A DNA stretch of 64,000 bases from Acrocarpospora corrugata (GTDB taxonomy: Bacteria; Actinomycetota; Actinomycetes; Streptosporangiales; Streptosporangiaceae): assembly GCF_009687845.1 (NCBI RefSeq), contig NZ_BLAD01000075.1:1-64000 (forward strand), written 5' to 3'. Numbering within the stretch: the first letter of the stretch is position 1; the number at the start of each line of letters is the position of its first letter. Made by a program: the position numbers and the translations under genes. Under the pieces are notes generated by a model, which was not told the DNA's origin, did not search any database, and saw only the letters and a program-made list of their open reading frames with translations. Shown here in pieces: positions 1 to 64,000 of this stretch.

Positions 1-11
1 AGTGCGTTCCG

Positions 12-25
12 CGAGCATATGCTCG
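12..25. repeat. 14-bp perfect palindrome upstream of the transposase remnant
   Basis: The sequence CGAGCATATGCTCG is its own reverse complement. It lies about 85 bases upstream of the probable transposase start. It could be an operator or part of the IS end; the matching end of the element is not visible in the window because the right side of the element is missing. Confidence 0.4.
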
Positions 26-100
26 TGATGTCGCAGTGTGATCGTATGGATTTGTAGCGTTACCGCCGATCGGCGAGATCGGATGTGCTGGGATAGCCGG

Positions 101-858
101 GTGACCGAGCGTAAGCCGTACCCGAGCGACTTATCCGACGCGGAATGGGCGTTGATCGAGCCGGTGCTCGCGGCGTGGAAGGCCGCGCACCCATCCGTCA
201 GCGGCCACCAGGGCAACTACGAGTTACGCGAGATCGTGAACGCCATCCGCTACCAGGGACGAACCGGCGTCCAATGGGACTATCTCCCGCACGACCTGCC
301 GCCCAAGAGCGCGACGTACCACTACTTTTCCAAGTGGCGCGATGACGGCACCGACCAGGCGATTCACGACCTGCTGCGCTGGCATCTGCGGGAGAGGAAG
401 GGCCGATTAGCCGATCCGAGCCTGGTGGTGCTGGACACCCAGAGCGTCCACGTCGCGGCCGGGGTCCCCGCCTCCACCACCGGACGGGACGCCGCGAAAA
501 GGGTACCGGGCGCAAGCGTGGCCTGGCCGTGGACGTGCTGGGCCTGGTCATCGCGGTCGTGGTGCTGGCCGCCTCGGCGCACGAGAACACCGCCGGGATC
601 GCCCTGCTGGGCCGGGTCGCCGCGAGCACCGAGGGCACGGTGACCAAGGCGCTGGCCGACCAGGGGTTCAAGAACGCGGTCGTCGCGCATGGCGCCGGTC
701 TGGGGATCGACGTGGAGATCGTCGAACGTAACCCCGCCGACAAGGGGTTCGTCCCCCAGCCCAAACGGTGCGTGGTCGAGCAGACCTACGGCATCTTGAT
801 GTTCCACCGGCGTCTGGTCCGCGACGTCGAGCACCTTCCGGCCAGCTCCGAATCTTCG
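101..858 (+). pseudogene. IS5-family transposase, frameshifted and 3'-truncated
   Basis: The first frame, from GTG at 101, begins KPYPSDLSDAEWALIEP and includes the VQWDYLPHDLP segment, both typical of the N-terminal part of IS5-type (IS427/IS1031-like) DDE transposases. The first catalytic Asp sits in VVLDTQSV. At about 496-501 the reading frame must move back by one base at GCGAAAAGGG to continue as GRKRGLAVDVLGL and then KRCVVEQTYGILMFHRRL, the C-terminal Y-(2)-R-(3)-E region. This is either a one-base loss or a programmed -1 shift, which some IS5 subgroups use. Homology stops after LPASSE near 858, where the frame runs into an unrelated protein, so the 3' end of the element and its right inverted repeat are gone. 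Not expected to be active. Confidence 0.85.
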
Positions 859-1272
859 GCGCGGGCGCTGGACGCCTACCAGGAGAGCCTGGCGCCGCCC
901 CGCCGCCCCGAGGCCCCCCGGTCGTACGGCCCGGTGGGCGAGGCGGCGTGGATCGGCGAGTTCTGCCTGCTCCTGCCGACGTTGCGGGAACGCGCCGAGA
1001 AGGTGGGCCTGACCAGCGAACTGGAAGGCCTGATGACCGCCGCGCAGCACGGGCACGAGGCGGGAGCGGACTTCGCCGAACTGCTGAAACGGCTGGACGA
1101 ACGGTACGGCACCGGCGACCGGGGCCTGGACGGCCTGTACGGCGGCTACCCGATCATGGACCCGGTGTACGTGTGCCCGATCGGCAGGTGCGCGCGCACG
1201 CAGACGCGGGAGACCGACGGCCCCGCGCCCCGCTGCCACGTCGGCCGCAACATGCGCATGCGCGGATCATGA
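859..1272 (+). pseudogene. C-terminal remnant of a zinc-ribbon-like protein fused to the transposase
   Basis: The frame continuing out of the transposase encodes an alpha-helical stretch of about 90 residues with PVGEAAWIGEFC and a LERR-like leucine pattern, then a short Cys-rich tail: CPIGRC, 14 residues, then CH. This spacing looks like a zinc ribbon. No start codon or ribosome site of its own is visible, so the original N-terminus was lost when the insertion sequence and an adjoining deletion created the fusion. The stop codon TGA (1270-1272) overlaps an ATG, and the next gene starts at 1276, so the remnant and its neighbour were probably one operon. I do not recognise a named family; small proteins of this shape occur in actinobacterial conflict-type operons, which is a recollection and not a search result. 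Confidence 0.5.
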
Positions 1273-1275
1273 CCG

Positions 1276-2107
1276 ATGGACGTGCTGCTCGCCCCGCACG
1301 GCAGGCGTTCGCCGGTCCCCGGCGCGCTCTGGGCGGCGACCGCCTTCGCCGGTCCCGCGCTCGGCCATTCATCCTGGTACGACGTCGGCGTGCTGATCAA
1401 GCGGGCGAACGCCCTGCCGGACCGGCCAGCCGCCGTGCTCGCCTGCGCCGCGCTGTTCCTGGTCGCGGTGGCCGTACACGGGACGGCCGCGGAGTACGCC
1501 GGGCGGCTGACGCGGGCGTGCTGGATCCGAGGACCCGGCGGCACCCTGTCGCGGCGGCTGGCCGCTGGCCGCCTGCGCCGATGGGAGGCCGCCGAACACG
1601 CCTTCCAGGGACGCGCGAGCCGGTGGCGACGACGCGGCGAAGGCGGTGGCCGCCGCCCGCCGCAACCGGATCTCCCTGTCGCGTCCCCGGCACGCCACCT
1701 GGATGGGCGACGCCATGGCCGCCCGGGAGAAACACATCCACGGCGAGTACGGCCTCGACCTGTGGGCGGCCTGGCCCCGGCTCTGGCTGACGCTCCCCTC
1801 GCGGGTCCGCGACGAAGCCCGCAAGGCGTACGCGGCCTGGCACACGGCGGGCGTGCACGGTGGCGGCGGCCTGCTCTACCTGCTGATCGCCCCGTGGTGG
1901 TGGCCCGCCCTGCTGGTCGCCGTCGCCGGGTGCGCGGCGGCCTGGTGGTCGGGCCGCGCCGCGTGGGGCGACTTCACCGACCTGGTGGAGTCCCTCGCCG
2001 ACCTGTACGGCGCCGCCCTGGCCAGGTCACTCGGCGTGCCGGTGGACACCTGGCCGGACCCCGCGATCGGCGTCGAGGTCACCGCGCGGCTGCGCAAGGG
2101 GATCTGA
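1276..2107 (+). pseudogene. Frameshifted membrane protein of unknown function
   Basis: The frame from ATG 1276 encodes a hydrophobic segment (AVLACAALFLVAVAVHG) and ends its sensible sequence near RWEAAEHAFQ at about 1608. Sensible sequence resumes one base later, in the frame that reads AAARRNRISLSRP, PTWMGD-like ATWMGDAM, YGLDLWAAWPRLWL, a second membrane segment with APWWWPALLVAVAG, and RLRKGI at the stop 2107. One extra base between about 1600 and 1622 explains the break. There is no homopolymer there, so a true mutation is at least as likely as a sequencing error. The intact protein would be about 276 residues with two membrane regions. The stop is only two bases from the convergent stop of the STAND gene. 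Function unknown. Confidence 0.6.
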
Positions 2108-2109
2108 CC

Positions 2110-4500
2110 TCACCGGCATCGGCCGAGGACCTTCTCGGTGGCGAGGGTGTGCGGGTGATCCGGGCCGAGGACCCTGGTCCGCCCGTCGAGCACGCCGGTC
2201 AGCACGGACCGCGCGCCGTCGCGGTCCTCCAGCGCGAGCAGCGCCTCGCCGAGGGAGTGGCGGATGGCCAGCGACCGGTGGTGCTCGGGCCCCTGCACCC
2301 GGACGCACACCGCGGCCAGTTCCCGCAGCCGCGCCAGGGCGGCGGCGTGCCGGCCGCGCGCCTGCTCGATCAGGGCCAGGTAGTGCCGGGTGATGAGGGT
2401 GGCGGGGAAGTCCGCGCCGAGGACCTGGGTACGGTCGCGGAGCACCTCGGTCAGCAGGTGCTCGGCCTCCGCCAGCAGGTTTCGCGCGTACAGCAGGTGG
2501 GCCAGGTTGTTCTTGCTGGTGAGGGTGTCGGTGCTGAGCGGCCCGAGCACCCGCTCGCGGGCGGCCAGGGTGGGCCGGAGCAGTTCCTCCGCCTGGTCGA
2601 GCCGGCCCTGGTCGAGCAGCAGCCGGCCCAGATAGTGCTGGGTGGTCAGGGTGTCCGGATGTTCGGGGCCCAGCACCAGCCGCCGGGCGGTGAGCGCCTC
2701 GCCGAAGCCGCGCTCCGCCTCCGCGTACCTGCCGAGGGAGGCGCGCACCTGGCTAAGGTCGTGCAGGACGGCGAGCACGTCGGGGTGGTCGGCTCCGAAC
2801 AGGCCGACGCCGATCGTCAGCAGCGAGCCGTACCGGTCGCCGGCCTCCTCGAAACGGCCCGCGTAGAGCAGGTAGCGCGCGGCCAGCGTGGCGGGGCCGA
2901 GCACGCCCGCGGACGGCTGGGGACCGGGTTCCATCAGGTCGAACGGGCTGTGGCAGTGGTCGGCCAGGGCCCGCCAGCCGGACCAGGACACCGGATTCTT
3001 GGGGTCGAGCTCGTCGGCCACGGCGGCCAGCAGAGCCGTGCTCACCGAGAGGAGTTCCGGCAGGTCGTCGCGGGCGTGCCGGCGGCAGGCGTACCGCACC
3101 AGCGGATGGATCAGCAGCAGGTCGGCGACCGCCGGGTCGGCGGCGGAGTCCCGGACGAGGTCGACCAGGCCCACCCCGGACAGGCCGAGCAGCGCCGCGC
3201 GCAACGAGCCGGTGGTCAGGCCGGCGAGCAGCGGGGACCGGGACAGGATCTCGGGCCTGAGCAGCAGCCCGTACGGCACGGCGGCCTGGCGGAAACACGC
3301 GAGCAGCCGCAGCAGCGGCCGGGCCTGCGGCAGGCCCTGGTCCGCCAGCAGGTCGAGGGAGAGCTCCCAGGTCCGGTCGATCCGCTGCCGGTGCCGGAGC
3401 CCGCCGGGTGCGTCCACGTCGAGCACGTCCTCGTCCTGCCGCAGCGCCTCACCGTACTCGGCGAAGGTGGCCGGCCCCGCGAGCCGGCCGGGCAGACCGG
3501 CGGCCTGGGCCAGATGCAGACCGGCCAGGCGCAGCGCGAGCGGCAGGCCGCCGAGCCGCTCGGCGAGCGCGTGCGCGTCCTCCGCCGAGCCCGCCTGGGG
3601 CGCCAGCTCCCGCAGCACGTCCGCGCCCTGGCCGGCGGTGAGCGGCTCGATCCGGTGCGACCTGGCCCACGAGCCGGGCCGGCCCCACGAGAAGGAATCC
3701 CGGGTGGTGACGACCACCAGGCCGAATCTGCCCTCGACCGGGCGCAGCCAGCCGGTGGCGTCGGTGACCGGCGCGCCGTTCAGGCAGAGTTCCCGGCGCG
3801 GGTCATCGGTGTCGTCGATGACCAGCAGCCACGGGGAGCGGTACTTGTTGAGCAACCGCCACAGGACGTCGGGGTGGCTGCCCGAGCGCATGACCTCCCG
3901 GCCCGCGCCGAGCTGCACCGCGAGCGCCCGCATGCCGTCGGAGACCGCGCCAGGACCGTCGGCGGCCGTCACCCACCAGGTGTGCACCTTCCGCTCAAGC
4001 GCCCAGCGCACCAGGGCGAGCGCGACCGCGCTCTTGCCGGTGCCGCCCAGGCCGTGCAGCACGTGCACCCGCGGGCCGTCCCAGTCGGCGGTCAGTCCCG
4101 CGCCGAGCAGGCGGAGCAGGTCCTGGCGGCCGACCAGGGTGGGCTCCTCGCTGAGGCGTTCCACCGGCGGCCGGGTGGAGACTATGCCGTACGAGGGCGG
4201 CTCCCGCGCCGGCTCAGCCTGCGGGAGCACGGGTTTGCCCCGCCAGAGCCGGCGCAGCAGCGCGTACCAGCGGTCGATCTCGCCGTCGCTGGTGATCCCG
4301 CAGGCTTTGAGGAGCTTCGCCAGGTTGGCCGAGGAGATCCTCGGGCGGTTCCGCGCGTTGAGATAGTCGCTCACGGTCTGCGGAGGAATGCCGGCCCGTT
4401 TGGCGAGCCCGCGCAGGGTGAGCCCCGCCTGGTCCATCAGCAGGGTCAGCGCCTGCGCGAACTCCTCGACCGTCGAGATCGCATCAGGATCCGGGCGCAT
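2110..4500 (-). CDS. XRE-type HTH / NB-ARC ATPase / TPR protein (STAND regulator)
   Basis: 796 residues. Residues 10-75 form a Cro/C1-type helix-turn-helix (LTLRGLAKRAGIPPQTVSDYLN). A P-loop, GLGGTGKS at 150-157, and a Walker B, LLVIDD at 225-230, mark an NB-ARC ATPase, followed by a GLPLAL motif (about residue 320) typical of this class. From about residue 560 to the end are kinesin-light-chain-like TPR repeats recognisable by repeated LGPEHPDTL-type motifs. Such STAND proteins hold themselves inactive until the TPR arm binds a ligand, then oligomerise. ATG at 4500 follows GAGGGGA at a good distance. It is the last gene of the five-gene operon, 30 bases after the CHAT gene, so it may be the switch or the autoregulator of the system. 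The HTH suggests DNA binding; the target is unknown. Confidence 0.9.
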   Translation of the reverse strand: MRPDPDAISTVEEFAQALTLLMDQAGLTLRGLAKRAGIPPQTVSDYLNARNRPRISSANLAKLLKACGITSDGEIDRWYALLRRLWRGKPVLPQAEPAREPPSYGIVSTRPPVERLSEEPTLVGRQDLLRLLGAGLTADWDGPRVHVLHGLGGTGKSAVALALVRWALERKVHTWWVTAADGPGAVSDGMRALAVQLGAGREVMRSGSHPDVLWRLLNKYRSPWLLVIDDTDDPRRELCLNGAPVTDATGWLRPVEGRFGLVVVTTRDSFSWGRPGSWARSHRIEPLTAGQGADVLRELAPQAGSAEDAHALAERLGGLPLALRLAGLHLAQAAGLPGRLAGPATFAEYGEALRQDEDVLDVDAPGGLRHRQRIDRTWELSLDLLADQGLPQARPLLRLLACFRQAAVPYGLLLRPEILSRSPLLAGLTTGSLRAALLGLSGVGLVDLVRDSAADPAVADLLLIHPLVRYACRRHARDDLPELLSVSTALLAAVADELDPKNPVSWSGWRALADHCHSPFDLMEPGPQPSAGVLGPATLAARYLLYAGRFEEAGDRYGSLLTIGVGLFGADHPDVLAVLHDLSQVRASLGRYAEAERGFGEALTARRLVLGPEHPDTLTTQHYLGRLLLDQGRLDQAEELLRPTLAARERVLGPLSTDTLTSKNNLAHLLYARNLLAEAEHLLTEVLRDRTQVLGADFPATLITRHYLALIEQARGRHAAALARLRELAAVCVRVQGPEHHRSLAIRHSLGEALLALEDRDGARSVLTGVLDGRTRVLGPDHPHTLATEKVLGRCR

Positions 4501-4512
4501 CCCAAAGTCCCC

Positions 4513-4539
4513 TCATGGTCCTCATGGTCCTCATGGTCC
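4513..4539 (-). repeat. Three tandem copies of a 9-bp unit between the CHAT and STAND genes
   Basis: TCATGGTCC occurs three times without interruption (4513-4521, 4522-4530, 4531-4539). On the coding strand each unit contains ATGA. The first-read unit supplies the CHAT stop codon, and the other two add further in-frame TGA codons. The GAGG of the last copy runs into the ribosome site of the STAND gene. Confidence 0.9.
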
Positions 4540-7500
4540 AAAGTGCACGTAGGGAGCCCAGATGAAGGGCCTCTTCCGGTGAGCCGCGCGCAGCTGGAGC
4601 ACGGCTTCGTGCAAAGCGTGGGCGGCCCGGGAGGCGTCGAATCCGCCGTCCGCCAGCACCGTGTACATCGGCTCGCTCAGTTCGAGACTGGCCAGGTCGC
4701 CGACCGGCCAGAGCGACCCGGTCACGTGCCGGAACCCCGCCTGCTGCAGCGCCGCCGTGAGGTGCAGCGATTCGTCCGGAAGGGCGTATCCGCCGGCAGC
4801 GGTACGGCAGGCGCTCAGAAACGCGAACTCCGCGTTCTTCAGGCGCAGCCCCGCGATCTCCGGCATCCGCACCTGCCCATCGGCGAGGTACAGCGCGCCG
4901 TCGGAGGGGTTCCACGGGTCCTGCCCGCCATGACAGGCCAGATGAACCCAGGCGTGGCGGGGCAGTTCGGCCAGCAGCCCCGCCCGGGTGGCGTCCGCGT
5001 TCAGCAGCGTCGTGCCTGGAACCTTCGCCGCCACTTCGGACGCCTCCCGCACCGCGTAGACCAGCGGCGGGGTTCCCGGGCTCTTTCGGACTCCGACGCA
5101 GAGCAGCCGCCGGAACTCCGGGGCGGGCCGCGCCGCCTTCGCGGCACGCGTCAGCGCGGTCAGGGTGGTGGTGTAGGACGGCACGGTGCGGTCGAGCACA
5201 CTGTCGTGGTCGTCGCCCGCCGCGTGCAGGGGCAGGAAGGCGAGCGGGCCGGTGGGGCACCACCAGACCCGTTCGCGGCCGGCCGAGGTGACGCCGAGCG
5301 CGGACAGGCAGGGTTCGGCGATGTCCCGCCAGAGTTCGTCGAGGAGCGGCCACCTGCCGGTGTCCAGCCTTCCATTCGCTTGTTCCAGATAGGTGAGGTG
5401 GTCGTTCGCCAGGGTGAGGATCCGGTCGTAGGTGATGGGCAGGGGCAGCGAGCTCACCTCGCCGTCGCGCACCAGCATGGCGTCGCAGCGGATCGTGCTC
5501 ACGTTGAGGACGATCACCGGTCCTGGCACGCGGGCGAACTCCGCGAACGGCGCCGGCCGCAGGAAGGTGTCGAAGCCGGGCAGCGCCTGGACCTCGGCGA
5601 TCGTCGTCTCCCACTCGCGGGCGTCGGCGATGCGCCGATCCGTGTCCGCGCCGTTCACGGCCGCCGAATCCAGGCCGGCGTGTAGTCGCTGGAGCCGGGC
5701 GGCCAAGTCGGGGGCCTTCGCTTTGAGCGCCGTGAGGTCCGTCCGGATGTCCAGCTGCTGGGACCAGAGCACGGATCTGCCCTGTTCCAGCAGTTCGAGG
5801 GCTCGTTGAAGGTCACCGTGCGCGATGGCGCAGGCGGCGGCGTCGGTGGCCAGACCGTTCCAGCTGCTGAGCTGGCGTTCCCTGGTGGCCTGGCTCAGGC
5901 CGCGCCACACCACTTCGGGCAGCAGCTCCATCGCCTTCTCGAAGTGGCCGGAGGCGGCGCGGAGGTCGCCGGATCGCACCAGATCCTCGCCGAGCAACCG
6001 CCGGGCGTAAGCCCGGATCAGCGGCGGGGTCACCGTGCTGCCGGCCGCTTCCAGCCACTTGTCGCGCGCTTCCTGCTCCCACGCCGGGTTCAGCTGGACG
6101 GCCCTGCGGCGGGGCAGGTCGAGCACGTTGCCCAGGTGCAGCAGGTATTGCCCCCGGTCGGGGTGGGTCTCGGCGGTGGCGCCGACCATGCGCCTCGCCT
6201 GTTCCCTGGCGGCCTCCAGATGCGCTTGGCGGCCGGAGAACTCGTACTGGGTGAGCAGCGCGTGGTGGAGGGTCTGTTCCACGACGTGCGGGCTCGGGTG
6301 GTCGCCGGGGGTGGCGTCCCTGATCGTGTATGCGGCGTTGCGGGCCGCGTACGCGGCGTTGACGGCGGTGGGGAGATCCCGTTCCGCCGCGTGGCGGTAG
6401 CGGGTCAGGTGGGCCTGGCTGAGTCCGGTCAGGCAGCGCATCCGGTCCGGGTGGTCGTGTGGCGTGATGTCGACCGCCGCACGCTGCCGGGTGATCGCCT
6501 CGTCGATGTCGGCGACGTTCGCGGTTATGCGGAAACGTCTGGTGAGGTCGGTGCCCAGGTTGGAGAGCAGCCCGGCGCGTTCGTGCGGGGGCAGTCCTTC
6601 CGTGGGGGGAGCCTGCGTCTTGAGTTGTGCGATCAGTTCGGCGGGCAGGCCCGCTGCCTCCAGGTGGTCGACGATCGGTTCCATCACGTCGGTCAGGCCG
6701 GCGGGCTGTTCTGCGAGCGAGTCGAGGGCTTCCCGGCCGAAGGTGATCGCCTCGTCGAGGTCGGCGAGGTCGCCGTACCGCTCGAATCTGGTGGACAGGG
6801 CCGTGGCCAGGCTGCCGAGACAGCTCAGCCGCTCCTGGCCGAGTTCGCCACCGGCGACCGCCGCGCGACCGGCCGCGATGGCGTCGTCCAGGTCGGCGAG
6901 CGCTCCGGTTTCCTCGAACCTGCGGATCAGGGAGGTGGCCAGGTCCCGCTGGAGCTCGGCCTGACCGCGCGGATCCGTGGCGGATGCTTTGGCGATTGCT
7001 CTCCGGTGCCAGTCGATGGCGGTCGTGAGGTCGTCCGCCCGGCCCAGCCGGGACGCGCGCTCGGAGAGCGTGGCCGCGTACGCGCCCATGCGCCGTGGGT
7101 CGTCGAGCAGGTCCGCGTCACGTAGCCGCTCATACTCGCGGATCGCCGCCTTGAGGTCTTCGAGGTGGCGGCCGTAGCGCTGATAGCGCTGCATGAACAG
7201 GGCCGCCAGGTTGGCGGGGTAACCTTCGGCCCACGGCTGCCGCCCGAAAGCCATCTCGACGAGCCTGGCCCAGCAGCGGATGGCGCCGTCCAAGGCTGTC
7301 GCGTCGTTCTCGATCCAGTCCACGCGCAGGTAGGCGACACCGGCGCTGCTCAGCACCAGGCCCTGGAATTCGGGATCGGTACCGACGAAGTCCGGGCGCT
7401 CGATCATGCTCTCCCATGCGGCGGCGGCGTCGATCGCCCCGGGCCAGCCGTGGAGCCCGGTCTTGGCCCGCTCGTCAGCTGCCACCGCGTTGTCCCACAA

Positions 7501-8184
7501 CTCGTGGAAGTGTCCGGGGGTTTCCGGTGGGCGGGACGCCGTCGCTTCGGAGTGTTTTTCGGGTTCGCCGCGGAGGCGCGCGAGCAGGGCCACCAGGTCG
7601 CGCAGATGAGCTGGTTCCTCGGGGCGGCCCATCCTGGCCGCCAGGTCCGCGGTTTCCGTCAGGTGGACACCGGCCATGGGGTCGTCCAGCAGCCGGGGAT
7701 TCGCCTTGATCAGCTGCTCGGCGGCGGCCAGGGTGGGGGTGTCTGCCAGACGCTCCAGCAGGGTGACCATCTCCAGGATGCGACGGGCCGACCCCAGGGG
7801 TTCGTCTTCCGAGTACTCGGCCGCGATGGCTTCGCCGGCGTCGTGGTCGTCTTCCAGGTCCTCGGCCGCGATGGCTTCGCCGTGGTCGAGTTCACGGACT
7901 ATCTCCACCAGAGTGGCGGGGCTCGACGGCCAGGATTCGGGGTGCCCGGCCCGGCTTCGCGCGCAGAGTTCCAGGAAGCGGCGGTGCCTCGCCAGCTGGC
8001 TGAGTCCGTTGGCGGGTCCGAACTGCTGGATGAACGGGACCATGACGTCGAGGACGAAGAGCGCGTCCTCGTGCAGCAGTTCCTCCGGGTGCCGGGCCAC
8101 GAGTTCGAACGACTCGCCCCACGAATCGGCTTCGAGCAGGCGCATGACCAGGACGGTCAGGGCTTCCGCGGCGGAGCGTCCCAT
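4531..8184 (-). CDS. TPR-CHAT protein (caspase-like CHAT protease)
   Basis: About 1217 residues. The C-terminal 380 residues are a CHAT domain of the caspase/separase fold with the catalytic pair His in HLACHG (about residue 1085) and Cys in LSACRT (about 1126), both intact. The N-terminal 800 residues are helical repeats of TPR type, with a recurring pattern of DAI(A/T)xxRxAV and REAL. A 45-nt internal duplication lies near residues 100-130. I chose ATG 8184, which shares its A with the M48 stop codon (TGATG), over GTG 8196, which would sit one base from GGGAG. CHAT proteases act as executioners in several bacterial defence systems, including the CRISPR-linked Craspase; here the partner proteins are a metalloprotease and a STAND ATPase. 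The substrate is unknown. No membrane segment was seen, so it acts in the cytoplasm. Confidence 0.9.
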   Translation of the reverse strand: MGRSAAEALTVLVMRLLEADSWGESFELVARHPEELLHEDALFVLDVMVPFIQQFGPANGLSQLARHRRFLELCARSRAGHPESWPSSPATLVEIVRELDHGEAIAAEDLEDDHDAGEAIAAEYSEDEPLGSARRILEMVTLLERLADTPTLAAAEQLIKANPRLLDDPMAGVHLTETADLAARMGRPEEPAHLRDLVALLARLRGEPEKHSEATASRPPETPGHFHELWDNAVAADERAKTGLHGWPGAIDAAAAWESMIERPDFVGTDPEFQGLVLSSAGVAYLRVDWIENDATALDGAIRCWARLVEMAFGRQPWAEGYPANLAALFMQRYQRYGRHLEDLKAAIREYERLRDADLLDDPRRMGAYAATLSERASRLGRADDLTTAIDWHRRAIAKASATDPRGQAELQRDLATSLIRRFEETGALADLDDAIAAGRAAVAGGELGQERLSCLGSLATALSTRFERYGDLADLDEAITFGREALDSLAEQPAGLTDVMEPIVDHLEAAGLPAELIAQLKTQAPPTEGLPPHERAGLLSNLGTDLTRRFRITANVADIDEAITRQRAAVDITPHDHPDRMRCLTGLSQAHLTRYRHAAERDLPTAVNAAYAARNAAYTIRDATPGDHPSPHVVEQTLHHALLTQYEFSGRQAHLEAAREQARRMVGATAETHPDRGQYLLHLGNVLDLPRRRAVQLNPAWEQEARDKWLEAAGSTVTPPLIRAYARRLLGEDLVRSGDLRAASGHFEKAMELLPEVVWRGLSQATRERQLSSWNGLATDAAACAIAHGDLQRALELLEQGRSVLWSQQLDIRTDLTALKAKAPDLAARLQRLHAGLDSAAVNGADTDRRIADAREWETTIAEVQALPGFDTFLRPAPFAEFARVPGPVIVLNVSTIRCDAMLVRDGEVSSLPLPITYDRILTLANDHLTYLEQANGRLDTGRWPLLDELWRDIAEPCLSALGVTSAGRERVWWCPTGPLAFLPLHAAGDDHDSVLDRTVPSYTTTLTALTRAAKAARPAPEFRRLLCVGVRKSPGTPPLVYAVREASEVAAKVPGTTLLNADATRAGLLAELPRHAWVHLACHGGQDPWNPSDGALYLADGQVRMPEIAGLRLKNAEFAFLSACRTAAGGYALPDESLHLTAALQQAGFRHVTGSLWPVGDLASLELSEPMYTVLADGGFDASRAAHALHEAVLQLRAAHRKRPFIWAPYVHFGP
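7816..7881 (-). repeat. 45-nt tandem duplication inside the CHAT gene
   Basis: A 21-base block coding GEAIAAE is repeated exactly at 7816-7836 and 7861-7881. The remaining 24 bases of the 45-base unit have drifted (DLEDDHDA against YSEDEPLG). The repeat lengthens an acidic stretch between helical repeats near residues 103-130 and keeps the frame. Confidence 0.85.
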
Positions 8185-10118
8185 CAGATCCAGCACTCCC
8201 AGGAGTCGGGGTTGTGGTAGTCGGCCATCCGGTCGATGGCGGCCGGTTCGTCATGTCGCCGACGGCAGACGTCGATGACGGATATGCCGGTCTCGGTGCC
8301 GTCGGTGGTACGGCAACGCCAGCCGTACGCGTGGTCGGCGACGAGGGTCGCGTCCTCCGCTCCCCCGGCCTGGCAGTGGGCGTCGAAGTCGGCGGAGTCC
8401 AGGACGCCGAGGCGGCGGGTGACCTGCCAGCACTCCCAGGATTCGGGGTCGGCGTAGTTGAGTGCTTTGTCCAGGGCGTTCTCGTCGCCGTACAGCTGTT
8501 TGCAGGCGTCGGTGACCGAGAGGGGGCGGCCGTCGCAGCGCCAGCCGTAAACGTTGTTCTCTTCGAGGGTGGCGTCGCCGGCGCCCAGGAGGCGGCAGTA
8601 CGCGTCGAAGTCGACGCCGCCCAGCCGGACAGGTGCTGCGGCGGGCGGGTCGGGAGCCGGTTCTTGGGTCGGTTCAGCGGTCGGTTCTGGGGTCGTGGAT
8701 GGCGTGGGGGAAGGGTCGGCGGATCGGCCGGTCGCGGGTGGGGTCGGGGTTTCCGGGTCCGTCTCCGGGTCCGTCGTGGGCGAAGGGGGCTTGGAAGGTG
8801 ATTTATCCGGCTTGTTCAGCTTATTTGGGGATTTGGTGGAGGGTTCGGCGGGAGGTTCCGCAGGTGGCTCAGCCGACGTGGTGGCAGGTTCGGGTGGCGG
8901 TTCGGCGAGGCCGGGTGTTTCCGGTGGCATCGTCGCGAGGTCGGTGGCCGGATCCGGGGCCAAGTCGTCGTCGGCGGCCACGGGGGAGCCCGCCTGCGCG
9001 ATGGTCGTCCCGTACGACACCTGGGGCCTGGAACCGATCGCGGTGTACCCCGCCACGCCGCTGCCTGCGATGACCAGCGCCAACGTCACGAAACCCGCGA
9101 CCAGGACCGGGATTCTGTCGCGGAACGGCTCGCCGCCCGTCGTGTACCCGAGCAGACGCTCGATGCGGCGGCTCGTGCTCGGATGGGTGGAGAGCAGTTC
9201 GGCGAGCCCGCCCCCGGACACCGCCCGCGCGATGGCGCGTTCCTGCGCCAGCCAGCGCCCCCGGACCAGGGTCGTCGGCTCCCCCTCGATCCGCTCCAAG
9301 GCGGCGCAGAGAGCCTCGGGTCTCCCGGTGACGTACGCCGCCACCGCGTCCGCCGCGAACTCCCGATGCCGGCACAGCGCCATCAGGATCGCGTGGTTGA
9401 CGACCAGCACGATCTTGCCGGCCTTGCGGATCGCGGGCGCGACGAACCTGGCGATGACGGCGCAGGACAGCCGCAGCGGACCGACGATGGGCCCTGACCT
9501 GTTCGTGGTCGCCGCCAGGAACCCCAGGCAGACGATTCGCAGGGCTTCGGCGTAGAACGTCAGCAGGGTGTAGACCCAGCGGTTCCACATCATGGCGCCC
9601 ACCAGCACGCTCGCCATCCAGGAGTCGCCGTTGGCGTGATGGGCGAGTTCGTGCGCGATGACGGCTTCCAGCTCGTCGGGGTCGTCGTGGTAGAGGGCGA
9701 GCAGCCGTACGGACAGGCAGATGTGGGCCCGGCCCCCGGACCCGATCGCCACCGCGTTCACGCCGTTGTCCATGATCCTGACCCGGGGCGGCGCGATCCG
9801 GAACTCCGCCGCCATCCGGTTCACGATCGCCTGCAGCGCCTCCCGCCGTTCCGGGTCGTGCACCTCGCCGAAGCGCCACAACGTCAGCGAGTCGTTCGAC
9901 AGCCCGCAGATCACCATGACGGCGACGAGCACGCCCCCGGCCGCCAGCCCCGCGGCGACATCGCGCGCGGACGCCGCGACGATGGTGGCGACAGCGGCGA
10001 CGGCGGCCAGGAGAACCAGTCCGAGCACGCCCATGAGCAGCCGGTTGCGTACCCGCTGGCGTTTGACGAGGCCGAGTCCGGCTCGGTGACTCTCGGGGGA
10101 TCCGGCTGGGGGCAGCAT
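8184..10118 (-). CDS. M48-family membrane metalloprotease with two C-terminal Cys modules
   Basis: 644 residues. Two membrane segments (about 28-50 and 55-72) precede an HtpX/Ste24-type M48 domain with the zinc motif HELAH at 156-160 and a later glutamate region (CRHREFAADA). A third membrane segment lies near residues 355-375. It is followed by a Pro/Thr/Glu-rich linker of about 110 residues and two homologous modules of about 65 residues, each with four cysteines in the order YC, WRC, C and WECW. The start ATG 10118 has AAGGAG five bases upstream; a longer reading frame to 10169 has no ribosome site. M48 enzymes cleave membrane or misfolded proteins on the cytoplasmic face, while the Cys modules should lie outside. 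Modules of this look occur on other actinobacterial surface proteins, from memory. It overlaps the CHAT start, so the two are translationally coupled. Confidence 0.88.
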   Translation of the reverse strand: MLPPAGSPESHRAGLGLVKRQRVRNRLLMGVLGLVLLAAVAAVATIVAASARDVAAGLAAGGVLVAVMVICGLSNDSLTLWRFGEVHDPERREALQAIVNRMAAEFRIAPPRVRIMDNGVNAVAIGSGGRAHICLSVRLLALYHDDPDELEAVIAHELAHHANGDSWMASVLVGAMMWNRWVYTLLTFYAEALRIVCLGFLAATTNRSGPIVGPLRLSCAVIARFVAPAIRKAGKIVLVVNHAILMALCRHREFAADAVAAYVTGRPEALCAALERIEGEPTTLVRGRWLAQERAIARAVSGGGLAELLSTHPSTSRRIERLLGYTTGGEPFRDRIPVLVAGFVTLALVIAGSGVAGYTAIGSRPQVSYGTTIAQAGSPVAADDDLAPDPATDLATMPPETPGLAEPPPEPATTSAEPPAEPPAEPSTKSPNKLNKPDKSPSKPPSPTTDPETDPETPTPPATGRSADPSPTPSTTPEPTAEPTQEPAPDPPAAAPVRLGGVDFDAYCRLLGAGDATLEENNVYGWRCDGRPLSVTDACKQLYGDENALDKALNYADPESWECWQVTRRLGVLDSADFDAHCQAGGAEDATLVADHAYGWRCRTTDGTETGISVIDVCRRRHDEPAAIDRMADYHNPDSWECWI

Positions 10119-10221
10119 GGAAGCTCCTTCAGGCGGCGGCGCCCCGAACCGGTACCAGCAGGCTAGCAAGCAGCCAAATGAGTAGCCAGCGGGTTACCGC
10201 CAGTGTTCTGGAAATGTCGCA

Positions 10222-11850
10222 TCACGTGTCGGTTTGCACGACCTTGGATCGTTCCGTGGGGGATGCCGTCGTGACGGCCATGACCAGGGCCGCAGCCGCC
10301 GCGACGACCGCCCCGGCGATCGGAAGCCATTTCGCCTGGTTGGGCATGCCCGGCACAGAACCGGGCCGGGGCAGCGGGGGGTCCAGCGGGATGATCCGCG
10401 AACCCTCTCCGGGACGCAGCGGCGGCACCACGCGGGAAACCACGGGCCGGCTCGGCGGAGGGACCGGCCTCGCCGACTCGATCGCCTCCATGCCGAACGC
10501 CTGCGTGGTCGCCGTAGGCTCCGTCACCCCGTGCAGCGCGGCCTGGAGTTCCTGCGCCTCCTCCCGCGCCTGCCTCAGCTCCGCCGCGAGCGACGGAAGC
10601 CCGAGCCGGGCGGTCTCCAGGGTCTTGCTGCCTTCGGTGTACGTCGTCATCGCGTGGACGACGATGTTCTCCGGTCTGATGGGCATCTCGTCCAGGCCCA
10701 GTTGCACCATCGCCCAGGTCATGCCCTGCCGGTAGCGCCGGAGCACCCACTGCCGGTCCTCCTCGGCGTGCACGGCCGCCAGGTCGGCGGCGTCGACGTG
10801 CCTGGTCGCCTGCCCGGCGAGCGTGGTCGCCCGCTGAACCGACGCCTCCAGCCGCGCCCCGAGCTTCGCCAGGCCCGCCCGCCCGTCGCGCAGCCGGTTT
10901 CCGAGATCGTTGCCGCGCGTGAGCAGGATGGTCAGCACGGCGAAGACCGCGCAGACGATGAGTCCCGCCGCCAGCCCGAAGATCGCCGCCTCGGCCACGG
11001 ATCTGCCCGCCGAGCGGACCATGGACGCCACCCGGCCCCCGATCAGCAGGGTGTTGATCAGCGTGACCGTGAGGACGAAACCGAAGGCGAGCCGGGTCAG
11101 GCGGTCGGCGGCCTTGATCTGGGCCAGGATGGCCTCCGCCCGGCTGCGCGCCGCCACGTCCAGGCCGGTGTCACGATGGTCGCGGTTGTGGTCCCGCAGC
11201 GCCGACCGCGCGTCCCGGCTCGACCGCTCGCGCGTCCGGTACGCCTCCAGGCTGAAGTCCATCGCGACCGTCCAGAGCAACGCCAGGCAGGCGGCGGCGC
11301 CCCACTGCACCAGGGACGCGAGTGAGTCCAGCGGCCCGAGGTTGAAGATGAGCTCCCAGTAGAGGGCCACGTCGACGATGGCCGTCGCGCCCGCGACGAC
11401 GATCACCCAGCGGCGGCGCAGCGGCTTGTTCGTGTGCTGGTCGTCGCTTTCCTGCGCACGCTTGGCCGCCAGCCGGACGCTGGCCCGATAGTTGTGGACG
11501 GCGTCGCGGATGGTCGCCCGCTGCTGGAGCGCGGCGCCCGCCTCGGTCGTCTTCTCGACCGCGCACCGAGCTTCATGGAACAGGCCGTTGTCGTGGCGTT
11601 TCGCCACTTCCATAGCCTCATCCTGGAGGCGCTCCAGCGCGTCTTCGAACGCCTTGCGCTGCCTGGCCTCGGCGCGCGGCCCCGTCTCCTCACGCTGGGA
11701 GCCGGTGATGGCCACGCCGACACCCAGGATGTCCTCGGGTGGCAGCACCTCCCCCCTGGGCAGGGCCTCGATCGGAATCGCCTTGCCGGCCAGCTGCCGC
11801 GTCGAGCAGTAGGGACAGCTTCCGTGGTGATCCGCCAGTTCGCCGGACAT
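10222..11850 (-). CDS. Multi-pass membrane protein with N-terminal CPYC knuckle, function unknown
   Basis: 542 residues, no recognised family. The N-terminus has HHGSCPYC, half of a treble-clef-like zinc site. A helical, charged segment (about 60-145) comes before two membrane spans (about 150-170 and 180-203). A cytoplasmic loop then leads to a second pair of spans (about 255-278 and 288-313), a long coiled-coil-like region, a Pro-rich stretch (about 460-500), and a final span near 512-530. GGGGGAGG three bases before ATG 11850 is a very strong ribosome site. It lies 13 bases downstream of the lipoprotein gene and 103 bases upstream of the M48 gene in the same operon. By topology it could be the transmembrane link between the outer-face OmpA lipoprotein and the cytoplasmic proteases; this is inference only. 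Confidence 0.75.
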   Translation of the reverse strand: MSGELADHHGSCPYCSTRQLAGKAIPIEALPRGEVLPPEDILGVGVAITGSQREETGPRAEARQRKAFEDALERLQDEAMEVAKRHDNGLFHEARCAVEKTTEAGAALQQRATIRDAVHNYRASVRLAAKRAQESDDQHTNKPLRRRWVIVVAGATAIVDVALYWELIFNLGPLDSLASLVQWGAAACLALLWTVAMDFSLEAYRTRERSSRDARSALRDHNRDHRDTGLDVAARSRAEAILAQIKAADRLTRLAFGFVLTVTLINTLLIGGRVASMVRSAGRSVAEAAIFGLAAGLIVCAVFAVLTILLTRGNDLGNRLRDGRAGLAKLGARLEASVQRATTLAGQATRHVDAADLAAVHAEEDRQWVLRRYRQGMTWAMVQLGLDEMPIRPENIVVHAMTTYTEGSKTLETARLGLPSLAAELRQAREEAQELQAALHGVTEPTATTQAFGMEAIESARPVPPPSRPVVSRVVPPLRPGEGSRIIPLDPPLPRPGSVPGMPNQAKWLPIAGAVVAAAAALVMAVTTASPTERSKVVQTDT

Positions 11851-11863
11851 GATCCTCCCCCTG

Positions 11864-13045
11864 TCACGTGGTCTCAGGCGCGGTGATCTTCACCACGACG
11901 ACACGCTGCGCCCGGTCCTGCGCGGGCTTCCCCGGCGTGCCCTTGACGTCCCAGCCCTTTCCGTCCGCCCGGACGAACTCGGGCGGCACGCCGGCGTCGA
12001 CGAGCAGGTCCCTGATCACCTCGGCCCGGCGTTTGGACAGGGCGCGGGCGCCGGCCGGGTTGTCGCCGAACTTGGCGCAGAACCCGGTGACGGTCATGAC
12101 CGAGCCCGCCGGCGCTTCGAGGTACTGGCCGGCGATCTGGGCAGCCTTCGACTCGACCGCCGCCGGGTCGATGAGCACGGCCTCGTCTGGCCGGAAGTAC
12201 GCCGCGTCGATCCTCCCCACGCGCGGAGGGTCGGGCGTGGGGGTCGGCTCCGGTTCGATCTGGACGATCGGCGGGACGGCGGACGGATCGGCCCAGGGCG
12301 CCGCCCGCTCCCGATCGCGCACAGGTTCGCTCACCCGTGCGCCCAGAGCCTGGCCGAGCCCGACGATGAACTTCTCGCGCCACACCTCGCTCGCGACGCC
12401 CAGCGGCTCCTGCCCGGACCCGCCCGGAGTGAGCAGCACCGGATGAAGATCGACTCCAGACAGGTCGACCTCGCTGATGTCGGTCTTCATCACCTCCTGA
12501 ACCGCCGCTTCCGGATCCCCCGCCGTCAGTACCGACATATCGAGGGGCGCCACGGTAGCCGTCAGAACGGCAGTCGCGAGTGTCACATCCGCGCGGCCGC
12601 CCTTCGAAATGTCCTCGGCCGCCTGCAGGGCCGCGTAGAGGTCGAACCCGATACTTCCGACCTGCGCTTTCGCGATCGCCTCCGACAGGTCGGTGAGCCG
12701 ATCATCGACCCCGATGGCGCGCAGCGGCGGGCTGTGCTCCTCCTGATCCGTCCCTGCTCGCGTGATACGCAGGTCGATGAAACCCACCTCACTCGCCGTA
12801 CGCCCCACCGCGAAGACCCTCAGCGTCCCGGCCCCCTTCTCCGCGAGCGCCTTCGCCTTACCCCTCATGTCCTTGGGAATGACCCCTGCCACCCGATCGG
12901 TCTTCTCAGCGATCAGAACGATCTCGCTGACGCCCTTGGCTGGTTCACTGTCGGCTTCCGTCGATTCGCCGCCACACGCGGCCGCCAGCGACGCCAAGAC
13001 GACCAGCGCCTTCACTCGACCGGGAATGAAACGACTACTTCCCAT
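11864..13045 (-). CDS. Lipoprotein with vWA-like region and C-terminal OmpA domain
   Basis: 393 residues. A signal peptide ends in the lipobox LAAAC (Cys 24), so the protein is lipid-anchored on the outer face of the membrane. Residues about 40-235 look like a degenerate von Willebrand A/Rossmann-type domain; the segment with APLDM and the DLHPVLLTPGG strand resembles domains seen in other actinobacterial OmpA proteins. Residues about 265-390 are an OmpA-like peptidoglycan-binding domain (TVTGFCAKFGD, then LSKRRAEVIRDLL). GGGGGAGG lies nine bases before ATG 13045. It is the first gene of the operon that runs to the STAND ATPase and is the natural candidate for the envelope-sensing component. 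The Cys inside the OmpA domain is unusual. Confidence 0.85.
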   Translation of the reverse strand: MGSSRFIPGRVKALVVLASLAAACGGESTEADSEPAKGVSEIVLIAEKTDRVAGVIPKDMRGKAKALAEKGAGTLRVFAVGRTASEVGFIDLRITRAGTDQEEHSPPLRAIGVDDRLTDLSEAIAKAQVGSIGFDLYAALQAAEDISKGGRADVTLATAVLTATVAPLDMSVLTAGDPEAAVQEVMKTDISEVDLSGVDLHPVLLTPGGSGQEPLGVASEVWREKFIVGLGQALGARVSEPVRDRERAAPWADPSAVPPIVQIEPEPTPTPDPPRVGRIDAAYFRPDEAVLIDPAAVESKAAQIAGQYLEAPAGSVMTVTGFCAKFGDNPAGARALSKRRAEVIRDLLVDAGVPPEFVRADGKGWDVKGTPGKPAQDRAQRVVVVKITAPETT

Positions 13046-13194
13046 CTGGCCTGACCTCCCCCTGTACGGGCATCAAGCCAACGCCAGACCAGCCCACCCA
13101 ATCCATAGATGACTCTGTATCCGTACAAAGTCGGACATGGACATAAATCTTTGGTCAGCTCTGCTTGAGAGGGATCGGCCCATCCCGGGCAAGG

Positions 13195-14233
13195 TCAGTC
13201 TTTCGGTACGCCGCCGTAGTGGGCGATCAGGGCGCTTGCCTCGCGGAGGATCTCGGCCTGGCGCTGGAGGCGGCGGCGGGAGGCGGCCACCCGGATGACG
13301 AAGAAGGCGACGACGAGGAGAACGAGCTGTGGCCATGGCAGTGCCCAGAGTGTGGTGTCGATCGTCACTCGTTCGGCGACGACGCTCGGGGGGTGATTCA
13401 CCGACGAGTGCGGGGATCGCGACGACTTTCGTGGTGATCGAACCCATCGGCCAGACGCCGGTCACCCGTGCGGTGAACTCGCGGCTGCCGCCCGGCATGA
13501 TCTCCCTGGTCTTGGCTTCGGAGGTGTCGTCCCAGCCGCTCTCCCCCGCCAGCGCGGACGTGCGGATCTGCGCGTCCGGGGCCACCCGGACGTTGCCGGC
13601 GTTGGCCACGGTGTAGGTCACGTCGATGGAGCCCGCGGCGAAGGGGTTCCATGAGCCGGTGTATTCGGCCCGCAGGTCGGTCACGGCGAGTTTGGCCGCG
13701 TAGTCGCCGGTCACGCGGAGGTTCACCCGGACGCCCACCCGGTTCTGGACCCGGACCTGTTCGAAGATCGTTTCCACGGACGCGGTGACACCCGCGGGGT
13801 GGTCCCCCGGCGTCGCGTTCTGCGGCACCGTGACCTTGACCGGCACGACGGCGGTGGCGCCGGCGGGAATGGTCACCTTGCCGGGAACCTTGATCCATGC
13901 TCCGCCGTCGGTCGGCGTGGCGTCCGAGGGCCGCATGTCGAACAGTCCCTTGGCGGTCAGGTAGCCGTCGTTGGCGTCGATCGCGAAGACGACCTCCTTG
14001 GTGGAGCGGTTGATGACCGCGACATGCTCGGTCGCCTCCTGCCCACCGGCCAGTTCGAGATCGATCACGCTGCGGCCGTCGGGGCCGTTGGCGTCGGCAG
14101 GCGCGACCGACCAGGTGACGTCGCTGCGGCCTGCGGCGCCGGCCGGGCCGGCGAATCCGACCAGGGTGGTCGCGCCGACAGCGCACAGGAGCGCGAGGAG
14201 GGCAGGTGCCCTGCGCGGACTGCTCATGGCCAA
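13195..14233 (-). pseudogene. DUF916 surface protein, frameshifted at a G6 tract
   Basis: The first 280 codons give a signal peptide (LLALLCAVGATTLVGFAGPAGA), then a DUF916-type domain of WxL-associated proteins (DVTWSVAPAD, EHVAVINRS, VPVKVTVPQNATPGDH) and a second Ig-like domain with VTYTVANAGNVRV. At the run of six G on the plus strand (13388-13393) the frame is lost. Dropping one base restores GESPPSVVAERV, a membrane helix (LVLLVVAFFVIRVAA) and the stop at 13195, exactly the C-terminal anchor expected for the family. As written, translation would continue to a stop at 13073 without an anchor. AGGAG sits nine bases before TTG 14233 and 15 before ATG 14227, favouring TTG. Could be a sequencing error, a real lesion, or a phase-variable tract. 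Confidence 0.75.
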
Positions 14234-14304
14234 CGGAGGTGTCTCCTGTCTGATCGTGAACGTTCCCGGACGGAACCTGCGGCAGGGGCGTTCGGCCCCT
14301 GGGC

Positions 14305-14928
14305 TCAGGACTGGTTGAACAGCGAGAGCGTCAGCGTCGAGTGGTACTCCCCGGCCGCGACGTCGACCGGAGTCCGCAGCGCGAGATTGGCGTTGACCTG
14401 GTGAGTGCCGATCTCCTCAGCCGAGTCCGCGATCGAAACCAGCAGCTCCTGGCCCTGCAGACCCACCGCGGGCGCTCCACTGCCGTCGGAGACGACACTG
14501 GAAACCGGCTCACCCGGCGCCACCAACCCCGTCGTCGAACCGGTCAGCAGATGCGGAGCCCAGCCCAGGTACTCCGGACCGATCGTCTTGGCCGGGTCAC
14601 CGGTCGCCGCGAACTGGCTCGACTGACCCACCACCGCCCAGAAGTCCCCCGCGGGGATCTCGTCCGGGAGACGGGTGTCGGTCACCGTGACCGTCGGCAG
14701 CGTACCGGTGAACTGACGAGCGGCGGCGTTGGATCCGTTCTCCGTCAGAGTCACGCCACTGTTGTCGGCCACCGTCATCGACACCTGACCGGGAACACGC
14801 AGAGGCTCGATCGTCACCGACACCTCAACACCGTTGGTGTCGGGGTCATCGGCCGCCATCGCGGGACCGGCCACACCGGCAATCGCGAGAGCCAGCACCG
14901 ACGCAGCGAGAATCCTGTTTCTTTTCAT
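14305..14928 (-). CDS. Secreted WxL-like beta-rich protein
   Basis: 207 residues. A clear Sec signal peptide (ILAASVLALAIAGVAGPAMA) is followed by a beta-rich domain with paired motifs TLPTVTVTDTR and, at the C-terminus, YHSTLTLSLF, the pattern of WxL-type surface proteins in actinobacteria, where the Trp-x-Leu signature may be relaxed (a WAPHLL segment is present). TGGAG lies seven bases before ATG 14928; the upstream extension to 14991 has no ribosome site. It lies between the LVIVD-repeat gene and the DUF916 gene on the same strand, about 70 bases before the latter. In Firmicutes, DUF916 and WxL proteins work as a pair on the cell wall, and the same pairing is kept here. There is no membrane anchor of its own. 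Confidence 0.75.
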   Translation of the reverse strand: MKRNRILAASVLALAIAGVAGPAMAADDPDTNGVEVSVTIEPLRVPGQVSMTVADNSGVTLTENGSNAAARQFTGTLPTVTVTDTRLPDEIPAGDFWAVVGQSSQFAATGDPAKTIGPEYLGWAPHLLTGSTTGLVAPGEPVSSVVSDGSGAPAVGLQGQELLVSIADSAEEIGTHQVNANLALRTPVDVAAGEYHSTLTLSLFNQS

Positions 14929-15037
14929 ATGGTTACTCCACTTATGGGGGGCAGGGCCGGCCAGCCTGTCGGCCGACCGGCCCCGGTTCAACTAAGCGGC
15001 GTCTTCGGCGCGTACGCCGTGGCTACCGCCGGTCCGG

Positions 15038-16880
15038 TCAGCCGCAGCTGATCGCGGCGTAGGCGGCGTCGTGCGACGCGGTGACCTGGCCACCGATCGT
15101 CGCGGTGCCCGTCACGTTCGCCGTGCCGGCGGCGAGCTGCCTGGTCCGGGTGTTGAAGGACTGGTACGCCTGCTTGCCGGGAGCGACGTCGGCCACGGTC
15201 TTGGAACCGTAGGGGCTCGACAGCGTCACGTTCGCGGGCACGGTGCCGTTGTTGACGGCCGTGACCGCCACGTACGCCGACGTGCCCACGCAGCGGGCCT
15301 GAGCGGTCGCGGACAGCGAGAGGCCAGGAGTCAGCTTCGGCTGGTTCTGCGGGTTGAACCCGCCGAGCTTCACCGCCTCCGCCGCGTTGATCTCGGCCTG
15401 GCTGAGGAACTGGCTCGGCTTCAGCTTGAAGGCGTCGAAACCGCGCGCGATCTCGTTGCCGTAGACGTGGCCGTTGTACCAGTAGGCGGACCAGAAGCCG
15501 CCGGTGACCAGCGAGGTCCCGCTGACCGGGCCGCGGTCGAAGAACGCGATCTCCTTCGGGTTGCTGGAGTCGGTGAAGTCGAACACCGACAGGCCACCCT
15601 GGTACCAGGCCTGGACCATCACGTCGCGACCGGGGATCGGGACGAGCGACCCGTTGTGCGCGACACAGTTCTCCATCGTCGTCTGCGGCGCCGGCAGCTT
15701 GTAGTAGCTCCGGAAGACGAGCTTGCCGTCGACGATGTCATAGATCGAGTTCGCACCCCAGGACGGCAGGTCGGTGCTCCTGCAGCGCGCGCCGGAGCCG
15801 CCGCCCCACTCGTCGGTGAAGATGACCTTCGTACCGTCGTTGTTGAAGGTGGCCGAGTGCCAGTACGCGTAGTTGGGGTCGGAGACCGCGTCGAGCCGCT
15901 TCGGGTTCGTCGGGTCGGAGATGTCGATCAGGATGCCGTTACCGGCGCAGGCGCCGGCGGCCAGCCCGATTTCCGGGTATGACGTGATGTCGTGGCACTG
16001 GCTGGTGACCGGCGACGGCGACCAGTTGGTGCCCGACGGGTGCTGCGGAGTGGGCGGGGTGTTCTGCAGGCCGTTGATCGCGCCGGTCGTCGAGTCGGTG
16101 AACAGCCGGGGGTTGCTCACGACCGCCGCGTTCTGCGGCGCGGCCAGCGGAACCCGGATGACGTCGATCCGCCACAGCGAGGTGGCCGGGTCGGTCGCCG
16201 CCGTGTTGGCGCAGCCCGCGAGCTCCTGCGCGGAGCGGACGCTGGAGGTGCCGGAGACGTAGACGTAGACGTTCTCCGGCTCGTTCTCGCTGGTCACCAG
16301 CGAGTGGGTGTGCGACCCGCGGCAGGTCTGCACCGCCGCCACCCGCACCGGGTGGCTGATGTCGCTGATGTCGAAGACCCGGACACCGGGGAAGCGGTCA
16401 GGGTTGACGGTTCCGCTGGCTCCCTGCGTGCCACAGTCGATCCGGCCGCGGGTCTCCTCCACCGACATGAACAGCAGGTTCCCGTACACCGACAGGTCGC
16501 CCTGGCCGCCGGGGCAGACGACCGAGGTCTTCAGGACGGGGCTGTCGCCGTTGGAGATGTCATAGATGTTGAAACCGTTATAGTTGCCGGAGAACGCGTA
16601 GTTCCCGCCAAATGCCAGGTCAGAGTTGAGGAACGAACCGCTTCCTGGGTTGGAGGCGACGTAGAAGCCCTCCGGCCGGTCCTGGTGCGCGGTCAGTTCC
16701 AGTCCGCTGATGGCCTGCTGGGCGTCCAGCCATCCGGCGCCGAGTCCGATCCGGGGGGTCGACGTCGGCCGCCGCGGAGGTCGCGGCTGGCAGGAGGCCC
16801 ACCAGTAACGCGCCTACTGCGATGATCCCGAGCTTTTGTAGTCTGGCACGTCCCCCACGTGCCGAACGGCTACTTCTCAC
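15038..16880 (-). pseudogene. Secreted LVIVD-repeat (beta-propeller) protein, frameshifted at a G6 tract
   Basis: A signal peptide (LGIIAVGALLVGLLPAATSAAA) starts at GTG 16880, preceded by GAAGGGA. After about 42 codons a run of six G on the plus strand (16753-16758) breaks the frame. Removing one base gives PRIGLGAGWLDAQQAISGLEL and then an uninterrupted propeller with NGFNIYDIS, GVRVFDISD, ILIDISDPTNPK and LSVFDFTDSSNP, the LVIVD repeats of secreted choice-of-anchor-type proteins. A C-terminal Ig-like domain of about 80 residues ends in AAISCG. The intact product would be about 614 residues. Downstream on the same strand are the WxL-like and DUF916 genes. The lesion is of exactly the same kind as in DUF916, which favours a common cause. 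Confidence 0.8.
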
Positions 16881-17095
16881 GGGCCGTTTCCCTTCTTTCG
16901 GGCATCCCCTCCGTAGTTGATCTATCGCGAGGGGCACCCGGGACCAGGCCGGTGCCTCTTGTGACACCAGCTGGGAGGGAGATCCACTTTGGTGTTACAC
17001 GCGAACTGTAACGGAGACGACCTTGATGTTCTATACCATGACATCTCTACAGTTCCGGATGGACACCACCCAGCAAGGCGAAACAGGTCCAAATA

Positions 17096-17770
17096 ATGAG
17101 TTCGCTGCCCACATTGCGATATATAGGCATGTTCGTGCTGGTCACGGGTGTGATCGCCGGATGCGCCGCGGAGACGCCCAAGGCGCCGGCCGCGCCAATG
17201 ATCGTTCAACCGGGAGCTCCAGGCAACCCTGGACAGACGCTCGCCGCCACCGCGCTGCCGACGGTCGCTGACGCTCTGTACATGGCCTCGGACGTGCTCT
17301 TCATGCAGGGGATGATCCCGCACCACGCCTAGGCGCTGCGGATGACCGGCCTGGTCCCCTCCCGCAGCACGAACCGGGACATCACTTTGATCGCCAAGCG
17401 GATCGAGGCCTCCCAGGAGGACGAGATCGCGCTGATGCGACGCTGGCTCCAGGACCGCGGCCAGACGGTACCGGACGCCAACCACGATCACTCCGGCGCG
17501 GGCGCGGAGCTGATGCCCGGCATGCTGACCGAGGAGCAGTTCGCCGAGATGAAGAAGGCCACCGGCGAAGACTTCGACCGGGCCTTCACCCAGAACATGA
17601 TCGCCCATCACCTGGGCGCGCTCCAGATGGTCGAGAAACTGTTCGACGGCGACGGCGGCCAGGAAACGGAGATCTTCACTTTCGCCTCCCACGTCGACGC
17701 CGACCAGCGCATCGAGATCGACCGCATGCAGAAACTCCTGGCCCAACTGGGCGGCCCCACTCCGAACTGA
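17096..17770 (+). pseudogene. DUF305 lipoprotein interrupted by an in-frame amber codon
   Basis: The N-terminus has a lipoprotein signal with lipobox VIAGC. The reading frame runs to QGMIPHHA, where TAG at 17330-17332 replaces the Gln codon (CAG) expected in the conserved MIPHHAQA motif. The same frame then continues ALRMTGL to the second conserved motif NMIAHHLGA and a natural stop at 17768-17770. DUF305 proteins are ferritin-like, periplasmic and often near copper or other metal-handling genes. One C-to-T change explains the stop. Restarting at ATG 17342 would give a 142-residue protein without signal and without the first His pair, so it is probably not functional. No copper gene is next to it. 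Confidence 0.85.
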
Positions 17771-17814
17771 GTCCAGATAAGTCCATTTGAGGATGACTTG
17801 GTCGTCTCAAGGAT

Positions 17815-17938
17815 TTACGCCTGGCCGGCGGGGGGCAGGCGTAACTCAAGGCACGTATCCGTGCCGGGGCTGTTTCGCGGCGTGTCGCCGATGCGAACAG
17901 CCAGCTGCTGGAGCCGGTGACGAAACCGGCCGGCCTTT
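17815..17938 (+). promoter_or_regulatory. Strongly structured RNA leader candidate ahead of the endolysin genes
   Basis: At least four hairpins follow each other: TTACGCCTG/CAGGCGTAA (17815-17823 with 17836-17844, nine perfect pairs), GGCACG/CGTGCC (17850-17865), CGGCG/CGCCG (17878-17890) and GCCGGT/ACCGGC (17913-17930), the last followed by CGGCCTTTT like a terminator. The next gene start is at 18032. I could not match it to a known riboswitch, including the c-di-AMP class often found before cell-wall hydrolase genes. Confidence 0.45.
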
Positions 17939-18031
17939 TCCAGACCGATCAAGTCGCGGCATTCAGGCCGTCTCTGGGTGGATCACTTTTGCCTGAGGTC
18001 AGGCGTCGCGTCCCGACCAGGATGGCTGATC

Positions 18032-18196
18032 ATGAGCAGGAGACCAGAAGCAGAACTCGTGGCGGAAGGCGTGGACACCCACCCGTGGGGTCCCACCGAG
18101 CCGGACGAGGAGCAGGTCCTGGTCTCTCTGGGCTACGTACTCAACCCGGAGACCGGCGTGTACGAGCACGGGCCGAACGGAAGGAGGACGCCGTGA
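18032..18196 (+). CDS. Small acidic protein of 54 residues, function unknown
   Basis: ATG 18032 opens a 54-codon frame with the sequence MSRRPEAELVAEGVDTHPWG and ends in NGRRTP; its TGA overlaps the GTG of the next gene (GTGA at 18193-18196), so the two are translationally coupled. AGGATGG lies about ten bases upstream. It is acidic, soluble and has no Cys or membrane segment. No family recognised. By position it might modulate or help translate the lytic enzyme, in the manner of phage lysis cassettes. The strong codon-position GC bias and the coupling support it being real. Confidence 0.6.
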   Translation: MSRRPEAELVAEGVDTHPWGPTEPDEEQVLVSLGYVLNPETGVYEHGPNGRRTP

Positions 18197-18912
18197 CCGC
18201 CGAGAAAATGGTGGCCCGGGCGAGCGACGACCTCGGACTGTCGGGCCGGCCGAACGTCATCACTCGCTGGTACGCCGCCCGGAACGGGTCGGAGTACCTG
18301 CGGGAACCGTGGTGCGATATGGCCATCTCGTACTGGGCACGGCACTCCGACAACGCCGCCGCGGTCCTGCCCAACGGGGATCGCGCCTACACGGTGTGGC
18401 ACGCGCAGGACGGCGAAGGGCTCGGCCGCTGGCATCCGGGAACCGTGGCCGACATCAAGCAGTACGCGCGGCCCGGCTCGCTGGTGTTCTTCGACTGGGG
18501 CGGCACCAACTCCATCGGCCGGATCGACCACATCGGCGTGGTCGAGAAGAATCTCGGCGACGGCAGGCTGCAGACGATCGAGGGCAACACCGAGGACACC
18601 TGCAAGCGGCGCGTACGTGACGCGTCAGTCATCGCCGGGTTCTGGAACCCCGACTACGAGAAGCACGAGAGCTGGACGGAGGCCATCGTGAGAGAACTCC
18701 CGATTCTCAGGCAGGGCGAGCAGGGGCCGCAGGTGCGCACGATGCATCATCTGATGCTCGCCAGGGACGTCCCGGGCCTGGACGGTGTCAGCGACACCAT
18801 GTTCACCCCGGCCCACTCCGTCGGCATCCGCGGCCTGCAGACTGCCGCGGGCATCGAGGTCGACGGCGTCGTCGGACCGCAGACCTGGCCTGTGCTGCTC
18901 GGCGTGCACTGA
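18193..18912 (+). CDS. CHAP-domain amidase with peptidoglycan-binding domain, endolysin-like
   Basis: 239 residues. GTG 18193 follows GGAGG at five bases. Residues about 5-155 form a CHAP (Cys-His amidohydrolase) domain, with the nucleophile Cys in REPWCDMAISYW, the His in RIDHIGVVEKN, and the polar third residue in TIEGNTED. Residues about 170-238 are a PG_binding_1 domain (LRQGEQGPQVRTMHHLM and VDGVVGPQTW). There is no signal peptide or membrane segment, as in phage endolysins, which leave the cell through a holin. No holin or other phage gene is nearby, so this is either a prophage leftover or a domesticated cell-wall enzyme. A perfect hairpin terminator follows 26 bases after the stop. 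Confidence 0.88.
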   Translation: MTAEKMVARASDDLGLSGRPNVITRWYAARNGSEYLREPWCDMAISYWARHSDNAAAVLPNGDRAYTVWHAQDGEGLGRWHPGTVADIKQYARPGSLVFFDWGGTNSIGRIDHIGVVEKNLGDGRLQTIEGNTEDTCKRRVRDASVIAGFWNPDYEKHESWTEAIVRELPILRQGEQGPQVRTMHHLMLARDVPGLDGVSDTMFTPAHSVGIRGLQTAAGIEVDGVVGPQTWPVLLGVH

Positions 18913-18938
18913 GAACCCGTGCGGCTCCGCGGGCCTAT

Positions 18939-18967
18939 CGAACCCCCGCCATCCCGGCGGGGGTTCG
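18939..18967 (+). terminator. Intrinsic terminator after the endolysin-like gene
   Basis: CGAACCCCCGCC and GGCGGGGGTTCG pair over 12 bases around a five-base loop. There is no long T tract, which is normal in high-GC Gram-positive terminators. Confidence 0.8.
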
Positions 18968-19054
18968 CACTTCAGAACGTCGTGCTGTGCAGTCCGTAAT
19001 CGCGACCAGGAAGCCCCGGGCCGGCGCTTACTCCTCGGCAGACTTGGGCTTCGG

Positions 19055-19762
19055 TCAGCGCTCGCAGACGATTCCGTCGCCGTCTCGGTCCTGGTACCAG
19101 TCGTACTCGGGGTCGATGCCGCGGCGGTAGGGGCCGTATCCGTTGTCGTTGGCCTCCGCGCACGTGCGGTATCGAGGGTCGTCGCCGCTTCCGGTTCCGC
19201 CGGACGGCGTCGGGTTCGTGGGTTTGGGCGTCGGGGTCGGCGCGCTGCCGCCTGCGGTGTCGCATTTGCCGGACCAGATTCGCAGGCGCTCGGCTTTGGC
19301 CTTGGCCTGGTCGGCACGGATGACCTGGATGTATCTGTCGTTGGGCTGCTTGAGGACCGCTTTGGCGTAGCCGTACCGGACGAGGTTGCGGTTGACGAAC
19401 GTGCCGCCAGCGTTCCACACGTAGAACTGGTAGTCGCCGTGCGGGTCCTTGAGTTGCTTGTCCCGCAGCACGTAGGCGAGTTTGCCGACCGGGAGCAGCG
19501 CCGCCGTCCGCGCGGTCGCCGTTCTGAACCAGCACTTGCCGCGCTCGGGAGCGTCTATTTCCAGGAGCTGAACCCGCAGGCTTTTCCCCTTGTACGTGAT
19601 GTCCACGGTGTCGCCGTCGACAATCTTTTTGATTTTCACGGCGAGGGCGGTCTTCGGGACGTCCTTGGGGCGTACGGCCGCGCCGACCGGAACCGCCGCG
19701 GTAATAGGGGCAACCAGTGCGGCGGCGGCCACAATGGCCAGCGCGCGGGAAGGGAGGCGCAT
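19055..19762 (-). CDS. Secreted thermonuclease-like protein with Excalibur tail
   Basis: 235 residues. The signal peptide ends near VPVGAA. An SNase (OB-fold) domain spans about 40-170, with IVDGDTV, the catalytic-loop motif LLEIDAPERG and the Arg in GTFVNRNLVRYGYA. A Pro/Thr-rich linker follows, then a C-terminal Excalibur calcium-binding motif (DRDGDGIVCE) with the paired Cys of RTCAEAN. Such enzymes degrade extracellular DNA or RNA with calcium. CTGGAG is placed eight bases before ATG 19762. It is a single gene, with an intergenic stretch of 258 bases to the divergent secreted protein at 20021. Confidence 0.92.
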   Translation of the reverse strand: MRLPSRALAIVAAAALVAPITAAVPVGAAVRPKDVPKTALAVKIKKIVDGDTVDITYKGKSLRVQLLEIDAPERGKCWFRTATARTAALLPVGKLAYVLRDKQLKDPHGDYQFYVWNAGGTFVNRNLVRYGYAKAVLKQPNDRYIQVIRADQAKAKAERLRIWSGKCDTAGGSAPTPTPKPTNPTPSGGTGSGDDPRYRTCAEANDNGYGPYRRGIDPEYDWYQDRDGDGIVCER

Positions 19763-20020
19763 TGTGTTGCTCCAGAGGTTGGCGATGTGTTCCTTTCGTG
19801 GACGGGTGGCTCTCTCGGATGGGTTACGCGGGTATGGGATGGGAGACCGGATCGTTACTGTAAACCGGGCCCAACCTGCGAAAACGGGCCATTAACGCTC
19901 ACGGCTCGACTACGCGGCCTCGAATCTTGGGATGATCCTTGCGGAGTCGAGGCCCTACGCGGAACGCCTCCCAGGAAAGATCGACTACGCCTCGTTCGGG
20001 CCACTGCGTAGGAGAGAATC

Positions 20021-20506
20021 ATGCTTGGGAAAATCGCGGCGCTGAGTAGTGCCGGAGTTACGACGTTGGGAATGCTTGGCATCACCTCCGCGTCGGCCTC
20101 AGCGGACGAAGCAAAACGGCGCGTGGTCGTCTCCGGGACCGTCTACATCATGGATGACGAGAATTTCGGGACCAATGAGCGTTGCACCTACTCCCTGCTG
20201 GACAACGATCTCGTCTTCAACAGCCAGCAAATGGTCATCGACCAGAGCTGGTCCTGCGGCGGAGAGGTCCTCACCGAACTGCACGGCTTCGTCGAACTGC
20301 TGCCGGGCAACGCCATTCGCTACCACGGGGAAGTCGTCCTGCGTGAGGGTCAGTGCGGCTGCCAGGAGGACACGATTCGCGTGCGAAAGGGCTTCAACCA
20401 GGTCGTCCAGCCGGAAACGCAGGCGAGCGTGGCCACCGGGCGGGTGGAATGGAGCGGCGGCGACGCCACCGACATCAACCTGCAGGTGCTCAACATCAAC
20501 CCGTGA
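20021..20506 (+). CDS. Small secreted protein with four cysteines, function unknown
   Basis: 161 residues. The signal peptide spans about residues 1-28 (SAGVTTLGMLGITSASASA). The mature part is beta-rich, with ERCTYSLLDNDL, WSCGGEVLTELHG and QCGCQEDTIRVRKGF; four Cys suggest two disulfides. GGAGA is five bases from ATG 20021. I do not recognise a family. Its divergent position to the secreted nuclease could mean a shared promoter region. The downstream 270 bases contain no gene. Confidence 0.7.
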   Translation: MLGKIAALSSAGVTTLGMLGITSASASADEAKRRVVVSGTVYIMDDENFGTNERCTYSLLDNDLVFNSQQMVIDQSWSCGGEVLTELHGFVELLPGNAIRYHGEVVLREGQCGCQEDTIRVRKGFNQVVQPETQASVATGRVEWSGGDATDINLQVLNINP

Positions 20507-20779
20507 CCAGTTCGTAGACCTGGGAAGCGGTTGCTCAGGACGGCGGCGTAGCGGTCGCCGTGGTCTTCGCGCCGGTCTAAGTGAGCGCGGGTGCCGGGTG
20601 AGACGGTCAAAGTCGCGCCCGGACGTCGGCAGGCTGGGTGAGGTCGTCGACGATCTCACCCAGCAGCCGGGCCGGTCAGGTCACCAGGGCGGGCTACACC
20701 CACCACCAGGACATCCACTGTTCTGCATACCGGCATCCGTTCCAGGCGGTCGGAATGCCCGAGACCCAGGGCTGACGGT
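20507..20779. other. Intergenic stretch, possible decayed coding remnant
   Basis: No intact gene. On the minus strand short frames read protein-like (RLLGEIVDDLTQPADV ending in a stop, and HLDRREDHGDRYAAVL in another frame), which could be the tail of a lost gene. Nothing recognisable as an insertion sequence or RNA. Confidence 0.3.
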
Positions 20780-21628
20780 TCACAGGTCGCGGCGCTGGAA
20801 GGCCAGCCCCGCGAGCACCAGTACGAGGACGACCCAGAGGCCTGCCCAGCCGAGGTAGGCGGTGGTGAGCGGGGCCTGGCTCAGGAACGGGGAGGCCCCG
20901 AATCCTGGGCCGACCTGTGTGAACAACGTCTGGTCCTGGAAGGCGTGCATGGCCCCACGCCACAGGCCGTCCGTGGGCAGCAGCATCTGGGAGATGGTGC
21001 CGACCCTGGCCACGCTGTCATTGGCGAGGGCTTGGCCGACCCCGCCGATCACCCCGGCGATCCAGGTGGCGCCGAAGAGGCCGACCGCGACGATGCCCGA
21101 GGCCATCGGTGAGATGGCGGTGGACAGCAGCAGTCCCAGGGTGAGCAGCACGATCGTCTGGGCCGCGAGCAGCGCCAGGCCGATGGCCGGCTGTGGTGGC
21201 CAGTAGCCCAGGGTGGTCCTGACGATAAGGAACTGGGCAAGCCCGGCAAGGGCCACGAAGCCACTGCCGAAAGCCACCAGCCCCAGCCACTTGCCCAGCA
21301 GCACCGCCGAGCGGCGAATCGGCCGCGCCAGGATCGCCAGCGCCGTCCCCGACTCGACCTCGCCGGCCAGGGTGGGGCCGGCGAGGAACGCCGTGCCGAG
21401 CGCGGCGATCAGGCTCAGGCCGAACATCACCAGGTTGAGCACGGTGGAGGCGGCCACCTTGGCCTCCCCCGTGGTGAGCCCGCCGAACTCCGCGTCGAGC
21501 CGGGAGAACCCCCACGCGCTGAGCGCGAGCAGCGTGATCGTCAGTACGGCGAGTGAGCGCAGCACACGCCGGCGGGCGGCCTCCTGAAGGGTGAGCGCGG
21601 CGACGGTGAATACGATCCGGGCAGTCAT
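20780..21628 (-). CDS. ABC-2 type transporter permease
   Basis: 282 residues with six predicted membrane spans: near 28-45, 62-85 (VLNLVMFGLSLIAALGTAF), 110-135, 150-170, 178-200 and 255-275. The EVESGTALAILARPIRR loop after span 2 is the hallmark of ABC-2/NosY-type permeases. The start overlaps the stop of the ATPase gene by four bases (ATGA), so the pair is co-translated. It is the last gene of the sigma/anti-sigma/ABC operon and should form the membrane channel of an exporter whose substrate is unknown. Export of a stress-related lipid, peptide or metal is possible, but the sequence does not say which. Confidence 0.9.
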   Translation of the reverse strand: MTARIVFTVAALTLQEAARRRVLRSLAVLTITLLALSAWGFSRLDAEFGGLTTGEAKVAASTVLNLVMFGLSLIAALGTAFLAGPTLAGEVESGTALAILARPIRRSAVLLGKWLGLVAFGSGFVALAGLAQFLIVRTTLGYWPPQPAIGLALLAAQTIVLLTLGLLLSTAISPMASGIVAVGLFGATWIAGVIGGVGQALANDSVARVGTISQMLLPTDGLWRGAMHAFQDQTLFTQVGPGFGASPFLSQAPLTTAYLGWAGLWVVLVLVLAGLAFQRRDL

Positions 21629-22626
21629 CGGCGCTCCTCAGTGGGTCCGGCGCGGAGGATGTCCAGCAGCCGCTCTTCAAGGCTGATCCGCGCGGGCTCG
21701 ACCGCGTGCACTCGCACTCCGAGGCCGACCAGGTCGGCCACGAGGTCCGGCACGGTGGTGGCGTCCGGGTCGGCGGGCAGCGCGACGACGAACGAGTCCC
21801 GGTCGCGGGTGAACGCGCCGGCGGCGGCCAGCCGTTCCTCCGCCGCCGAGTCCACCCCGTCGAGCCGCAGCCGCAGTTCGCGTCGGCCGAGCAGCTCGGC
21901 GAGGGTGCCGGAGGCGGCGACCCGGCCCTTGTCGAGGATGACGACTCGGTCGCAGACCCGCTCGACCTCGCCGATGAGGTGCGAGTTGAGCAGCACGGCG
22001 ACCTGGCGTGCTTTGAGGGAGAGCAGCAGGTCCCGGACGTCGGCCCGGCCGAGGGGGTCCAGGGCGCTGGTCGGCTCGTCCAGGATGACGAGGTCCGGGC
22101 GGGCCACCAGCGCGACGGCCAGTCCGAGGCGCTGTTGCATGCCCTTGGAGAAGCCGCCCACCCGGTCGCCGGCGCGGTCGGCGAGCCCGACAAGGGCCAG
22201 GCACGCGCGCCGCTCCGCGGCCGGCACCGTGACACCCGCGAGCCGTACGTGCAGGGCCAGCACCTCGGCGGCGCTCAGCCACGGCTGATACCGGAAGAGT
22301 TCCGGCAGGTAGCCGACGCCGGCTCGGGCCTGCGGATCCCGCGCTGACCGCCCGAGCAGCAGCACCTCACCGGCATCGGGCCGGACCAGCCCGAGCAGGA
22401 TCTTGATGACGGTGGTCTTGCCGGCTCCGTTCGGTCCGAGCAGACCCACCACTTCGCCACGTCCGACGGTGAAGGACACACCGTCGACAGCGGTCTGCCG
22501 CCGGTACCGCTTGCGCAGCCCCGAACACCACACGGCCGATGACGGGGGCAGGTCGGCGATTGGCTGCTCTTCGGCTCCGACGTCGAGGGAAGCGCTGGCG
22601 CCCAGCCGGGCGGTGGGGCCGGTCAC
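21625..22626 (-). CDS. ABC transporter ATP-binding protein
   Basis: 333 residues from the GTG at 22626, which overlaps the anti-sigma stop as GTGA; a GTG nine bases earlier (22635) is also possible. Walker A is GPNGAGKTT, the signature is a variant FSKGMQQRL, Walker B is LVILDEPTSALDP, and the switch His is in LLNSHLIGEVE. The C-terminal 80 residues are the extra domain seen in NatA/NosF-type export ATPases. It pairs with the ABC-2 permease downstream. The N-terminal 25 residues before the domain are poorly conserved-looking and may be shorter in reality. Confidence 0.92.
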   Translation of the reverse strand: MTGPTARLGASASLDVGAEEQPIADLPPSSAVWCSGLRKRYRRQTAVDGVSFTVGRGEVVGLLGPNGAGKTTVIKILLGLVRPDAGEVLLLGRSARDPQARAGVGYLPELFRYQPWLSAAEVLALHVRLAGVTVPAAERRACLALVGLADRAGDRVGGFSKGMQQRLGLAVALVARPDLVILDEPTSALDPLGRADVRDLLLSLKARQVAVLLNSHLIGEVERVCDRVVILDKGRVAASGTLAELLGRRELRLRLDGVDSAAEERLAAAGAFTRDRDSFVVALPADPDATTVPDLVADLVGLGVRVHAVEPARISLEERLLDILRAGPTEERR

Positions 22627-24074
22627 CGGTCCCACCGCAACCCGCGAGCCACCGACAGCACCTCATCGGCGCTGAGCGAGCCGGCCACCGCGGTCACGAT
22701 GCCGTCATCCACCCAGACCACGCCCGCCATCACGCCGTTGCGCGAGGTCAGCACCGTGGCCGGCACCCCGCCGACGTCGGCTGTGGAGCTCGCCAGCCGC
22801 TCGACCGAGACGACCACGGGCAGCGTCGTCCCGTCGCCGGAGAAGGCGCGCAGCTGCGACGCGACCTCTTCGGACAGGCTGGGCAGGGACAGCAGGTAGT
22901 CGCGGGCCGTGTCAAACGGGATGCCCGAGGAGTACACAGTGGGCGCGGCCGCGCGGACCACGATCATGGCCGGGATCCCGCGCGCTTTCGACCAGACCGA
23001 GGCGACCCCCGGACCGGCGACCAGCCGGAACTGGCTGCCGTCAAGACCCGGGGGCGGCGGTGGCGGCGTCTGACCGGCCGCCGCAGCGGTCTGCGCCGCC
23101 TTCTCGGCCGAGAAAGTGAACACCGCGCTGATCCGAGCCGCGACGTGATACGTGGGCTCTCCCGTCACACCGTGGGGCAACTTGCTCACCCACGGAACGG
23201 AAAGCCCACTGGCCTTCTCCGCCGCGCCGACGTCGGCGACCTCCCGCACGCCAAGCTTCTCGGTGATCTCAAGCTTGCCGAAGGCAGACAGATCGGGCAG
23301 CTTGACCAAGTCAGCCTGAGGAGCGACAACCGGAGCGATCTGCTCAGTCCGGAGGATCTGCAACCAGTCCCCGGCAACCGCAGCCCCGGCCCCGGCCAGC
23401 AGGACGACAACACCGACCACGGCAACCACCGGACTACGCAGCACCGCACGCCAACGGCGTCCGGGCGCAGCCGACCGCCAGCGAGAGACAGCCGTGGCCG
23501 ATCCCCGCCCTTCCTCAGCAGCGACCGCATTCGACAGCCGCTGCCACCCCGCCTCCACGTCCACGTCGAACTCGACGCTCGATCCCACGCTGGCGGCCGT
23601 GTTCGACTGGCGGTGCCAGCCCGCGTCCACGTCCACGTCGAACTCGACGCTCAGCGCCTCACCTGGGACCACGTTCGGCTGGGGCTGCCATCCGGTGTCC
23701 ACCTCGACAGCGACCTCAAGACTCGATGCCGCGCCGGTGGCCGCGTTCGACTGGCGATGCCCGCCCGCGTCCACGGCGACCTCAAAGCTCGAGCCCGCGC
23801 TGGCGGCCGCGTTCGACTGGTGGTGCCATCCCGTGTCCACGTCCAGGGCGAACTCGACGCTCGGTGCCACACCGGTGGTCGCGTTCGACGGGCGGTGCCA
23901 TCTGGTGTCGAAGCCGACGCTCAGGGCCGCGCTGGTGATGGCCGCGTCCTGGCGGGCGGCTGTCAGTCCGGACCGGCATGCCGGGCAGCCGGTGACGTGC
24001 TCGCGGTCGGCGTCGGTGACGCCGGCCGGCTCGTCCAGGAGGCGGCGCAGTGTGCCGTCACTCGGATGACGCAT
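22623..24074 (-). CDS. Anti-sigma factor with zinc finger, six tandem repeats and membrane anchor
   Basis: 483 residues. The N-terminus has the anti-sigma zinc motif H26-x3-C30-x2-C33. Residues 51-184 are six imperfect repeats of 24 residues (one is 22) built around GWHRQSN-type cores; the tryptophans fall at 59, 83, 129, 153 and 177, and the third repeat has Gly in place of Trp. A membrane helix lies at about 213-235, followed by an outer-face domain of 250 residues with a Pro6 run (about 335). The protein should hold its sigma factor at the membrane until an outer signal releases it. ATG 24074 overlaps the sigma stop by 17 bases. Most ZAS anti-sigma factors have only a short linker where the repeats are. 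Confidence 0.85.
   Translation of the reverse strand: MRHPSDGTLRRLLDEPAGVTDADREHVTGCPACRSGLTAARQDAAITSAALSVGFDTRWHRPSNATTGVAPSVEFALDVDTGWHHQSNAAASAGSSFEVAVDAGGHRQSNAATGAASSLEVAVEVDTGWQPQPNVVPGEALSVEFDVDVDAGWHRQSNTAASVGSSVEFDVDVEAGWQRLSNAVAAEEGRGSATAVSRWRSAAPGRRWRAVLRSPVVAVVGVVVLLAGAGAAVAGDWLQILRTEQIAPVVAPQADLVKLPDLSAFGKLEITEKLGVREVADVGAAEKASGLSVPWVSKLPHGVTGEPTYHVAARISAVFTFSAEKAAQTAAAAGQTPPPPPPGLDGSQFRLVAGPGVASVWSKARGIPAMIVVRAAAPTVYSSGIPFDTARDYLLSLPSLSEEVASQLRAFSGDGTTLPVVVSVERLASSTADVGGVPATVLTSRNGVMAGVVWVDDGIVTAVAGSLSADEVLSVARGLRWDR
23523..23924 (-). repeat. 72-bp minisatellite in the anti-sigma gene
   Basis: Six in-frame units, five of them spaced 72 bases and one 66, code for the linker repeats of the anti-sigma factor. 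Unit cores read GW(H/Q)xQSN followed by an Ala-rich turn and SVEFDVDVD-like strands. The copies differ from each other, so the expansion is not recent for all units; units two and five are most alike. Confidence 0.85.
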
Positions 24075-24768
24075 GACGATTCAACTCCTCGCGCAGGGCG
24101 GATTCGGCGCGTCGCACGATGGTGCCCACGCTGCCGGGGGAAAGATCGAGAGCGGCGGCGACCTCGGCGTAGCTGAGGCCGCTGTGCCGCAGGACCAGGG
24201 CGACGGCCTGTCTGCGGGGAAGCCGCGCCAAAGCCGCCCGTACACGCCGCCGCTCCTCGCGGGCCACCACCGCGTCAGCGACGTCCGGGGAGACGGCATC
24301 GCCGTCGTCGGCGGCCTCTTCACGGGAGACGCGGCGACGACCGGAGCGCAGATGGTTCAGCGCGGTGTGCGCCGCGGCGACGCTCAACCAGCCAACCGCC
24401 TCCCCGGCCGGCACCGCGGAACGCCCGAACCTCAGGAACACCTCCTGGGCCACGTCCTCGGCCTCGTCCCGGGAACCGAGCACCCGGGCGGCGACCGCGA
24501 CCACCCGCGGATAGGCCGCCCGGAAGACCTGTTCCAGGTCAGCCCGGACGGCACCTCCTCCAGGAGGACTCGCCACCACCCCACCGTCCTCCCGCCCGGC
24601 CACCACACCGTGCCCTCCGGACCGGGCGACCGACGCGCTCCCGCCATGCACTACAACGTCCACATCTTTAGAGCACCGCCGACGCCTCACATGTGACACC
24701 GGCCGTCGATGCGCGCGACCGGGAGCCGGATGATTTCCGGACAGTGGCTTTGTTCGGGGTTCGCTCAC
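24058..24768 (-). CDS. ECF-type RNA polymerase sigma factor
   Basis: Region 2 is visible as VFRAAYPRVVAVAARVLGS followed by DEAEDVAQEVFLRF, and region 4 as LPRRQAVALVLRHSGLSYAEVAAAL, with the recognition helix in SPGSVGTIVRRAE. The stop overlaps the anti-sigma start, the standard layout of a sigma/anti-sigma pair. The start is uncertain: GTG 24768 has only a weak ribosome site, and an internal GTG at 24651 (before HGGSAS) would give 197 residues, closer to the usual ECF length. Target promoters are unknown, but the downstream ABC exporter genes in the same operon are likely among them. Confidence 0.88.
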   Translation of the reverse strand: MSEPRTKPLSGNHPAPGRAHRRPVSHVRRRRCSKDVDVVVHGGSASVARSGGHGVVAGREDGGVVASPPGGGAVRADLEQVFRAAYPRVVAVAARVLGSRDEAEDVAQEVFLRFGRSAVPAGEAVGWLSVAAAHTALNHLRSGRRRVSREEAADDGDAVSPDVADAVVAREERRRVRAALARLPRRQAVALVLRHSGLSYAEVAAALDLSPGSVGTIVRRAESALREELNRHASSE

Positions 24769-24840
24769 CGATCCCAGAGGCGGGACCGCACCGGATTCAC
24801 GCCGGCTTCCTCGATTCGCCGTCGCCTTCGTGACCCATAC

Positions 24841-25644
24841 TCATTGGGCCGCCTTCCGCCGCAAAGCGGCGGGGTCCGCGTTCCCGGACCGATCCACTTT
24901 TCTGAGCAGATAGGTGTCCATAATCCAGCCCTTGCGTTCCCGGGCCTCAGCTCTGGTCGCGCGGATGCGGTCGGCGACCTCGGTGACCGGCCCGGATATC
25001 AAGATCTCGTCAGGAGTGCCCAGGTAGGCACCCCAATAGATGTCGAACTCGGACGCGCCGGGCATCGTCGCGAAGGCATCGCGGGCGTCGAGCATGACGA
25101 CAATGTCGTCGGATTCAACCGGGACGTGCTGGGCCAGCCGCCGGCCGGTGGTGATGTGCAGGGGCCGCGCGACCCTGGTCAGGCTCACCCGGTGCCGGGC
25201 GGCCAGGGCGGAGACACTGCTGATTCCGGGGATGACCTCGTACTCGAAAGCGATTCCCCGGCCGAGGACCTCTTCGACGATGGCCAGCGTGCTGTCGTAC
25301 AGGGCAGGATCGCCCCAGACCAGGAACGCGCCCGTCTCGTCCGCGCCGAGTTCGTCGCGGATCAGCCGCTCGAAGACGTCGGCCCGGCGCGCCCGCCAGT
25401 CCTCCACCGCCGCCGCATACGCGGGCGTGGTCCGGTCCCGGGCCGGATCACCCGCCTCCACCAGCCGGTACGGCCCCGCCGCGTGCGCGTCGATGATCTC
25501 CCGGCGGAGCCGTACCAGATCCTGCTTGACCTCGCCCTTGTCCAGGATGAAGAACACCTCGGCCCGCGCGATGGCCTTGACCGCCTGGAGCGTGAGGTGA
25601 TCGGGATCTCCCGCGCCGATTCCGATGATAGGGACTCGTTTCAC
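24841..25644 (-). CDS. cobF: Precorrin-6A synthase (deacetylating), CobF
   Basis: 267 residues. The sequence begins with the tetrapyrrole methylase start IIGIGAGDPDHLTLQAVKAI, has the SAM-binding VWGDPALYDSTL and VIPGISSVSALAARH, and the CobF-typical PLHITTGRRL. The enzyme methylates C1 of precorrin-5 and releases the acetyl group in aerobic cobalamin synthesis. Length is normal for the family (about 250-265). It stands alone here; no other cob gene is in the window, which is common for cobF in actinobacteria. The sigma-factor gene follows on the same strand, and the two may or may not be cotranscribed. Confidence 0.92.
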   Translation of the reverse strand: MKRVPIIGIGAGDPDHLTLQAVKAIARAEVFFILDKGEVKQDLVRLRREIIDAHAAGPYRLVEAGDPARDRTTPAYAAAVEDWRARRADVFERLIRDELGADETGAFLVWGDPALYDSTLAIVEEVLGRGIAFEYEVIPGISSVSALAARHRVSLTRVARPLHITTGRRLAQHVPVESDDIVVMLDARDAFATMPGASEFDIYWGAYLGTPDEILISGPVTEVADRIRATRAEARERKGWIMDTYLLRKVDRSGNADPAALRRKAAQ

Positions 25645-25674
25645 ACCCGAAAGTCTGCCCGTCCCGGTACTCCC

Positions 25675-26104
25675 TCATAGAGCCCCGCGGCACCAGGCAG
25701 GGTCAAGCGCCAGCCGCGTGGTGACGTCGACCGCGTAAGTGGTGACCTCCGTGTCCTGGGAGACGATCGGGGCCCTGGACGCGCTCCGCCAAAGGGAGAC
25801 GTTGAAGATGCCACCGTCCTTCAGCAGGCCCCGATGGCAACCTTTCGCAGCATTCGCCCCGTCCTGGCGTCGAGAAGAGTGCGCATGTGCTGTCGCCACG
25901 CGACCCCGGCAGCACCACGGCCACCGTCGCCACGCCAAGCACCGCGACCACCGCCACGACGGCCAGCGCCAGAGTGGTACGCCTCCTGCGCTGGTGACCC
26001 GCGATGGCCAGGTCGGCCAGATTCACCAAAGGGGCCTCGTTGGCGATACTGTCCAGCGGGTCGTTCAGCTCACCATCGGGCCACCCAGGCAATATGACTT
26101 GCAA
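25675..26104 (-). pseudogene. Degraded membrane-anchored protein fragment
   Basis: The first frame reads ELNDPLDSIANEAPLVNLADLA, then a basic patch and a membrane helix (TLALAVVAVVAVLGVATVAVV), and loses sense after GDSTCALF near 25870. A second frame continues GGIFNVSLWRSASRAPIV and ends at 25675. The two halves look like one protein broken by a frameshift, with an internal loss of sequence likely. No good start codon is present. The TA promoter overlaps the upstream edge. Function unknown; confidence that it was once a gene is moderate. Confidence 0.45.
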
Positions 26105-26128
26105 AGCATATCACTTTGAAGGCATAAT
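26099..26128 (+). promoter_or_regulatory. Promoter of the toxin-antitoxin operon
   Basis: TTGCAA (26099-26104), an 18-base spacer and CATAAT (26123-26128) end seven bases before the GTG start, so the transcript should be leaderless. The spacer and flank hold a near repeat (ATATGACTT and ATATCACTT), a possible binding site for the antitoxin. Confidence 0.65.
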
Positions 26129-26134
26129 CTGAGG

Positions 26135-26541
26135 GTGGACATCGACTGGCCAGCCGACTTCGGCAACTGGCTCGACCGGCTCGAAGCCGATGCACGCGCG
26201 GGCGATGAACAATCACGCCTCATGCTGGTCTTCACGGCCCGTGCATTGGATCAGCTACGAAACCTGTCCGAACCACCGGATCGAGAAGAAGAGACGGCCA
26301 CAGTGCGATGGGTCCGCCAGTCGCGACGCTATCCCCTGTGGCGAATCTCCCACGCATACCATCCAGCGGTAGCAGTGCGGCTGATCTGCTGGTTCCCGCC
26401 CGACACCGGCAAGGTGGTCGTCGCACTGTTCGCCGGAAACAAAGCAAGCTAGGTGACCTGTTCTACAACGGCGTCGCCACCCGCGCAGACGACCTGATCG
26501 ACCAGTGGAAACGGGAGACGTCCTACGAGGAGAAGCCATGA
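26135..26541 (+). pseudogene. RelE/Gp49-like (HigB-type) toxin with C-terminal frameshift
   Basis: Codons from GTG 26135 give FTARALDQLRNLSEPP, TVRWVRQSRRYPLWRIS and VVVALFAGNKA, the fold of phage Gp49-like RelE toxins. The frame stops at TAG 26450-26452. One base back the sequence continues KLGDLFYNGVATRADDLIDQW, the normal C-terminal helix of the family, up to a TGA at 26539-26541 that overlaps the antitoxin ATG (ATGA). The overlap shows that the long version is the ancestral one. A one-base deletion near 26441-26448 therefore removed the last 30 residues. RelE-type toxins need C-terminal residues for mRNA cleavage, so the product is probably inactive. A sequencing error is the alternative. 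Confidence 0.82.
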
Positions 26542-26903
26542 CCGAACCAGAGAACACCACGTTTGTGCGCGGCAATGAGCATCTGGACCGGCTCCTGTCC
26601 GACCCGCAGCTTGCTGCCGAGGTCGCCCAGGCCCACGAGGCGGCCGAAGAGATGGACCGGGCCTACGCGATGAATCTGGCGATGATCCGCAAGGCCGGGC
26701 AGATGACCCAAGTGGAAGTGGCCCGCAAACTCGGGGTCGGACAGGGTGTGGTGTCCCGGCTGGAGAACCGCAACGACATGCTGCTGTCCACCCTGCACGA
26801 CTACCTGATGGCCACCGGCGCCGACAGCGCGAGCATCGTGGTCACCGTCCACGGAGCTCGGATAGAACTCGATCTCGGTCAACTGAGGCATACCCACGGT
26901 TGA
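26538..26903 (+). CDS. XRE-family antitoxin (HigA-type)
   Basis: 121 residues with an N-terminal segment of 55 residues that should cover the toxin and an XRE helix-turn-helix (MTQVEVARKLGVGQGVVSRLENR, residues about 60-80 split over two helices). The order toxin then antitoxin, with ATGA overlap, is that of higBA-type modules. GAGGAG lies seven bases before the ATG. Intact in contrast to its toxin, it may now act only as a repressor of its own promoter or of other sites. Confidence 0.88.
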   Translation: MTEPENTTFVRGNEHLDRLLSDPQLAAEVAQAHEAAEEMDRAYAMNLAMIRKAGQMTQVEVARKLGVGQGVVSRLENRNDMLLSTLHDYLMATGADSASIVVTVHGARIELDLGQLRHTHG

Positions 26904-27033
26904 GCGGGTCGTCGTCCCCGAGGTTGAGAGTGGTCGCCGAAAGCAACACGAAGTAGTCGCTCCCGGCGACAACGGCGTTGGACTTGCTCTCGCGATTACG
27001 CAAGCTGTGTGCCCCGGGCACCGAGTGCTGCAT
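26904..27033 (-). pseudogene. Short orphan coding fragment
   Basis: The minus strand reads SVPGAHSLRNRESKSNAVV and SDYFVLLSATTLNLGDDD, which looks like genuine protein but has neither proper start nor end; the frame runs into the antisense of the antitoxin. It may be another piece of the degraded gene at 25675-26104, with the toxin-antitoxin module inserted between. Low confidence. Confidence 0.3.
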
Positions 27034-27164
27034 GGTGGAGGCCGGTGGGTGAGAACGGTCTGGAGGGCGGGCGGCCAGGACGGCCGAGCACCAGTTCAAG
27101 GCGCGATCGCTTCTGGGCAATGCGGGAGATGGGCGGTGATCGGGGCGACTATAAGCTCCTCTAC

Positions 27165-28151
27165 GTGGAGAAAAGAGCATTGGGCAGAACTGACCGGCAT
27201 GCCTCGGTCATCGGATTGGGTACCTGGCAGCTGGGGGCGGATTGGGGACGGGTTGACGAGGCGGACGCCCTGGCGATCCTCGCCGCCGCCGTGGACTCTG
27301 GTGTGACCTTTCTGGACACCGCCGACGTGTACGGCGACGGCCGCAGCGAGCAGCTGATCGGCCGGTTCCTGAAAGAGCGGGAGCACCCGGCGGACCTGAC
27401 GGTGGCCACCAAGATGGGCCGCCGGGTCGCCCAGGAGCCCGCGCATTACAACATGACCAACTTCCGGGCCTGGACGGACCGCTCGCGGGCCAACCTCGGC
27501 GTGGACACCCTCGACCTGGTGCAGCTGCACTGCCCGCCGACGCCGGTCTACGACACCGACGAGGTCTTCGACGCGCTGGACACCCTCGTCGCGGAGGGCA
27601 GCATCGCCGCGTACGGGGTGAGTGTGGAGACCTGCGCGGAGGCGCTGGCCGCGATCGCCCGGCCGAACGTGGCCAGTGTGCAGATCATCCTGAACGCGTT
27701 CCGGCACAAGCCGCTCGAAGAGGTCCTTCCGGCCGCGTCGGCGGCCGGCGTGGGCATCATCGCGCGGGTGCCGCTGGCCTCCGGGCTGCTGACGGGGGCG
27801 TTCAAGACCGACTCGGTGTTCGCCGCCGACGATCACCGTAACTACAACCGGCACGGCGAGGCGTTCGACGTCGGCGAAACCTTCTCCGGCGTGGACTACG
27901 CGTCGGGGATCGAGGCGGCCCGGGAGTTCGCCGCGCTGGCCGCGGAGGGCGCCACCGCGGCGCAGACCGCGCTGCGCTGGATCATCCAGCAGCCGGGCGT
28001 GACCACGGTGATCCCCGGTGCCACCACGGTGGCGCAGGCGCGGGCCAACGCCGCCGCAGGGGACCTCCCCCCGCTGTCGGACGCCGTGCTGACCGCGGTC
28101 GACGACCTCTACGCGGACAAGATCCGCGCCCAGGTGCATCACCGCTGGTAG
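27165..28151 (+). CDS. Aldo/keto reductase
   Basis: 328 residues from GTG 27165. The TIM-barrel AKR family signature is plain: LGRTDRHASVIGLGTWQLG at the start, the catalytic tetrad Asp and Tyr in FLDTADVYGDG, Lys in ATKMG and His in LVQLHCPP, and the NADPH-binding end IPGATTVAQARANAAA. It reduces a carbonyl, physiological substrate unknown; the sequence is closest to the YajO/Tas-like group by eye. TAAGCT (27152-27157) fits the actinobacterial -10 pattern TAnnnT and ends seven bases before the GTG, so the message is probably leaderless. An alternative TTG at 27180 would remove conserved residues. Confidence 0.93.
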   Translation: MEKRALGRTDRHASVIGLGTWQLGADWGRVDEADALAILAAAVDSGVTFLDTADVYGDGRSEQLIGRFLKEREHPADLTVATKMGRRVAQEPAHYNMTNFRAWTDRSRANLGVDTLDLVQLHCPPTPVYDTDEVFDALDTLVAEGSIAAYGVSVETCAEALAAIARPNVASVQIILNAFRHKPLEEVLPAASAAGVGIIARVPLASGLLTGAFKTDSVFAADDHRNYNRHGEAFDVGETFSGVDYASGIEAAREFAALAAEGATAAQTALRWIIQQPGVTTVIPGATTVAQARANAAAGDLPPLSDAVLTAVDDLYADKIRAQVHHRW

Positions 28152-28740
28152 TCATGGGTGCCGGGGCCGCCGCTCGTAAGCTGCCCGGCACCCTACGGCA
28201 ATGGGCGGCCGCTTCGTAGGCTGCCTGACGCCCACGGCCATGGCCTGGCGGCTGACCCCCGCCGTCGGGCGGTGGCCGTCTCGGGGGGTCGCCGTCGCGG
28301 GGCGGTCGCCGTCGTCGGGGCCCTGGCCATCGCCGGGCCCTAGCCGCCGCTGGGCTATGGCTGCCGCCGGGCGGTGGCCGTTGCCCGCGGACTGCCGCGC
28401 CCTGGCTGCCGGATTCCCGGCAGCGCGCTTGACAATCCGGACGGCTTCGCCGGCCGATCAGGCGGCCGACGGGAACGCTCAACCCGAGCAAGCCCTATCG
28501 CCGATGGCGATCGGGTGTGAATGTAGATCTTTGGGCCGCCAACCCGCCTCAGCGGGGAACTTCGTCGCGGCCCAGTTGAGGGTGCCGATTCTGGCACCGG
28601 AGCACGCCAGACCGCCTGCGTGCAGGCATTATCCGGTGTTCGTCCCGGGCGAAAGGTGGGGATCCGGCGTCGTTGTACGGCGGCGAAATCTCCCCCCGAG
28701 CCATGGGCACCCCCTCACTTCCCCGGTACGAAGTGTCAAC
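28152..28740. other. Gene-free GC-rich stretch with degenerate repeats
   Basis: No gene seen. About 28162-28201 and 28203-28242 are an imperfect tandem pair of roughly 40 bases (CGCTCGTAAGCTGCC against CGCTTCGTAGGCTGCC). From 28255 to 28400 a GGGCGGTGGCCGT / GTCGCCGTC theme recurs. The right part, up to the cold-shock promoter region, shows nothing else. Confidence 0.5.
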
Positions 28741-28797
28741 TCTGCGCGCACCGTGATAGTCTCGATTCGAGTTGCAGTTGTGGTTCCCAAAAACTTC

Positions 28798-28835
28798 AAG
28801 TGCCTCACCGGTGTCCCATGCCGGTGCTGGCACTT
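28798..28835 (+). promoter_or_regulatory. Hairpin in the long leader of the cold-shock gene
   Basis: AAGTGCC pairs with GGCACTT, and inside it CACCGG pairs with CCGGTG around a nine-base loop; TTG follows. It lies 100 bases upstream of the cold-shock ATG. It could be an attenuator or a temperature-responsive structure, as in other csp leaders. Confidence 0.5.
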
Positions 28836-28934
28836 TTGTATTGCCGGGGCTTTCCGGACGGGGTAATCATTGCGGCGACGCGAGGCTCGTTAAAGTTACG
28901 AGTCTTCCGGCACTGCCCCATAAGGAGATTCATT

Positions 28935-29138
28935 ATGGCTACTGGCACCGTGAAGTGGTTCAACGCTGAAAAGGGCTTCGGCTTCATCGAGCAGGACGGC
29001 GGCGGCGCTGACGTCTTCGCCCACTACTCGAACATCGCCGCCCAGGGCTTCCGCGAGCTCCAGGAAGGCCAGAAGGTGAGCTTCGATGTCACCCAGGGCC
29101 AGAAGGGCCCGCAGGCGGAGAACATCGTTCCCGCCTAA
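28935..29138 (+). CDS. Cold-shock protein, CspA family
   Basis: 67 residues, normal family length. The five-stranded cold-shock OB fold shows RNP1 KGFGFIEQ and RNP2 VFAHYSNI, with [12 protein letters not shown] at the start. It binds single-stranded RNA and DNA and keeps messages unfolded. AAGGAG (28922-28927) is well placed before ATG 28935. The leader appears long (perhaps 170 bases) and structured, typical of regulated csp genes. A perfect hairpin terminator follows 18 bases after the stop, so it is a single-gene unit. Confidence 0.97.
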
Positions 29139-29156
29139 GCTCCAAAGTATTTCGTA

Positions 29157-29192
29157 GCTAAGGGCCCGCACCAAAAGGTGCGGGCCCTTAGC
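29157..29192 (+). terminator. Perfect 16-bp hairpin terminator of the cold-shock gene
   Basis: GCTAAGGGCCCGCACC and GGTGCGGGCCCTTAGC pair fully around an AAAA loop, with no T tract after it. It is symmetric and could also stop transcription arriving from the minus strand. Confidence 0.93.
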
Positions 29193-29269
29193 GCGTTGTT
29201 GTGGTGCCATGTGACGTTTTAACTGACGTCATAACTATCGTTCAATTGACAAATAGGCTTAAATCCCCC

Positions 29270-31219
29270 TCACGAGGGCTGGCTTGCCGCAGGGGCTTCG
29301 TATCGGCACGTCGTACCGGTGCGGATGGTGCGGTTGAGGTGGGCGCCGAGTTCCGGGTGTGCGTCGGTGATGCGGCGGATGGCGTCGCGGATGCGCGCGG
29401 TGACGGCCTTGCGGGCACGTTCGGCGGCGCTGTTGGGGAAGGCGCGGGAACTCCCGTCCGGCCGGGTCGCCCGGCGTAGTTCGGCCAGGAGTCGTTCCCG
29501 TTCTTCGGTGGCGTGCCGGTGCCGGGCGAGGTCGGCGTGGTACTCGGCGACGCCGAGTTCGTCGTCGAGTTCGGCCAGGCGCCGCCGATAGGCGGCCAGC
29601 GCGGTGCGGTCGAGCACGGGTTCGGTTCGCGTGGTGGGGGCTCCGTCGGAGCTCTCCCCGCCGGTGAGGTCCAGGGCGGACAGGTCGACGCCCGGGCGGG
29701 CGAGCAGCGCGGCCAGGTCGTGCAGTCCTTTGGCGTCGCGGAGGTAGGCGGTGTGCGCCCGGTAGTCGGCCTGCCACAGGTCACCGGCGCGCCGCAACCG
29801 CGGAATGTCATCCCGAGCCGCCGACGGGGAGACATCGGGCGCGGTGGTGACCTGGGCCTGGTGCGTTGATCCGTCAGGTTCGCCGAGAGTCTCCAAAGCG
29901 CGGCGGGTCTCGGCTAGCCAGGCGCGGGCGCCGAGCCGCCGATGCGTCTGAAGAGCTTGGTTGAGCCATAAATAAGCGGATTCGGACTCGCCGAGGGCGG
30001 CGTACAAGAGCCCGACCCGGTGAGCGTGCGCCCCCATGAAGCAGACGAGGGCGGCGTTGACGGCACAGGTCCCGGCCACAGGGAGCAGGTCGTCGAGGAG
30101 CCGCCGGCACAAGGGCCGGTCATGCAGGGCGATGGCGGCGGTGACCATCTCGCCGATGAAGATGGACCACAGGTAGGAACGGTCGGTACGCCAGTCTTCC
30201 AGCGCGAGCACGGTGTCGAGCTCCCGCCCGGCGGCGTCGAGGTCACCGGCCCGCGCGCGGAACCCGGCGGCGACGGCGTGCGCGTGCGCCGGAGCGCCGA
30301 CCCACCAGGCGACCGCCTCCGCGGCCATCTCCCGCAGTTCGGCCGGCTGGTTACGGGCACGGACCACTTCGAGGCGCTGGGACATGCGGACGTTGCCGGT
30401 GTCAGTGTCGCCGACGCTCTCCCCGAGGGCGGCCGCCTCGGCGGAGAGCCGCTCACCGGTGGCGATGTCGCCGTCGAGCAGGGCCAGCGCGGCCTGCCGG
30501 GTCCGCAGCAGGTACTCGTGGCGAGGCTGGCGCAGCCGCCGGGTGGCATGCGCGTACTCGGTGAAGGTGGCGCGGAAGGCCGCCGAGCCGTTCTCCAGTT
30601 GCGCGGTCGCCGACAGCAGCAGGGCCTGGGCGTGCCGTTCCTGGTCGCCGGCCCGCCTGGCCAGGTCGGCGATCTCGGCGGCGATGCCGGCCCTGGCGAC
30701 GACGGTGCCGGGGGTCCACAGGGTGTCGTGCTCGGCCAGCAGGCAGCTGGCCAGCGTGGCCGGGTCGTCCAGAGTGCGGGCGATCGTCACCGCGCGTTCG
30801 GCCAGTGGCCGGGCCTGCGGCCGGTCGGTGGGCACGGAGTGCTGCAGCTGGCGGGCCAGCGCCGCGGTCACGGTCGCCTCGGTGGTGGTGCCGGTGCCGT
30901 CCAGCGCGTGCCGGGCGGTGGTGAGCACGGCGAGGAGGTCGGCGCGGGGCATGGCGAAGCGGGCGTCGATCCGGTCCAGGCCCAGGGCCACCGCGCCGAG
31001 CAGGTAGGCCCTGCCGGTGCCGGTGGCCTTGGCCCAGGCGGTGGCCAGCAGCTCACTGGCCTGGACGGCGTGGCCGGCCCGCAGGCGCAGGTCCGCCTCG
31101 GCGGTGAACAGGCCGACCAGGTCGGTGTCGGACAGCCGGTGGCCGGCGGCGGCGACCGCGGCGCGCAGCCGGGTGAGGTGGCCGGCGGCTTCGGCGAAGG
31201 CGAACGGCCGGGTGAGGTC
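29270..31219 (-). pseudogene. TPR-rich C-terminal part of a large transcriptional regulator, start lost
   Basis: About 650 residues of helical TPR-like repeats read from LTRPFAFAEAAG near 31219 to a natural stop at 29270. The tail contains the LRDAKGLHDLAALLARPG motif seen at the C-terminus of SARP/AAA-type regulators. In this frame there is no ATG, GTG or TTG between 31219 and about 30991, and further upstream the frame is only the antisense of the SARP-like gene. The 5' end is therefore missing, or translation starts at an unusual codon. The truncation point coincides, to the base, with the start of the divergent SARP-like gene, so an inversion or fusion event is likely. If expressed from 30991 it would give about 573 residues. 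Confidence 0.65.
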
Positions 31220-32068
31220 ATGCTGACGATCCGCCTGCTGGGTCCACCCGCCATCGAACGCGACGGCCTGCCGGTCCGCCCGCCGCGGGGCCACAAGACC
31301 TGGGCGCTGCTCGGCTACCTGCTGCTGGCCGACCGGCCGCCCAGCCGCAGACGCCTGGCCGGCCTGCTCTTCGGCGACGCCGAGGATCCGCTGGGCGCGC
31401 TGCGCTGGTCGCTCGCCGAGCCGCGCCGCGCCGTCGGCGTGCCCGGACTGCTCACCGGCGACCCCGTCGTCGTGCGGTACGGCGACGACGTGAACGTCGA
31501 TCTCCCGCTGCTCATCGGCGACCTGGCCGACCCGGCTCCGCTGCTGGAGTTCGGCGGTGAGCTGCTCGAAGGCGTGGACGTGACCACCAGCCCGGAGTTC
31601 GAGTCCTGGCTGCTGGTGGAGCGGCACCGGATCGCGGCCACGGTGGCGGCCAGGCTGCGCCGGGCGGCGACCGCCCTGCTGGCCGGAGGCCGGGCGCGCG
31701 AGGCACTCGCCTACGCGGGGCGGGCCGTGGCGGGTGACCCGCTGGAGGAGGCCAATCACGCGCTGCTGGTGCGGATCCTGGCCGTGCTGGGCGATCGGGC
31801 GGGGGCCCTGCGCCAGGTCGCGATATGTCAGGAAACGCTGCGCCGAGAACTCGGGATCGAGGCCTCAACGGCGCTGTGGGAGGCGGCGCCGCCCCGGCGG
31901 CCGGCCCGAGACGGGGTACGGGGCAGCTGGCCGGATCGGCGGCACCGGGGAACGGGCTGGGTGCGAGCGAGGCCGATGTCGCCTTCGCGGAGCGCTTCCG
32001 CGCCGAGCCGGCCTCGCGGGGGATGCTCCTGCCGGAGACATCATCCATGCGGTTCGATCGGCATGTAG
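31220..32068 (+). CDS. SARP-like BTAD regulator, probably C-terminally altered
   Basis: 282 residues. MLTIRLLGPPAIERDG and HKTWALLGYLLL begin an OmpR-type winged helix, and residues about 95-235 are a bacterial transcriptional activator domain (DPLEEANHALLVRILAVLGDRAGAL, then RELGIEAS). After ALWEAAPPRRP at about residue 223 the sequence becomes Arg/Ser-rich and does not look like protein (MSPSRSASAPSRPRGG), so the original continuation was lost or a frameshift lies near 31890. GGTGAGG stands just before ATG 31220. Such proteins switch on neighbouring secondary-metabolite genes. It may once have been one polypeptide with the TPR fragment that now faces the other way. Confidence 0.72.
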   Translation: MLTIRLLGPPAIERDGLPVRPPRGHKTWALLGYLLLADRPPSRRRLAGLLFGDAEDPLGALRWSLAEPRRAVGVPGLLTGDPVVVRYGDDVNVDLPLLIGDLADPAPLLEFGGELLEGVDVTTSPEFESWLLVERHRIAATVAARLRRAATALLAGGRAREALAYAGRAVAGDPLEEANHALLVRILAVLGDRAGALRQVAICQETLRRELGIEASTALWEAAPPRRPARDGVRGSWPDRRHRGTGWVRARPMSPSRSASAPSRPRGGCSCRRHHPCGSIGM

Positions 32069-32072
32069 CTAC

Positions 32073-32609
32073 TCAGGCGACGTTCCGGCGGCGCACGAGC
32101 ACGAGCAGGATCGCCAGGGCGGCCACCACCCCGACGCCGATGACGCCGAGCGTGAGGGGCAGGTCGGACGAACTCTCCTGGACCCGCTCGGTCAGTGCCG
32201 CGTCGGACACCGGCGCGACCGGCGCGGGGAGCGCGATGTCCTGGGACGCCAGGGTCACCGACTTGCTGGCCTTGGCGGGCTTGGTGGCGGTCACGGTGAC
32301 CTTCCACTCCCCCGCCGGGAGCGGCTCGGCCGCGTTGTAGAGGTTCTGGCCCTCGGGCGCCGACTTCAGCGTGATCGGGCCGAAGGTGCGGCCGTCGGGG
32401 GCCGTCGCGAGCAGGGTCGCCGCCACGAGGTCGGTGACCGGGCTGCCGTCCTTCTTCCAGGTGACCAGCACGTTGACGTTGCGACCGCCGTCCCCGACGA
32501 CCTCCAGCTGGATGGGTCCATCCGCCGCGGCGGAGGCGGCCGGGGCGCCGAGCAGCAGCCCGAGCCCGGCCAGCAGGATGATCGCGGCGTATCTCAGGGC
32601 CTTGTTCAC
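32073..32609 (-). CDS. Secreted protein with C-terminal membrane anchor
   Basis: 178 residues from GTG 32609, with GAAGGGA about ten bases upstream. The signal peptide spans about residues 5-28 (AIILLAGLGLLLGAPAASA). An Ig-like beta-rich domain of about 100 residues follows (VNVLVTWKKDGSPV, PAGEWKVTVTATK), then a short linker and a membrane helix (LTLGVIGVGVVAALAILLVLV) ending in RRRNVA. It should sit on the outside of the membrane, similar to CopC/YtkA-like proteins in outline but with no metal ligands that I can point to. It lies downstream of the ThuA-type gene on the same strand, separated by two hairpins, so it is probably expressed separately. Confidence 0.75.
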   Translation of the reverse strand: MNKALRYAAIILLAGLGLLLGAPAASAAADGPIQLEVVGDGGRNVNVLVTWKKDGSPVTDLVAATLLATAPDGRTFGPITLKSAPEGQNLYNAAEPLPAGEWKVTVTATKPAKASKSVTLASQDIALPAPVAPVSDAALTERVQESSSDLPLTLGVIGVGVVAALAILLVLVRRRNVA

Positions 32610-32640
32610 GGGTGGTGATTCCCTTCCGGGTTCGCGAAAC

Positions 32641-32667
32641 GGGGTGCCCCACACCGTGGGGCACCCC
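32641..32667 (-). terminator. 12-bp perfect hairpin
   Basis: GGGGTGCCCCAC and GTGGGGCACCCC pair around a three-base loop, between the ThuA-type gene and the downstream anchored protein. With the neighbouring hairpin it forms a double terminator. Confidence 0.75.
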
Positions 32668-32689
32668 GGACTACGGATCAAGCGGGGGT

Positions 32690-32714
32690 GCCGGGCTCAT
32701 GGCGAGAGCCCGGC
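32690..32714 (-). terminator. 9-bp hairpin directly after the ThuA-type gene
   Basis: GCCGGGCTC and GAGCCCGGC pair around a seven-base loop, 28 bases past the stop of the large gene. Confidence 0.7.
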
Positions 32715-32741
32715 GCCCCCTGGTCGGGGCCGGGGCCCCAC

Positions 32742-35700
32742 TTACACGGGCGTGCCGCCGTTGGCGACGATCAGCGCGTTGGCGTCACGCAGGAACGTGG
32801 CCTTCACGACCGGGTTGGAGACGATCTTCGGGTCGTTGACCGCTTCGATGAAGCGCTCAAGCTTCTTGACGATCTTCTTCTTGTCCCGCTCGCGCTCCTT
32901 GTCCTCGGACACCATCACCTTGGAGATCTTGTCCTGGAGCTTCGCGGCGCCGGTGGCGGACAGCTGCCCGGCGGCCTCGAAGCGCTCGATCAGGGCGGAG
33001 ATCTCGTCGGTCGAGGTGACCGTCTTGAACGCGACCGACTGCTCGTACGTGCCGCCCGAGTTGGTCTCGACGGTGACGGTGAGCGTGTGGTCGCCCAGGG
33101 CCAGCTTGTGGAGCTGCTGGACGGTCCCGGAGGTGAACGGCTGGCCGTCCAGCTTGCCGGTCACGGTCTTGATCCCGGTTCCGGCGACCTCCCAGGCGAT
33201 GGTCAGGTCCTGGCTGTCGCCGTACTCGGTGCCGTCCGCGACACCGGAGATGAGGATGGTGGGTTCGGTTTCCACTTCCTCGATCTTGATGGTCGCGGCC
33301 TTGGTCTGCTCGACGTTGCCGGCCTTGTCGGTGGCGCGGTAGCGCAGCTCGTGGTCGCCGACACCGGTGACGGTGACCGTCGTGGTGTAGGGCGTCCAGT
33401 CGCCGCTGTCGAGGGCGTACTCGATCTTCTCCACGCCGGACGTGGCGTCCGCCGCGGCGAGGGTCACCGGCACCGCGGCCTGGCTGACCGGGAGGAAGTC
33501 CGCGGTCGTGGTGGGCGCGGTCGCGTCGACCTTGACGGCGAGCGTCTTGGCCGCCTCGACGTTGCCCGCCTTGTCGACGGAACGGTACGCCAGGGTGTGG
33601 TTCCCGTCACCGGTGATGACCACCGGCTCCAGGTAGGTGGTCCAGGCGCCGCCGTCGAGCTGGAACTCGGTCTTGTCGACGCCGCTGCCCTGCGCCTGGT
33701 CGGCGCCGGCCAGCGTGACCAGGATCAGGCTGGTGAACCATCCGCTGGCCGGCTGGGCCGGGTCGGGGGTGGCCGTGGTCACCGGCGCGATCGTGTCCGG
33801 CGCCGGTCCGCTGTTCAGGCGGAAGTAGTCGAACTTGACCGTCTTGGACGCCTGCTGGGCGGTGCCGATGGTGTACACACCGATCTTGCCGTTGCCGACC
33901 GCGGTGTTGGTCACCGCCTGCGCGAACTCCGTCCAGGTGGTGCCGTCGGCGGAGTAGGAACCCTTGAAGCTGGTTCCCTCCTTCTTCAGGCGCAGGTGCC
34001 AGACGCCCTGGGTGAGCGAGCCGACCTGCGGCTGCGGGTCCAGGACGACTCCGGCGACCTCACTGCGCAGCTCGATGCGCCGCGCCACCGCGGAACCCGC
34101 GGCGTTGTCTGCGACGTAGTCGAGCTTCACGTAGTCGTCGTCACCGGTGTAGATGATCAGACCGCCCTGCTGGTACTGCTCGTCGAGCGTCGAGGCGTCG
34201 ACCTTCGTCTCCAGCGTCCAGTCGCCGCTCGGCGCGTTCTGCAGGATGAAGTTCTTCGGACCGGTGTTGCCGGTGCCGAAGATGTCGCCGGTCGTGGTGT
34301 CGAGCTCCAGGTTGCCGCCGGTCACCCGGGCGGCCGAGGAGTCGCCACGGACGATCGCGTTCCAGCGGCAGGCGTCCAGGGACGTGCCGTTGAACTCGTC
34401 GCTCGGCACCGCCGCGGTGGCGGTGTCGTCGGGCGTGATGTGGAACCAGTCGAACGCGGCGTCGATGACCGGCTTGGTGTTACCGGTGCTCGCGAACGAG
34501 ATGAGACCGATGCGCGGGTTGGTGATCCCGGCCAGCGCCTTGGTCTCCGGCATGGCGGTGAAGTTGGTGCCGTCGGCCGAGTAATGAGCGGTGAGGTTGG
34601 TGCCGTTGCTCATGAACCGGACGTAGTAGGTGTCGGGGAAAGCGTCACCGAGGTTGCCGGTGTTGCTCGCCGCCACTTCGTTCGGCACGCCGTTCTCTTC
34701 CCGGATGAACTGGAAGATGCGAGCGGCGTGGTCGGGGGTGGCGCTCCGACCCTGGAGCACCATCTTGGCGTAGTTGTTGTCGTCGCCGTACACGACCAGA
34801 CCAGCCTGCTGGTACTGCTGGCTGGCGACCATGGTCACCTTGGTGGTGGCGGTCCAGGCGCCCTGCGGGAGCGGCTGCAGCGTGATGTTGGTCACGGTGC
34901 CGGCGCCGGTGTTGTAGATCTCGGTGAGCGAGGTCGGCAGGATGAGCTTGCCGTCCTCCACCTTCAGGTTCTGGTCCTCACGGACGACCGACCAGCGGTC
35001 GCGGTCCAGCGAGGCGCCCAGGAAGTCGTCGGAACGACCGGTGAAGCAGGTGGTGCTCGGCGGGTCCACCTTGATGGAGACCGTCTTGCTGGTCGAGGCG
35101 CCCTTGGCGTCGGTCACGATCACCGTGGCGGTGTAGGTGCCCGGCGCGGTGTAGGTGTAGCTCGCGTTGGCCGTGGTCGGCTCCGGCGAACCGTTCACCC
35201 CGAAGTTCCACTTGTAGGTGATCGGGTTGTTGTTGTCGGGGTCGGTGGCGGTCGAGGTGAAGTCGACCTTCAGCGGGGCGATGCCCACGGTCGGCGTCGC
35301 CGACATGGTCACCGTCGGGCGCTGGTTGTCGGTCACGCCCTGGCCGATGAAGTCGACCCAGTTGAAGTTGAGCAGGTAGGCGTCATTGGCCGCGCTCGCC
35401 GGCTTGCGGACGATGAAGAACACCGGGCCGGTCGTCGCCGGGACGTTGGTCAGATCGACCGTGACGTCCTTGTACGTCTGCCAGCCACCGCTCGGCGTGA
35501 TGTCGACCGAGCCCACCAGGGTCCCGGTGTCGGCGTTGCCGGTCTTGATCTGCACGGTGCCGCCGGCGCCGGCCGAGGAGACCCGGAACCGGACCTGGGA
35601 GATGCCGCCCAGGTTGACCGGGCTGTAGGACCAGTAGTCGCCGTCGTTGGTGAAGCCGATGTTCTGCGCGCCACCCTGCGGGTCGGCGCCGTTCTCGATC

Positions 35701-38519
35701 TGGACACCGGGTGTGTCGGTGCCCGTGCCGCCCGCGACGCGGCCGGTGGTCGAGAAGTGCTCGGCCTGCTTGCGCTTGGGCTGCAGGATGGCCTCGGCCC
35801 GCCCGGTCAGCGACTGGGCGCCGCCGGAACCGCCCTTGTCGGCGTAGTTCGCCTCAAGGATGTAGAACAGGTTGTCGTCGACGCCGTGGCCGCTGTCGGA
35901 CAGCGTCTGGATGGTGCCCTCGCAGCCCTCGTGCTGGTCGAGCGGGTGACCGTGGCTGTCGTGGCCCAGGTACGCCTGGACCTCGACGTCGGCGCAGTCG
36001 ATCGCGCCGTCCTCGGGGTCGGTGACGACGATCTTGTACTTGACCTGGTCGCCGAACTCGAAGAACCCGCCGTTCGGCGGCAGTTCGAGGGTCACCGTCG
36101 GGCGGGTGTTGCCCGCCGTGATCGGCAGGTTCGCCGTGCCGGTGAGGCCGTCCGGGTTGGTGACGGTCAGGACCGCGCTGTACTGCCCGGCCTGGGTGTA
36201 GGTGTGCGAGGGGTTGACGGCGGTCGAGTCGGTGCTGCCGTTGCCGTCGAAGTCCCAGGCGTAGGTGATCGGCTTGCCGTCGGGGTCGCTCGATCCCTGG
36301 CTGGAGAACTGCACGGTCAGCGGGGCCGGGCCGTCGGTCTTGTCCGCGGCGATGCGGGCGACCGGCGGGCGGGTGCCCTTGACGTACTCGATCCGGTAGA
36401 TGCCGGAGTCGGCGTTGTCGCCGCCGAAGCCGGAGCCCCACTCGACCAGGTACAGCGCGCCGTCGGGACCGAACTTGATGTCCATGGGGCGCTTGAAGCT
36501 CATGGACTTCAGGATCTGGTTGATCTTGATCTGGGCGCTGCCGGCCTCGTTGAGCTGGAACGAGAACAACGTGTTGTTGTTCCACTCACCGAAGATGGCC
36601 TTGCCGTCCCAGTAGGCCGGCCACTTGACGGGCGACGCGAGGTCGGCGTCGAAGCGGTAGACCGGGCCACCCATCGGGGCGCCGCCGCTCAGCTCGGGGA
36701 AGCTGTTCGGGTTGGTCGCGCCGGTGTAGTGGATCGACGCCGGGATGACCGGCGGCAGGTTGGTCAGACCGGTGTTGTTCGGCGAGTCGTTGACCGGGTT
36801 GGCGCAGTTGTACGCCGCCCCCGACGCCCTCGTCGCGAAGTTGTAGTCGATGTACGGCGTGTTGTTGCCCACGCAGTACGGCCAGCCGTAGTTGCCCGGC
36901 TTGTCGACCAGGTTCCACTCGACCGTTCCGCGGGGGCCGCGGGTGGCACTCGCGGCGCCGGCGTCGGGACCGTAGTCGGCAACCATGACGTGACCGGTCT
37001 TCGGGTCCAGACCCATCCGGAACGGATTGCGGAAGCCCATGGCGTAGATCTCGGGCTTGGTCTTCTCGGTGCCCGGCGCGAACAGGTTGCCCGCGGGGAC
37101 CGTGTAGGTGCCGTCCGCCTGGGGGGTGATGCGCAGCACCTTGCCGCTCAGGTCGTTGGTATTGCCCGAGCTGCGCTGTGCGTCCCAGGCGGAGCGACCG
37201 GCCTGCTCGTCGGTCGGCGTGTAGCCGTCCGAGGCGAACGGGTTGCTGTTGTCACCGGTGGCCAGCCACAGGTCGCCGGTCTTGTGGTCCATGAGCATGC
37301 CGCCACCATGATGGCAGCACTCGGCGCGCTGGACCGGCACGTTGAGGATGACCTTTTCGGTGCCGAAGTCGATCGCGTCGCCGACGACCGTGAAGCGGCT
37401 CAGCCGGTCGACGTTCCCGCCGGTCGAGGGCGAGTAGAACAGGTACAGCCACCCGTTGGTGTCGAAGCCCTTGTCCAGCGCCAGGCCGAGCAGACCGCTC
37501 TCGTTGGCGGTGAACACGTTCAGGCGGCCGGCCGTCACGGTCGAGCCGGTGGTCTTGATGATCTTGACGTCGCCCAGGCGGTCGATGTAGAAGACCCGCC
37601 CGTCCTTGGCGATGTCGGTCATCATCGGGTTCGCCGTGTTGTCGTCGAGGGTGACCTTCTGGAAGCTGCCGCTCTGCGAGGCCGAGCAGTCGGCCTTCTC
37701 GGCGCCCGCGGCGGTCATGATCCCGCCGAGGAGCATCTTCACGAAGTTCGGCTCGACGAAGCTCTCCTTGGTGTGGCCCAGGCCGGTGTACCAGGAGCGT
37801 CCGCCGTCGTAGTCCTGGCACCACACCGTCGGGTGGTCGATGCCCATGGTGCCGCCGGTGTAGGACTTCTCGTCCATCGAGGCCAGCACGTGCACGGTGC
37901 CACGCGGGTTGGTGGTGTAGTCGTACCACTCGTCGACGCGGGTCCACGAGGTCGGCAGGTGCGCCGTCGACGGGTGCGCGGGGTCTTCGACCCGGACGGT
38001 GGCCGACTGGGTCGCCGGGTGCGACTTGAAGTACGCGCCGACGAGCTTGCCGTACCACTCCCAGCCGTAGCCGCCGTCGGAGGCCGCGTGGACGCCGGCG
38101 AAGCCGCCGCCGCCCTGGATGTAGCGCTGGAAGGCGGCCTTCTGGTCCGCCGTGGAGACGGGGTCGCCGGTCGTCGACATGAAGATGACGGCCTGGTACT
38201 GCGCCAGGTTGGCGTCAGTGAACTGGGCGCTGTCCTCGGTCGTGTCGACCGCGAAGTTGTTCTCCAGGCCGAGCTTCTGTACGGCGGCGATGCCCTCGGG
38301 AATCGAGTCGTGCCGGAAGCCGGTGGTCTTGGAGAAGACCAGGACCTTGAAGGCGGGCTCGGCGGCGGCGTTCGCCGGCGACGTCAGGAGGGTGAGGACG
38401 GGCATCAGCGGCACGACGAGGGCCATGGCCATCGTCGCCGCGATCCGGCGTAGGGAGCGGGTTTCGGTCTTCGGCAGGACCTGTGTGATCCTGGCCCACG
38501 TTCGAGAACGTGGTGACAT
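32742..38519 (-). CDS. Secreted ThuA / sugar-dehydrogenase multidomain protein
   Basis: 1925 residues; ATG 38519 follows AGGAAAGGGA. Approximate order: long signal peptide (1-52); ThuA-like domain (55-270, FKVLVFSKTTGFRHDSI and GGGGFAGVHAA); soluble PQQ glucose/sorbosone-dehydrogenase propeller (285-640, ECCHHGGGML and MGFRNPFRMGLDP); PKD domain (650-735); CBM6-like module (830-960, NDGDYWSY); second PKD (970-1055); two concanavalin-type modules related to DUF1349 (1060-1470); paired Ig-like repeats with DKAGNVE (1475-1660); another Ig domain; a helical C-terminus rich in Lys/Glu. ThuA domains take part in disaccharide use, and the carbohydrate modules point to polysaccharide attachment. Close ROK regulators suggest sugar control. 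It has no cell-wall anchor, so it is released or bound through its modules. Confidence 0.9.
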   Translation of the reverse strand: MSPRSRTWARITQVLPKTETRSLRRIAATMAMALVVPLMPVLTLLTSPANAAAEPAFKVLVFSKTTGFRHDSIPEGIAAVQKLGLENNFAVDTTEDSAQFTDANLAQYQAVIFMSTTGDPVSTADQKAAFQRYIQGGGGFAGVHAASDGGYGWEWYGKLVGAYFKSHPATQSATVRVEDPAHPSTAHLPTSWTRVDEWYDYTTNPRGTVHVLASMDEKSYTGGTMGIDHPTVWCQDYDGGRSWYTGLGHTKESFVEPNFVKMLLGGIMTAAGAEKADCSASQSGSFQKVTLDDNTANPMMTDIAKDGRVFYIDRLGDVKIIKTTGSTVTAGRLNVFTANESGLLGLALDKGFDTNGWLYLFYSPSTGGNVDRLSRFTVVGDAIDFGTEKVILNVPVQRAECCHHGGGMLMDHKTGDLWLATGDNSNPFASDGYTPTDEQAGRSAWDAQRSSGNTNDLSGKVLRITPQADGTYTVPAGNLFAPGTEKTKPEIYAMGFRNPFRMGLDPKTGHVMVADYGPDAGAASATRGPRGTVEWNLVDKPGNYGWPYCVGNNTPYIDYNFATRASGAAYNCANPVNDSPNNTGLTNLPPVIPASIHYTGATNPNSFPELSGGAPMGGPVYRFDADLASPVKWPAYWDGKAIFGEWNNNTLFSFQLNEAGSAQIKINQILKSMSFKRPMDIKFGPDGALYLVEWGSGFGGDNADSGIYRIEYVKGTRPPVARIAADKTDGPAPLTVQFSSQGSSDPDGKPITYAWDFDGNGSTDSTAVNPSHTYTQAGQYSAVLTVTNPDGLTGTANLPITAGNTRPTVTLELPPNGGFFEFGDQVKYKIVVTDPEDGAIDCADVEVQAYLGHDSHGHPLDQHEGCEGTIQTLSDSGHGVDDNLFYILEANYADKGGSGGAQSLTGRAEAILQPKRKQAEHFSTTGRVAGGTGTDTPGVQIENGADPQGGAQNIGFTNDGDYWSYSPVNLGGISQVRFRVSSAGAGGTVQIKTGNADTGTLVGSVDITPSGGWQTYKDVTVDLTNVPATTGPVFFIVRKPASAANDAYLLNFNWVDFIGQGVTDNQRPTVTMSATPTVGIAPLKVDFTSTATDPDNNNPITYKWNFGVNGSPEPTTANASYTYTAPGTYTATVIVTDAKGASTSKTVSIKVDPPSTTCFTGRSDDFLGASLDRDRWSVVREDQNLKVEDGKLILPTSLTEIYNTGAGTVTNITLQPLPQGAWTATTKVTMVASQQYQQAGLVVYGDDNNYAKMVLQGRSATPDHAARIFQFIREENGVPNEVAASNTGNLGDAFPDTYYVRFMSNGTNLTAHYSADGTNFTAMPETKALAGITNPRIGLISFASTGNTKPVIDAAFDWFHITPDDTATAAVPSDEFNGTSLDACRWNAIVRGDSSAARVTGGNLELDTTTGDIFGTGNTGPKNFILQNAPSGDWTLETKVDASTLDEQYQQGGLIIYTGDDDYVKLDYVADNAAGSAVARRIELRSEVAGVVLDPQPQVGSLTQGVWHLRLKKEGTSFKGSYSADGTTWTEFAQAVTNTAVGNGKIGVYTIGTAQQASKTVKFDYFRLNSGPAPDTIAPVTTATPDPAQPASGWFTSLILVTLAGADQAQGSGVDKTEFQLDGGAWTTYLEPVVITGDGNHTLAYRSVDKAGNVEAAKTLAVKVDATAPTTTADFLPVSQAAVPVTLAAADATSGVEKIEYALDSGDWTPYTTTVTVTGVGDHELRYRATDKAGNVEQTKAATIKIEEVETEPTILISGVADGTEYGDSQDLTIAWEVAGTGIKTVTGKLDGQPFTSGTVQQLHKLALGDHTLTVTVETNSGGTYEQSVAFKTVTSTDEISALIERFEAAGQLSATGAAKLQDKISKVMVSEDKERERDKKKIVKKLERFIEAVNDPKIVSNPVVKATFLRDANALIVANGGTPV

Positions 38520-38644
38520 GGGGTAATCCCTTTCCTGACTGGGGTTCGTCAGGCAAAGCGCGCGCCGCCGCGCTGGTGCCACTTGTTACTGGGGTTGGGT
38601 GTTGCAGTGGCTGGAGGGTGCCATCTCCAGGCTTGTGGGGGCTG

Positions 38645-39934
38645 TCAGTTGGCCAACAGCCGGGGCAGGGGATTTATGATCATGGTCGGGTGGTCGATGA
38701 GCCGGTTGACCACCATGCTCGCGGCGCCCCGTGAGGCGGCGCCGAAGCCGAGGTCGGAGGCGATGAACCGGCACTGGTTGGCGGAGCGGGCCACGACCAG
38801 CCGCTCCAGCTCCGCCTGAGCGTGGGGCAGCAGCCATTCGGCCAGCGTGGCGAAGTAACCGCCGACGACGATCGCCCGCGGGTTGAACAGGTTGGCCAGG
38901 ATCGAGCCGCCGAGCCCGAGCCACCGCCCCACCTGCGCTACCGCGTCCATCATCCGGCGGTCGCCCGCGGCCAGCCCTCTGGCGATCTCGGTCGCGCGCT
39001 CCTCGGGGTCGGACACCGGCAGATCGGCCGGCTGGTACGCGTGGCCGGGCATCACCGTACGGACCAGCGCCGCCAGCCCGACCTTGGTCTCCCAGCAGCC
39101 ATACCGCCCGCAGCCGCAGCGGGCGCCTTCCGGGTCGACCGGCAGGTGGCCGACCTCGCCGGCGAAGCCGTCCGCGCCACGGAGCAGCTTGCCGTCGACG
39201 AAGATGCCACCGCCCACGCCGACCTCGCCGGTCAGGTAGACGAGATGGGGGGTGCCGGCGGCGACGCCGGAGGTGTGCTCGGCCACGGCCGCGAGGTTGG
39301 CGTCGTTGTCCACCGACACCGGAACGCTCCAAGGGCCGAGCGCGGCCGACAGCCGTGCCGCCAGCGGCAGGTCGTGCCAGCCCAGGTTGGGGGCGAACGT
39401 GACGACACCGCGCGCCACGTCGACCAGGCCGGGAACCGCCACACCGAGCCCGGCGGGTACGGCCTCGGCCCGCTTCATCGCCTCGACGGCCTCCAGGGCC
39501 ACCCGGCTGAGCACGCGCAGAGCCCGATCCGGCCCGCCGGCTATGGCGTCGAAGCCGACCCGGCGCTCCACCAGGACCCGGCCGCCGAGGTCGGACCCGT
39601 GAACCGAGATGTAGTCAACATTGATCTCCAAACCCAGCGCGCCGACATGCGCGCCGTGCAGAGCCAGGGGCCGCCGGGGGCGGCCGATCGCGCCGACGTG
39701 CTCCGTGCCGATCTCCCGGACCAGCCGCCGGTCGAGCAGTTCCGACACCAGGTTGGAGACCGTGGCCCGGTGCAGGCCGGTCACCTCCGCGATGTCGGCC
39801 CTGGACTGGGACACGTGGTCACGCAGGTGGCGCAGGACCAACGAGAGGTTCGTCTGACGCACCATCGGAGAGCTGGTCGGTGAGGCGGTGCCGGCCGCGT
39901 GTGTGAGGTTGTGTTTCCGGGTCACGCGGGTCAC
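38645..39934 (-). CDS. ROK-family transcriptional regulator (copy A)
   Basis: About 429 residues. The N-terminal winged helix (SRADIAEVTGLHRATVSNLVSELL) is followed by a ROK sugar-kinase-like domain with VSVDNDANLAAVAEH, the ATP-site GEVGVGGGI and the zinc motif CGCGRYGCWE after GFAGEVGH. Such proteins repress carbohydrate genes until a sugar binds. The start is one of two GTG codons (39934 or 39925). It is divergent to a clear paralogue at 40155 and lies 125 bases upstream of the ThuA-type gene on the same strand, its most likely target. Confidence 0.92.
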   Translation of the reverse strand: MTRVTRKHNLTHAAGTASPTSSPMVRQTNLSLVLRHLRDHVSQSRADIAEVTGLHRATVSNLVSELLDRRLVREIGTEHVGAIGRPRRPLALHGAHVGALGLEINVDYISVHGSDLGGRVLVERRVGFDAIAGGPDRALRVLSRVALEAVEAMKRAEAVPAGLGVAVPGLVDVARGVVTFAPNLGWHDLPLAARLSAALGPWSVPVSVDNDANLAAVAEHTSGVAAGTPHLVYLTGEVGVGGGIFVDGKLLRGADGFAGEVGHLPVDPEGARCGCGRYGCWETKVGLAALVRTVMPGHAYQPADLPVSDPEERATEIARGLAAGDRRMMDAVAQVGRWLGLGGSILANLFNPRAIVVGGYFATLAEWLLPHAQAELERLVVARSANQCRFIASDLGFGAASRGAASMVVNRLIDHPTMIINPLPRLLAN

Positions 39935-40017
39935 CGCCTTTCGTTTGTCTCAGCAATCAATTAATGAGGTTTGTAACACGCATGTGTCCGGTGTGCACGT
40001 TGTCGCGAGGTAACGAG

Positions 40018-40047
40018 TTGACATCTTCAAATATGCGCAGGTAGATG
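40018..40047 (+). promoter_or_regulatory. Promoter candidate for ROK copy B
   Basis: TTGACA (40018-40023), an 18-base spacer and TAGATG (40042-40047). A gapped inverted repeat close to the gene, AATTTGACC and GGACCAATT (40115-40140, seven of nine positions match), could be the operator. Confidence 0.5.
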
Positions 40048-40154
40048 GCATACACAGGCTGTTACTGGACCGTTACGATCGCTTCGTTTGCCTCTTGCGA
40101 GCCGGGCGGTCTTTAATTTGACCAGCCAGGCGGACCAATTGAGGAGGCGGGGCT

Positions 40155-41408
40155 GTGGATCTGACCGGTCCGGGCGGGGCGGGGGCTCCATCGGACCAGG
40201 CCACGATCCGCCGCGCCAACCTATCCCTGGTGCTGCGCCAGGTCAGCGGGAGCGGGCCGTGCTCCCGGTCGGCCGTCGCCGCCGAGACGGGCCTGAACAA
40301 GAACACCGTCACCAGCCTGGTGGGAGAGTTGCAGGCGCGCGCGCTGGTCAAGGAGATCGGGCCCAGGCACGCGGGCGCGGTCGGCCGCCCGAGCCTCGCG
40401 CTCGTGCTCGACGGCGCCGGGGTGGGCGCCCTGGGCGTCGAGGTCAACGTCGACTACATCGCCGCCTACGCCACCGACCTGGCGGGCCGGGTGCTCGCCG
40501 ACCGGAGGGTCGGCTTCGACGCCCTCGGGCGTGATCCGGGACGCTCCATCGACAAGCTGGCCCAGGTGATCGGCAGGACCGTCGCCGACATCGGCCGGCT
40601 CGGGGTCGCGCTGGCGGGGATCACCGTGGCCGTGCCCGGACTCGTCGACACCAGCACCGGCACCGTCGTCGTCGCCCCGAACCTCGGCTGGCGCCTGGTG
40701 CCGCTGGCCGACCGGCTGCGGTGCGCCGCCATCGCCCCGGACGTCCCCATCACCGTCGACAACGACGCCAACCTGGCGGCGCTGGCCGAATATCGCTGCG
40801 GGGTCGCCCTGGGCACGGCGAACCTGATCTACCTCACCGGCGAGGTCGGCGTCGGCTGCGGCATCATCTCCGGCGGGCGGCTGCTGAACGGCGCGGACGG
40901 CTTCGCCGGCGAGGTCGGACACATCAGGGTCGACCCGGCCGGTGAGCGGTGCGGCTGCGGCCGGATCGGCTGCTGGGAGACCAAGGTGGGGCTGGCGGCG
41001 CTGGTCCGGATGGCCGCCCCCGACCACGCCTACGGGGTCGGCCCGCCGGTCGTCCGCGACCCGGAGGAACGGCTGGCCGAGATGGAGCAGCAGCGAGCCG
41101 CCGGTGATCCCCGCGTCGACGCGGCGATCACCGAGGTGGGCCGGTGGCTCGGGGTCGGCGCGGCGACGCTGGTCAACCTCTTCAACCCGCGGGTGATCGT
41201 CCTGGGCGGATACTTCGCCCAGCTGGCCGACCGGATCATCCCGGTCGCCCAGACCGAACTGGACCAGCTCAGCATGCGCGACGCCGCCGACCGCTGCCGT
41301 CTCACCGCCTCCGACCTCGGTTTCGGCGCCGCCTCCCGGGGCGCGGCCCACGTCGTCATCGAACGGGTGCTGTCCGACCCGACCACCATCTCGATCCGCA
41401 ACCCCTAG
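40155..41408 (+). CDS. ROK-family transcriptional regulator (copy B)
   Basis: 417 residues from GTG 40155, preceded by GAGGAGG. The same architecture as copy A and very similar to it over the whole length: ANLSLVLRQVSG, TGLNKNTVTSLVGEL, VNVDYIAAYATDL, VDNDANLAALAEY, GEVGVGCGI, and the zinc motif CGCGRIGCWE. Both keep the catalytic-type Asp of the kinase fold region, though regulators of this group are normally not kinases. The divergent pair shares 220 bases of control region and may cross-regulate. No sugar gene lies downstream on this strand; the next gene is convergent. Confidence 0.92.
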   Translation: MDLTGPGGAGAPSDQATIRRANLSLVLRQVSGSGPCSRSAVAAETGLNKNTVTSLVGELQARALVKEIGPRHAGAVGRPSLALVLDGAGVGALGVEVNVDYIAAYATDLAGRVLADRRVGFDALGRDPGRSIDKLAQVIGRTVADIGRLGVALAGITVAVPGLVDTSTGTVVVAPNLGWRLVPLADRLRCAAIAPDVPITVDNDANLAALAEYRCGVALGTANLIYLTGEVGVGCGIISGGRLLNGADGFAGEVGHIRVDPAGERCGCGRIGCWETKVGLAALVRMAAPDHAYGVGPPVVRDPEERLAEMEQQRAAGDPRVDAAITEVGRWLGVGAATLVNLFNPRVIVLGGYFAQLADRIIPVAQTELDQLSMRDAADRCRLTASDLGFGAASRGAAHVVIERVLSDPTTISIRNP

Positions 41409-41453
41409 GGTCGGTCCGTCCTGCGGCGCCCATACGCTGCCCGCGTGTCTGGC

Positions 41454-42062
41454 TCAGAAGTCGAGGAGCGCCGCCGGGTCGAAAGAGATCTCAAATGGTT
41501 TGTCGGCTTCGAGTTGCGTTGCCAGCAGCGAGCCGGCGGCGACGGCCGGCGCGGCCACGTAGCCGTACTCGCCGAGTACCAGCACCTGGACCCGTGGTTC
41601 TGGCTGATGATCCACGATCCAGTACTGGGAGATGCCGACCGTGGCGTACTCCCCCACCTTCCGCACCCGGTCGTTCCGCTCGCTGCCGCTGCCCGGGGAG
41701 ACGACCTCGACGGCCAGCAGGACCTCCCTGCCGGGAATCACCTTCGGCGATTCGTCGATGATCGCGGCGCGGGCGACGTCCCGCGGGATGACGAAGATGT
41801 CGGGCTTGCGGATCCCGGCAGGCGTGCTGATCTCCCACTCGCCGCCGTCACACACGATCACGGCAGCGCCGGACCGCGACGCGGCGGCCTCGATGGTCCG
41901 GGACAGGTTCCGTGCCACCCAGTTGTGCCGGGAACCAGCAGCCACCTCGACCAGCCACCCGTCCTCAACCTCGAACCCCTTACCGTCCTCCGGAAGCTCA
42001 TGGAGATCGAGGACGGTGTATGGCCCGAACTCCACCTCGTGGGCCAAGCCACGTCCGCTCAT
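41454..42062 (-). CDS. Uma2-family (DUF820) restriction-endonuclease-fold protein
   Basis: 202 residues. The PD-(D/E)XK core is visible as GIRKPDIFVIP (Asp near 88) and LLAVEVVSPGS (Glu near 119) with a following Lys-rich helix. HNWVARNL in the first helix and YWIVDHQPEPRVQV complete the family pattern. Uma2 proteins are abundant in actinomycetes and cyanobacteria, often as single genes with unknown purpose; nuclease activity is assumed from the fold. It is convergent with ROK copy B (45 bases) and divergent from the WD40 gene. Confidence 0.9.
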   Translation of the reverse strand: MSGRGLAHEVEFGPYTVLDLHELPEDGKGFEVEDGWLVEVAAGSRHNWVARNLSRTIEAAASRSGAAVIVCDGGEWEISTPAGIRKPDIFVIPRDVARAAIIDESPKVIPGREVLLAVEVVSPGSGSERNDRVRKVGEYATVGISQYWIVDHQPEPRVQVLVLGEYGYVAAPAVAAGSLLATQLEADKPFEISFDPAALLDF

Positions 42063-42181
42063 GATCTCGCCTCCTGGCTATCGTGGTCGGCATTTCGATG
42101 CTATCCCAGCGGAATGAGGGACCATTGGAGCGCCGGGATCTGATTTCATCGAGCTGATGGAGCCCTGATGGGAGCTCGACG

Positions 42182-44044
42182 ATGAAGGCACTCCGGGCAT
42201 CGCTGCTGGCGGTGCTCCTGCTGGCGACCGGGTCTGGTGCGGTGGTGGCCGCCCGGGAGGTGGTGAGCGCGCGCGGTGGGGTGGAGTCGGTGCGGCTGGC
42301 CGCGCAGAGTGAGAGTGTGGCCTCCGTCGATCCGGCGATGTCCCGGCTGCTCGCGGTGGCCGCCTGGCGGGCGGCGCCGACGCCGGAGGCGCGGCGGAGC
42401 ATGCTGGCCGCGCTGACCAGCCCGCTGACGGCCGTGCTGCGGGGGCACCGCAACAGCGTGTACGCGGTGGCGTACAGCAGGGACGGCACGACGCTGGCCA
42501 CCGGCGGCGCGGACGGCACGCTGCGGACCTGGGACGCGCGCTCGTTCCGGCCGGGTGAGCCGGTCACGGGGCACCGGGGCGGGATCACCCAGGTGACTTT
42601 CGCCGCGAACGGGCGGGTGATCACCGCCAGCCGGGACAGGACGGTCCGGATCTGGAACGGCACCGAGCAGGTGGGTGAGCCGATCGCCGGCACGATGATC
42701 GCGCCTGACCCGCCCGGCCGGGTGCTCGCGGTGGGCGACCAGAACGGCGTGCCGCGTCTGCTCAACCTGACCACGCGGCGGCAGCTGGGCCGTGCGTTCC
42801 CGCGCCACCCGAGCGGCCTGCGCGACCTCACCTTCGACGGCCGCGTCCTGACCACCTACGACAACGCGGGCGTGCTGCGCATCTGGAACGCCCGCACCCA
42901 TCGCCTGATCGGCCGCATCGCCGGCGGACCAGGCCCGGTCACGATAAATCGGGACAACGTGGCGTTCATCGTGGACGGGACCCTGCGACGGCTGGATCTC
43001 ACCACCCGGCGGCAGACCAACCGGCCGATCCGCGGCGATTTCGTGGCCCTCGCCTACGGCACCGAGGGAAACCTGCTCGCCACCGCCCAGCGCAACGGCC
43101 TGGTCCACGTCCTGGCGAACGGCGTCCCGCTGGCCGAGCCGTTCCGGGCCGGCGCGGTGCGGGACCTGGCGCTCAGCCCGGACGGCAACTGGCTGGCCGC
43201 GGCCGGCGACGACGAGGTCGTCCGCGTCTGGGACCTCGCCCTGACCCGCAGGCTGGGCGGCGAGCCCGCGGGGGCCGCGCCCGAGGCCGTCGCGGGAGCG
43301 CCGCCCTGCCGCCCGGCGACCGTCAAGGCGTCCGCCACCCGGCGGACCGAACTCGCCACCGCGACCGCCACCAGCCCGGACGGCCGCCAGTTCGCCACCG
43401 CGACCGCCGGCGCCATCTGCCTGTGGGACGCACGCACCCGCAAACGCCTGCGCGAACCGCTGACCGGGCACACCGGCCAGGTGAACACCCTGGTCTACAG
43501 CCCGGACGGCGCCGAACTGGTCTCCGGCGGCGACGACCACACCATCCGCTGGTGGAGCACGGCCACCGGAACCCCGGGTGAGCTGACGCTCGCCCAGGCC
43601 AGCGGCATCTCCGCGCTCGCCTTCGATCCGCGCGACCGCAACCGCCTGGCCACCGGAACCCAGAACGGCACGGTCCGGCTCTGGAACCTGGCCGAACGCC
43701 GCCCGATCGGGCCGCCGTTCCTCGGCCACACCGGGGCGGTGACCTCGATCGCGTTCAGCGGCGACGGGACCACCCTCGCCACCGCCGCCGGAAATATCCG
43801 GATCTGGGATTTGAACACCCACAAGCAGCTGGGCGCGCCCCTCGGCCGCGCCCTGACCACGGTCGCGTACGGCGCCGACGGCGGGCTGATCGGCGGCGGC
43901 CCGGCCGGGACCAGGCGGCTGTGGAACCCCGCGCTGACCCCCGACCCGGCCACCGAGGTCTGCCGGCTGGCCGGACGTTTCCCGCCGCCGCTCGACCTCC
44001 CGTCCTACCTGCCGGACCAGAATTATCCGGACATCTGCCCCTGA
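42182..44044 (+). CDS. WD40-repeat protein with N-terminal membrane segment
   Basis: 620 residues; ATG 42182 after GGGAG. The N-terminal hydrophobic stretch (LLAVLLLATGSGAVVAA) and the helix SVDPAMSRLLAVAAWRAAPTPEARR are exactly what separates the ATPase from the propeller in actinobacterial nSTAND/WD40 proteins. Then come two sets of WD repeats (LRGHRNSVYAVAYSRDG, LTGHTGQVNTLVYSPDG, LGHTGAVTSIAFSGDG). No ATPase, kinase or HTH domain is present upstream, so this is either a stand-alone outside-facing propeller or the free-living C-terminal half of a STAND protein. Its 3' end overlaps the glycosyltransferase gene on the other strand by 22 bases. Confidence 0.85.
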   Translation: MKALRASLLAVLLLATGSGAVVAAREVVSARGGVESVRLAAQSESVASVDPAMSRLLAVAAWRAAPTPEARRSMLAALTSPLTAVLRGHRNSVYAVAYSRDGTTLATGGADGTLRTWDARSFRPGEPVTGHRGGITQVTFAANGRVITASRDRTVRIWNGTEQVGEPIAGTMIAPDPPGRVLAVGDQNGVPRLLNLTTRRQLGRAFPRHPSGLRDLTFDGRVLTTYDNAGVLRIWNARTHRLIGRIAGGPGPVTINRDNVAFIVDGTLRRLDLTTRRQTNRPIRGDFVALAYGTEGNLLATAQRNGLVHVLANGVPLAEPFRAGAVRDLALSPDGNWLAAAGDDEVVRVWDLALTRRLGGEPAGAAPEAVAGAPPCRPATVKASATRRTELATATATSPDGRQFATATAGAICLWDARTRKRLREPLTGHTGQVNTLVYSPDGAELVSGGDDHTIRWWSTATGTPGELTLAQASGISALAFDPRDRNRLATGTQNGTVRLWNLAERRPIGPPFLGHTGAVTSIAFSGDGTTLATAAGNIRIWDLNTHKQLGAPLGRALTTVAYGADGGLIGGGPAGTRRLWNPALTPDPATEVCRLAGRFPPPLDLPSYLPDQNYPDICP

Positions 44045-44940
44045 GACCGCTGGGCGGCCACGAAGTCATTGCACTGCGGCAGCCCGAGCTCCCGGATGAT
44101 GTCGTTGAGCTCGAAGAAGTTGAGCTCCCCGATCCTGGGCAGCAGGTCGATGATCGGCGTGCCGTACTTGCGGGCCATGTAGCGGTAGTTCTCGGCCGCC
44201 TGGTCGTTGTTGCCGTCGAAGCTCTTCGGGTGCGGCACGTGGATCGCGGTGGCGTCGCGGTTCAGCACGAAGCGGGCGCCCGCGCGGTGCAGCCGGTAGC
44301 CGAGGTCGATGTCCTCGCCGCCCCAGCGCCGGAAGTTCTCGTCGAACATGCCGATCTCGTGGAGCTGCGCGGTGCGCGCGGAGACGTTGCAGGTCCAGTA
44401 GTTGAGCCAGGGCGCGGGCAGGTCGGCGAAGTCGTCGCCGTACCTGGCGTAGAAGATCTCGCGGACGTCGAGCCACTGGCCGGAGCGCTTCAGCTTGGCG
44501 ATGGTGGCGTCGGGGTTGGCGAAGTCGATCGCCTTCAGGATGAGGATGGCGTCCTCGTTGTCGAGGTTGAAGCAGTAGACGTAGCCGCAGACGGCGAGCG
44601 GCACGTCGGCGGCCTCGTGGGTGGCCAGATGGGTGGCCAGGAAGGTGGTGGAGGCGAGCACGCCCGAGTCCATCAGCACGCAGATCTCCGCCGACGCCTG
44701 CGCGAGGCCCAGGTTGCGGGCCTGGGCGGCGCGGTGGCCGAGGTCCTCCTGGAAGAAGTAGCGCAGGTTGAGCCGGTCCCGGAAGCCGTCCACCACGGCC
44801 TTGGTGCCGTCACTCGATCCGTCGTCCCCGATCAGCACCTCGAAGTCGCCGGCCGGCAGGGTCTGCCGGGTGAGCGAGTTCAGGGTGTGCCGGAGCAGTT
44901 CTTCCCGGTTGTAGGTCGGGATCACCACACTGCATTTCAC
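44023..44940 (-). CDS. Family 2 glycosyltransferase (copy 1)
   Basis: 305 residues. The GT-A fold starts CSVVIPTYNREELLRHTL, with nucleotide-binding IGDDGSSDGT and VLMDSGV in place of DxD, and the C-terminal acceptor motif RWGGEDIDLGYRLHRAG of galactosyltransferase-like GT2 enzymes. It should add an activated sugar to an unknown acceptor at the cytoplasmic face; there is no membrane segment. It overlaps the UXS-like gene by four bases and is the last gene of the four-gene operon. Similar over its length to copy 2 at 45946. Confidence 0.92.
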   Translation of the reverse strand: MKCSVVIPTYNREELLRHTLNSLTRQTLPAGDFEVLIGDDGSSDGTKAVVDGFRDRLNLRYFFQEDLGHRAAQARNLGLAQASAEICVLMDSGVLASTTFLATHLATHEAADVPLAVCGYVYCFNLDNEDAILILKAIDFANPDATIAKLKRSGQWLDVREIFYARYGDDFADLPAPWLNYWTCNVSARTAQLHEIGMFDENFRRWGGEDIDLGYRLHRAGARFVLNRDATAIHVPHPKSFDGNNDQAAENYRYMARKYGTPIIDLLPRIGELNFFELNDIIRELGLPQCNDFVAAQRSQGQMSG

Positions 44941-45893
44941 GAAGTCCTCCCCAGGTCGGTACGGAACCAGCTGATCGTTCGGGCGATGCCGTCCGGGATG
45001 CCGATCGCCGGGGACCAGCCGAGGAGCCGGTGGGCCAGCGCGGTGTCCGGGCGGCGTTTCTCTGGGTCGTCCTGGCCGAGCGGCGCGTACACGAACCGGA
45101 GCGGGTTGCCGGTCTGGTCGGCGATCAGCCCGGCGATGTCCAGGACGGCCATCTCCTCGGTGCTGCCCAGGTTGACCGGGCCGTGGTGCGGTGAGCGCAT
45201 GAGGGAGAGCAGGGCCTCGACCATGTCGTCGACGTAGCAGAGCGAGCGGGTCTGCTTGCCGGTGCCGTTGACCGAGAACGGCTTCCCGGCGAGGGCCTGG
45301 GCGATGAAGTTGGGCACCACCCGGCCGTCGTTGAGGCGCATCCGCGGCCCGAAGGTGTTGAAGATCCGGGCGATGGCGGTGTCGGTGCCGTAGGTCCGGT
45401 GGTAGGCCGCCGTGATGGCCTCCGCGTACCGTTTCGCCTCGTCGTACACCGATCGCGGGCCGACCGTGTTGACGTTCCCCAGGTACGCCTCGCGCTGCGG
45501 GTGTTCGAGCGGGTCGCCGTACACCTCGGAGGTGGAGGCGAGCAGGAAGCGGGCGTTCTTGGCGCGGGCCAGGGCGAGCATGTTGTCGGTGCCCGCCGAG
45601 CCGACCCGAAGGGTCTCCAGGGGCAGGCGCTGGTAGTCCACCGGCGACGCCGGGGAGGCCAGGTGAAAGATCTCGTGCAGCGGCCCCGGCAGGTCCAGCG
45701 GCTCGATCACATCGTGGGTGACCAGCCGGAAGCCGGGCACGGCCAGCAGATGCGCGATGTTCGCCGCGCGGCCGGTCACGAAGTTGTCGACGCAGATGAC
45801 TTCCAGGCCGTCCCGGAGCAGGCGCTCACACAGGGCCGAGCCGATGAATCCGGCGCCGCCGGTGACGAGCACGCGGATCGGGTCCAAGCGCAT
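44937..45893 (-). CDS. NAD-dependent sugar epimerase/decarboxylase, UXS-like
   Basis: 318 residues. It shows the Rossmann motif [30 protein letters not shown], the Thr/Ser in [17 protein letters not shown], and the YxxxK of [13 protein letters not shown], all typical of UDP-glucuronate decarboxylase (UDP-xylose synthase) and close relatives. It probably turns UDP-glucuronate into UDP-xylose or a 4-keto derivative for the two flanking glycosyltransferases. ATG 45893 is 52 bases after copy 2. An assignment to another short-chain NDP-sugar epimerase is possible. Confidence 0.88.
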
Positions 45894-45945
45894 ATGAACG
45901 GAGTCCTCTCGTGAAAAACCCGTCGGCGCTCGGGTGGGTGCGGCT

Positions 45946-46848
45946 TTACCTGGCGTTCGCGGCCAGGTAGTCGGCGCAGGCGGGCATGCCGCGCAGCGTG
46001 ATGATGTCGTTCAGGTTGAAGAAGTGCACGTCGGGGATGGACAGCAGGAGCCGGGTGATGGGCGTGCCGTATTTGGCGGCCATCCGGCGGTAGTTGGCGT
46101 CGGCGTCGGCGTTGTTGCCCTCCTCGGTCTTCGGGTGCGGGCAGTGGATCGCGGACGCGTCCCGGTTGAGGATGAAGTGGGCGCCGTCCCGGTGCAGCCG
46201 GTAGCCGAGGTCGATGTCCTCGCCGCCCCACGCGACGAAGTCCTCATCGAACCCGCCGACCGCGCGCAGCTGGTCGGTCCTGGCCGAGACGTTGCAGGTC
46301 CAGTAGTTCATCCAGGGCGCGGGCTGGGTGCCGTAGTCGTCGCCGTACTTGGTGTAGTAGTCCTCGCGCATGTCGAGCCACAGGCGCTTGTCGGCCAGCA
46401 GGGCGATGGTGCCGTCGGGGTCGGCGAAGTCGATGGTGCGGTTCATCAGCTCCGCGTCGTCGCCGTTGAAGTTGTAGCAGTAGACGTAGCCGGTGACGGC
46501 GATCGGGACCGCCGCCGCGTCGTGGCTGGCCAGGTGGGCCGCCAGGCAGCCGGAGCTGGGCAGCACGCCGCAGTCGAACAGCACGCACACCTCGGCCTCG
46601 GCGTGCGCGATGCCGACGTTGCGGGTCTTGGCGGCCCGGTAACCTTCGCGCTCCCGGAAGAAGTAGCGCAGGTTGAGCCGGTCCTGGAAGCGGTGCGCCA
46701 CCGCGGCGGTGTCGTCGTCGGAGCCGTCGTCGATGACGATGACCTCGAACTCCTCGCGCGGGAGCGTCTGCAGGGTCAGGGCGCCGAGCGTGTGCCCGAG
46801 CAGTTCCGCCCGGTTGTAGGTCGGGATGACCACGCTGCATCTGAGCAT
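45946..46848 (-). CDS. Family 2 glycosyltransferase (copy 2)
   Basis: 300 residues, paralogous to copy 1: CSVVIPTYNRAELLGHTL, VIDDGSDDDT, YWTCNVSAR and AWGGEDIDLGYRLHRDG are shared. The acidic loop is VLFDCGV. The tail EEGNNADADANYRRMAAKYG matches the equivalent part of copy 1. The two enzymes flank the UXS-like gene, as after a tandem duplication, and may add successive residues of one glycan. It begins seven bases after the acyl-CoA-dehydrogenase-like gene. Confidence 0.92.
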   Translation of the reverse strand: MLRCSVVIPTYNRAELLGHTLGALTLQTLPREEFEVIVIDDGSDDDTAAVAHRFQDRLNLRYFFREREGYRAAKTRNVGIAHAEAEVCVLFDCGVLPSSGCLAAHLASHDAAAVPIAVTGYVYCYNFNGDDAELMNRTIDFADPDGTIALLADKRLWLDMREDYYTKYGDDYGTQPAPWMNYWTCNVSARTDQLRAVGGFDEDFVAWGGEDIDLGYRLHRDGAHFILNRDASAIHCPHPKTEEGNNADADANYRRMAAKYGTPITRLLLSIPDVHFFNLNDIITLRGMPACADYLAANAR

Positions 46849-46855
46849 GTGTGCC

Positions 46856-48016
46856 TCATAGGTAATAGGTGTTCGGGTCGAGGCCGCAGAGGACCCGGCC
46901 GTAGAGTTCCAGGTTGGTGTTGGGGTGCATGAGTGCGTGCAGGTTGATCGCCCGCACGTCCCGTTCGATCTGCTGGATCGGCACGATGTCGTAGATCGAG
47001 GAGCCGCCGCTGGCCGTGTTCAGGATGTCCACGGCCTCCTTCACCAGCTGGCAGACCGAGCCCATGTCAGCTCGGGCGCGGGCCCGTTCCGCCGTGGTCC
47101 AGGTCTCCCCGAGGATCGCCTTGCCGTCGACCTGGCCGGCCAGCCGGTCGGCGTGGAACTCGGCTTCGTCGATCTTCATGGCGGCGGCGGCCACCTGAAG
47201 GTGGGTCACCGGGGCCTCGCGCTGGCTGGTGTAGCCGGTGTAGGTGATGCCCCGGCCGGGCAGCCGGTGCAGGAACGAGCCCATCGCGCCCCTGGCCAGG
47301 CCGAGCAGCGTGCCGACCGAGGACGCGGCGGCGGTGGGCAGCAGCGGCGACCGGTAGATCGGGGTGTCGGCGTTCCGCCGGGAGGCGTACTGCTCTTGCA
47401 GGATCGCGCCGAGCGGGAGCGCCCGGACTGCCGGGACGTAGATCTCGCTGGCGATGGTGGTGACGCTGCCCGAGCCTTTCAGCCCGGAGGTGTACCAGTC
47501 GTCCATGATCTGCAGGTCGGCCATCGGCACCACGGCCATGATCGGCCCGGTGCTCTCGGTCGCGGCGACGATCACCTGCCACTGGCTGTGGTGGGCGCCG
47601 CTCATGAACGCCCACTGCCCGCTGACCGAGTAGCCGCCGTCCTTCGGCGTGGCGACCGCCGTGGGGCTGAGCGTGGCGCAGATCCGCACGTCGGGGGTGG
47701 CGAACACCTCGTCCTGGACCTCGTCGGGGAACAGGCAGGTCAGCCAGGTCGCGATCGACCACACGGCGGCGGTCCAGGCGGCCGAGCCGTCGCCCTGCCC
47801 GAGCACGCCCAGAACCTGGCTTAGGGTACGGCTGTCGCAGGCGTAACCGCCGTACCTGGCCGGGGTTCTGAGCTTGAAGACGCCCGCTTCGGCCATCGCC
47901 TCGATGGACAGCGGGTGCAGGCGGCGGTGGCCCTCCGACCAGTACGCGTTCCCGCGCAGCAACGGCACGATTCTGCCGGCACGCTCCGCCAATTCAGGTT
48001 TCTCAAGAGTTTCCAT
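46856..48016 (-). CDS. Acyl-CoA-dehydrogenase-fold flavoprotein (HsaA/DszC-type monooxygenase)
   Basis: 386 residues from ATG 48016, directly after GAGGAGGG; an ATG four codons earlier lacks a ribosome site. The N-terminal helical domain (VFKLRTPARYGGYACDSRTLSQVLGVLG), the middle barrel (DGGYSVSGQWAFMSGAHHSQW) and the C-terminal bundle (ILNTASGGSSIYDIVPIQQIERDVRAINLH) match flavin-dependent oxygenases of the HsaA/ActVA-like branch rather than true dehydrogenases. They use FMNH2 supplied by a separate reductase to hydroxylate aromatic or sugar-linked substrates; no reductase gene is seen nearby. It is the first gene of the operon with GT2, UXS and GT2, which suggests tailoring of a glycosylated product. 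Confidence 0.88.
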   Translation of the reverse strand: METLEKPELAERAGRIVPLLRGNAYWSEGHRRLHPLSIEAMAEAGVFKLRTPARYGGYACDSRTLSQVLGVLGQGDGSAAWTAAVWSIATWLTCLFPDEVQDEVFATPDVRICATLSPTAVATPKDGGYSVSGQWAFMSGAHHSQWQVIVAATESTGPIMAVVPMADLQIMDDWYTSGLKGSGSVTTIASEIYVPAVRALPLGAILQEQYASRRNADTPIYRSPLLPTAAASSVGTLLGLARGAMGSFLHRLPGRGITYTGYTSQREAPVTHLQVAAAAMKIDEAEFHADRLAGQVDGKAILGETWTTAERARARADMGSVCQLVKEAVDILNTASGGSSIYDIVPIQQIERDVRAINLHALMHPNTNLELYGRVLCGLDPNTYYL

Positions 48017-48090
48017 GACCCTCCTCATTTGGAACGGTAGGTCCGCCGCCGAGAGGTCGCATCTCCTGAATTGCCGGGTGTTTCGAAATC

Positions 48091-48108
48091 ATTCGATAGT
48101 GCGAATGC
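48091..48108. promoter_or_regulatory. Operator-like inverted repeat CATTCG-N6-CGAATG
   Basis: Six-base arms with a six-base spacer lie in the 224-base divergent region between the flavoprotein operon and the Rph-like gene, 75 bases upstream of the former. Confidence 0.45.
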
Positions 48109-48127
48109 CCGGATTTAAATCGAACGC

Positions 48128-48143
48128 CCGATTAATTAATCGG
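48128..48143. promoter_or_regulatory. 16-bp perfect palindrome in the divergent region
   Basis: CCGATTAATTAATCGG is perfectly symmetric and very AT-rich against its surroundings, about midway between the two divergent starts. It is a likely repressor site of TetR or MarR type; no such gene is adjacent. Confidence 0.55.
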
Positions 48144-48240
48144 CGGCTCGTTTGTCCGGCCACGACCGCTTCACCGAGAATTCAACGGTTGTTGATTTTC
48201 GCGTGGCCTGGTCGTAACCTGGCCGCAAGGAGGCGATCGC

Positions 48241-50778
48241 ATGTCGTACATCCTGAAATTTCGGGACATCGGGGTGGGGGATCTGGGGCTGGTCGGCGGG
48301 AAGGCGCTGAACCTCGGGATCCTCACCGTGGCGGGGCTGCCGGTGCCGCCGGGCGTGGTCGTCACCACCGAGGCGTACGACCAGGTGGCGGGGGCGCTCG
48401 ACCTCGGCGCCCAGGCGGCGGATCCGGCGAAAGCCAGGGAACTGGTCATGCGGGCCCCGGTCCCCGAGGACATCGCGGCGGCCATCCGCCGGTTCGGGGA
48501 CGTGCCGGTGGCCGTCCGGTCGTCGGCCACGGCGGAGGACCTGCCGTACGCGAGCTTCGCCGGGCAGCAGGACACCTACCTGAACGTGATCGGCGGCGAC
48601 GCCGTGCTCGACGCGGTGCACCGCTGCTGGGCGTCGCTGTGGACGGATCGGGCGGTGGCCTATCGGAGCGCGAACGGAATCGACCATCAGGCGGTCAAGC
48701 TGGCGGTCGTCATTCAGGAGATGGTGCAGTCCGAGATCGCGGGCGTCATGTTCACCGCGAATCCGATCACCGGCCGCCGCCGCGAAGCGGTCATCGACGC
48801 CAGCCCGGGACTCGGCGAAGCCGTCGTGTCGGGGGCGGTCAATCCCGATCATTTCGTCGTGCGGGATGGGCGGGTCCGGGAGCGGCGATTGGGCGACAAG
48901 CGCATGGCCGTACGATCCCTGGCCGGAGGCGGCGTCGAGCAGGTCGCGACCGCGCAGGACGCGGCGTGCCTCACCGACGCGCAGATCCTGGCGCTGGCCG
49001 AGCTCGGCGGCCGGGTGGAGGATCACTACGGTTCGCCGCAGGACACCGAGTGGGCGATCGACGCCGGCGGCACGCTGTGGCTCACCCAGGCCCGGCCGAT
49101 CACCACTCTCTACCCGGTTCCGGAAGGCCCGCCGGGATTGCGGGCGTACTTCTGCTTCAGCCTGGCGCAGGGCCTGACCCGCCCGATCACGCCGATGGGC
49201 GTCTCGGCGTTCCGGATGTTGTCCTCGTCGGTCTCCGCGACCGTGTTCGGCTCCCCTGTCGCCGACCCGCGCGCCGGGGCGACGGCCTTCCACGAGGCCG
49301 GCGGCAGGATCTTCATCGACCTGACGTCCCTGCTGCGCAGCAGCCTCGGCCGCGCGGTCGTGCCGCGGGTCTTCGACGTGATGGAGGCCCGCTCGGCCAC
49401 CGTCATACGCGGCCTGTTCGACGAGCCCGAGTTCAGCGTCACCCAGCGCGCCAAGCTCCCGGCGATCCGCCGCGGCCTCCGGCTGGTGTGGAGGTTCCGC
49501 CTCCCGCCGCACGCCGTCCAGGCCATCGCCAACCCGGCGAAGGCCCGGCTGCGGGTGGAGCAGATCGGCGCCGACCTGCGGGCCCGCCTCCCGCTCCCGC
49601 CCGGCGTGACCCCGCTGGACCACGCCGAATGGCTGCTGTCCACCCAGATGATCCCGCTCGTCCCGGCCATCCTGCCCGCCGCCGCCCCCGGCTTCATCAT
49701 GCTCGGCCTGGCCGACCGGCTCCTCGGCGCCAAGGCCGGGCCCGGCGAAGTCCAGGGCGTGCTCCGCGGCCTCCCGCACAACGTCACCACCGAGATGGAC
49801 CTGGAACTCTGGCACCTCGCCGAACGCATCAGGAAACACCCCGAAGCGGCCGCGGCGCTCCGCGACGACCCGACCGGCGACCTCCCCCCGCTGGTCCGCG
49901 AAGCACTCGCCGACTTCCTCGCCAGGTACGGCGACCGCGCCGTCGCCGAGATCGACCTCGGCCTGCCGCGCTGGCGCGAGGACCCCTCCCACGTGCTCGG
50001 CGTCCTGGCCAACTACCTGCGCCTGGAGGACTCTTCGCTGGCCCCCGACGCCCTGTTCGCCAGGGGCGCGGCCGAAGCCGAATCGATGATCGCCGAACTG
50101 TCCCGCCGCGCGGGCGGCCTGCGCGGCCGGGTCGTGCGCTTCGCCCTGGGCCGCGCCCGAGCTCTCGCCGGATTCCGCGAACTCCCCAAGTACTACCTGG
50201 TGGTCGCGCTGGCGACGGTCCGCGAACTCCTCTGGCGGGTCGGCGCGGACCTGGCCGGGCACGGCGCGATCGAGCGGCCCGGCGACGTCTTCTTCCTCAC
50301 CCTCCCAGAAGCCCGCGCGGGCGGCGACCTCCGCGCCACCGTCGCCCGCCGCCGCGACGACTACGACCGCGAACTGCGCCGCCGCCACATCCCCCGCGTC
50401 CTGCTCTCCGACGGCACAGAACCGGAAGCCGTCGCGAGCCGGGCCCCGGCCCCCGACGGCGCACTGACCGGCACCCCCGCCTCCGCCGGCACGGTCACCG
50501 GCCTCGCCCGCGTCGTCCTGGACCCCGTCGGCGCCCACCTGGAGCCCGGCGAGATCCTCGTCTGCCCGTCCACCGACCCCGGCTGGACCCCGCTCTTCCT
50601 GACCGCCGCAGGCCTGGTCATGGAGATGGGCGGCGCCAACTCGCACGGCGCGGTCGTCGCCCGCGAATACGGCATCCCGGCCGTCGTCGGCGTCCCCCGC
50701 GCCACCGAATCCCTCGAAACCGGCCAGCGGATCACCGTCGACGGCACCTCCGGAGTCGTGACACCGGCCTCACAGTGA
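48241..50778 (+). CDS. PEP-utilising enzyme, rifampin-phosphotransferase-like
   Basis: 845 residues; AAGGAGG lies before ATG 48241. The N-terminal 310 residues are a PPDK/PEP-synthase ATP-grasp domain (GGKALNLGIL, VAVRSSATAEDLPYASFAGQQDTYLNV split by a turn, DTEWAIDAGG, LTQARPI). A long helical middle region follows, and the last 90 residues are the swivelling phosphohistidine domain with GGANSHGAVVAREYG (His about 802). Length and order match rifampin phosphotransferase (Rph, about 860 residues), which inactivates rifamycins by phosphorylation, but other phosphotransferases have the same plan. The rifamycin-associated 19-bp element expected upstream of induced rph genes was not seen. Confidence 0.85.
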   Translation: MSYILKFRDIGVGDLGLVGGKALNLGILTVAGLPVPPGVVVTTEAYDQVAGALDLGAQAADPAKARELVMRAPVPEDIAAAIRRFGDVPVAVRSSATAEDLPYASFAGQQDTYLNVIGGDAVLDAVHRCWASLWTDRAVAYRSANGIDHQAVKLAVVIQEMVQSEIAGVMFTANPITGRRREAVIDASPGLGEAVVSGAVNPDHFVVRDGRVRERRLGDKRMAVRSLAGGGVEQVATAQDAACLTDAQILALAELGGRVEDHYGSPQDTEWAIDAGGTLWLTQARPITTLYPVPEGPPGLRAYFCFSLAQGLTRPITPMGVSAFRMLSSSVSATVFGSPVADPRAGATAFHEAGGRIFIDLTSLLRSSLGRAVVPRVFDVMEARSATVIRGLFDEPEFSVTQRAKLPAIRRGLRLVWRFRLPPHAVQAIANPAKARLRVEQIGADLRARLPLPPGVTPLDHAEWLLSTQMIPLVPAILPAAAPGFIMLGLADRLLGAKAGPGEVQGVLRGLPHNVTTEMDLELWHLAERIRKHPEAAAALRDDPTGDLPPLVREALADFLARYGDRAVAEIDLGLPRWREDPSHVLGVLANYLRLEDSSLAPDALFARGAAEAESMIAELSRRAGGLRGRVVRFALGRARALAGFRELPKYYLVVALATVRELLWRVGADLAGHGAIERPGDVFFLTLPEARAGGDLRATVARRRDDYDRELRRRHIPRVLLSDGTEPEAVASRAPAPDGALTGTPASAGTVTGLARVVLDPVGAHLEPGEILVCPSTDPGWTPLFLTAAGLVMEMGGANSHGAVVAREYGIPAVVGVPRATESLETGQRITVDGTSGVVTPASQ

Positions 50779-50816
50779 GATTGCTGGGACCGGGTTGGGT
50801 ATCTACGCTCGGTCGC

Positions 50817-51881
50817 ATGGGAATCCCCACCGAACCGATCGGTAGCATCCCCCGCTCCCCCGCCCTGCTCGCCGCGCTGGCCGACCACGCGGCCGGCCGG
50901 ATCAGCGCCGACGTGCTGGCCGAACGGCAGGACGAGGCCGTCGCCGACACGATCGCCCGGCTGGCCGGGCTGGGCTGTCCCGTCCTGGTCGACGGCGAAC
51001 AGTCCAAGCCGAGTTTCGCGACCTATCCCATCGACGGCCTGACCAACCTGAGCCCCGACGGCGCGATCATCCCGTTCGCCGACGGTCACACCCGGCAGCT
51101 CCCCCATCTGACCAGCGGCCCTTTCGGCTACCTGACCCACGCGGACAGCTATCTCAGAGCCGCGCGGCGCCACACCAGCCTGCCGATCAAGCAGGCGGTG
51201 ATCGCGCCCTCCGCGCTGAGCCTGCTGTACCCCGCCGACGGCATCCCGGGCTATCCCCGTGAATCTTTCATCGCCGACCTCGTCGACGCCGCCGAGGCCG
51301 ACATCCGCCGCTGCCTGGACGCGGGCGCGCACGTGGTGCAGCTCGACTTCACCGAGGGCCGCCTCGCCCTCAAGCTCGACCCCGGCGGCGGCGTGCTCGA
51401 CGCCTTCATCGCCCTGAACAACCAGGTCCTCGACCGCTTCACCGCCGAGGAGCAGGCCAGAATCGGCGTCCACACCTGCCCCGGCGGCGACCAGGACTCC
51501 ACCCACAGCCTGGACGTCGACTACGCGGGCCTGCTGCCGAAACTGTTCGGGCTGCGGGTCGGCAACTTCTACCTCCAACTGGCCAGCGAGCCCGACCCGG
51601 ACCGCGTCCTGGCCATCGTGGCGAGCCACCTGCCGGCCGGCGCCCGCGTCTTCGTCGGAGTGACCGACCCGATCGACCAGACCCCAGAAACCCCCGCCCA
51701 GGTACGCGACCGCATCCTCGCCGCCGCCCGCCGCATCCCCCCGGCCCAGCTGGGCAGCTGCGACGACTGCGGCTTCGCACCGTTCGCCGACGACACCTCC
51801 ACCTCCCGGGACCTCGCCTTCGCCAAGATCTCGGCCCGCCTGGAGGGCACCGCACTCGCCGCGGACGTACTCGGCGGGTGA
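50817..51881 (+). CDS. MetE-like cobalamin-independent methyltransferase family protein
   Basis: 354 residues from ATG 50817. The TIM-barrel Meth_synt_2-type fold shows EPIGSIPRSP at the start, CPVLVDGEQSKPSF, GAHVVQLDFTEGRLALK, IGVHTCPGGDQDSTHS (zinc-type His and Cys), and near the end LGSCDDCGFAPF. It resembles the short MetE-related proteins of bacteria that use methylated cofactors or sulfur compounds other than the standard folate, so the true substrate is open. No ribosome site is visible; TACGCT at 50802-50807 ends nine bases upstream, which suggests a leaderless message. It may also be read through from the Rph-like gene 38 bases upstream. Confidence 0.82.
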   Translation: MGIPTEPIGSIPRSPALLAALADHAAGRISADVLAERQDEAVADTIARLAGLGCPVLVDGEQSKPSFATYPIDGLTNLSPDGAIIPFADGHTRQLPHLTSGPFGYLTHADSYLRAARRHTSLPIKQAVIAPSALSLLYPADGIPGYPRESFIADLVDAAEADIRRCLDAGAHVVQLDFTEGRLALKLDPGGGVLDAFIALNNQVLDRFTAEEQARIGVHTCPGGDQDSTHSLDVDYAGLLPKLFGLRVGNFYLQLASEPDPDRVLAIVASHLPAGARVFVGVTDPIDQTPETPAQVRDRILAAARRIPPAQLGSCDDCGFAPFADDTSTSRDLAFAKISARLEGTALAADVLGG

Positions 51882-51884
51882 CCC

Positions 51885-52391
51885 TTACCGGCTGACAAGC
51901 TGGAGTAGTTCCCGGTGGCCGTCGGGCATTCCGGCGGGCAGCTCGTCCAGCGTGAACAGCCGGGCTTCGAGGACCTCCCGCTCGTCCAGCCGGAGGTTCT
52001 CGAAGTCGCCGACCAAGGTGGCCTCGTAGTAGACCTCGATCCGCAGCTTGAACCCGCTATTGATCTTGAGTAGCCGCCCTACCTCGACGGTCAGCCCGGT
52101 CTCCTCGCGTACTTCGCGGGTGATGGTGTCCTCGTGGCGTTCGCCCTTCTTCGCGTACCCCGTCGGAAAGCCCCACGGCCGTTCGGCGGGCCACAGCCGA
52201 TGCCGGAGCAGCAGCACCCGCCCGTCCTCGGTTCGCACGACCCCTGTGATCCCACACATGAACTTCGCGTTCACGAAGTAGAGGAATCGCCACTGCACCG
52301 GCTTCGCCAGTCGCCACAGTTTGGTCAGCAACGCGTTCACGTCTACCTCCGCATCGACGCCGGGCTTCAGCGTGTCAGAGATCGACGTCAC
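51885..52391 (-). CDS. NUDIX hydrolase
   Basis: 168 residues from GTG 52391, which overlaps the MerR stop as GTGA. The complete Nudix box runs from GYAKKGE through REVREETGL (G-x5-E-x7-REVxEExGL), preceded by the strand GRVLLLRHRLW. It hydrolyses a nucleoside diphosphate linked to some other moiety. The upstream 45 residues are a helical extension (LLTKLWRLAKPVQWRFLYFV) found in some actinobacterial Nudix proteins. Cotranslation with MerR suggests control by it. The stop is four bases from the convergent stop of the MetE-like gene. Confidence 0.92.
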   Translation of the reverse strand: MTSISDTLKPGVDAEVDVNALLTKLWRLAKPVQWRFLYFVNAKFMCGITGVVRTEDGRVLLLRHRLWPAERPWGFPTGYAKKGERHEDTITREVREETGLTVEVGRLLKINSGFKLRIEVYYEATLVGDFENLRLDEREVLEARLFTLDELPAGMPDGHRELLQLVSR

Positions 52392-53269
52392 AAGGCCGAG
52401 ATCAGCCACCCGAAAGCGGGGATGACCGAAGGGCCCGGCGGGTGGTTGTTCAAGATCGCGAGGAGTTGCCAGTAGCGTTCCACCTCGGCGTCCGCGAGGG
52501 TGCGGAGCCGGTCGGCGAGTTCGGCCCGTTCCCGGGGGATCTGAGCCACGATGGCCTGGCCCCGGGCCGAGTCCGGCGCGATCTGTTCGGCCACGGCGCG
52601 GCCGGCGTGTTCCAGGACCCGGCCGCGCAGGTCGAGGCCCTCGCCGAAGCGGGGTCCGGCGGAACCGATGAGCACTATCTTCCGGAGCCGGTCGGCGAAG
52701 CCCGCGTCGGCCACCAGTTCGGCCAGTTCCAGCCAGGCGTCGACCTGTTCGGCGGTCGGGTCGTCGGGCAGTTCGGCCGGGAGTTCGCGCATCCACTCGG
52801 CGATGACCTTGGCGTCGTCGTCGAGTGGCACGCCCGCGAACACGCCGGTCACGAAGTCGTCGATGATCTGCCGGCGTTCCGTCGCCGACAGCCGGGCCAG
52901 CTGGTGCATGATCTGTGCCTCCTCGGTCGTGCCGCGCCGGCGGGCGACCGTGCTCAGGACGGCGCGGCGCAGGCGTAGCGTGCGTATCTCCGCGTCCAGG
53001 GCCAGGACGTGTGTCTCGGCCACCTCGGCGACCGTGACCCGCTGGGCCAGGATCTCGTGGACGCTCTCCAGTCCGATGCCGAGCTCGCGCAGCGTCCGTA
53101 CCAGCTCGAAACGGGCCACGGCCGCCGCGTCGAACAGGCGGTAGCCGCCCGCCGAGCGCGGCGCGGACGGCACCACGCCGCTGTCGGTCCAGAACCGGAT
53201 CGTGTGCACCGACAGTCCGGTACGCCGAGCCAGCTGCCCGATGGTGATAAGTTCCCCGGCATCACTCAC
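52388..53269 (-). CDS. MerR-family regulator
   Basis: About 293 residues. The winged-helix core ITIGQLARRTGLSVHTIRFWTDSGVV and GGYRLFDAAAV starts at residue 8, then a coiled-coil dimer helix. The C-terminal 160 residues (LSATERRQIIDDFV onward) are a helical effector domain typical of larger actinobacterial MerR proteins. I chose GTG 53269 because a MerR-type promoter with a 19-base spacer lies just upstream and would start transcription at or next to this codon. A GTG at 53284 is the alternative. Effector unknown. Confidence 0.88.
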   Translation of the reverse strand: MSDAGELITIGQLARRTGLSVHTIRFWTDSGVVPSAPRSAGGYRLFDAAAVARFELVRTLRELGIGLESVHEILAQRVTVAEVAETHVLALDAEIRTLRLRRAVLSTVARRRGTTEEAQIMHQLARLSATERRQIIDDFVTGVFAGVPLDDDAKVIAEWMRELPAELPDDPTAEQVDAWLELAELVADAGFADRLRKIVLIGSAGPRFGEGLDLRGRVLEHAGRAVAEQIAPDSARGQAIVAQIPRERAELADRLRTLADAEVERYWQLLAILNNHPPGPSVIPAFGWLISAL

Positions 53270-53275
53270 GACACC

Positions 53276-53306
53276 AACCTGCACCTTCGACCTACCCGAA
53301 GGTCAA
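53276..53306 (-). promoter_or_regulatory. MerR-type promoter and operator
   Basis: On the minus strand TTGACC (53306-53301) and CAGGTT (53281-53276) are 19 bases apart, the stretched spacing that MerR activators correct by twisting DNA. The inverted repeat ACCTTCG-N7-CGAAGGT (53283-53303) fills that spacer, as expected. It overlaps the stop codon of the HxlR gene. Confidence 0.75.
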
Positions 53307-54259
53307 CCCGCCGGGCGTTCCACCGCGACCTCGTGCCCGCGCAGCGGCGCCAGGCACTGGTCGCAGCGGAGCTGGGGATGAAAGTCCTGGCCGCAGGACG
53401 GATGCGTGTACGTCATCGCGGGGCCCTCGGCCGCCCGGTGCCAGCGCTCCCCCCAGTCGACGGCGGTGCTGACGACGGGGAAGAACGCCCGGCCCTTCTC
53501 GGTGAGGTGGTAGCTGAGCCAGTCGGCGCGCTCGGCGCTCGGGCTCTGCTCGAAGACGCCCAGTTCGCAGAAGAGGCGCAGCCGCTCGGCCACGATCGTG
53601 GGCGGCGCGCCCAGGCGCTGCTCGAAGTCGCGGAACCGGTGCAGACCCTGGAAGGACGCGCCCAGGATGGCCGCCGACCAGCGGTTCCCGATCAGCGTCA
53701 TGGTCTGCGGGAAGACGCCGGCGCCCGCGCTGGTGGAGCGCCGCCGGGTGGTGGCGGCCGGAACGGACCGTTCCCACGTGCCGCTCGGGCCGAACTCGCC
53801 GACGATGTCGCGCGGGCGGACCGGCTTGCCGCAGGCGGCGCAGGTCAGGATCGGCAGGAACGGCCGGTCGCAGCGCCGGTGCGCCATGGTGGGCAGCGAC
53901 TCAACGTGCTCGGGCACCCAGGCCGCCTCCCAGGCCCAGACCGACAGCAGCACCGGCCACAGGTCGCGGCCGCGTCTGGTCAGCCGGTATTCGAGGCGGC
54001 GGGAGCGGCTCTCGTACTCGGCCTTCTCGAAGACCCCCATGCCGGTCAGGTAGGCGAGCCGCCGGGTCAGCACGGCGTGCGAGATCGGCAGCGCGGTCCG
54101 CCACTCGCCGTAGCGGCGGACGCCGAGCATCGCGTAGCGGAGCAGCAGCAGGTTCCACTCGTCGCCGACCAGGCCGAGCGTGTGGCCGATCGCGTTGGCG
54201 CCGCCCGGGGGCAGCGCGGTCGGCCGGTCCGGCGGGTGGACGAGCACGGGTGTCTCCAT
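53303..54259 (-). CDS. Double HxlR-type regulator with Cys motifs
   Basis: 318 residues. Two HxlR winged helices in tandem: residues about 25-110 (LVGDEWNLLLLRYAMLG, ALPISHAVLTRRLAYL) and 185-275 (LIGNRWSAAILGASFQG, GAPPTIVAERLRLFCEL). Cys pairs follow each: CAACGK after the first and a group CGQDF, CDQC after the second, so zinc is likely. A fused pair with metal sites is rare but known in actinobacteria; the two DNA-reading heads could bridge a symmetric operator without dimerising. It starts ten bases after the carotenoid oxygenase stop and has no clear ribosome site, so coupling is assumed. Confidence 0.85.
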   Translation of the reverse strand: METPVLVHPPDRPTALPPGGANAIGHTLGLVGDEWNLLLLRYAMLGVRRYGEWRTALPISHAVLTRRLAYLTGMGVFEKAEYESRSRRLEYRLTRRGRDLWPVLLSVWAWEAAWVPEHVESLPTMAHRRCDRPFLPILTCAACGKPVRPRDIVGEFGPSGTWERSVPAATTRRRSTSAGAGVFPQTMTLIGNRWSAAILGASFQGLHRFRDFEQRLGAPPTIVAERLRLFCELGVFEQSPSAERADWLSYHLTEKGRAFFPVVSTAVDWGERWHRAAEGPAMTYTHPSCGQDFHPQLRCDQCLAPLRGHEVAVERPAG

Positions 54260-54269
54260 CGGGAGCAAA

Positions 54270-55778
54270 TCAGAGCCGCAGTGCCTGGGCTGGTGAGTCC
54301 GCCGCGCGCCAGCCGGGGATGGTGTCCCCGGCCGCCCAGGTGGCGTGGGTGCCGCTGGAGACGCGTTCGGGCAGCTTGATCCGCGCGATCGGACCGTCCG
54401 CGATCCGGGCCGCGTCGAAGATCAGGCACTCCGAGCGATCATCGTTCATGTCGGTGGTCAGCGTAACAACGTAGCCGTCGTCTTCGGCTGAAGATCCGCT
54501 ACGGGGGGCCATGGCGGGTTCGCTGCCGTACACGCCGGCGGGCAGCCGGAACCGGTCCTCGGCGCCGGTGCGCAGGTCGTGGCGGACCAGGCCGTCGAAC
54601 AGGAACCAGCCCTCGACGCCGGTGGCCGCGTACGCGTAGCGGTAGCCGAGGCCGCCGTAGGCGCTGTTGAGCACGCCGAACTCGGTGATCGAGTCGGTCA
54701 GGCGCTCCTCCCGGCACTGGCCGGTGACCAGGTTGAGCCGCCAGCGGTGCAGCCGGGTCTGCATCCGGTCCAGCGCGAGGAAGCGGAACATGCGCTGGTA
54801 GTAGCCGCCGTCGCCGCTGTCCCTGGGTTCCGGGTCGTCCTGGAAGAACCCGTCCAGGACGATCTCGTCGCCCTCCTCGTACGCGTTGACCCAGTGCAGC
54901 ACATAGGTCGGAGCCGCCTCGAACCACCGCACCTCGGTGCCCTTGCGCGGGATCACGCCGAGCCGCAGCGGCAGTTCGGGGTGGAACCTGGCCGCGTACC
55001 TGCCCTTCGCCATCAGCTCCGGATCCCAGAACATCGGGCAGTCGTTGAGTATCGCGTAGTTCTCGGTGAACGCCATGTCGTGCGGCAGCCGGGGGCCCGG
55101 CAGCGCGATGTCCACGTAGTGGCTCAGCCGGTCGTCCGCCCCGACGACCCCGTAGTGCATGTACGGCTCATCGGTCCCGTAGTTGAAGAACAGCAGCTCC
55201 CCCGTGCGCGGATCGACCTTGGTGTGCGCCGAGACCCCGCACCCGTACGGGAACTCGCCACCCCACTCGGCCTTCCCGAGCGTCTCCAGCGTCAGCGGAT
55301 CCAGCCGGTACAGATCCCCGCACTGGTAGAAACTGGTCAGCGCCACCCCGGCGTGCACGACCACGTCCGTGCTGGACGCGTCCTTCATCCGCCCCCGCGC
55401 CCCCCACCCGTCCGCGCGCGGCGACTTGGCCGGCCGCTCCGCGATGCCCGCCCACAGCGGCTTGCCCGCCTCCGCCTCCAGCAGGAACCCGTCGGTGCGG
55501 ACGAACTTGTTCCGGTAGAACGCCTTCCCGTCCCGGAACCCGATCACGTGCACCATGCCGTCCCCGTCGAACGGGTGGTAACGCTCCAGCGCCGGATGCA
55601 CCGGATTCTCGGTGTTGCGCAGGTACACGCCGTCGAGGTCCGCGGGAATCTCCCCGACCACGGTCAGCTCGTCCGCGCGCCACTCGGCGGTCTGCGGACG
55701 CCACGGCCCGGTCCGGTACGGATGGTCGTCCTCCGCCGGCAGGGTCGACAGGACACGTCCGACGACGTCGACGTCCAC
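54270..55778 (-). CDS. Carotenoid/stilbene cleavage oxygenase (RPE65 family)
   Basis: 502 residues; AGGAG eight bases before GTG 55778. The seven-bladed family is recognised by GVYLRNTENPVHP, HPFDGDGMVH and the four iron-binding His, in VSAHTK, RLPHDMAFTENY, VLHWVNAYEEGD and, at the end, SGTHATW. The enzyme cuts a conjugated double bond with oxygen, in carotenoids, apocarotenoids or lignin-like stilbenes. Together with the thiolases and SDR next to it, the product aldehyde or ketone may be fed into a beta-oxidation-like route; this is inference from position. Confidence 0.93.
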   Translation of the reverse strand: MDVDVVGRVLSTLPAEDDHPYRTGPWRPQTAEWRADELTVVGEIPADLDGVYLRNTENPVHPALERYHPFDGDGMVHVIGFRDGKAFYRNKFVRTDGFLLEAEAGKPLWAGIAERPAKSPRADGWGARGRMKDASSTDVVVHAGVALTSFYQCGDLYRLDPLTLETLGKAEWGGEFPYGCGVSAHTKVDPRTGELLFFNYGTDEPYMHYGVVGADDRLSHYVDIALPGPRLPHDMAFTENYAILNDCPMFWDPELMAKGRYAARFHPELPLRLGVIPRKGTEVRWFEAAPTYVLHWVNAYEEGDEIVLDGFFQDDPEPRDSGDGGYYQRMFRFLALDRMQTRLHRWRLNLVTGQCREERLTDSITEFGVLNSAYGGLGYRYAYAATGVEGWFLFDGLVRHDLRTGAEDRFRLPAGVYGSEPAMAPRSGSSAEDDGYVVTLTTDMNDDRSECLIFDAARIADGPIARIKLPERVSSGTHATWAAGDTIPGWRAADSPAQALRL

Positions 55779-55790
55779 GCGGGTGCTCCT

Positions 55791-56996
55791 CTACTCGATA
55801 CCGACGACGAAGCCGACCGTGGTGGTCGTGCTGCCGCCGATGTTCAGCGTTCCGAACCGGCGCGCCCCTTCGACCTGGTAGGCCCCGGCCCGGCCGGTGA
55901 CCTGCCGGCTGGCGTCCAGGACCATCCGGACCCCGGTGGCCCCGACCGGATGGCCGCCGCCGATCAGCCCGCCGCTCGGGTTGACCGGGATGCGCCCGCC
56001 GAGTTCCAGGTCGCCGTTCTCGACGGCCTTCCAGCTCTCGCCGGGGCCGGTGATGCCGAAGTGGTCGATGGCCGCGTACTCGGACATGGTGAAGCAGTCG
56101 TGGGTCTCGATCCCGTCGAGCGCGTCCACACCGGGGATGCCGGCCCGCGCGAAGGCGTCCAGGATGGTGTTGCGCACGTGCGGCAGCACATAGGGGTCGG
56201 CGGCGCTGCGTTCCAGCTTCTGGGCGAGCGGCAGCCCGACCGTGCGATGCCCCCAGCCCTGGATGCGGGCCTTCCGCGCCTTCGTACGGGCCGCGAAACG
56301 CTCGCTCACCAGCACGACCCCGGCGGCGCCGTCGGTGATCTGGCTGCAGTCGGTCCGGCGGACCCGGCCTTCGACGATCGGGTTGAGGGTGTCGTCGTCG
56401 GTGAAGCTGGCCTCGGTGAAGGTCCAGCCGCGGGTCTGCGCGTTCGGGTTGGCGCGGGCGTTGCGGAAGTTGAGTTCGGCGATGGCGCGCAGGTGCGCGT
56501 CGTCCAGGCCGTAGCGGCGGTCGTACTCGTCAGCGAGCGCGCTGAACATGTACGGCCACATGAACCGGGCGTCCTCGCCCTCGTGGCCGACCCAGGCGGC
56601 GGCGCCGAGATGCCCGGCCGCGTCGTCGCCGGAGACGGTGCGTTCCAGTTCGAGGCCGAGCACGAGGGCGCAGTCGTACCGGCCGGATTCGAGGTCGGCC
56701 ATGGCGGCGAGCAGGGCGACGCCGCCGGAGGCGCAGGCGGCTTCGTGCCGGGCGGCGGGGACTTCCCAGAATTCGGGGCGCACGGTGGCGGGCATGCCGC
56801 CAAGCTGGCCCTGCCGGGTGAAGAGCTGGCCGAAGGCGTTGCCGACGTGGATGACACCGATGTCGGCGGCGTCCACTCCCGCGTCCTCCAGAGTGCCGGC
56901 CGTGACCGCTTCGGTGAGATCGGCGAACTCCTGGTCATCCCGGCACCAGTTACGAGCGAAGTCCGTTTGGTGACCACCCAGGATCCATACTGACAT
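55791..56996 (-). CDS. Thiolase-fold acyltransferase, SCP-x-like
   Basis: 401 residues. The first-half nucleophile region is HEAACASGGVALL, the second half has ETHDCFTMSEYAAID and GGLIGGGHPVGATGVRMV, which is the arrangement of SCP-x / lipid-transfer thiolases that act on branched or steroid side chains. ATG 56996 with AAGGA just upstream. It is divergent to a second thiolase and cotranscribed with the carotenoid oxygenase. Reaction: thiolytic cleavage of a 3-ketoacyl-CoA, or the reverse. Confidence 0.9.
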   Translation of the reverse strand: MSVWILGGHQTDFARNWCRDDQEFADLTEAVTAGTLEDAGVDAADIGVIHVGNAFGQLFTRQGQLGGMPATVRPEFWEVPAARHEAACASGGVALLAAMADLESGRYDCALVLGLELERTVSGDDAAGHLGAAAWVGHEGEDARFMWPYMFSALADEYDRRYGLDDAHLRAIAELNFRNARANPNAQTRGWTFTEASFTDDDTLNPIVEGRVRRTDCSQITDGAAGVVLVSERFAARTKARKARIQGWGHRTVGLPLAQKLERSAADPYVLPHVRNTILDAFARAGIPGVDALDGIETHDCFTMSEYAAIDHFGITGPGESWKAVENGDLELGGRIPVNPSGGLIGGGHPVGATGVRMVLDASRQVTGRAGAYQVEGARRFGTLNIGGSTTTTVGFVVGIE

Positions 56997-57062
56997 GGTT
57001 CCTTACTACAATAACGAGAGTTGCGCGTCAACGAAGCAGCACGTCGCAGAGAGGCGTAAACC

Positions 57063-58262
57063 GTGTCCGACGTCTTCCTCTTGGAGTACCTCCGCACCCC
57101 CCGGGCGAAGGGCTCGGCCCGCGGTTCGCTGCACCATCGGAGCCCGGTGGATCTGGTCGCGGCGCTGCAGACGGCCATCGTCGGCCGTACCGGCCTGGAT
57201 CCCGGCGCGGTCGAGGACGTGATCGTCGGCTCCGCCTCCCAGGTCGGCGAGCAGGGCGCCAACCTGGCCAGGACGGCGACGCTGCTGGCCGGGTGGGGCG
57301 ACGGCGTGCCCGGCGGGACGGTCAACCGGTTCTGCGCGTCCGGCATCGACGCGGTGGCCCAGACCTCGGCCAGGATCCGCGCCGGGGAGATCGGCCTGGC
57401 CGTGGCGGGCGGCGTGGAGAGCGTCTCCCGGGTGCCGATGTACAGCGACCGGGGGCCGCTCTGGTCCGACCCGGAGACGGTCGAGCGGATCGGCTCCATC
57501 CACATGGGCGTGGCCGCCGACCTGAACGCCACCATCGACGGCTGGACCCGCGACCAGCTGGACGCCTACGCGGTGGAGACCCACGGCAAGGCGGCCGCCG
57601 CCTGGGACCGCGGCGACCACGCCCGATCCGTCCTGCCGATGACCCGCGCCGACGGCAGCGTCTTCGACCGGGACGAGCTGATCCGCCCCGGCACCACGGC
57701 CGAGAGCCTGGCCGCGCTCGCCCCCGCCTTCGCCGGGCTCGGGCAGGACCATCTGGCCCTGGCCGCCTACCCGGAGGTCGGCGCGATCGACCACCTGCAC
57801 ACGGTCGGCAGCTCCCCCGCCCTGGCCGACGGCGCGGCCCTGATCCTGCTCGGCACCCGCGAGCAGGCGGAGCGGCACGGCCTGCGCCCCCGCGCCCGGG
57901 TCATCGCCGCCGCCACCGCCGCCGTCAACCCGGTGCTCATGCTCACCGCCGGCCAGGAGGCGATCGAGAAGCTCCTGGCCAGGGCCGGGCTCACCCCCGC
58001 CGACATCGACGTCTACGAGTTCGCCGAAGCCTTCTCCGCGCTCTGCCTGCGGCTGCGGCGCGACCTCGGGCCCGGCCCCGACCGGCTCAACCCGGGCGGC
58101 GGCACGATCGCCATGGGCCACGCCTTCGGCGCCACCGGCGCGATCATGGTCGGCGGCTGCGCCGACGCCCTGGAACGCCTCGGCGGCCGGTACGGCGTGG
58201 CCGCCGTCAGCGGCGCGGCCGGCCTCGGCGTCGCCGTCCTGATCGAGCGGGTGGCCGCGTGA
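57063..58262 (+). CDS. Acetyl-CoA acetyltransferase-like thiolase with altered active site
   Basis: 399 residues from GTG 57063 with GAGAGG upstream. The nucleophile Cys91 is kept in NRFCASGID, and His353 in [14 protein letters not shown]. Two other thiolase residues are not: NEAF is AEAF ([12 protein letters not shown]) and the second active-site Cys, normally in CxGGGxG, is Ser in [11 protein letters not shown]. Such a protein could still acylate through Cys91 but may not exchange CoA normally. The gene overlaps the SDR gene by GTGA. It probably acts together with the divergent SCP-x thiolase, perhaps as its partner subunit. Confidence 0.88.
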
Positions 58263-59140
58263 CCCCCCTCAAGGGCAAGGTCATCGTCATCACCGGCGGC
58301 GGGCGCGGCCTCGGCCGCGCGTTCGCCCTGCACCTGGCCCGCCAGGGCGCCCGGCTGGTGATCAACAACCGCAACCGGCTGGTCGACAAGCACGGCCTCG
58401 GCCCCGCCGACCACGTGGTCGCCGAGATCAGAGACCTGGGCGGCGAGGCCGTCGCCGAACACGGCGACGTGGGCGACCCCGCCACCGCCGGGCACCTGGT
58501 CGAGCTGGCGATGGACATCTGGGGACGCATCGACGCCTGCGTGACCAGCGCCGCCGTCAGCCGCCCGGTCATGTTCCACCGCTCCACCGCCGAGGCGTTC
58601 GAGTCGATCATCCGGACCAACGTGCTCGGCACCGCCCAGGTCGCCGCCGCCTGCTCCGTCGTCATGCGCGAGCAGCGGTACGGCCGGATCGTGCTGCTCG
58701 CCTCCACCGCCGGGCTGCACGGCGAACCCACGGTCTCCGCCTACGCGGCCAGCAAGGGCGCGGTCATCGCGCTCGGCCGCTCGATCGCCGCCGAGGGCGC
58801 GCCACGGGGAGTGCACACCAACGTCCTGCTTCCCTATGCGCTGACCCAGCTGACCGACACCAAGATGGCCGAGCAGTATCGCGACGTCATGGACCCCGCG
58901 TCGGTCGCGCCGGTGGTCGCCGCGCTCTGCGATCCCGCCTGCACGCTCAACGGGGAAGTGATCGTCGCGGCCGGGTCCGGCCTCCGCGCCGCCGACGCGG
59001 TCGAGTGGGGCACGGTCCCCGTGACGCCGGGCTGCCCCGAGGGGCTGGCCGAGCTGCTGGCGCGGAGCCGGGCGGGCACCGCGCACCGGTACGGCAACGC
59101 CCACCTCGGCTTCCTGGACTTCGCGGAGGAGCTGCCCTGA
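58259..59140 (+). CDS. Short-chain dehydrogenase/reductase
   Basis: 293 residues from GTG 58259. NAD(P)-site [16 protein letters not shown], catalytic Ser in [10 protein letters not shown] and YAASK. It has extra residues after the first strand ([15 protein letters not shown]), as in the multifunctional-enzyme-type 3-hydroxyacyl-CoA dehydrogenases of actinobacteria, which fits an oxidation step before thiolysis. The C-terminal 60 residues form a tail not needed for the SDR fold. Cotranslated with the thiolase. Confidence 0.92.
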
Positions 59141-59181
59141 GTTCTTCCCGCTGCCCCCCGAACGCGCCTAACATCTGCCAG

Positions 59182-60411
59182 GTGCTGATCGACCATGTGG
59201 AGGTGCTGGTCTCCAGCCCCGGCCGCAACTTCGTCACCCTGCGCGTCCGCACCGCCGACGGCCTCACCGGCTACGGCGACGCCACCCTCAACGGCCGCGA
59301 ACTCGCCGTCGCCGCCTACCTCCAGGAACACGTGGTCCCGCTGCTGACCGGCCGGGACGCGCACCGCATCGAGGACACCTGGCAGTACCTCTACCGGGGG
59401 GCGTACTGGCGGCGCGGCCCCGTCACCATGGCCGCCATCGCCGCCGTCGACACCGCCCTCTGGGACCTCAAGGCCAAGGTCGCCGGGCTCCCCCTCTACC
59501 AGCTGCTCGGCGGCCGATCCAGGGACGCCTGCCTGGTGTACGGCCACGCCTCAGGCAACACCCTCCCGGAACTGTTCGACTCGATCAGGGCCCACCTGGA
59601 AAAGGGCTACCGCGCCCTCAGAATCCAGACCGGCCTGCCCGGCATGTCCACCGTGTACGGCGTCGCCAGCTCCCCCGCCGCGGCCGGCGAACGCTACGAC
59701 TACGAACCGGCCCGCGCCACCGCGCTCCCGGTCGAGGAACGCTGGGACACCCGCCTCTACCTGCGCCACCTGCCCACCGTCTTCGAGGCGGTACGCGCCG
59801 AGTTCGGCCCGGAACTACCCCTGCTGCACGACAGCCACCACCGCCTGACACCCATCCAGGCGGCGTCCCTGGGCAAGGCCCTGGAACCGTACGACCTGTT
59901 CTGGCTGGAGGACGTGACCCCGGCCGAGAACCAGGAGGCGCTGCGGCTGGTCCGGCGGCACACCACGACACCGCTCGCGATCGGCGAGGTGTTCAACACG
60001 ATCTGGGACTACCAGACGCTGATCCGCGAGCAGCTGATCGACTACGTGCGGTCCCCGGTGACGCACGCGGGCGGCATCACCGCGCTCCGCCGTATCTTCG
60101 ACTACGCGGCGATGTATCAGGTCAAGTCGGGGATTCACGGCCCTACGGACATCTCGCCGGTCGGGCTGGCGGCGGCGCTGCATCTGGGGGTCGCGATCCA
60201 CAATTTCGGCATCCAGGAGTACATGCCGCACACCTCCGACACCGATGCGGTGTTCCGGCCGTCCTACCGGTTCGCCGGGGGTTCGCTGGCGCCCGGCGAG
60301 GAGCCCGGGATCGGGATCGACTACGACGACGTGGCCGCGGCGCGGTTTCCGTACAAGGCGGCCTATCTGCCCGTCAACCGCCTGCTCGACGGGACGGTGC
60401 ACGACTGGTGA
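59182..60411 (+). CDS. Mannonate-dehydratase-type enolase-superfamily enzyme
   Basis: 409 residues from GTG 59182. It matches the ManD/RspA family: [61 protein letters not shown], metal ligands Asp in LLHDSHHR, Glu in FWLEDVTP and Glu in [11 protein letters not shown], and [11 protein letters not shown]. The class dehydrates D-mannonate or related acid sugars to 2-keto-3-deoxy acids, though many members have low activity. It lies 41 bases after the SDR gene on the same strand. The presence of a sugar-acid enzyme beside thiolases is unexplained. Convergent with the DUF574 gene (one base apart). Confidence 0.9.
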
Positions 60412-60412
60412 G

Positions 60413-61219
60413 TCAGGGCTTGTAGGCGACGCCGCCGTACTGCCAGACCTGGCGGTCGGTGTAGTCGGTGCCCGGCTCCGGGTGCCACTGCGGGAGCGAG
60501 ACCACGCCGGGCGGGAGCAGCTGGAGGCCGTCGAACATGGCGGCCACCTGCTCAGGGGTGCGGAGCCTGATCGCGGTGGCCCCGCTGGCGTTCCAGGCCG
60601 CGGCGGCCAGGTCCATCTCCGGGCTGACCACGCTGTGCGCGATGCCGACGTAGCTGCCGGGCGGGAGCGCGTCCACCAGCACCCCGAGCGCGTCATGGGC
60701 CAGGGTGTCATCGGTCACGAAGTCCAGCACGCCCATCAGCATCAGGCCGATCGGCCGGGCGAAGCACAGGGTGTCGGTGGCGGCCTGCAGGATGGGCTCA
60801 GGGTCGCGCAGGTCGGCGTCGATGTAGTCGGTCCGGCCTTCCGGGGTGCCCCGGAGCATGGCTCTGGCGTGGATCAGCACGATCGGGTCGTTGTCCACGT
60901 AGACGATCTTGGCGGCGGGGTTGACCCGCTGCGCCACCTCGTGGGTGTTGTTCACCGTCGGGTTGCCCGTGCCCACGTCCAGGAACTGGTCGATCTTCGC
61001 GCGGCCCGCCAGGAAGCGGACCACCCGCCCGATGAACTGCCGTTCGGCCCTGGCGATGATCGGCAGACCGGGCATCACCCGCACGATCAGGTCGCCGATC
61101 TCGCGGTCCGAAGGGTAGTTGTCGGTACCGCCAAGCCAGTAGTCCCAGACTCGGGCCGGATGCGGCACCGTGGTATCGATCCGGCGCAACGACCTGGACC
61201 TTTGCGCCTGCTGGGTCAT
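60413..61219 (-). CDS. DUF574 (SAV2177-like) SAM-dependent methyltransferase
   Basis: 268 residues. ATG 61219 follows GAGGGGAC; a longer frame to 61345 has no ribosome site. The family opener IDTTVPHPARVWDYWLGG and DNYPSDREIG is plain, then the SAM pocket FLDVGTGNPTVNNTHEVAQ and VYVDNDPIVLIHA. These proteins are found in large numbers in actinomycetes with unknown acceptors. It is a single gene with a divergent neighbour. Confidence 0.95.
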   Translation of the reverse strand: MTQQAQRSRSLRRIDTTVPHPARVWDYWLGGTDNYPSDREIGDLIVRVMPGLPIIARAERQFIGRVVRFLAGRAKIDQFLDVGTGNPTVNNTHEVAQRVNPAAKIVYVDNDPIVLIHARAMLRGTPEGRTDYIDADLRDPEPILQAATDTLCFARPIGLMLMGVLDFVTDDTLAHDALGVLVDALPPGSYVGIAHSVVSPEMDLAAAAWNASGATAIRLRTPEQVAAMFDGLQLLPPGVVSLPQWHPEPGTDYTDRQVWQYGGVAYKP

Positions 61220-61536
61220 GACGTCCCCTCTTTCGCTATGACCTTCAAGCTTAAACGAGCACACCCCTACAAATGGGGACGAAGCACCCAAATAGCCGCA
61301 ATCCACACCCCACTCCTGGCATAGATATCCGAATATTTCGGGCATCCGACCATGGCAACGTATGCAGCCGGGAGGGGCGGACCGGCCGGCTGCGGCGGGG
61401 CCGGCGTCACACTTGTCACCGAAACAGGTAAATGCACGGCAAAATGGACTTTCATGCCGCGAACGAGGGAACCGTCCAGCGCGGGTTCCGGCGTCGATCC
61501 CGTTGCCCGTCCCCGCTCCAGCTCCCCGGAACCACC
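61220..61536. other. Divergent intergenic region, 317 bases
   Basis: It holds the promoter region of the DUF574 gene and the unclear upstream part of the TPR gene. An ATG at 61432 in frame with the TPR protein exists, but the 35 residues it would add do not look like protein. Nothing else seen. Confidence 0.5.
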
Positions 61537-62334
61537 ATGATCGAGTTCGACGACACCGCCGACCTGGGCGTGCTCCACACCCGCAGGGGCCGCCTCGACC
61601 TGGCCCTCGCGCACCACGCCGGCTCCGCCGCCATCGCCGGGGGCCTGGGCGACCATCGCCTGCGGGCGATCGCGCTCGGCGGCGTCGGCGAGGTCCTGCA
61701 CCTCCAGGGCCGCCCGGCCGAGGCGGTCGAACGCCTCACCGAGGCCCTCAGCCTGCTGGACGGGGACGCCGAGTCCATCGCCCCGCTCAACACGCTCGCC
61801 CTGGCCTACCGCGACCTCGGCCACCTCGACGACGCCCTGCGCACCGCCCGCGCCGCCGTCGGACGCGCCGCCGGGGCCGCCACCCTCACCACGCTGGCCA
61901 CCATCCTGCTCCGGCTCGGCGACCCGGGAACGGCGCTCGCCCACGCGACCGACGCCCAGCGCCTGGCCACCGCGGCACACGAGCGGATCGAGGCGTCCCT
62001 CACGCTCACCGCCATCCACACCTCGCTCGCCCAGTACGACCGGGCCCACCCGCACGCCCGGCAGGCGCTGACCCTGTCAGAACCCGGCTACCGCCTGCTC
62101 CACGGCAACGCCATGACCGCCCTGGCCACCCTGCACCACTGCGCCGGCCGCCCTGCCGAGGCCCACCTGCACGCGACCAGGGCCCTCCAGATCCACCAGG
62201 AGACCGGCCATCTGCCCGGCGAGGCGCAGACCCACCTGATCCTGGCCCACACCGCGCCCGGCGAGTTCCGCGCGTTCCACCTGCGCGCGGCCTTCACCCT
62301 GTTCGCCCAGCTCGGGGCTAATTTTAGAGCTTAG
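61537..62334 (+). CDS. TPR protein, likely orphan C-terminus of an AfsR-type regulator
   Basis: 265 residues from ATG 61537. It consists of about six TPRs (LGVLHTRRGRLDLALAHHA, LGGVGEVLHLQGRPAEAVERL, LALAYRDLGHLDDALRTA) and ends FRAFHLRAAFTLFAQLGA. This is the C-terminal arrangement of AfsR/SARP or NB-ARC regulators, but no DNA-binding or ATPase part is upstream. No convincing ribosome site. It may be a relic that is still translated, or a small adapter protein. The stop lies next to that of the convergent ROK gene. Confidence 0.68.
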   Translation: MIEFDDTADLGVLHTRRGRLDLALAHHAGSAAIAGGLGDHRLRAIALGGVGEVLHLQGRPAEAVERLTEALSLLDGDAESIAPLNTLALAYRDLGHLDDALRTARAAVGRAAGAATLTTLATILLRLGDPGTALAHATDAQRLATAAHERIEASLTLTAIHTSLAQYDRAHPHARQALTLSEPGYRLLHGNAMTALATLHHCAGRPAEAHLHATRALQIHQETGHLPGEAQTHLILAHTAPGEFRAFHLRAAFTLFAQLGANFRA

Positions 62335-62335
62335 T

Positions 62336-63523
62336 TCAACTAGCGGCGTGAAGCCGCAGGGGAGCGCTGGTGTTCAGGAACTCCTCCAGCACCAGCGTCG
62401 CCGCCCCCAGCGCCACCGCGTCCGGGCCCAGCTCACCCAGGATGATCGAGGTCGCGTTGAACGGCTGGGTGAGCGAGTTCACCCGGGCGGCGGCCCGGAT
62501 CCCCGGCAGCAGATCGCGCCCGATCATCAGACCGGCCCAGCCGCCGATCAGGATCCGCTCGGGATTGAGCAGGTTGATCAGGCTGGACAGGCCCATGCCC
62601 AGATAGGCCACCGTCTCCTCGATCACGTCCGGCCGCGTCTCCAGCACCCGGCCCAGCGCCGCCTGCCAGTCACTCGTCCGGGTCGGCACCCCCGCCCGGT
62701 CGAGGATTCCCTCCGCCCCGATGTACGCCTCCAGGCAGCCCCGGCCGCCGCACCGGCACTGCCGGCCCTCCAGCGCGATCTTCGTGTGCCCCCACTCCCC
62801 CGCGCTGTTGCTGGCCCCGCGCATCACCACCCCGTCGGCCACCACGGTCGCGCCCACCCCGGAGCCGATCAGCACGATCACCGCGTGCGCGGCCCCCCGC
62901 CCCCCGCCGAACCACAGCTCGGCCTGGCCCATCGTCTTGGCGCCGTTGTCGATGAACACCGGCAGCGACGTGCCCGCCCGCATCAGCGCGCCCAGCGGGA
63001 CCCCGTCCCAGCCGAAGGTCTTGGCGTGGATGAGCGTGTCAGGGCCGCGCTCCACGATGCCCGGCACCCCGATGCCGACGCCCAGCACCCGGTCGGCGGG
63101 CACCTGGCCGTCCGCCAGCACCACGTCGATGCCCGCCAGGATCCGGCGGGTGACCAGCTCGATGTCGTGGTGGGAGGGCCGGAGGCTGTAGTCGACCCTG
63201 GCCTTCTCCGTCATCTCCAGGTCGAACAGCTCGACCCGGACGTGCGTCTCGGCCACATCCACGCCGATGACGTGCCCGTACGCCGGATTGACCCGGAGCA
63301 GCACCCGGGGCCGGCCGCCGTCGGAGTCCACCTGGCCGGCCTCGACGATGATGTCCTCGGCCAGCAGGTCGCCGGTCATGGTGCTGATCGTGGCGGCGCT
63401 GAGCCCGGTGAGCCCGGTGAGCTCGTGGCGGCTGGCCGGTCCGTCGAAATAGAGCGTGCGCAGCAGCATGCCGCGGTTGCCCCGCCGGACGTCCCGGACC
63501 GTCCTGCGCTCCGGCCTCGCCAT
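62336..63523 (-). CDS. ROK-family transcriptional regulator (copy C)
   Basis: 395 residues. Winged helix (SRHELTGLTGLSAATISTMTGDLL), then ROK domain with VFIDNGAKTMGQAELW, GSGVGATVVADG and the zinc motif CRCGGRGCLEAY after GEWGHTKI. It is much less like copies A and B than they are to each other. It is divergent to a sugar-ABC-type solute-binding lipoprotein at 63718 and has an inverted repeat in its promoter region, so it should repress that transporter until its sugar is present. Confidence 0.93.
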   Translation of the reverse strand: MARPERRTVRDVRRGNRGMLLRTLYFDGPASRHELTGLTGLSAATISTMTGDLLAEDIIVEAGQVDSDGGRPRVLLRVNPAYGHVIGVDVAETHVRVELFDLEMTEKARVDYSLRPSHHDIELVTRRILAGIDVVLADGQVPADRVLGVGIGVPGIVERGPDTLIHAKTFGWDGVPLGALMRAGTSLPVFIDNGAKTMGQAELWFGGGRGAAHAVIVLIGSGVGATVVADGVVMRGASNSAGEWGHTKIALEGRQCRCGGRGCLEAYIGAEGILDRAGVPTRTSDWQAALGRVLETRPDVIEETVAYLGMGLSSLINLLNPERILIGGWAGLMIGRDLLPGIRAAARVNSLTQPFNATSIILGELGPDAVALGAATLVLEEFLNTSAPLRLHAAS

Positions 63524-63545
63524 ATGCGACCTGCCTCCCCGTGCT

Positions 63546-63565
63546 TAGTTCAATACGTGAACCTA
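63546..63565. promoter_or_regulatory. ROK operator candidate
   Basis: TAGTTCA-N5-TGAACCTA is an inverted repeat 23 bases upstream of ROK copy C. The block GCTTAGTTCAA on its left edge occurs again at the end of the same gene (62330-62340). Confidence 0.5.
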
Positions 63566-63717
63566 TACTCCCGACGCTCTCACCTTGGACGCAACCGGGA
63601 CGAAGGCAATTGAACAGACTATCCCGCGTTGCGTTACCAAAGCGTTTCCCGCGGAGGGCTGATCTTTTTTTGCATCTTACATTATCGTCTGTGCAACCCC
63701 CGATGAAGGAGATGGAA

Positions 63718-64000
63718 ATGATCAGGAGAGTCACAGGCACCGTCGCGGTCGCGGCGCTGCTCGCCGGGCTCACCGCTTGCGGCGGCTCCGAGGAGGCCGC
63801 AGGGTCCACGACCTTGACCTACTGGATGTTCCAGGACCGCACCCCGCAGGCGGGCGAAGTCGTCGAGAAGATCCGTACCGACTTCGAGAAGGCCAACCCG
63901 GGCGTCACCGTCAAGATCGTCAAGATTCCCAAGGACGACTACAACACCAAGCTGGGCAGCGCGGTGGCCGCGAACACCGTCCCCGACGTCGGCGTCCTGG
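63718..64000 (+). CDS. Sugar ABC transporter solute-binding lipoprotein (partial)
   Basis: The window ends 94 codons into the gene. ATG 63718 follows AAGGAG (63706-63711) at six bases. A signal peptide with lipobox LTAC (Cys near 20) leads into TLTYWMFQDRTPQAGEVV and FEKANPGVTVKIVKIPKDDYNTKL, the N-terminal lobe of family 1 extracellular solute-binding proteins for oligosaccharides. The permease genes are expected beyond the window. It is probably controlled by the divergent ROK repressor. Confidence 0.93.
   Translation, partial: MIRRVTGTVAVAALLAGLTACGGSEEAAGSTTLTYWMFQDRTPQAGEVVEKIRTDFEKANPGVTVKIVKIPKDDYNTKLGSAVAANTVPDVGVL

Follow-up and report, generated by a model that had tools for sequence, protein, structure and literature searches.

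A candidate modular, envelope-linked conflict system around a TPR-CHAT protease at two loci of Acrocarpospora corrugata

The window, a stretch of 64,000 nucleotides from Acrocarpospora corrugata, encodes an OmpA-domain envelope protein, a CPYC membrane protein, an M48 metalloprotease, a TPR-CHAT protease and an XRE-NB-ARC-TPR (STAND) protein. Our leading reading, to which we assign a probability of about 0.45, is that these genes belong to a modular, envelope-linked conflict system, probably one of regulated cell death, that is lineage-specific and built around a mobile CHAT module. The reading draws on the anatomy of the locus, on a second, diverged locus in the same genome (contig C39), on an upstream element common to both, and on sets of CHAT, ribbon and membrane protein genes that recur in other genomes. 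The features concerned are as follows.

38 to 855, plus strand: IS4/5-family transposase remnant before the ribbon-protein tail (Pfam DUF4096, 83.7 bits for 38-643)
856 to 1272, plus strand: tail of a kinase-like/ribbon protein (TCAD9-like) with Cys motif CPIGRC (1174-1257); 39% identical to C39 protein residues 399-537 across 142 aa
1276 to 2107, plus strand: frameshifted gene of a CHAT-associated membrane protein (the 'x8340' family), its start in frame 1 and the remainder in frame 2
2110 to 4500, minus strand: XRE-type HTH, NB-ARC-like STAND NTPase and TPR protein, 796 aa (Pfam and motifs)
4531 to 8196, minus strand: TPR-CHAT caspase-like protease, 1221 aa from GTG 8196 (or ATG 8184) (Pfam CHAT, PF12770, 147.8 bits, cut-off 24)
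8184 to 10118, minus strand: M48 membrane metalloprotease, start taken as ATG 10118 behind AAGGAG (Pfam Peptidase_M48, PF01435, 80.1 bits, cut-off 20.3)
10222 to 11850, minus strand: CPYC protein, 542 aa, with an N-terminal CPxC motif and five hydrophobic segments (sequence motifs)
11864 to 13045, minus strand: OmpA-domain envelope protein, 393 aa (Pfam OmpA, 35.4 bits, cut-off 27.2)
13118 to 13133, minus strand: 16-bp element CGACTTTGTACGGATA upstream of the OmpA gene, with an exact copy upstream of the C39 OmpA gene

All five reading frames are intact, show strong coding bias and lie on the minus strand in the 5' to 3' order OmpA, CPYC, M48, CHAT and XRE-NB-ARC-TPR. Gaps of 13 bases (OmpA to CPYC), 103 bases (CPYC to the M48 start at 10118) and 30 bases (CHAT stop to the STAND gene) separate them, and the M48 stop overlaps the CHAT start, whether this is placed at TGATG (8184) or at GTG (8196). 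The first-pass annotation had described five co-directional genes with this spacing and with intact CHAT His/Cys, M48 HExxH and NB-ARC P-loop motifs; reading frames re-derived from the window agree, and HLACHGG, LSACRTA, HELAHH and GLGGTGKS are all present. The window begins at base 1 of its contig, and the locus is therefore truncated at its left side. Pfam was run on part of the window's other genes, all left of 31.8 kb.

The CHAT domain is C-terminal, with its catalytic His motif at 4924-4944 and its Cys motif at 4798-4818. This architecture, TPRs followed by a CHAT domain with His/Cys motifs, resembles the TPR-CHAT proteases of the Csx29/Craspase type, but the Csx29 model scores 23.5 bits against a cut-off of 300, and no CRISPR gene was found among the neighbours put to Pfam. 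The protein matched nothing in PADLOC, nor in the PDB at E 0.01. The STAND protein matches HTH_31 (40.8 bits, cut-off 27) and TPR_10 (135.7, cut-off 27.5), and its NB-ARC score (PF00931, 15.5 bits) lies under the cut-off of 23.5; the motifs GLGGTGKS, LLVIDD and GLPLAL were recognized by pattern. The four matches found in other genomes at E<=1e-100 all lack the XRE part, beginning only at residue 107-108, and no plasmid match was obtained by tblastn at E 1e-60. Its PADLOC match is weak (E 0.0016). Assignment to the FxSxx-COOH system TPR proteins (NF040586, cut-off 300) was rejected at 239.3 bits for the window protein and 250.4 for the C39 copy.

In the M48 protein, HELAHH (9636-9653) and EFAAD (9348-9362) are intact, and hydrophobic segments occupy residues 48-66, 71-89, 202-220 and 355-373, numbered from a TTG at 10169. 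A Pro-rich linker is followed by two C-terminal Cys repeats that are 45% identical to one another, belong to no Pfam family and matched no plasmid (tblastn, E 1e-5). Scores against the NCBIfam HtpX equivalog (at best 100.7 bits, cut-off 341) and against M56 in Pfam (13.7, cut-off 31) are below cut-off, and the PADLOC match is weak (E 0.018). BlaR1-type sensor metalloproteases combine an inside zinc-protease domain with an extra domain outside. The M48 protein is alike in having its zinc-protease domain inside, an extra C-terminal domain predicted outside and hydrophobic segments between them; it differs in family, M48 rather than M56, and in an outer domain made of two Cys repeats.

The second locus, on C39, holds four of the five genes (OmpA, CPYC, CHAT and XRE-NB-ARC-TPR) in three blocks of differing strand. 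Its CHAT protein is 39-43% identical to that of the window, and the two are sisters in a CHAT tree (support 100/96) of 20 rows, four from the own genome and 16 from 15 of 18 CHAT regions of other genomes; L090, L091 and L095 were excluded because gene prediction with a simple finder had overlooked or divided their CHAT genes. Identity is 57-59% for the STAND protein, whose C39 copy scores 19.9 bits for NB-ARC, 27.3 for NACHT (cut-off 26.7) and 21.7 for HTH_31, below the cut-off of 27; 49% for the OmpA protein; and 28-37% for the CPYC protein, in which CPxC is kept. In C39, both envelope genes (OmpA and CPYC) are frameshifted close to the 3' end. Six gene families are common to the two loci (28-59% identity), and because both of these diverged loci have them, CHAT with XRE-STAND, OmpA with CPYC, and the ribbon with the membrane protein probably form a core set.

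Across 9.27 Mb the 16-bp element occurs exactly twice, once before each OmpA gene and at similar spacing from the start codons, and never with 1-2 mismatches; as a control, the reversed pattern gave two matches at equal tolerance. It lies within a palindrome whose C39 version is perfect (CCGTAC-N6-GTACGG). With three mismatches allowed, the loose palindrome is not clearly above shuffles (39 versus 43.9 in the window; 13 versus 10.0 in L009). The co-location of four genes at C39, the common promoter-proximal element and the sister CHAT domains together support a link among OmpA, CPYC, CHAT and STAND, and to this extent the linkage first proposed is borne out. The M48 gene is missing from the C39 locus and the genes there lie in differently oriented blocks, which led us to reject one fixed five-gene system, as had originally been suggested.

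These observations also bear on the idea that the genes are chance neighbours in a region worn by insertion sequences, with CHAT-STAND and OmpA-CPYC as separate cassettes and a decaying window copy. Two of the four CHAT copies in the own genome (E<=1e-80) have no such partners within the 18 kb fetched round each, and the broken ribbon and membrane genes and the 103-base CPYC-M48 gap point the same way. We nevertheless consider this explanation quite unlikely, given the six families at both loci, the sister CHAT proteins, an upstream element at two loci only, and five genes that retain open frames and catalytic motifs.

After the C39 envelope pair, genes for a vWA protein with DVSPS (34.1 bits, cut-off 23.8), a PP2C phosphatase (PP2C_2, 80.4, cut-off 24) and a kinase-TM-beta-propeller protein (kinase domain 16.7, cut-off 23.1) stand in a row; relatives of these were not found among the window's predicted genes. 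The membrane signalling enzyme may thus be an exchangeable slot, filled in the window by the M48 protease with its outside Cys-repeat domain and in C39 by a kinase that has a beta-propeller outside and is joined by PP2C and vWA. The row resembles the TerY-P triad, which consists of a vWA protein, a PP2C phosphatase and a kinase with a zinc ribbon (PMC11090510); the C39 kinase-like protein differs in having a hydrophobic segment and a beta-propeller and no zinc ribbon.

To the left of the five genes (within 1-2107), the window's copies of the ribbon and membrane genes are disrupted, and the C39 copies are intact. By tblastn against its intact C39 counterpart, the membrane gene shows 31% identity at 1285-1596 (E 0.004) and 49% at 1658-2101 (E 1.6e-33); a membrane-protein HMM matches 1511-2104 at E 1.1e-65, a region partly in its training set. 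Positions 643-855, without a Pfam match, may be read as the transposase continuing in another frame. The debris of conflict genes and the insertion sequence noted by the first-pass annotation are both real, but what was taken for debris is part of the same system. Because its ribbon and membrane genes are broken, the window copy may be decaying, or may work with the C39 pair in trans.

The same two proteins are the commonest CHAT neighbours that we found. A six-frame HMM search that took in all 18 CHAT loci of other genomes detected the pair at five and not at the other 13, one of which (L056) has a weak membrane-protein match. Four of the five positive loci are in the HMM training set; L094, outside it, scores E 3.9e-59 for the membrane protein and E 1.5e-11 for the ribbon protein. 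Plasmid loci were picked by the membrane protein alone, and among these (13 of 14 places, the best per record) 10 of 13 have a CHAT gene and 1 of 13 a 'caspase family protein'. The sets are patchy, occur also on Streptomyces, Embleya and Rhodococcus plasmids, and in some cases lie near transposases. Conservation of the membrane protein was counted over 17 sequences (L108 was removed for a frame problem; L106 and L109 were left out). Matches above cut-off were found neither in Pfam (for the membrane proteins of three loci, one ribbon protein and the C39 kinase-like protein), nor in NCBIfam (six membrane and two ribbon proteins), nor in PADLOC (C39 ribbon-membrane pair), and no title or abstract describing the gene set was found in the open-licence literature. 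A STAND relative was found in 0 of the 18 CHAT regions (blastp, predicted genes, E 1e-5) and 0 of the 13 plasmid loci; P-loop genes of other, unknown kinds were seen in 10 of these 18 regions, and one has a GLPLA-like motif.

These patterns suggest, tentatively and at less than even odds, that a TPR-CHAT (or caspase) protein with a small ribbon-like and a multi-pass membrane protein constitutes an undescribed, mobile three-gene execution module, the protease in it unleashing a membrane-damaging partner. In this lineage the module would have been wired to the envelope through OmpA/CPYC and to a STAND switch that binds DNA, and a transmembrane signalling enzyme would be pluggable: a metalloprotease in one copy, a kinase/phosphatase/vWA set in the other. 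The recurrent set would offer defined, directly testable candidate substrates for what bacterial CHAT proteases cut.

Somewhat unlikely, in our judgement, is an envelope-stress regulator rather than a defence system, in which XRE-STAND regulates its own locus, M48 performs HtpX-type quality control, OmpA/CPYC is a wall-side sensor and CHAT trims regulators in stress or development. The XRE-type domain in both STAND copies, the element before both OmpA genes, the sub-threshold HtpX matches and the lack of any strong PADLOC match are consistent with this. Against it, the CHAT-ribbon-membrane sets are patchy, in part plasmid-borne and sometimes near transposases, and the envelope proteins, unlike housekeeping stress genes, are missing from the relatives searched.

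The OmpA protein was found at full length in 1 of 150, 1 of 5 and 1 of 396 searched, and the CPYC protein in 1 of 150 and 1 of 297, each time the own genome; the OmpA protein had no plasmid match (tblastn, E 1e-5). Scans of genome contigs with OmpA and CPYC alignments gave 200 and 146 pattern matches, 0 confirmed, and are weak because each was built on two short peptide patterns. The OmpA/CPYC pair appears in no other genome examined, and the link of this pair to CHAT accordingly comes from two loci of one genome.

The OmpA protein begins with a signal- or lipobox-like segment, LAAAC, which we take to be lipobox-like, followed by a middle domain without a family. The GxTD Asp and the RRA Arg have a role in peptidoglycan-binding OmpA domains. 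In four of four printed alignments to solved OmpA-type domains the Asp is replaced by Ala324, with the Arg kept, which weakens the earlier suggestion that the protein reads peptidoglycan. Of the proposed OmpA/vWA-like lipoprotein, the OmpA domain stands and the vWA-like part has no Pfam match at E 0.1. A single-sequence AlphaFold model is unreliable over residues 1-271 (pLDDT <50). The best Pfam match of the CPYC protein is sub-threshold (TcpQ, 14.5 bits, cut-off 27), and NCBIfam gave none at E 0.1.

ZorB and MotB have one hydrophobic anchor segment, and the C39 OmpA protein, if its chosen ATG is the true start, likewise seems anchored by one and lacks a Cys at the lipobox place. Together with a multi-pass protein that has long non-membrane stretches beside an OmpA-type protein, this raises the idea of an ion-driven sensor of the Zorya or MotAB kind, with a CHAT protease rather than a nuclease as its output. 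We regard it as very unlikely: the window OmpA protein looks like a lipoprotein, the GxTD Asp is missing, and CPYC in C39 is missing some 50 residues that carry a hydrophobic segment and has three segments versus five. No PADLOC model matched the OmpA or CPYC protein at E 0.1, ZorA/ZorB included, and membership in Zorya was rejected. ZorA/ZorB similarly pair an OmpA-type protein with a multi-pass membrane protein, are thought to sense envelope disturbance, and require both the peptidoglycan-binding domain and the cytoplasmic extension (PMC11890865); the executioner here, unlike in Zorya, would be a protease.

Under the favoured reading of an envelope-linked conflict system, every signalling step and the outcome are what we infer from sequence. 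Envelope disturbance would be registered by OmpA/CPYC together with the external M48 domain; the cytosolic part of M48 might then clip either CHAT or the STAND switch; STAND would assemble on its own TPRs or let go of its own promoter; and the CHAT protease could cut the ribbon or membrane partner, leading to membrane failure. The function may be suicide or anti-invader. Intact catalytic residues and the M48-CHAT overlap favour this reading. Against it stand the confinement of OmpA/CPYC to the own genome, the frameshifts in their C39 genes, the disrupted ribbon and membrane genes of the window, the 13 of 18 CHAT loci without that pair, the lack of a STAND relative in the CHAT regions and plasmid loci screened, the weak or missing PADLOC matches and the replaced GxTD Asp, and no part of the proposed system is a recognised toxin. 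If true, a single bacterial death protease would have two interchangeable links to the envelope in the same genome, one proteolytic and the other based on phosphorylation.

Such an arrangement has parallels. Regulated peptidase/STAND conflict systems exist in multicellular bacteria, OmpA domains are noted in their iSTAND subset and EACC1 systems are prevalent in actinobacteria (Kaur et al. 2020, PMC7159879); a further source reports OmpA domains in 14 metacaspase operons (PMC3501461). Like the MoxR-vWA ternary and EACC1-caspase systems of the former (PMC7159879), the present loci combine a peptidase, an NTPase switch and membrane or wall parts in exchangeable modules. The MoxR-vWA ternary was rejected: a six-frame P-loop scan of the window and of C39 225000-257000 and 255000-270000 turned up nothing beyond the two STAND genes and some ABC-type GPNGAGKT/S stretches, one of which adjoins the C39 locus, though a divergent MoxR could escape a motif-based scan. 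EACC1-caspase was also rejected: the EACC1 and EAD models, which Pfam presumably contains, gave no match, ribbon and membrane proteins included, and the EACC1 system has a single-TM EACC1 partner and an N-terminal caspase domain, whereas the CHAT domain here is C-terminal.

Homology of the CPYC protein to a four-segment membrane protein of two sister species of the genus was rejected as well (hhalign probability 0.6%). In those species this protein accompanies an OmpA lipoprotein, an ABC transporter and an HTH-nSTAND1-WD40 protein, a grouping that we count in favour of the leading reading, and only the OmpA domains of their lipoprotein and the window protein align (85.5%).

The window comprises bases 1-64000 of contig C75 of a 9.27-Mb genome, and its five minus-strand genes, which run from position 13045 down to 2110, were recovered with the same intergenic gaps as reported in the first-pass annotation. 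The OmpA, M48, CHAT, HTH, and TPR domains of the encoded proteins were backed by Pfam, and M48 and CHAT retain their catalytic motifs, as had been claimed. The NB-ARC domain of the STAND protein scored below the Pfam cut-off, although its P-loop and other STAND motifs are present, and the 'vWA-like' label given to the OmpA protein was not confirmed by Pfam. A nine-base unit, GGACCATGA, forms direct repeats that run from the stop codon of CHAT into the spacer separating it from STAND (4501-4534). Two Cys repeats with 45% mutual identity end the M48 protein (8184-8624); these matched no Pfam family and nothing among plasmid records. Upstream of the OmpA gene, positions 13073-14991 comprise a protein with WxLIP_PGBD/NPCBM similarity and a further reading frame, perhaps cell-surface genes.

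A second, diverged locus that matches the window region was identified on contig C39 of the same genome.

Gene order of the second locus (C39, fetched as region L009), along plus coordinates
First block, minus strand: kinase-TM-beta-propeller protein
First block, minus strand: PP2C
First block, minus strand: vWA
First block, minus strand: CPYC protein (multi-pass, with an N-terminal CPxC motif)
First block, minus strand: OmpA protein
Second block, plus strand: kinase-like protein, weakly similar to TCAD9, whose C-terminus has a ribbon-like Cys motif (the ribbon protein)
Second block, plus strand: membrane protein of the 'x8340' family
Third block, minus strand: XRE-STAND-TPR
Third block, minus strand: TPR-CHAT

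Identity between the two loci is highest for STAND (57-59%), followed by OmpA (49%), CHAT (39-43%), and CPYC (28-37%). A relative of M48 was looked for in the C39 locus and not found; the window carries M48 where C39 carries the kinase/PP2C/vWA block. In a tree of 20 sequences the two CHAT domains are sisters (support 100/96), and the CHAT of L094, a locus from another genome, is weakly placed next to this pair (81/62). Two further CHAT genes of the same genome, on contigs C67 and C69, lacked such partners within the 18 kb retrieved around either gene. The ribbon and membrane gene pair is intact in C39, and the OmpA and CPYC genes there are each frameshifted close to the 3' end. Next to the kinase end of this locus are a permease-like gene and a P-loop stretch of ABC type (L082, 13226-15457).

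Debris of conflict genes and an insertion sequence had been noted beside the operon. Both are present, but the debris comprises remains of the system's own ribbon and membrane genes. Positions 38-643 encode part of an IS4/5-family transposase (DUF4096, 83.7 bits), 856-1260 the tail of a C39-type kinase-like/ribbon protein, and 1285-2101 an x8340 membrane protein split over two frames. The latter two remnants suggest that the window once had the same convergent ribbon-membrane pair beside its STAND gene and has since lost it, or else that sequencing errors in this stretch give the appearance of loss.

In both loci the OmpA gene is preceded, at similar spacing, by the element TATCCGTACAAAGTCG. 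A whole-genome scan allowing up to two mismatches returned only these two sites, both exact; the control, the same pattern read backwards, also had two matches at this tolerance. In C39 the element falls within a perfect palindrome, CCGTAC-N6-GTACGG, one arm of which is degenerate in the window; a loose version of the palindrome showed no enrichment. The natural candidate for binding this element is the STAND protein's XRE domain.

Relatives of the window CHAT were detected in 14 of 150 family genomes, its own included (E<=1e-80), and all 18 CHAT loci outside the own genome were sampled. The expectation that the five families stay together was not borne out, since the C39 locus yielded no relative of M48 and blastp of predicted genes (E 1e-5) recovered relatives of OmpA, CPYC, M48, or STAND in 0/18 of these loci. 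P-loop genes of undefined kind were present in 10 of the 18 regions, with a GLPLA-like motif in one (L090), and therefore other STAND-type neighbors of CHAT may exist. Large P-loop proteins, which may be such genes, are encoded some kb from the CHAT, ribbon, and membrane genes of L094 (3097-6096, GPGGQGKT) and L084 (11873-14890, GEAGIGKT).

Membrane and ribbon proteins were both found beside CHAT in five of the 18 loci (L054, L055, L084, L093, and L094; 13 without) by HMMs on six-frame translations, four of these five having belonged to the training set. The exception, L094, matched at E 3.9e-59 (membrane) and 1.5e-11 (ribbon); L056 gave a weak membrane match only (E 0.005). In L055 (11373-15609), the genes divergent from CHAT encode the ribbon protein, the membrane protein, and a Ser/Thr kinase with matches to the PADLOC mad6 and PD-T4-6 kinase models.

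As an independent test, the L093 membrane protein was searched against 72,556 plasmid records, which yielded 14 places in 13 records (Streptomyces, 9; Embleya, 2; Rhodococcus, 1; Nostoc, 1). Among the best places per record, loci thus chosen by the membrane protein, CHAT and ribbon were each present in 10/13, and each of the three without ribbon has, at the corresponding place, a small gene (124, 126, or 132 codons). Relatives of OmpA, CPYC, STAND, and M48 were detected in 0/13 (E<=1e-5). On two Streptomyces plasmids (L105, L106), the membrane-protein relatives have a ribbon match and no CHAT; their neighbors are an SDR-type gene and a polyketide gene. On a plasmid of Nostoc sp. C052 (L110, 6284-12392), also without CHAT, a membrane-protein relative and the 126-codon gene lie ahead of a 'caspase family protein' whose frame contains a P-loop, GEFGTGKT. 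This suggests that the protease of the set may be exchangeable.

TPR-CHAT with a multi-pass membrane protein, mostly accompanied by a small ribbon-like protein, recurs in several actinobacterial genera, on plasmids (L099-L104, L107-L109, L111) and on chromosomes (L054, L055, L084, L093, and L094). Gene order varies (divergent, CHAT first, or CHAT last), which argues against the apparent link being a chance product of a single operon. Between two and four hydrophobic segments were predicted among 16 full-length membrane proteins (four in 3/16), and W100, T159, W184, and L266 (L093 numbering) are invariant wherever aligned in 17 sequences.

The envelope pair, OmpA and CPYC, is rare. Full-length relatives of the OmpA protein were confined to the own genome among 150 family, 5 genus, and 396 phylum genomes, with domain-only matches in one more family genome and two others of the genus; CPYC relatives were likewise confined among 150 and 297 genomes. 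Among the four other genus genomes, two (G079 and G127) encode a different but similar layout.

Sister-species block (L057 6025-16116; L081 7664-16222)
Four-segment membrane protein
OmpA lipoprotein
ABC transporter, with a weak Yop-YscD_cpl (FHA-like) match
HTH-nSTAND1-WD40 protein

Only the OmpA domains can be aligned with those of the own locus, so that the theme recurs and the genes themselves do not. M48 relatives occurred in 18/150 family genomes, its own included (E<=1e-20); those outside the own genome lie in open frames 306-404 codons long.

In BlaR1, a sensor outside the cell is coupled to a metalloprotease inside. The hydrophobic segments of M48 (residues 48-66, 71-89, 202-220, and 355-373) would place its zinc site in the cytosol and its Cys repeats outside, a predicted topology that resembles BlaR1 in having the enzyme inside and an extra domain outside. 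The kinase-like propeller protein of C39 has a single hydrophobic segment (349-367), between the kinase part and the propeller, and given both predicted topologies the two proteins may fill one slot. The end points of the signal would be the XRE-STAND protein and the CHAT protease, and the latter probably cleaves the ribbon or membrane partner. In the window OmpA protein, Ala takes the place of the Asp of GxTD, and the same GFCA is found in the C39 copy, which weakens the case for wall reading by the OmpA protein. OmpA domains near caspase homologs have been counted in 14 metacaspase operons (PMC3501461), and Zorya defense needs both a peptidoglycan-binding domain and a cytoplasmic extension (PMC11890865).

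Collectively, the first-pass interpretation is partly supported: the genes are real, but the five-gene unit is best redrawn as a lineage-specific composite around a recurrent, apparently unnamed CHAT module. We put its function as an envelope-linked conflict system at slightly below even odds (about 0.45). Its nearest counterparts are the regulated conflict systems of multicellular bacteria that are built on a peptidase and an NTPase (PMC7159879). CHAT and STAND domains in such systems are also shown by a related study of DGR-diversified STAND and CHAT proteins, although the portions of that source considered here do not describe the present gene set (PMC10907252). The C39 locus has a TerY-P-like row, but its kinase lacks the ribbon of the definition drawn from PMC11090510. 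The locus lacks the defining features tested for MoxR-vWA, EACC1, FxSxx, and Zorya systems. Elsewhere in the own genome (L011, 2-13560), a further CHAT gene has in its vicinity a TPR protein of 1585 aa, an HSP70 that carries a double zinc ribbon, and a fusion of a BTAD protein with a ThsA-type Macro domain.
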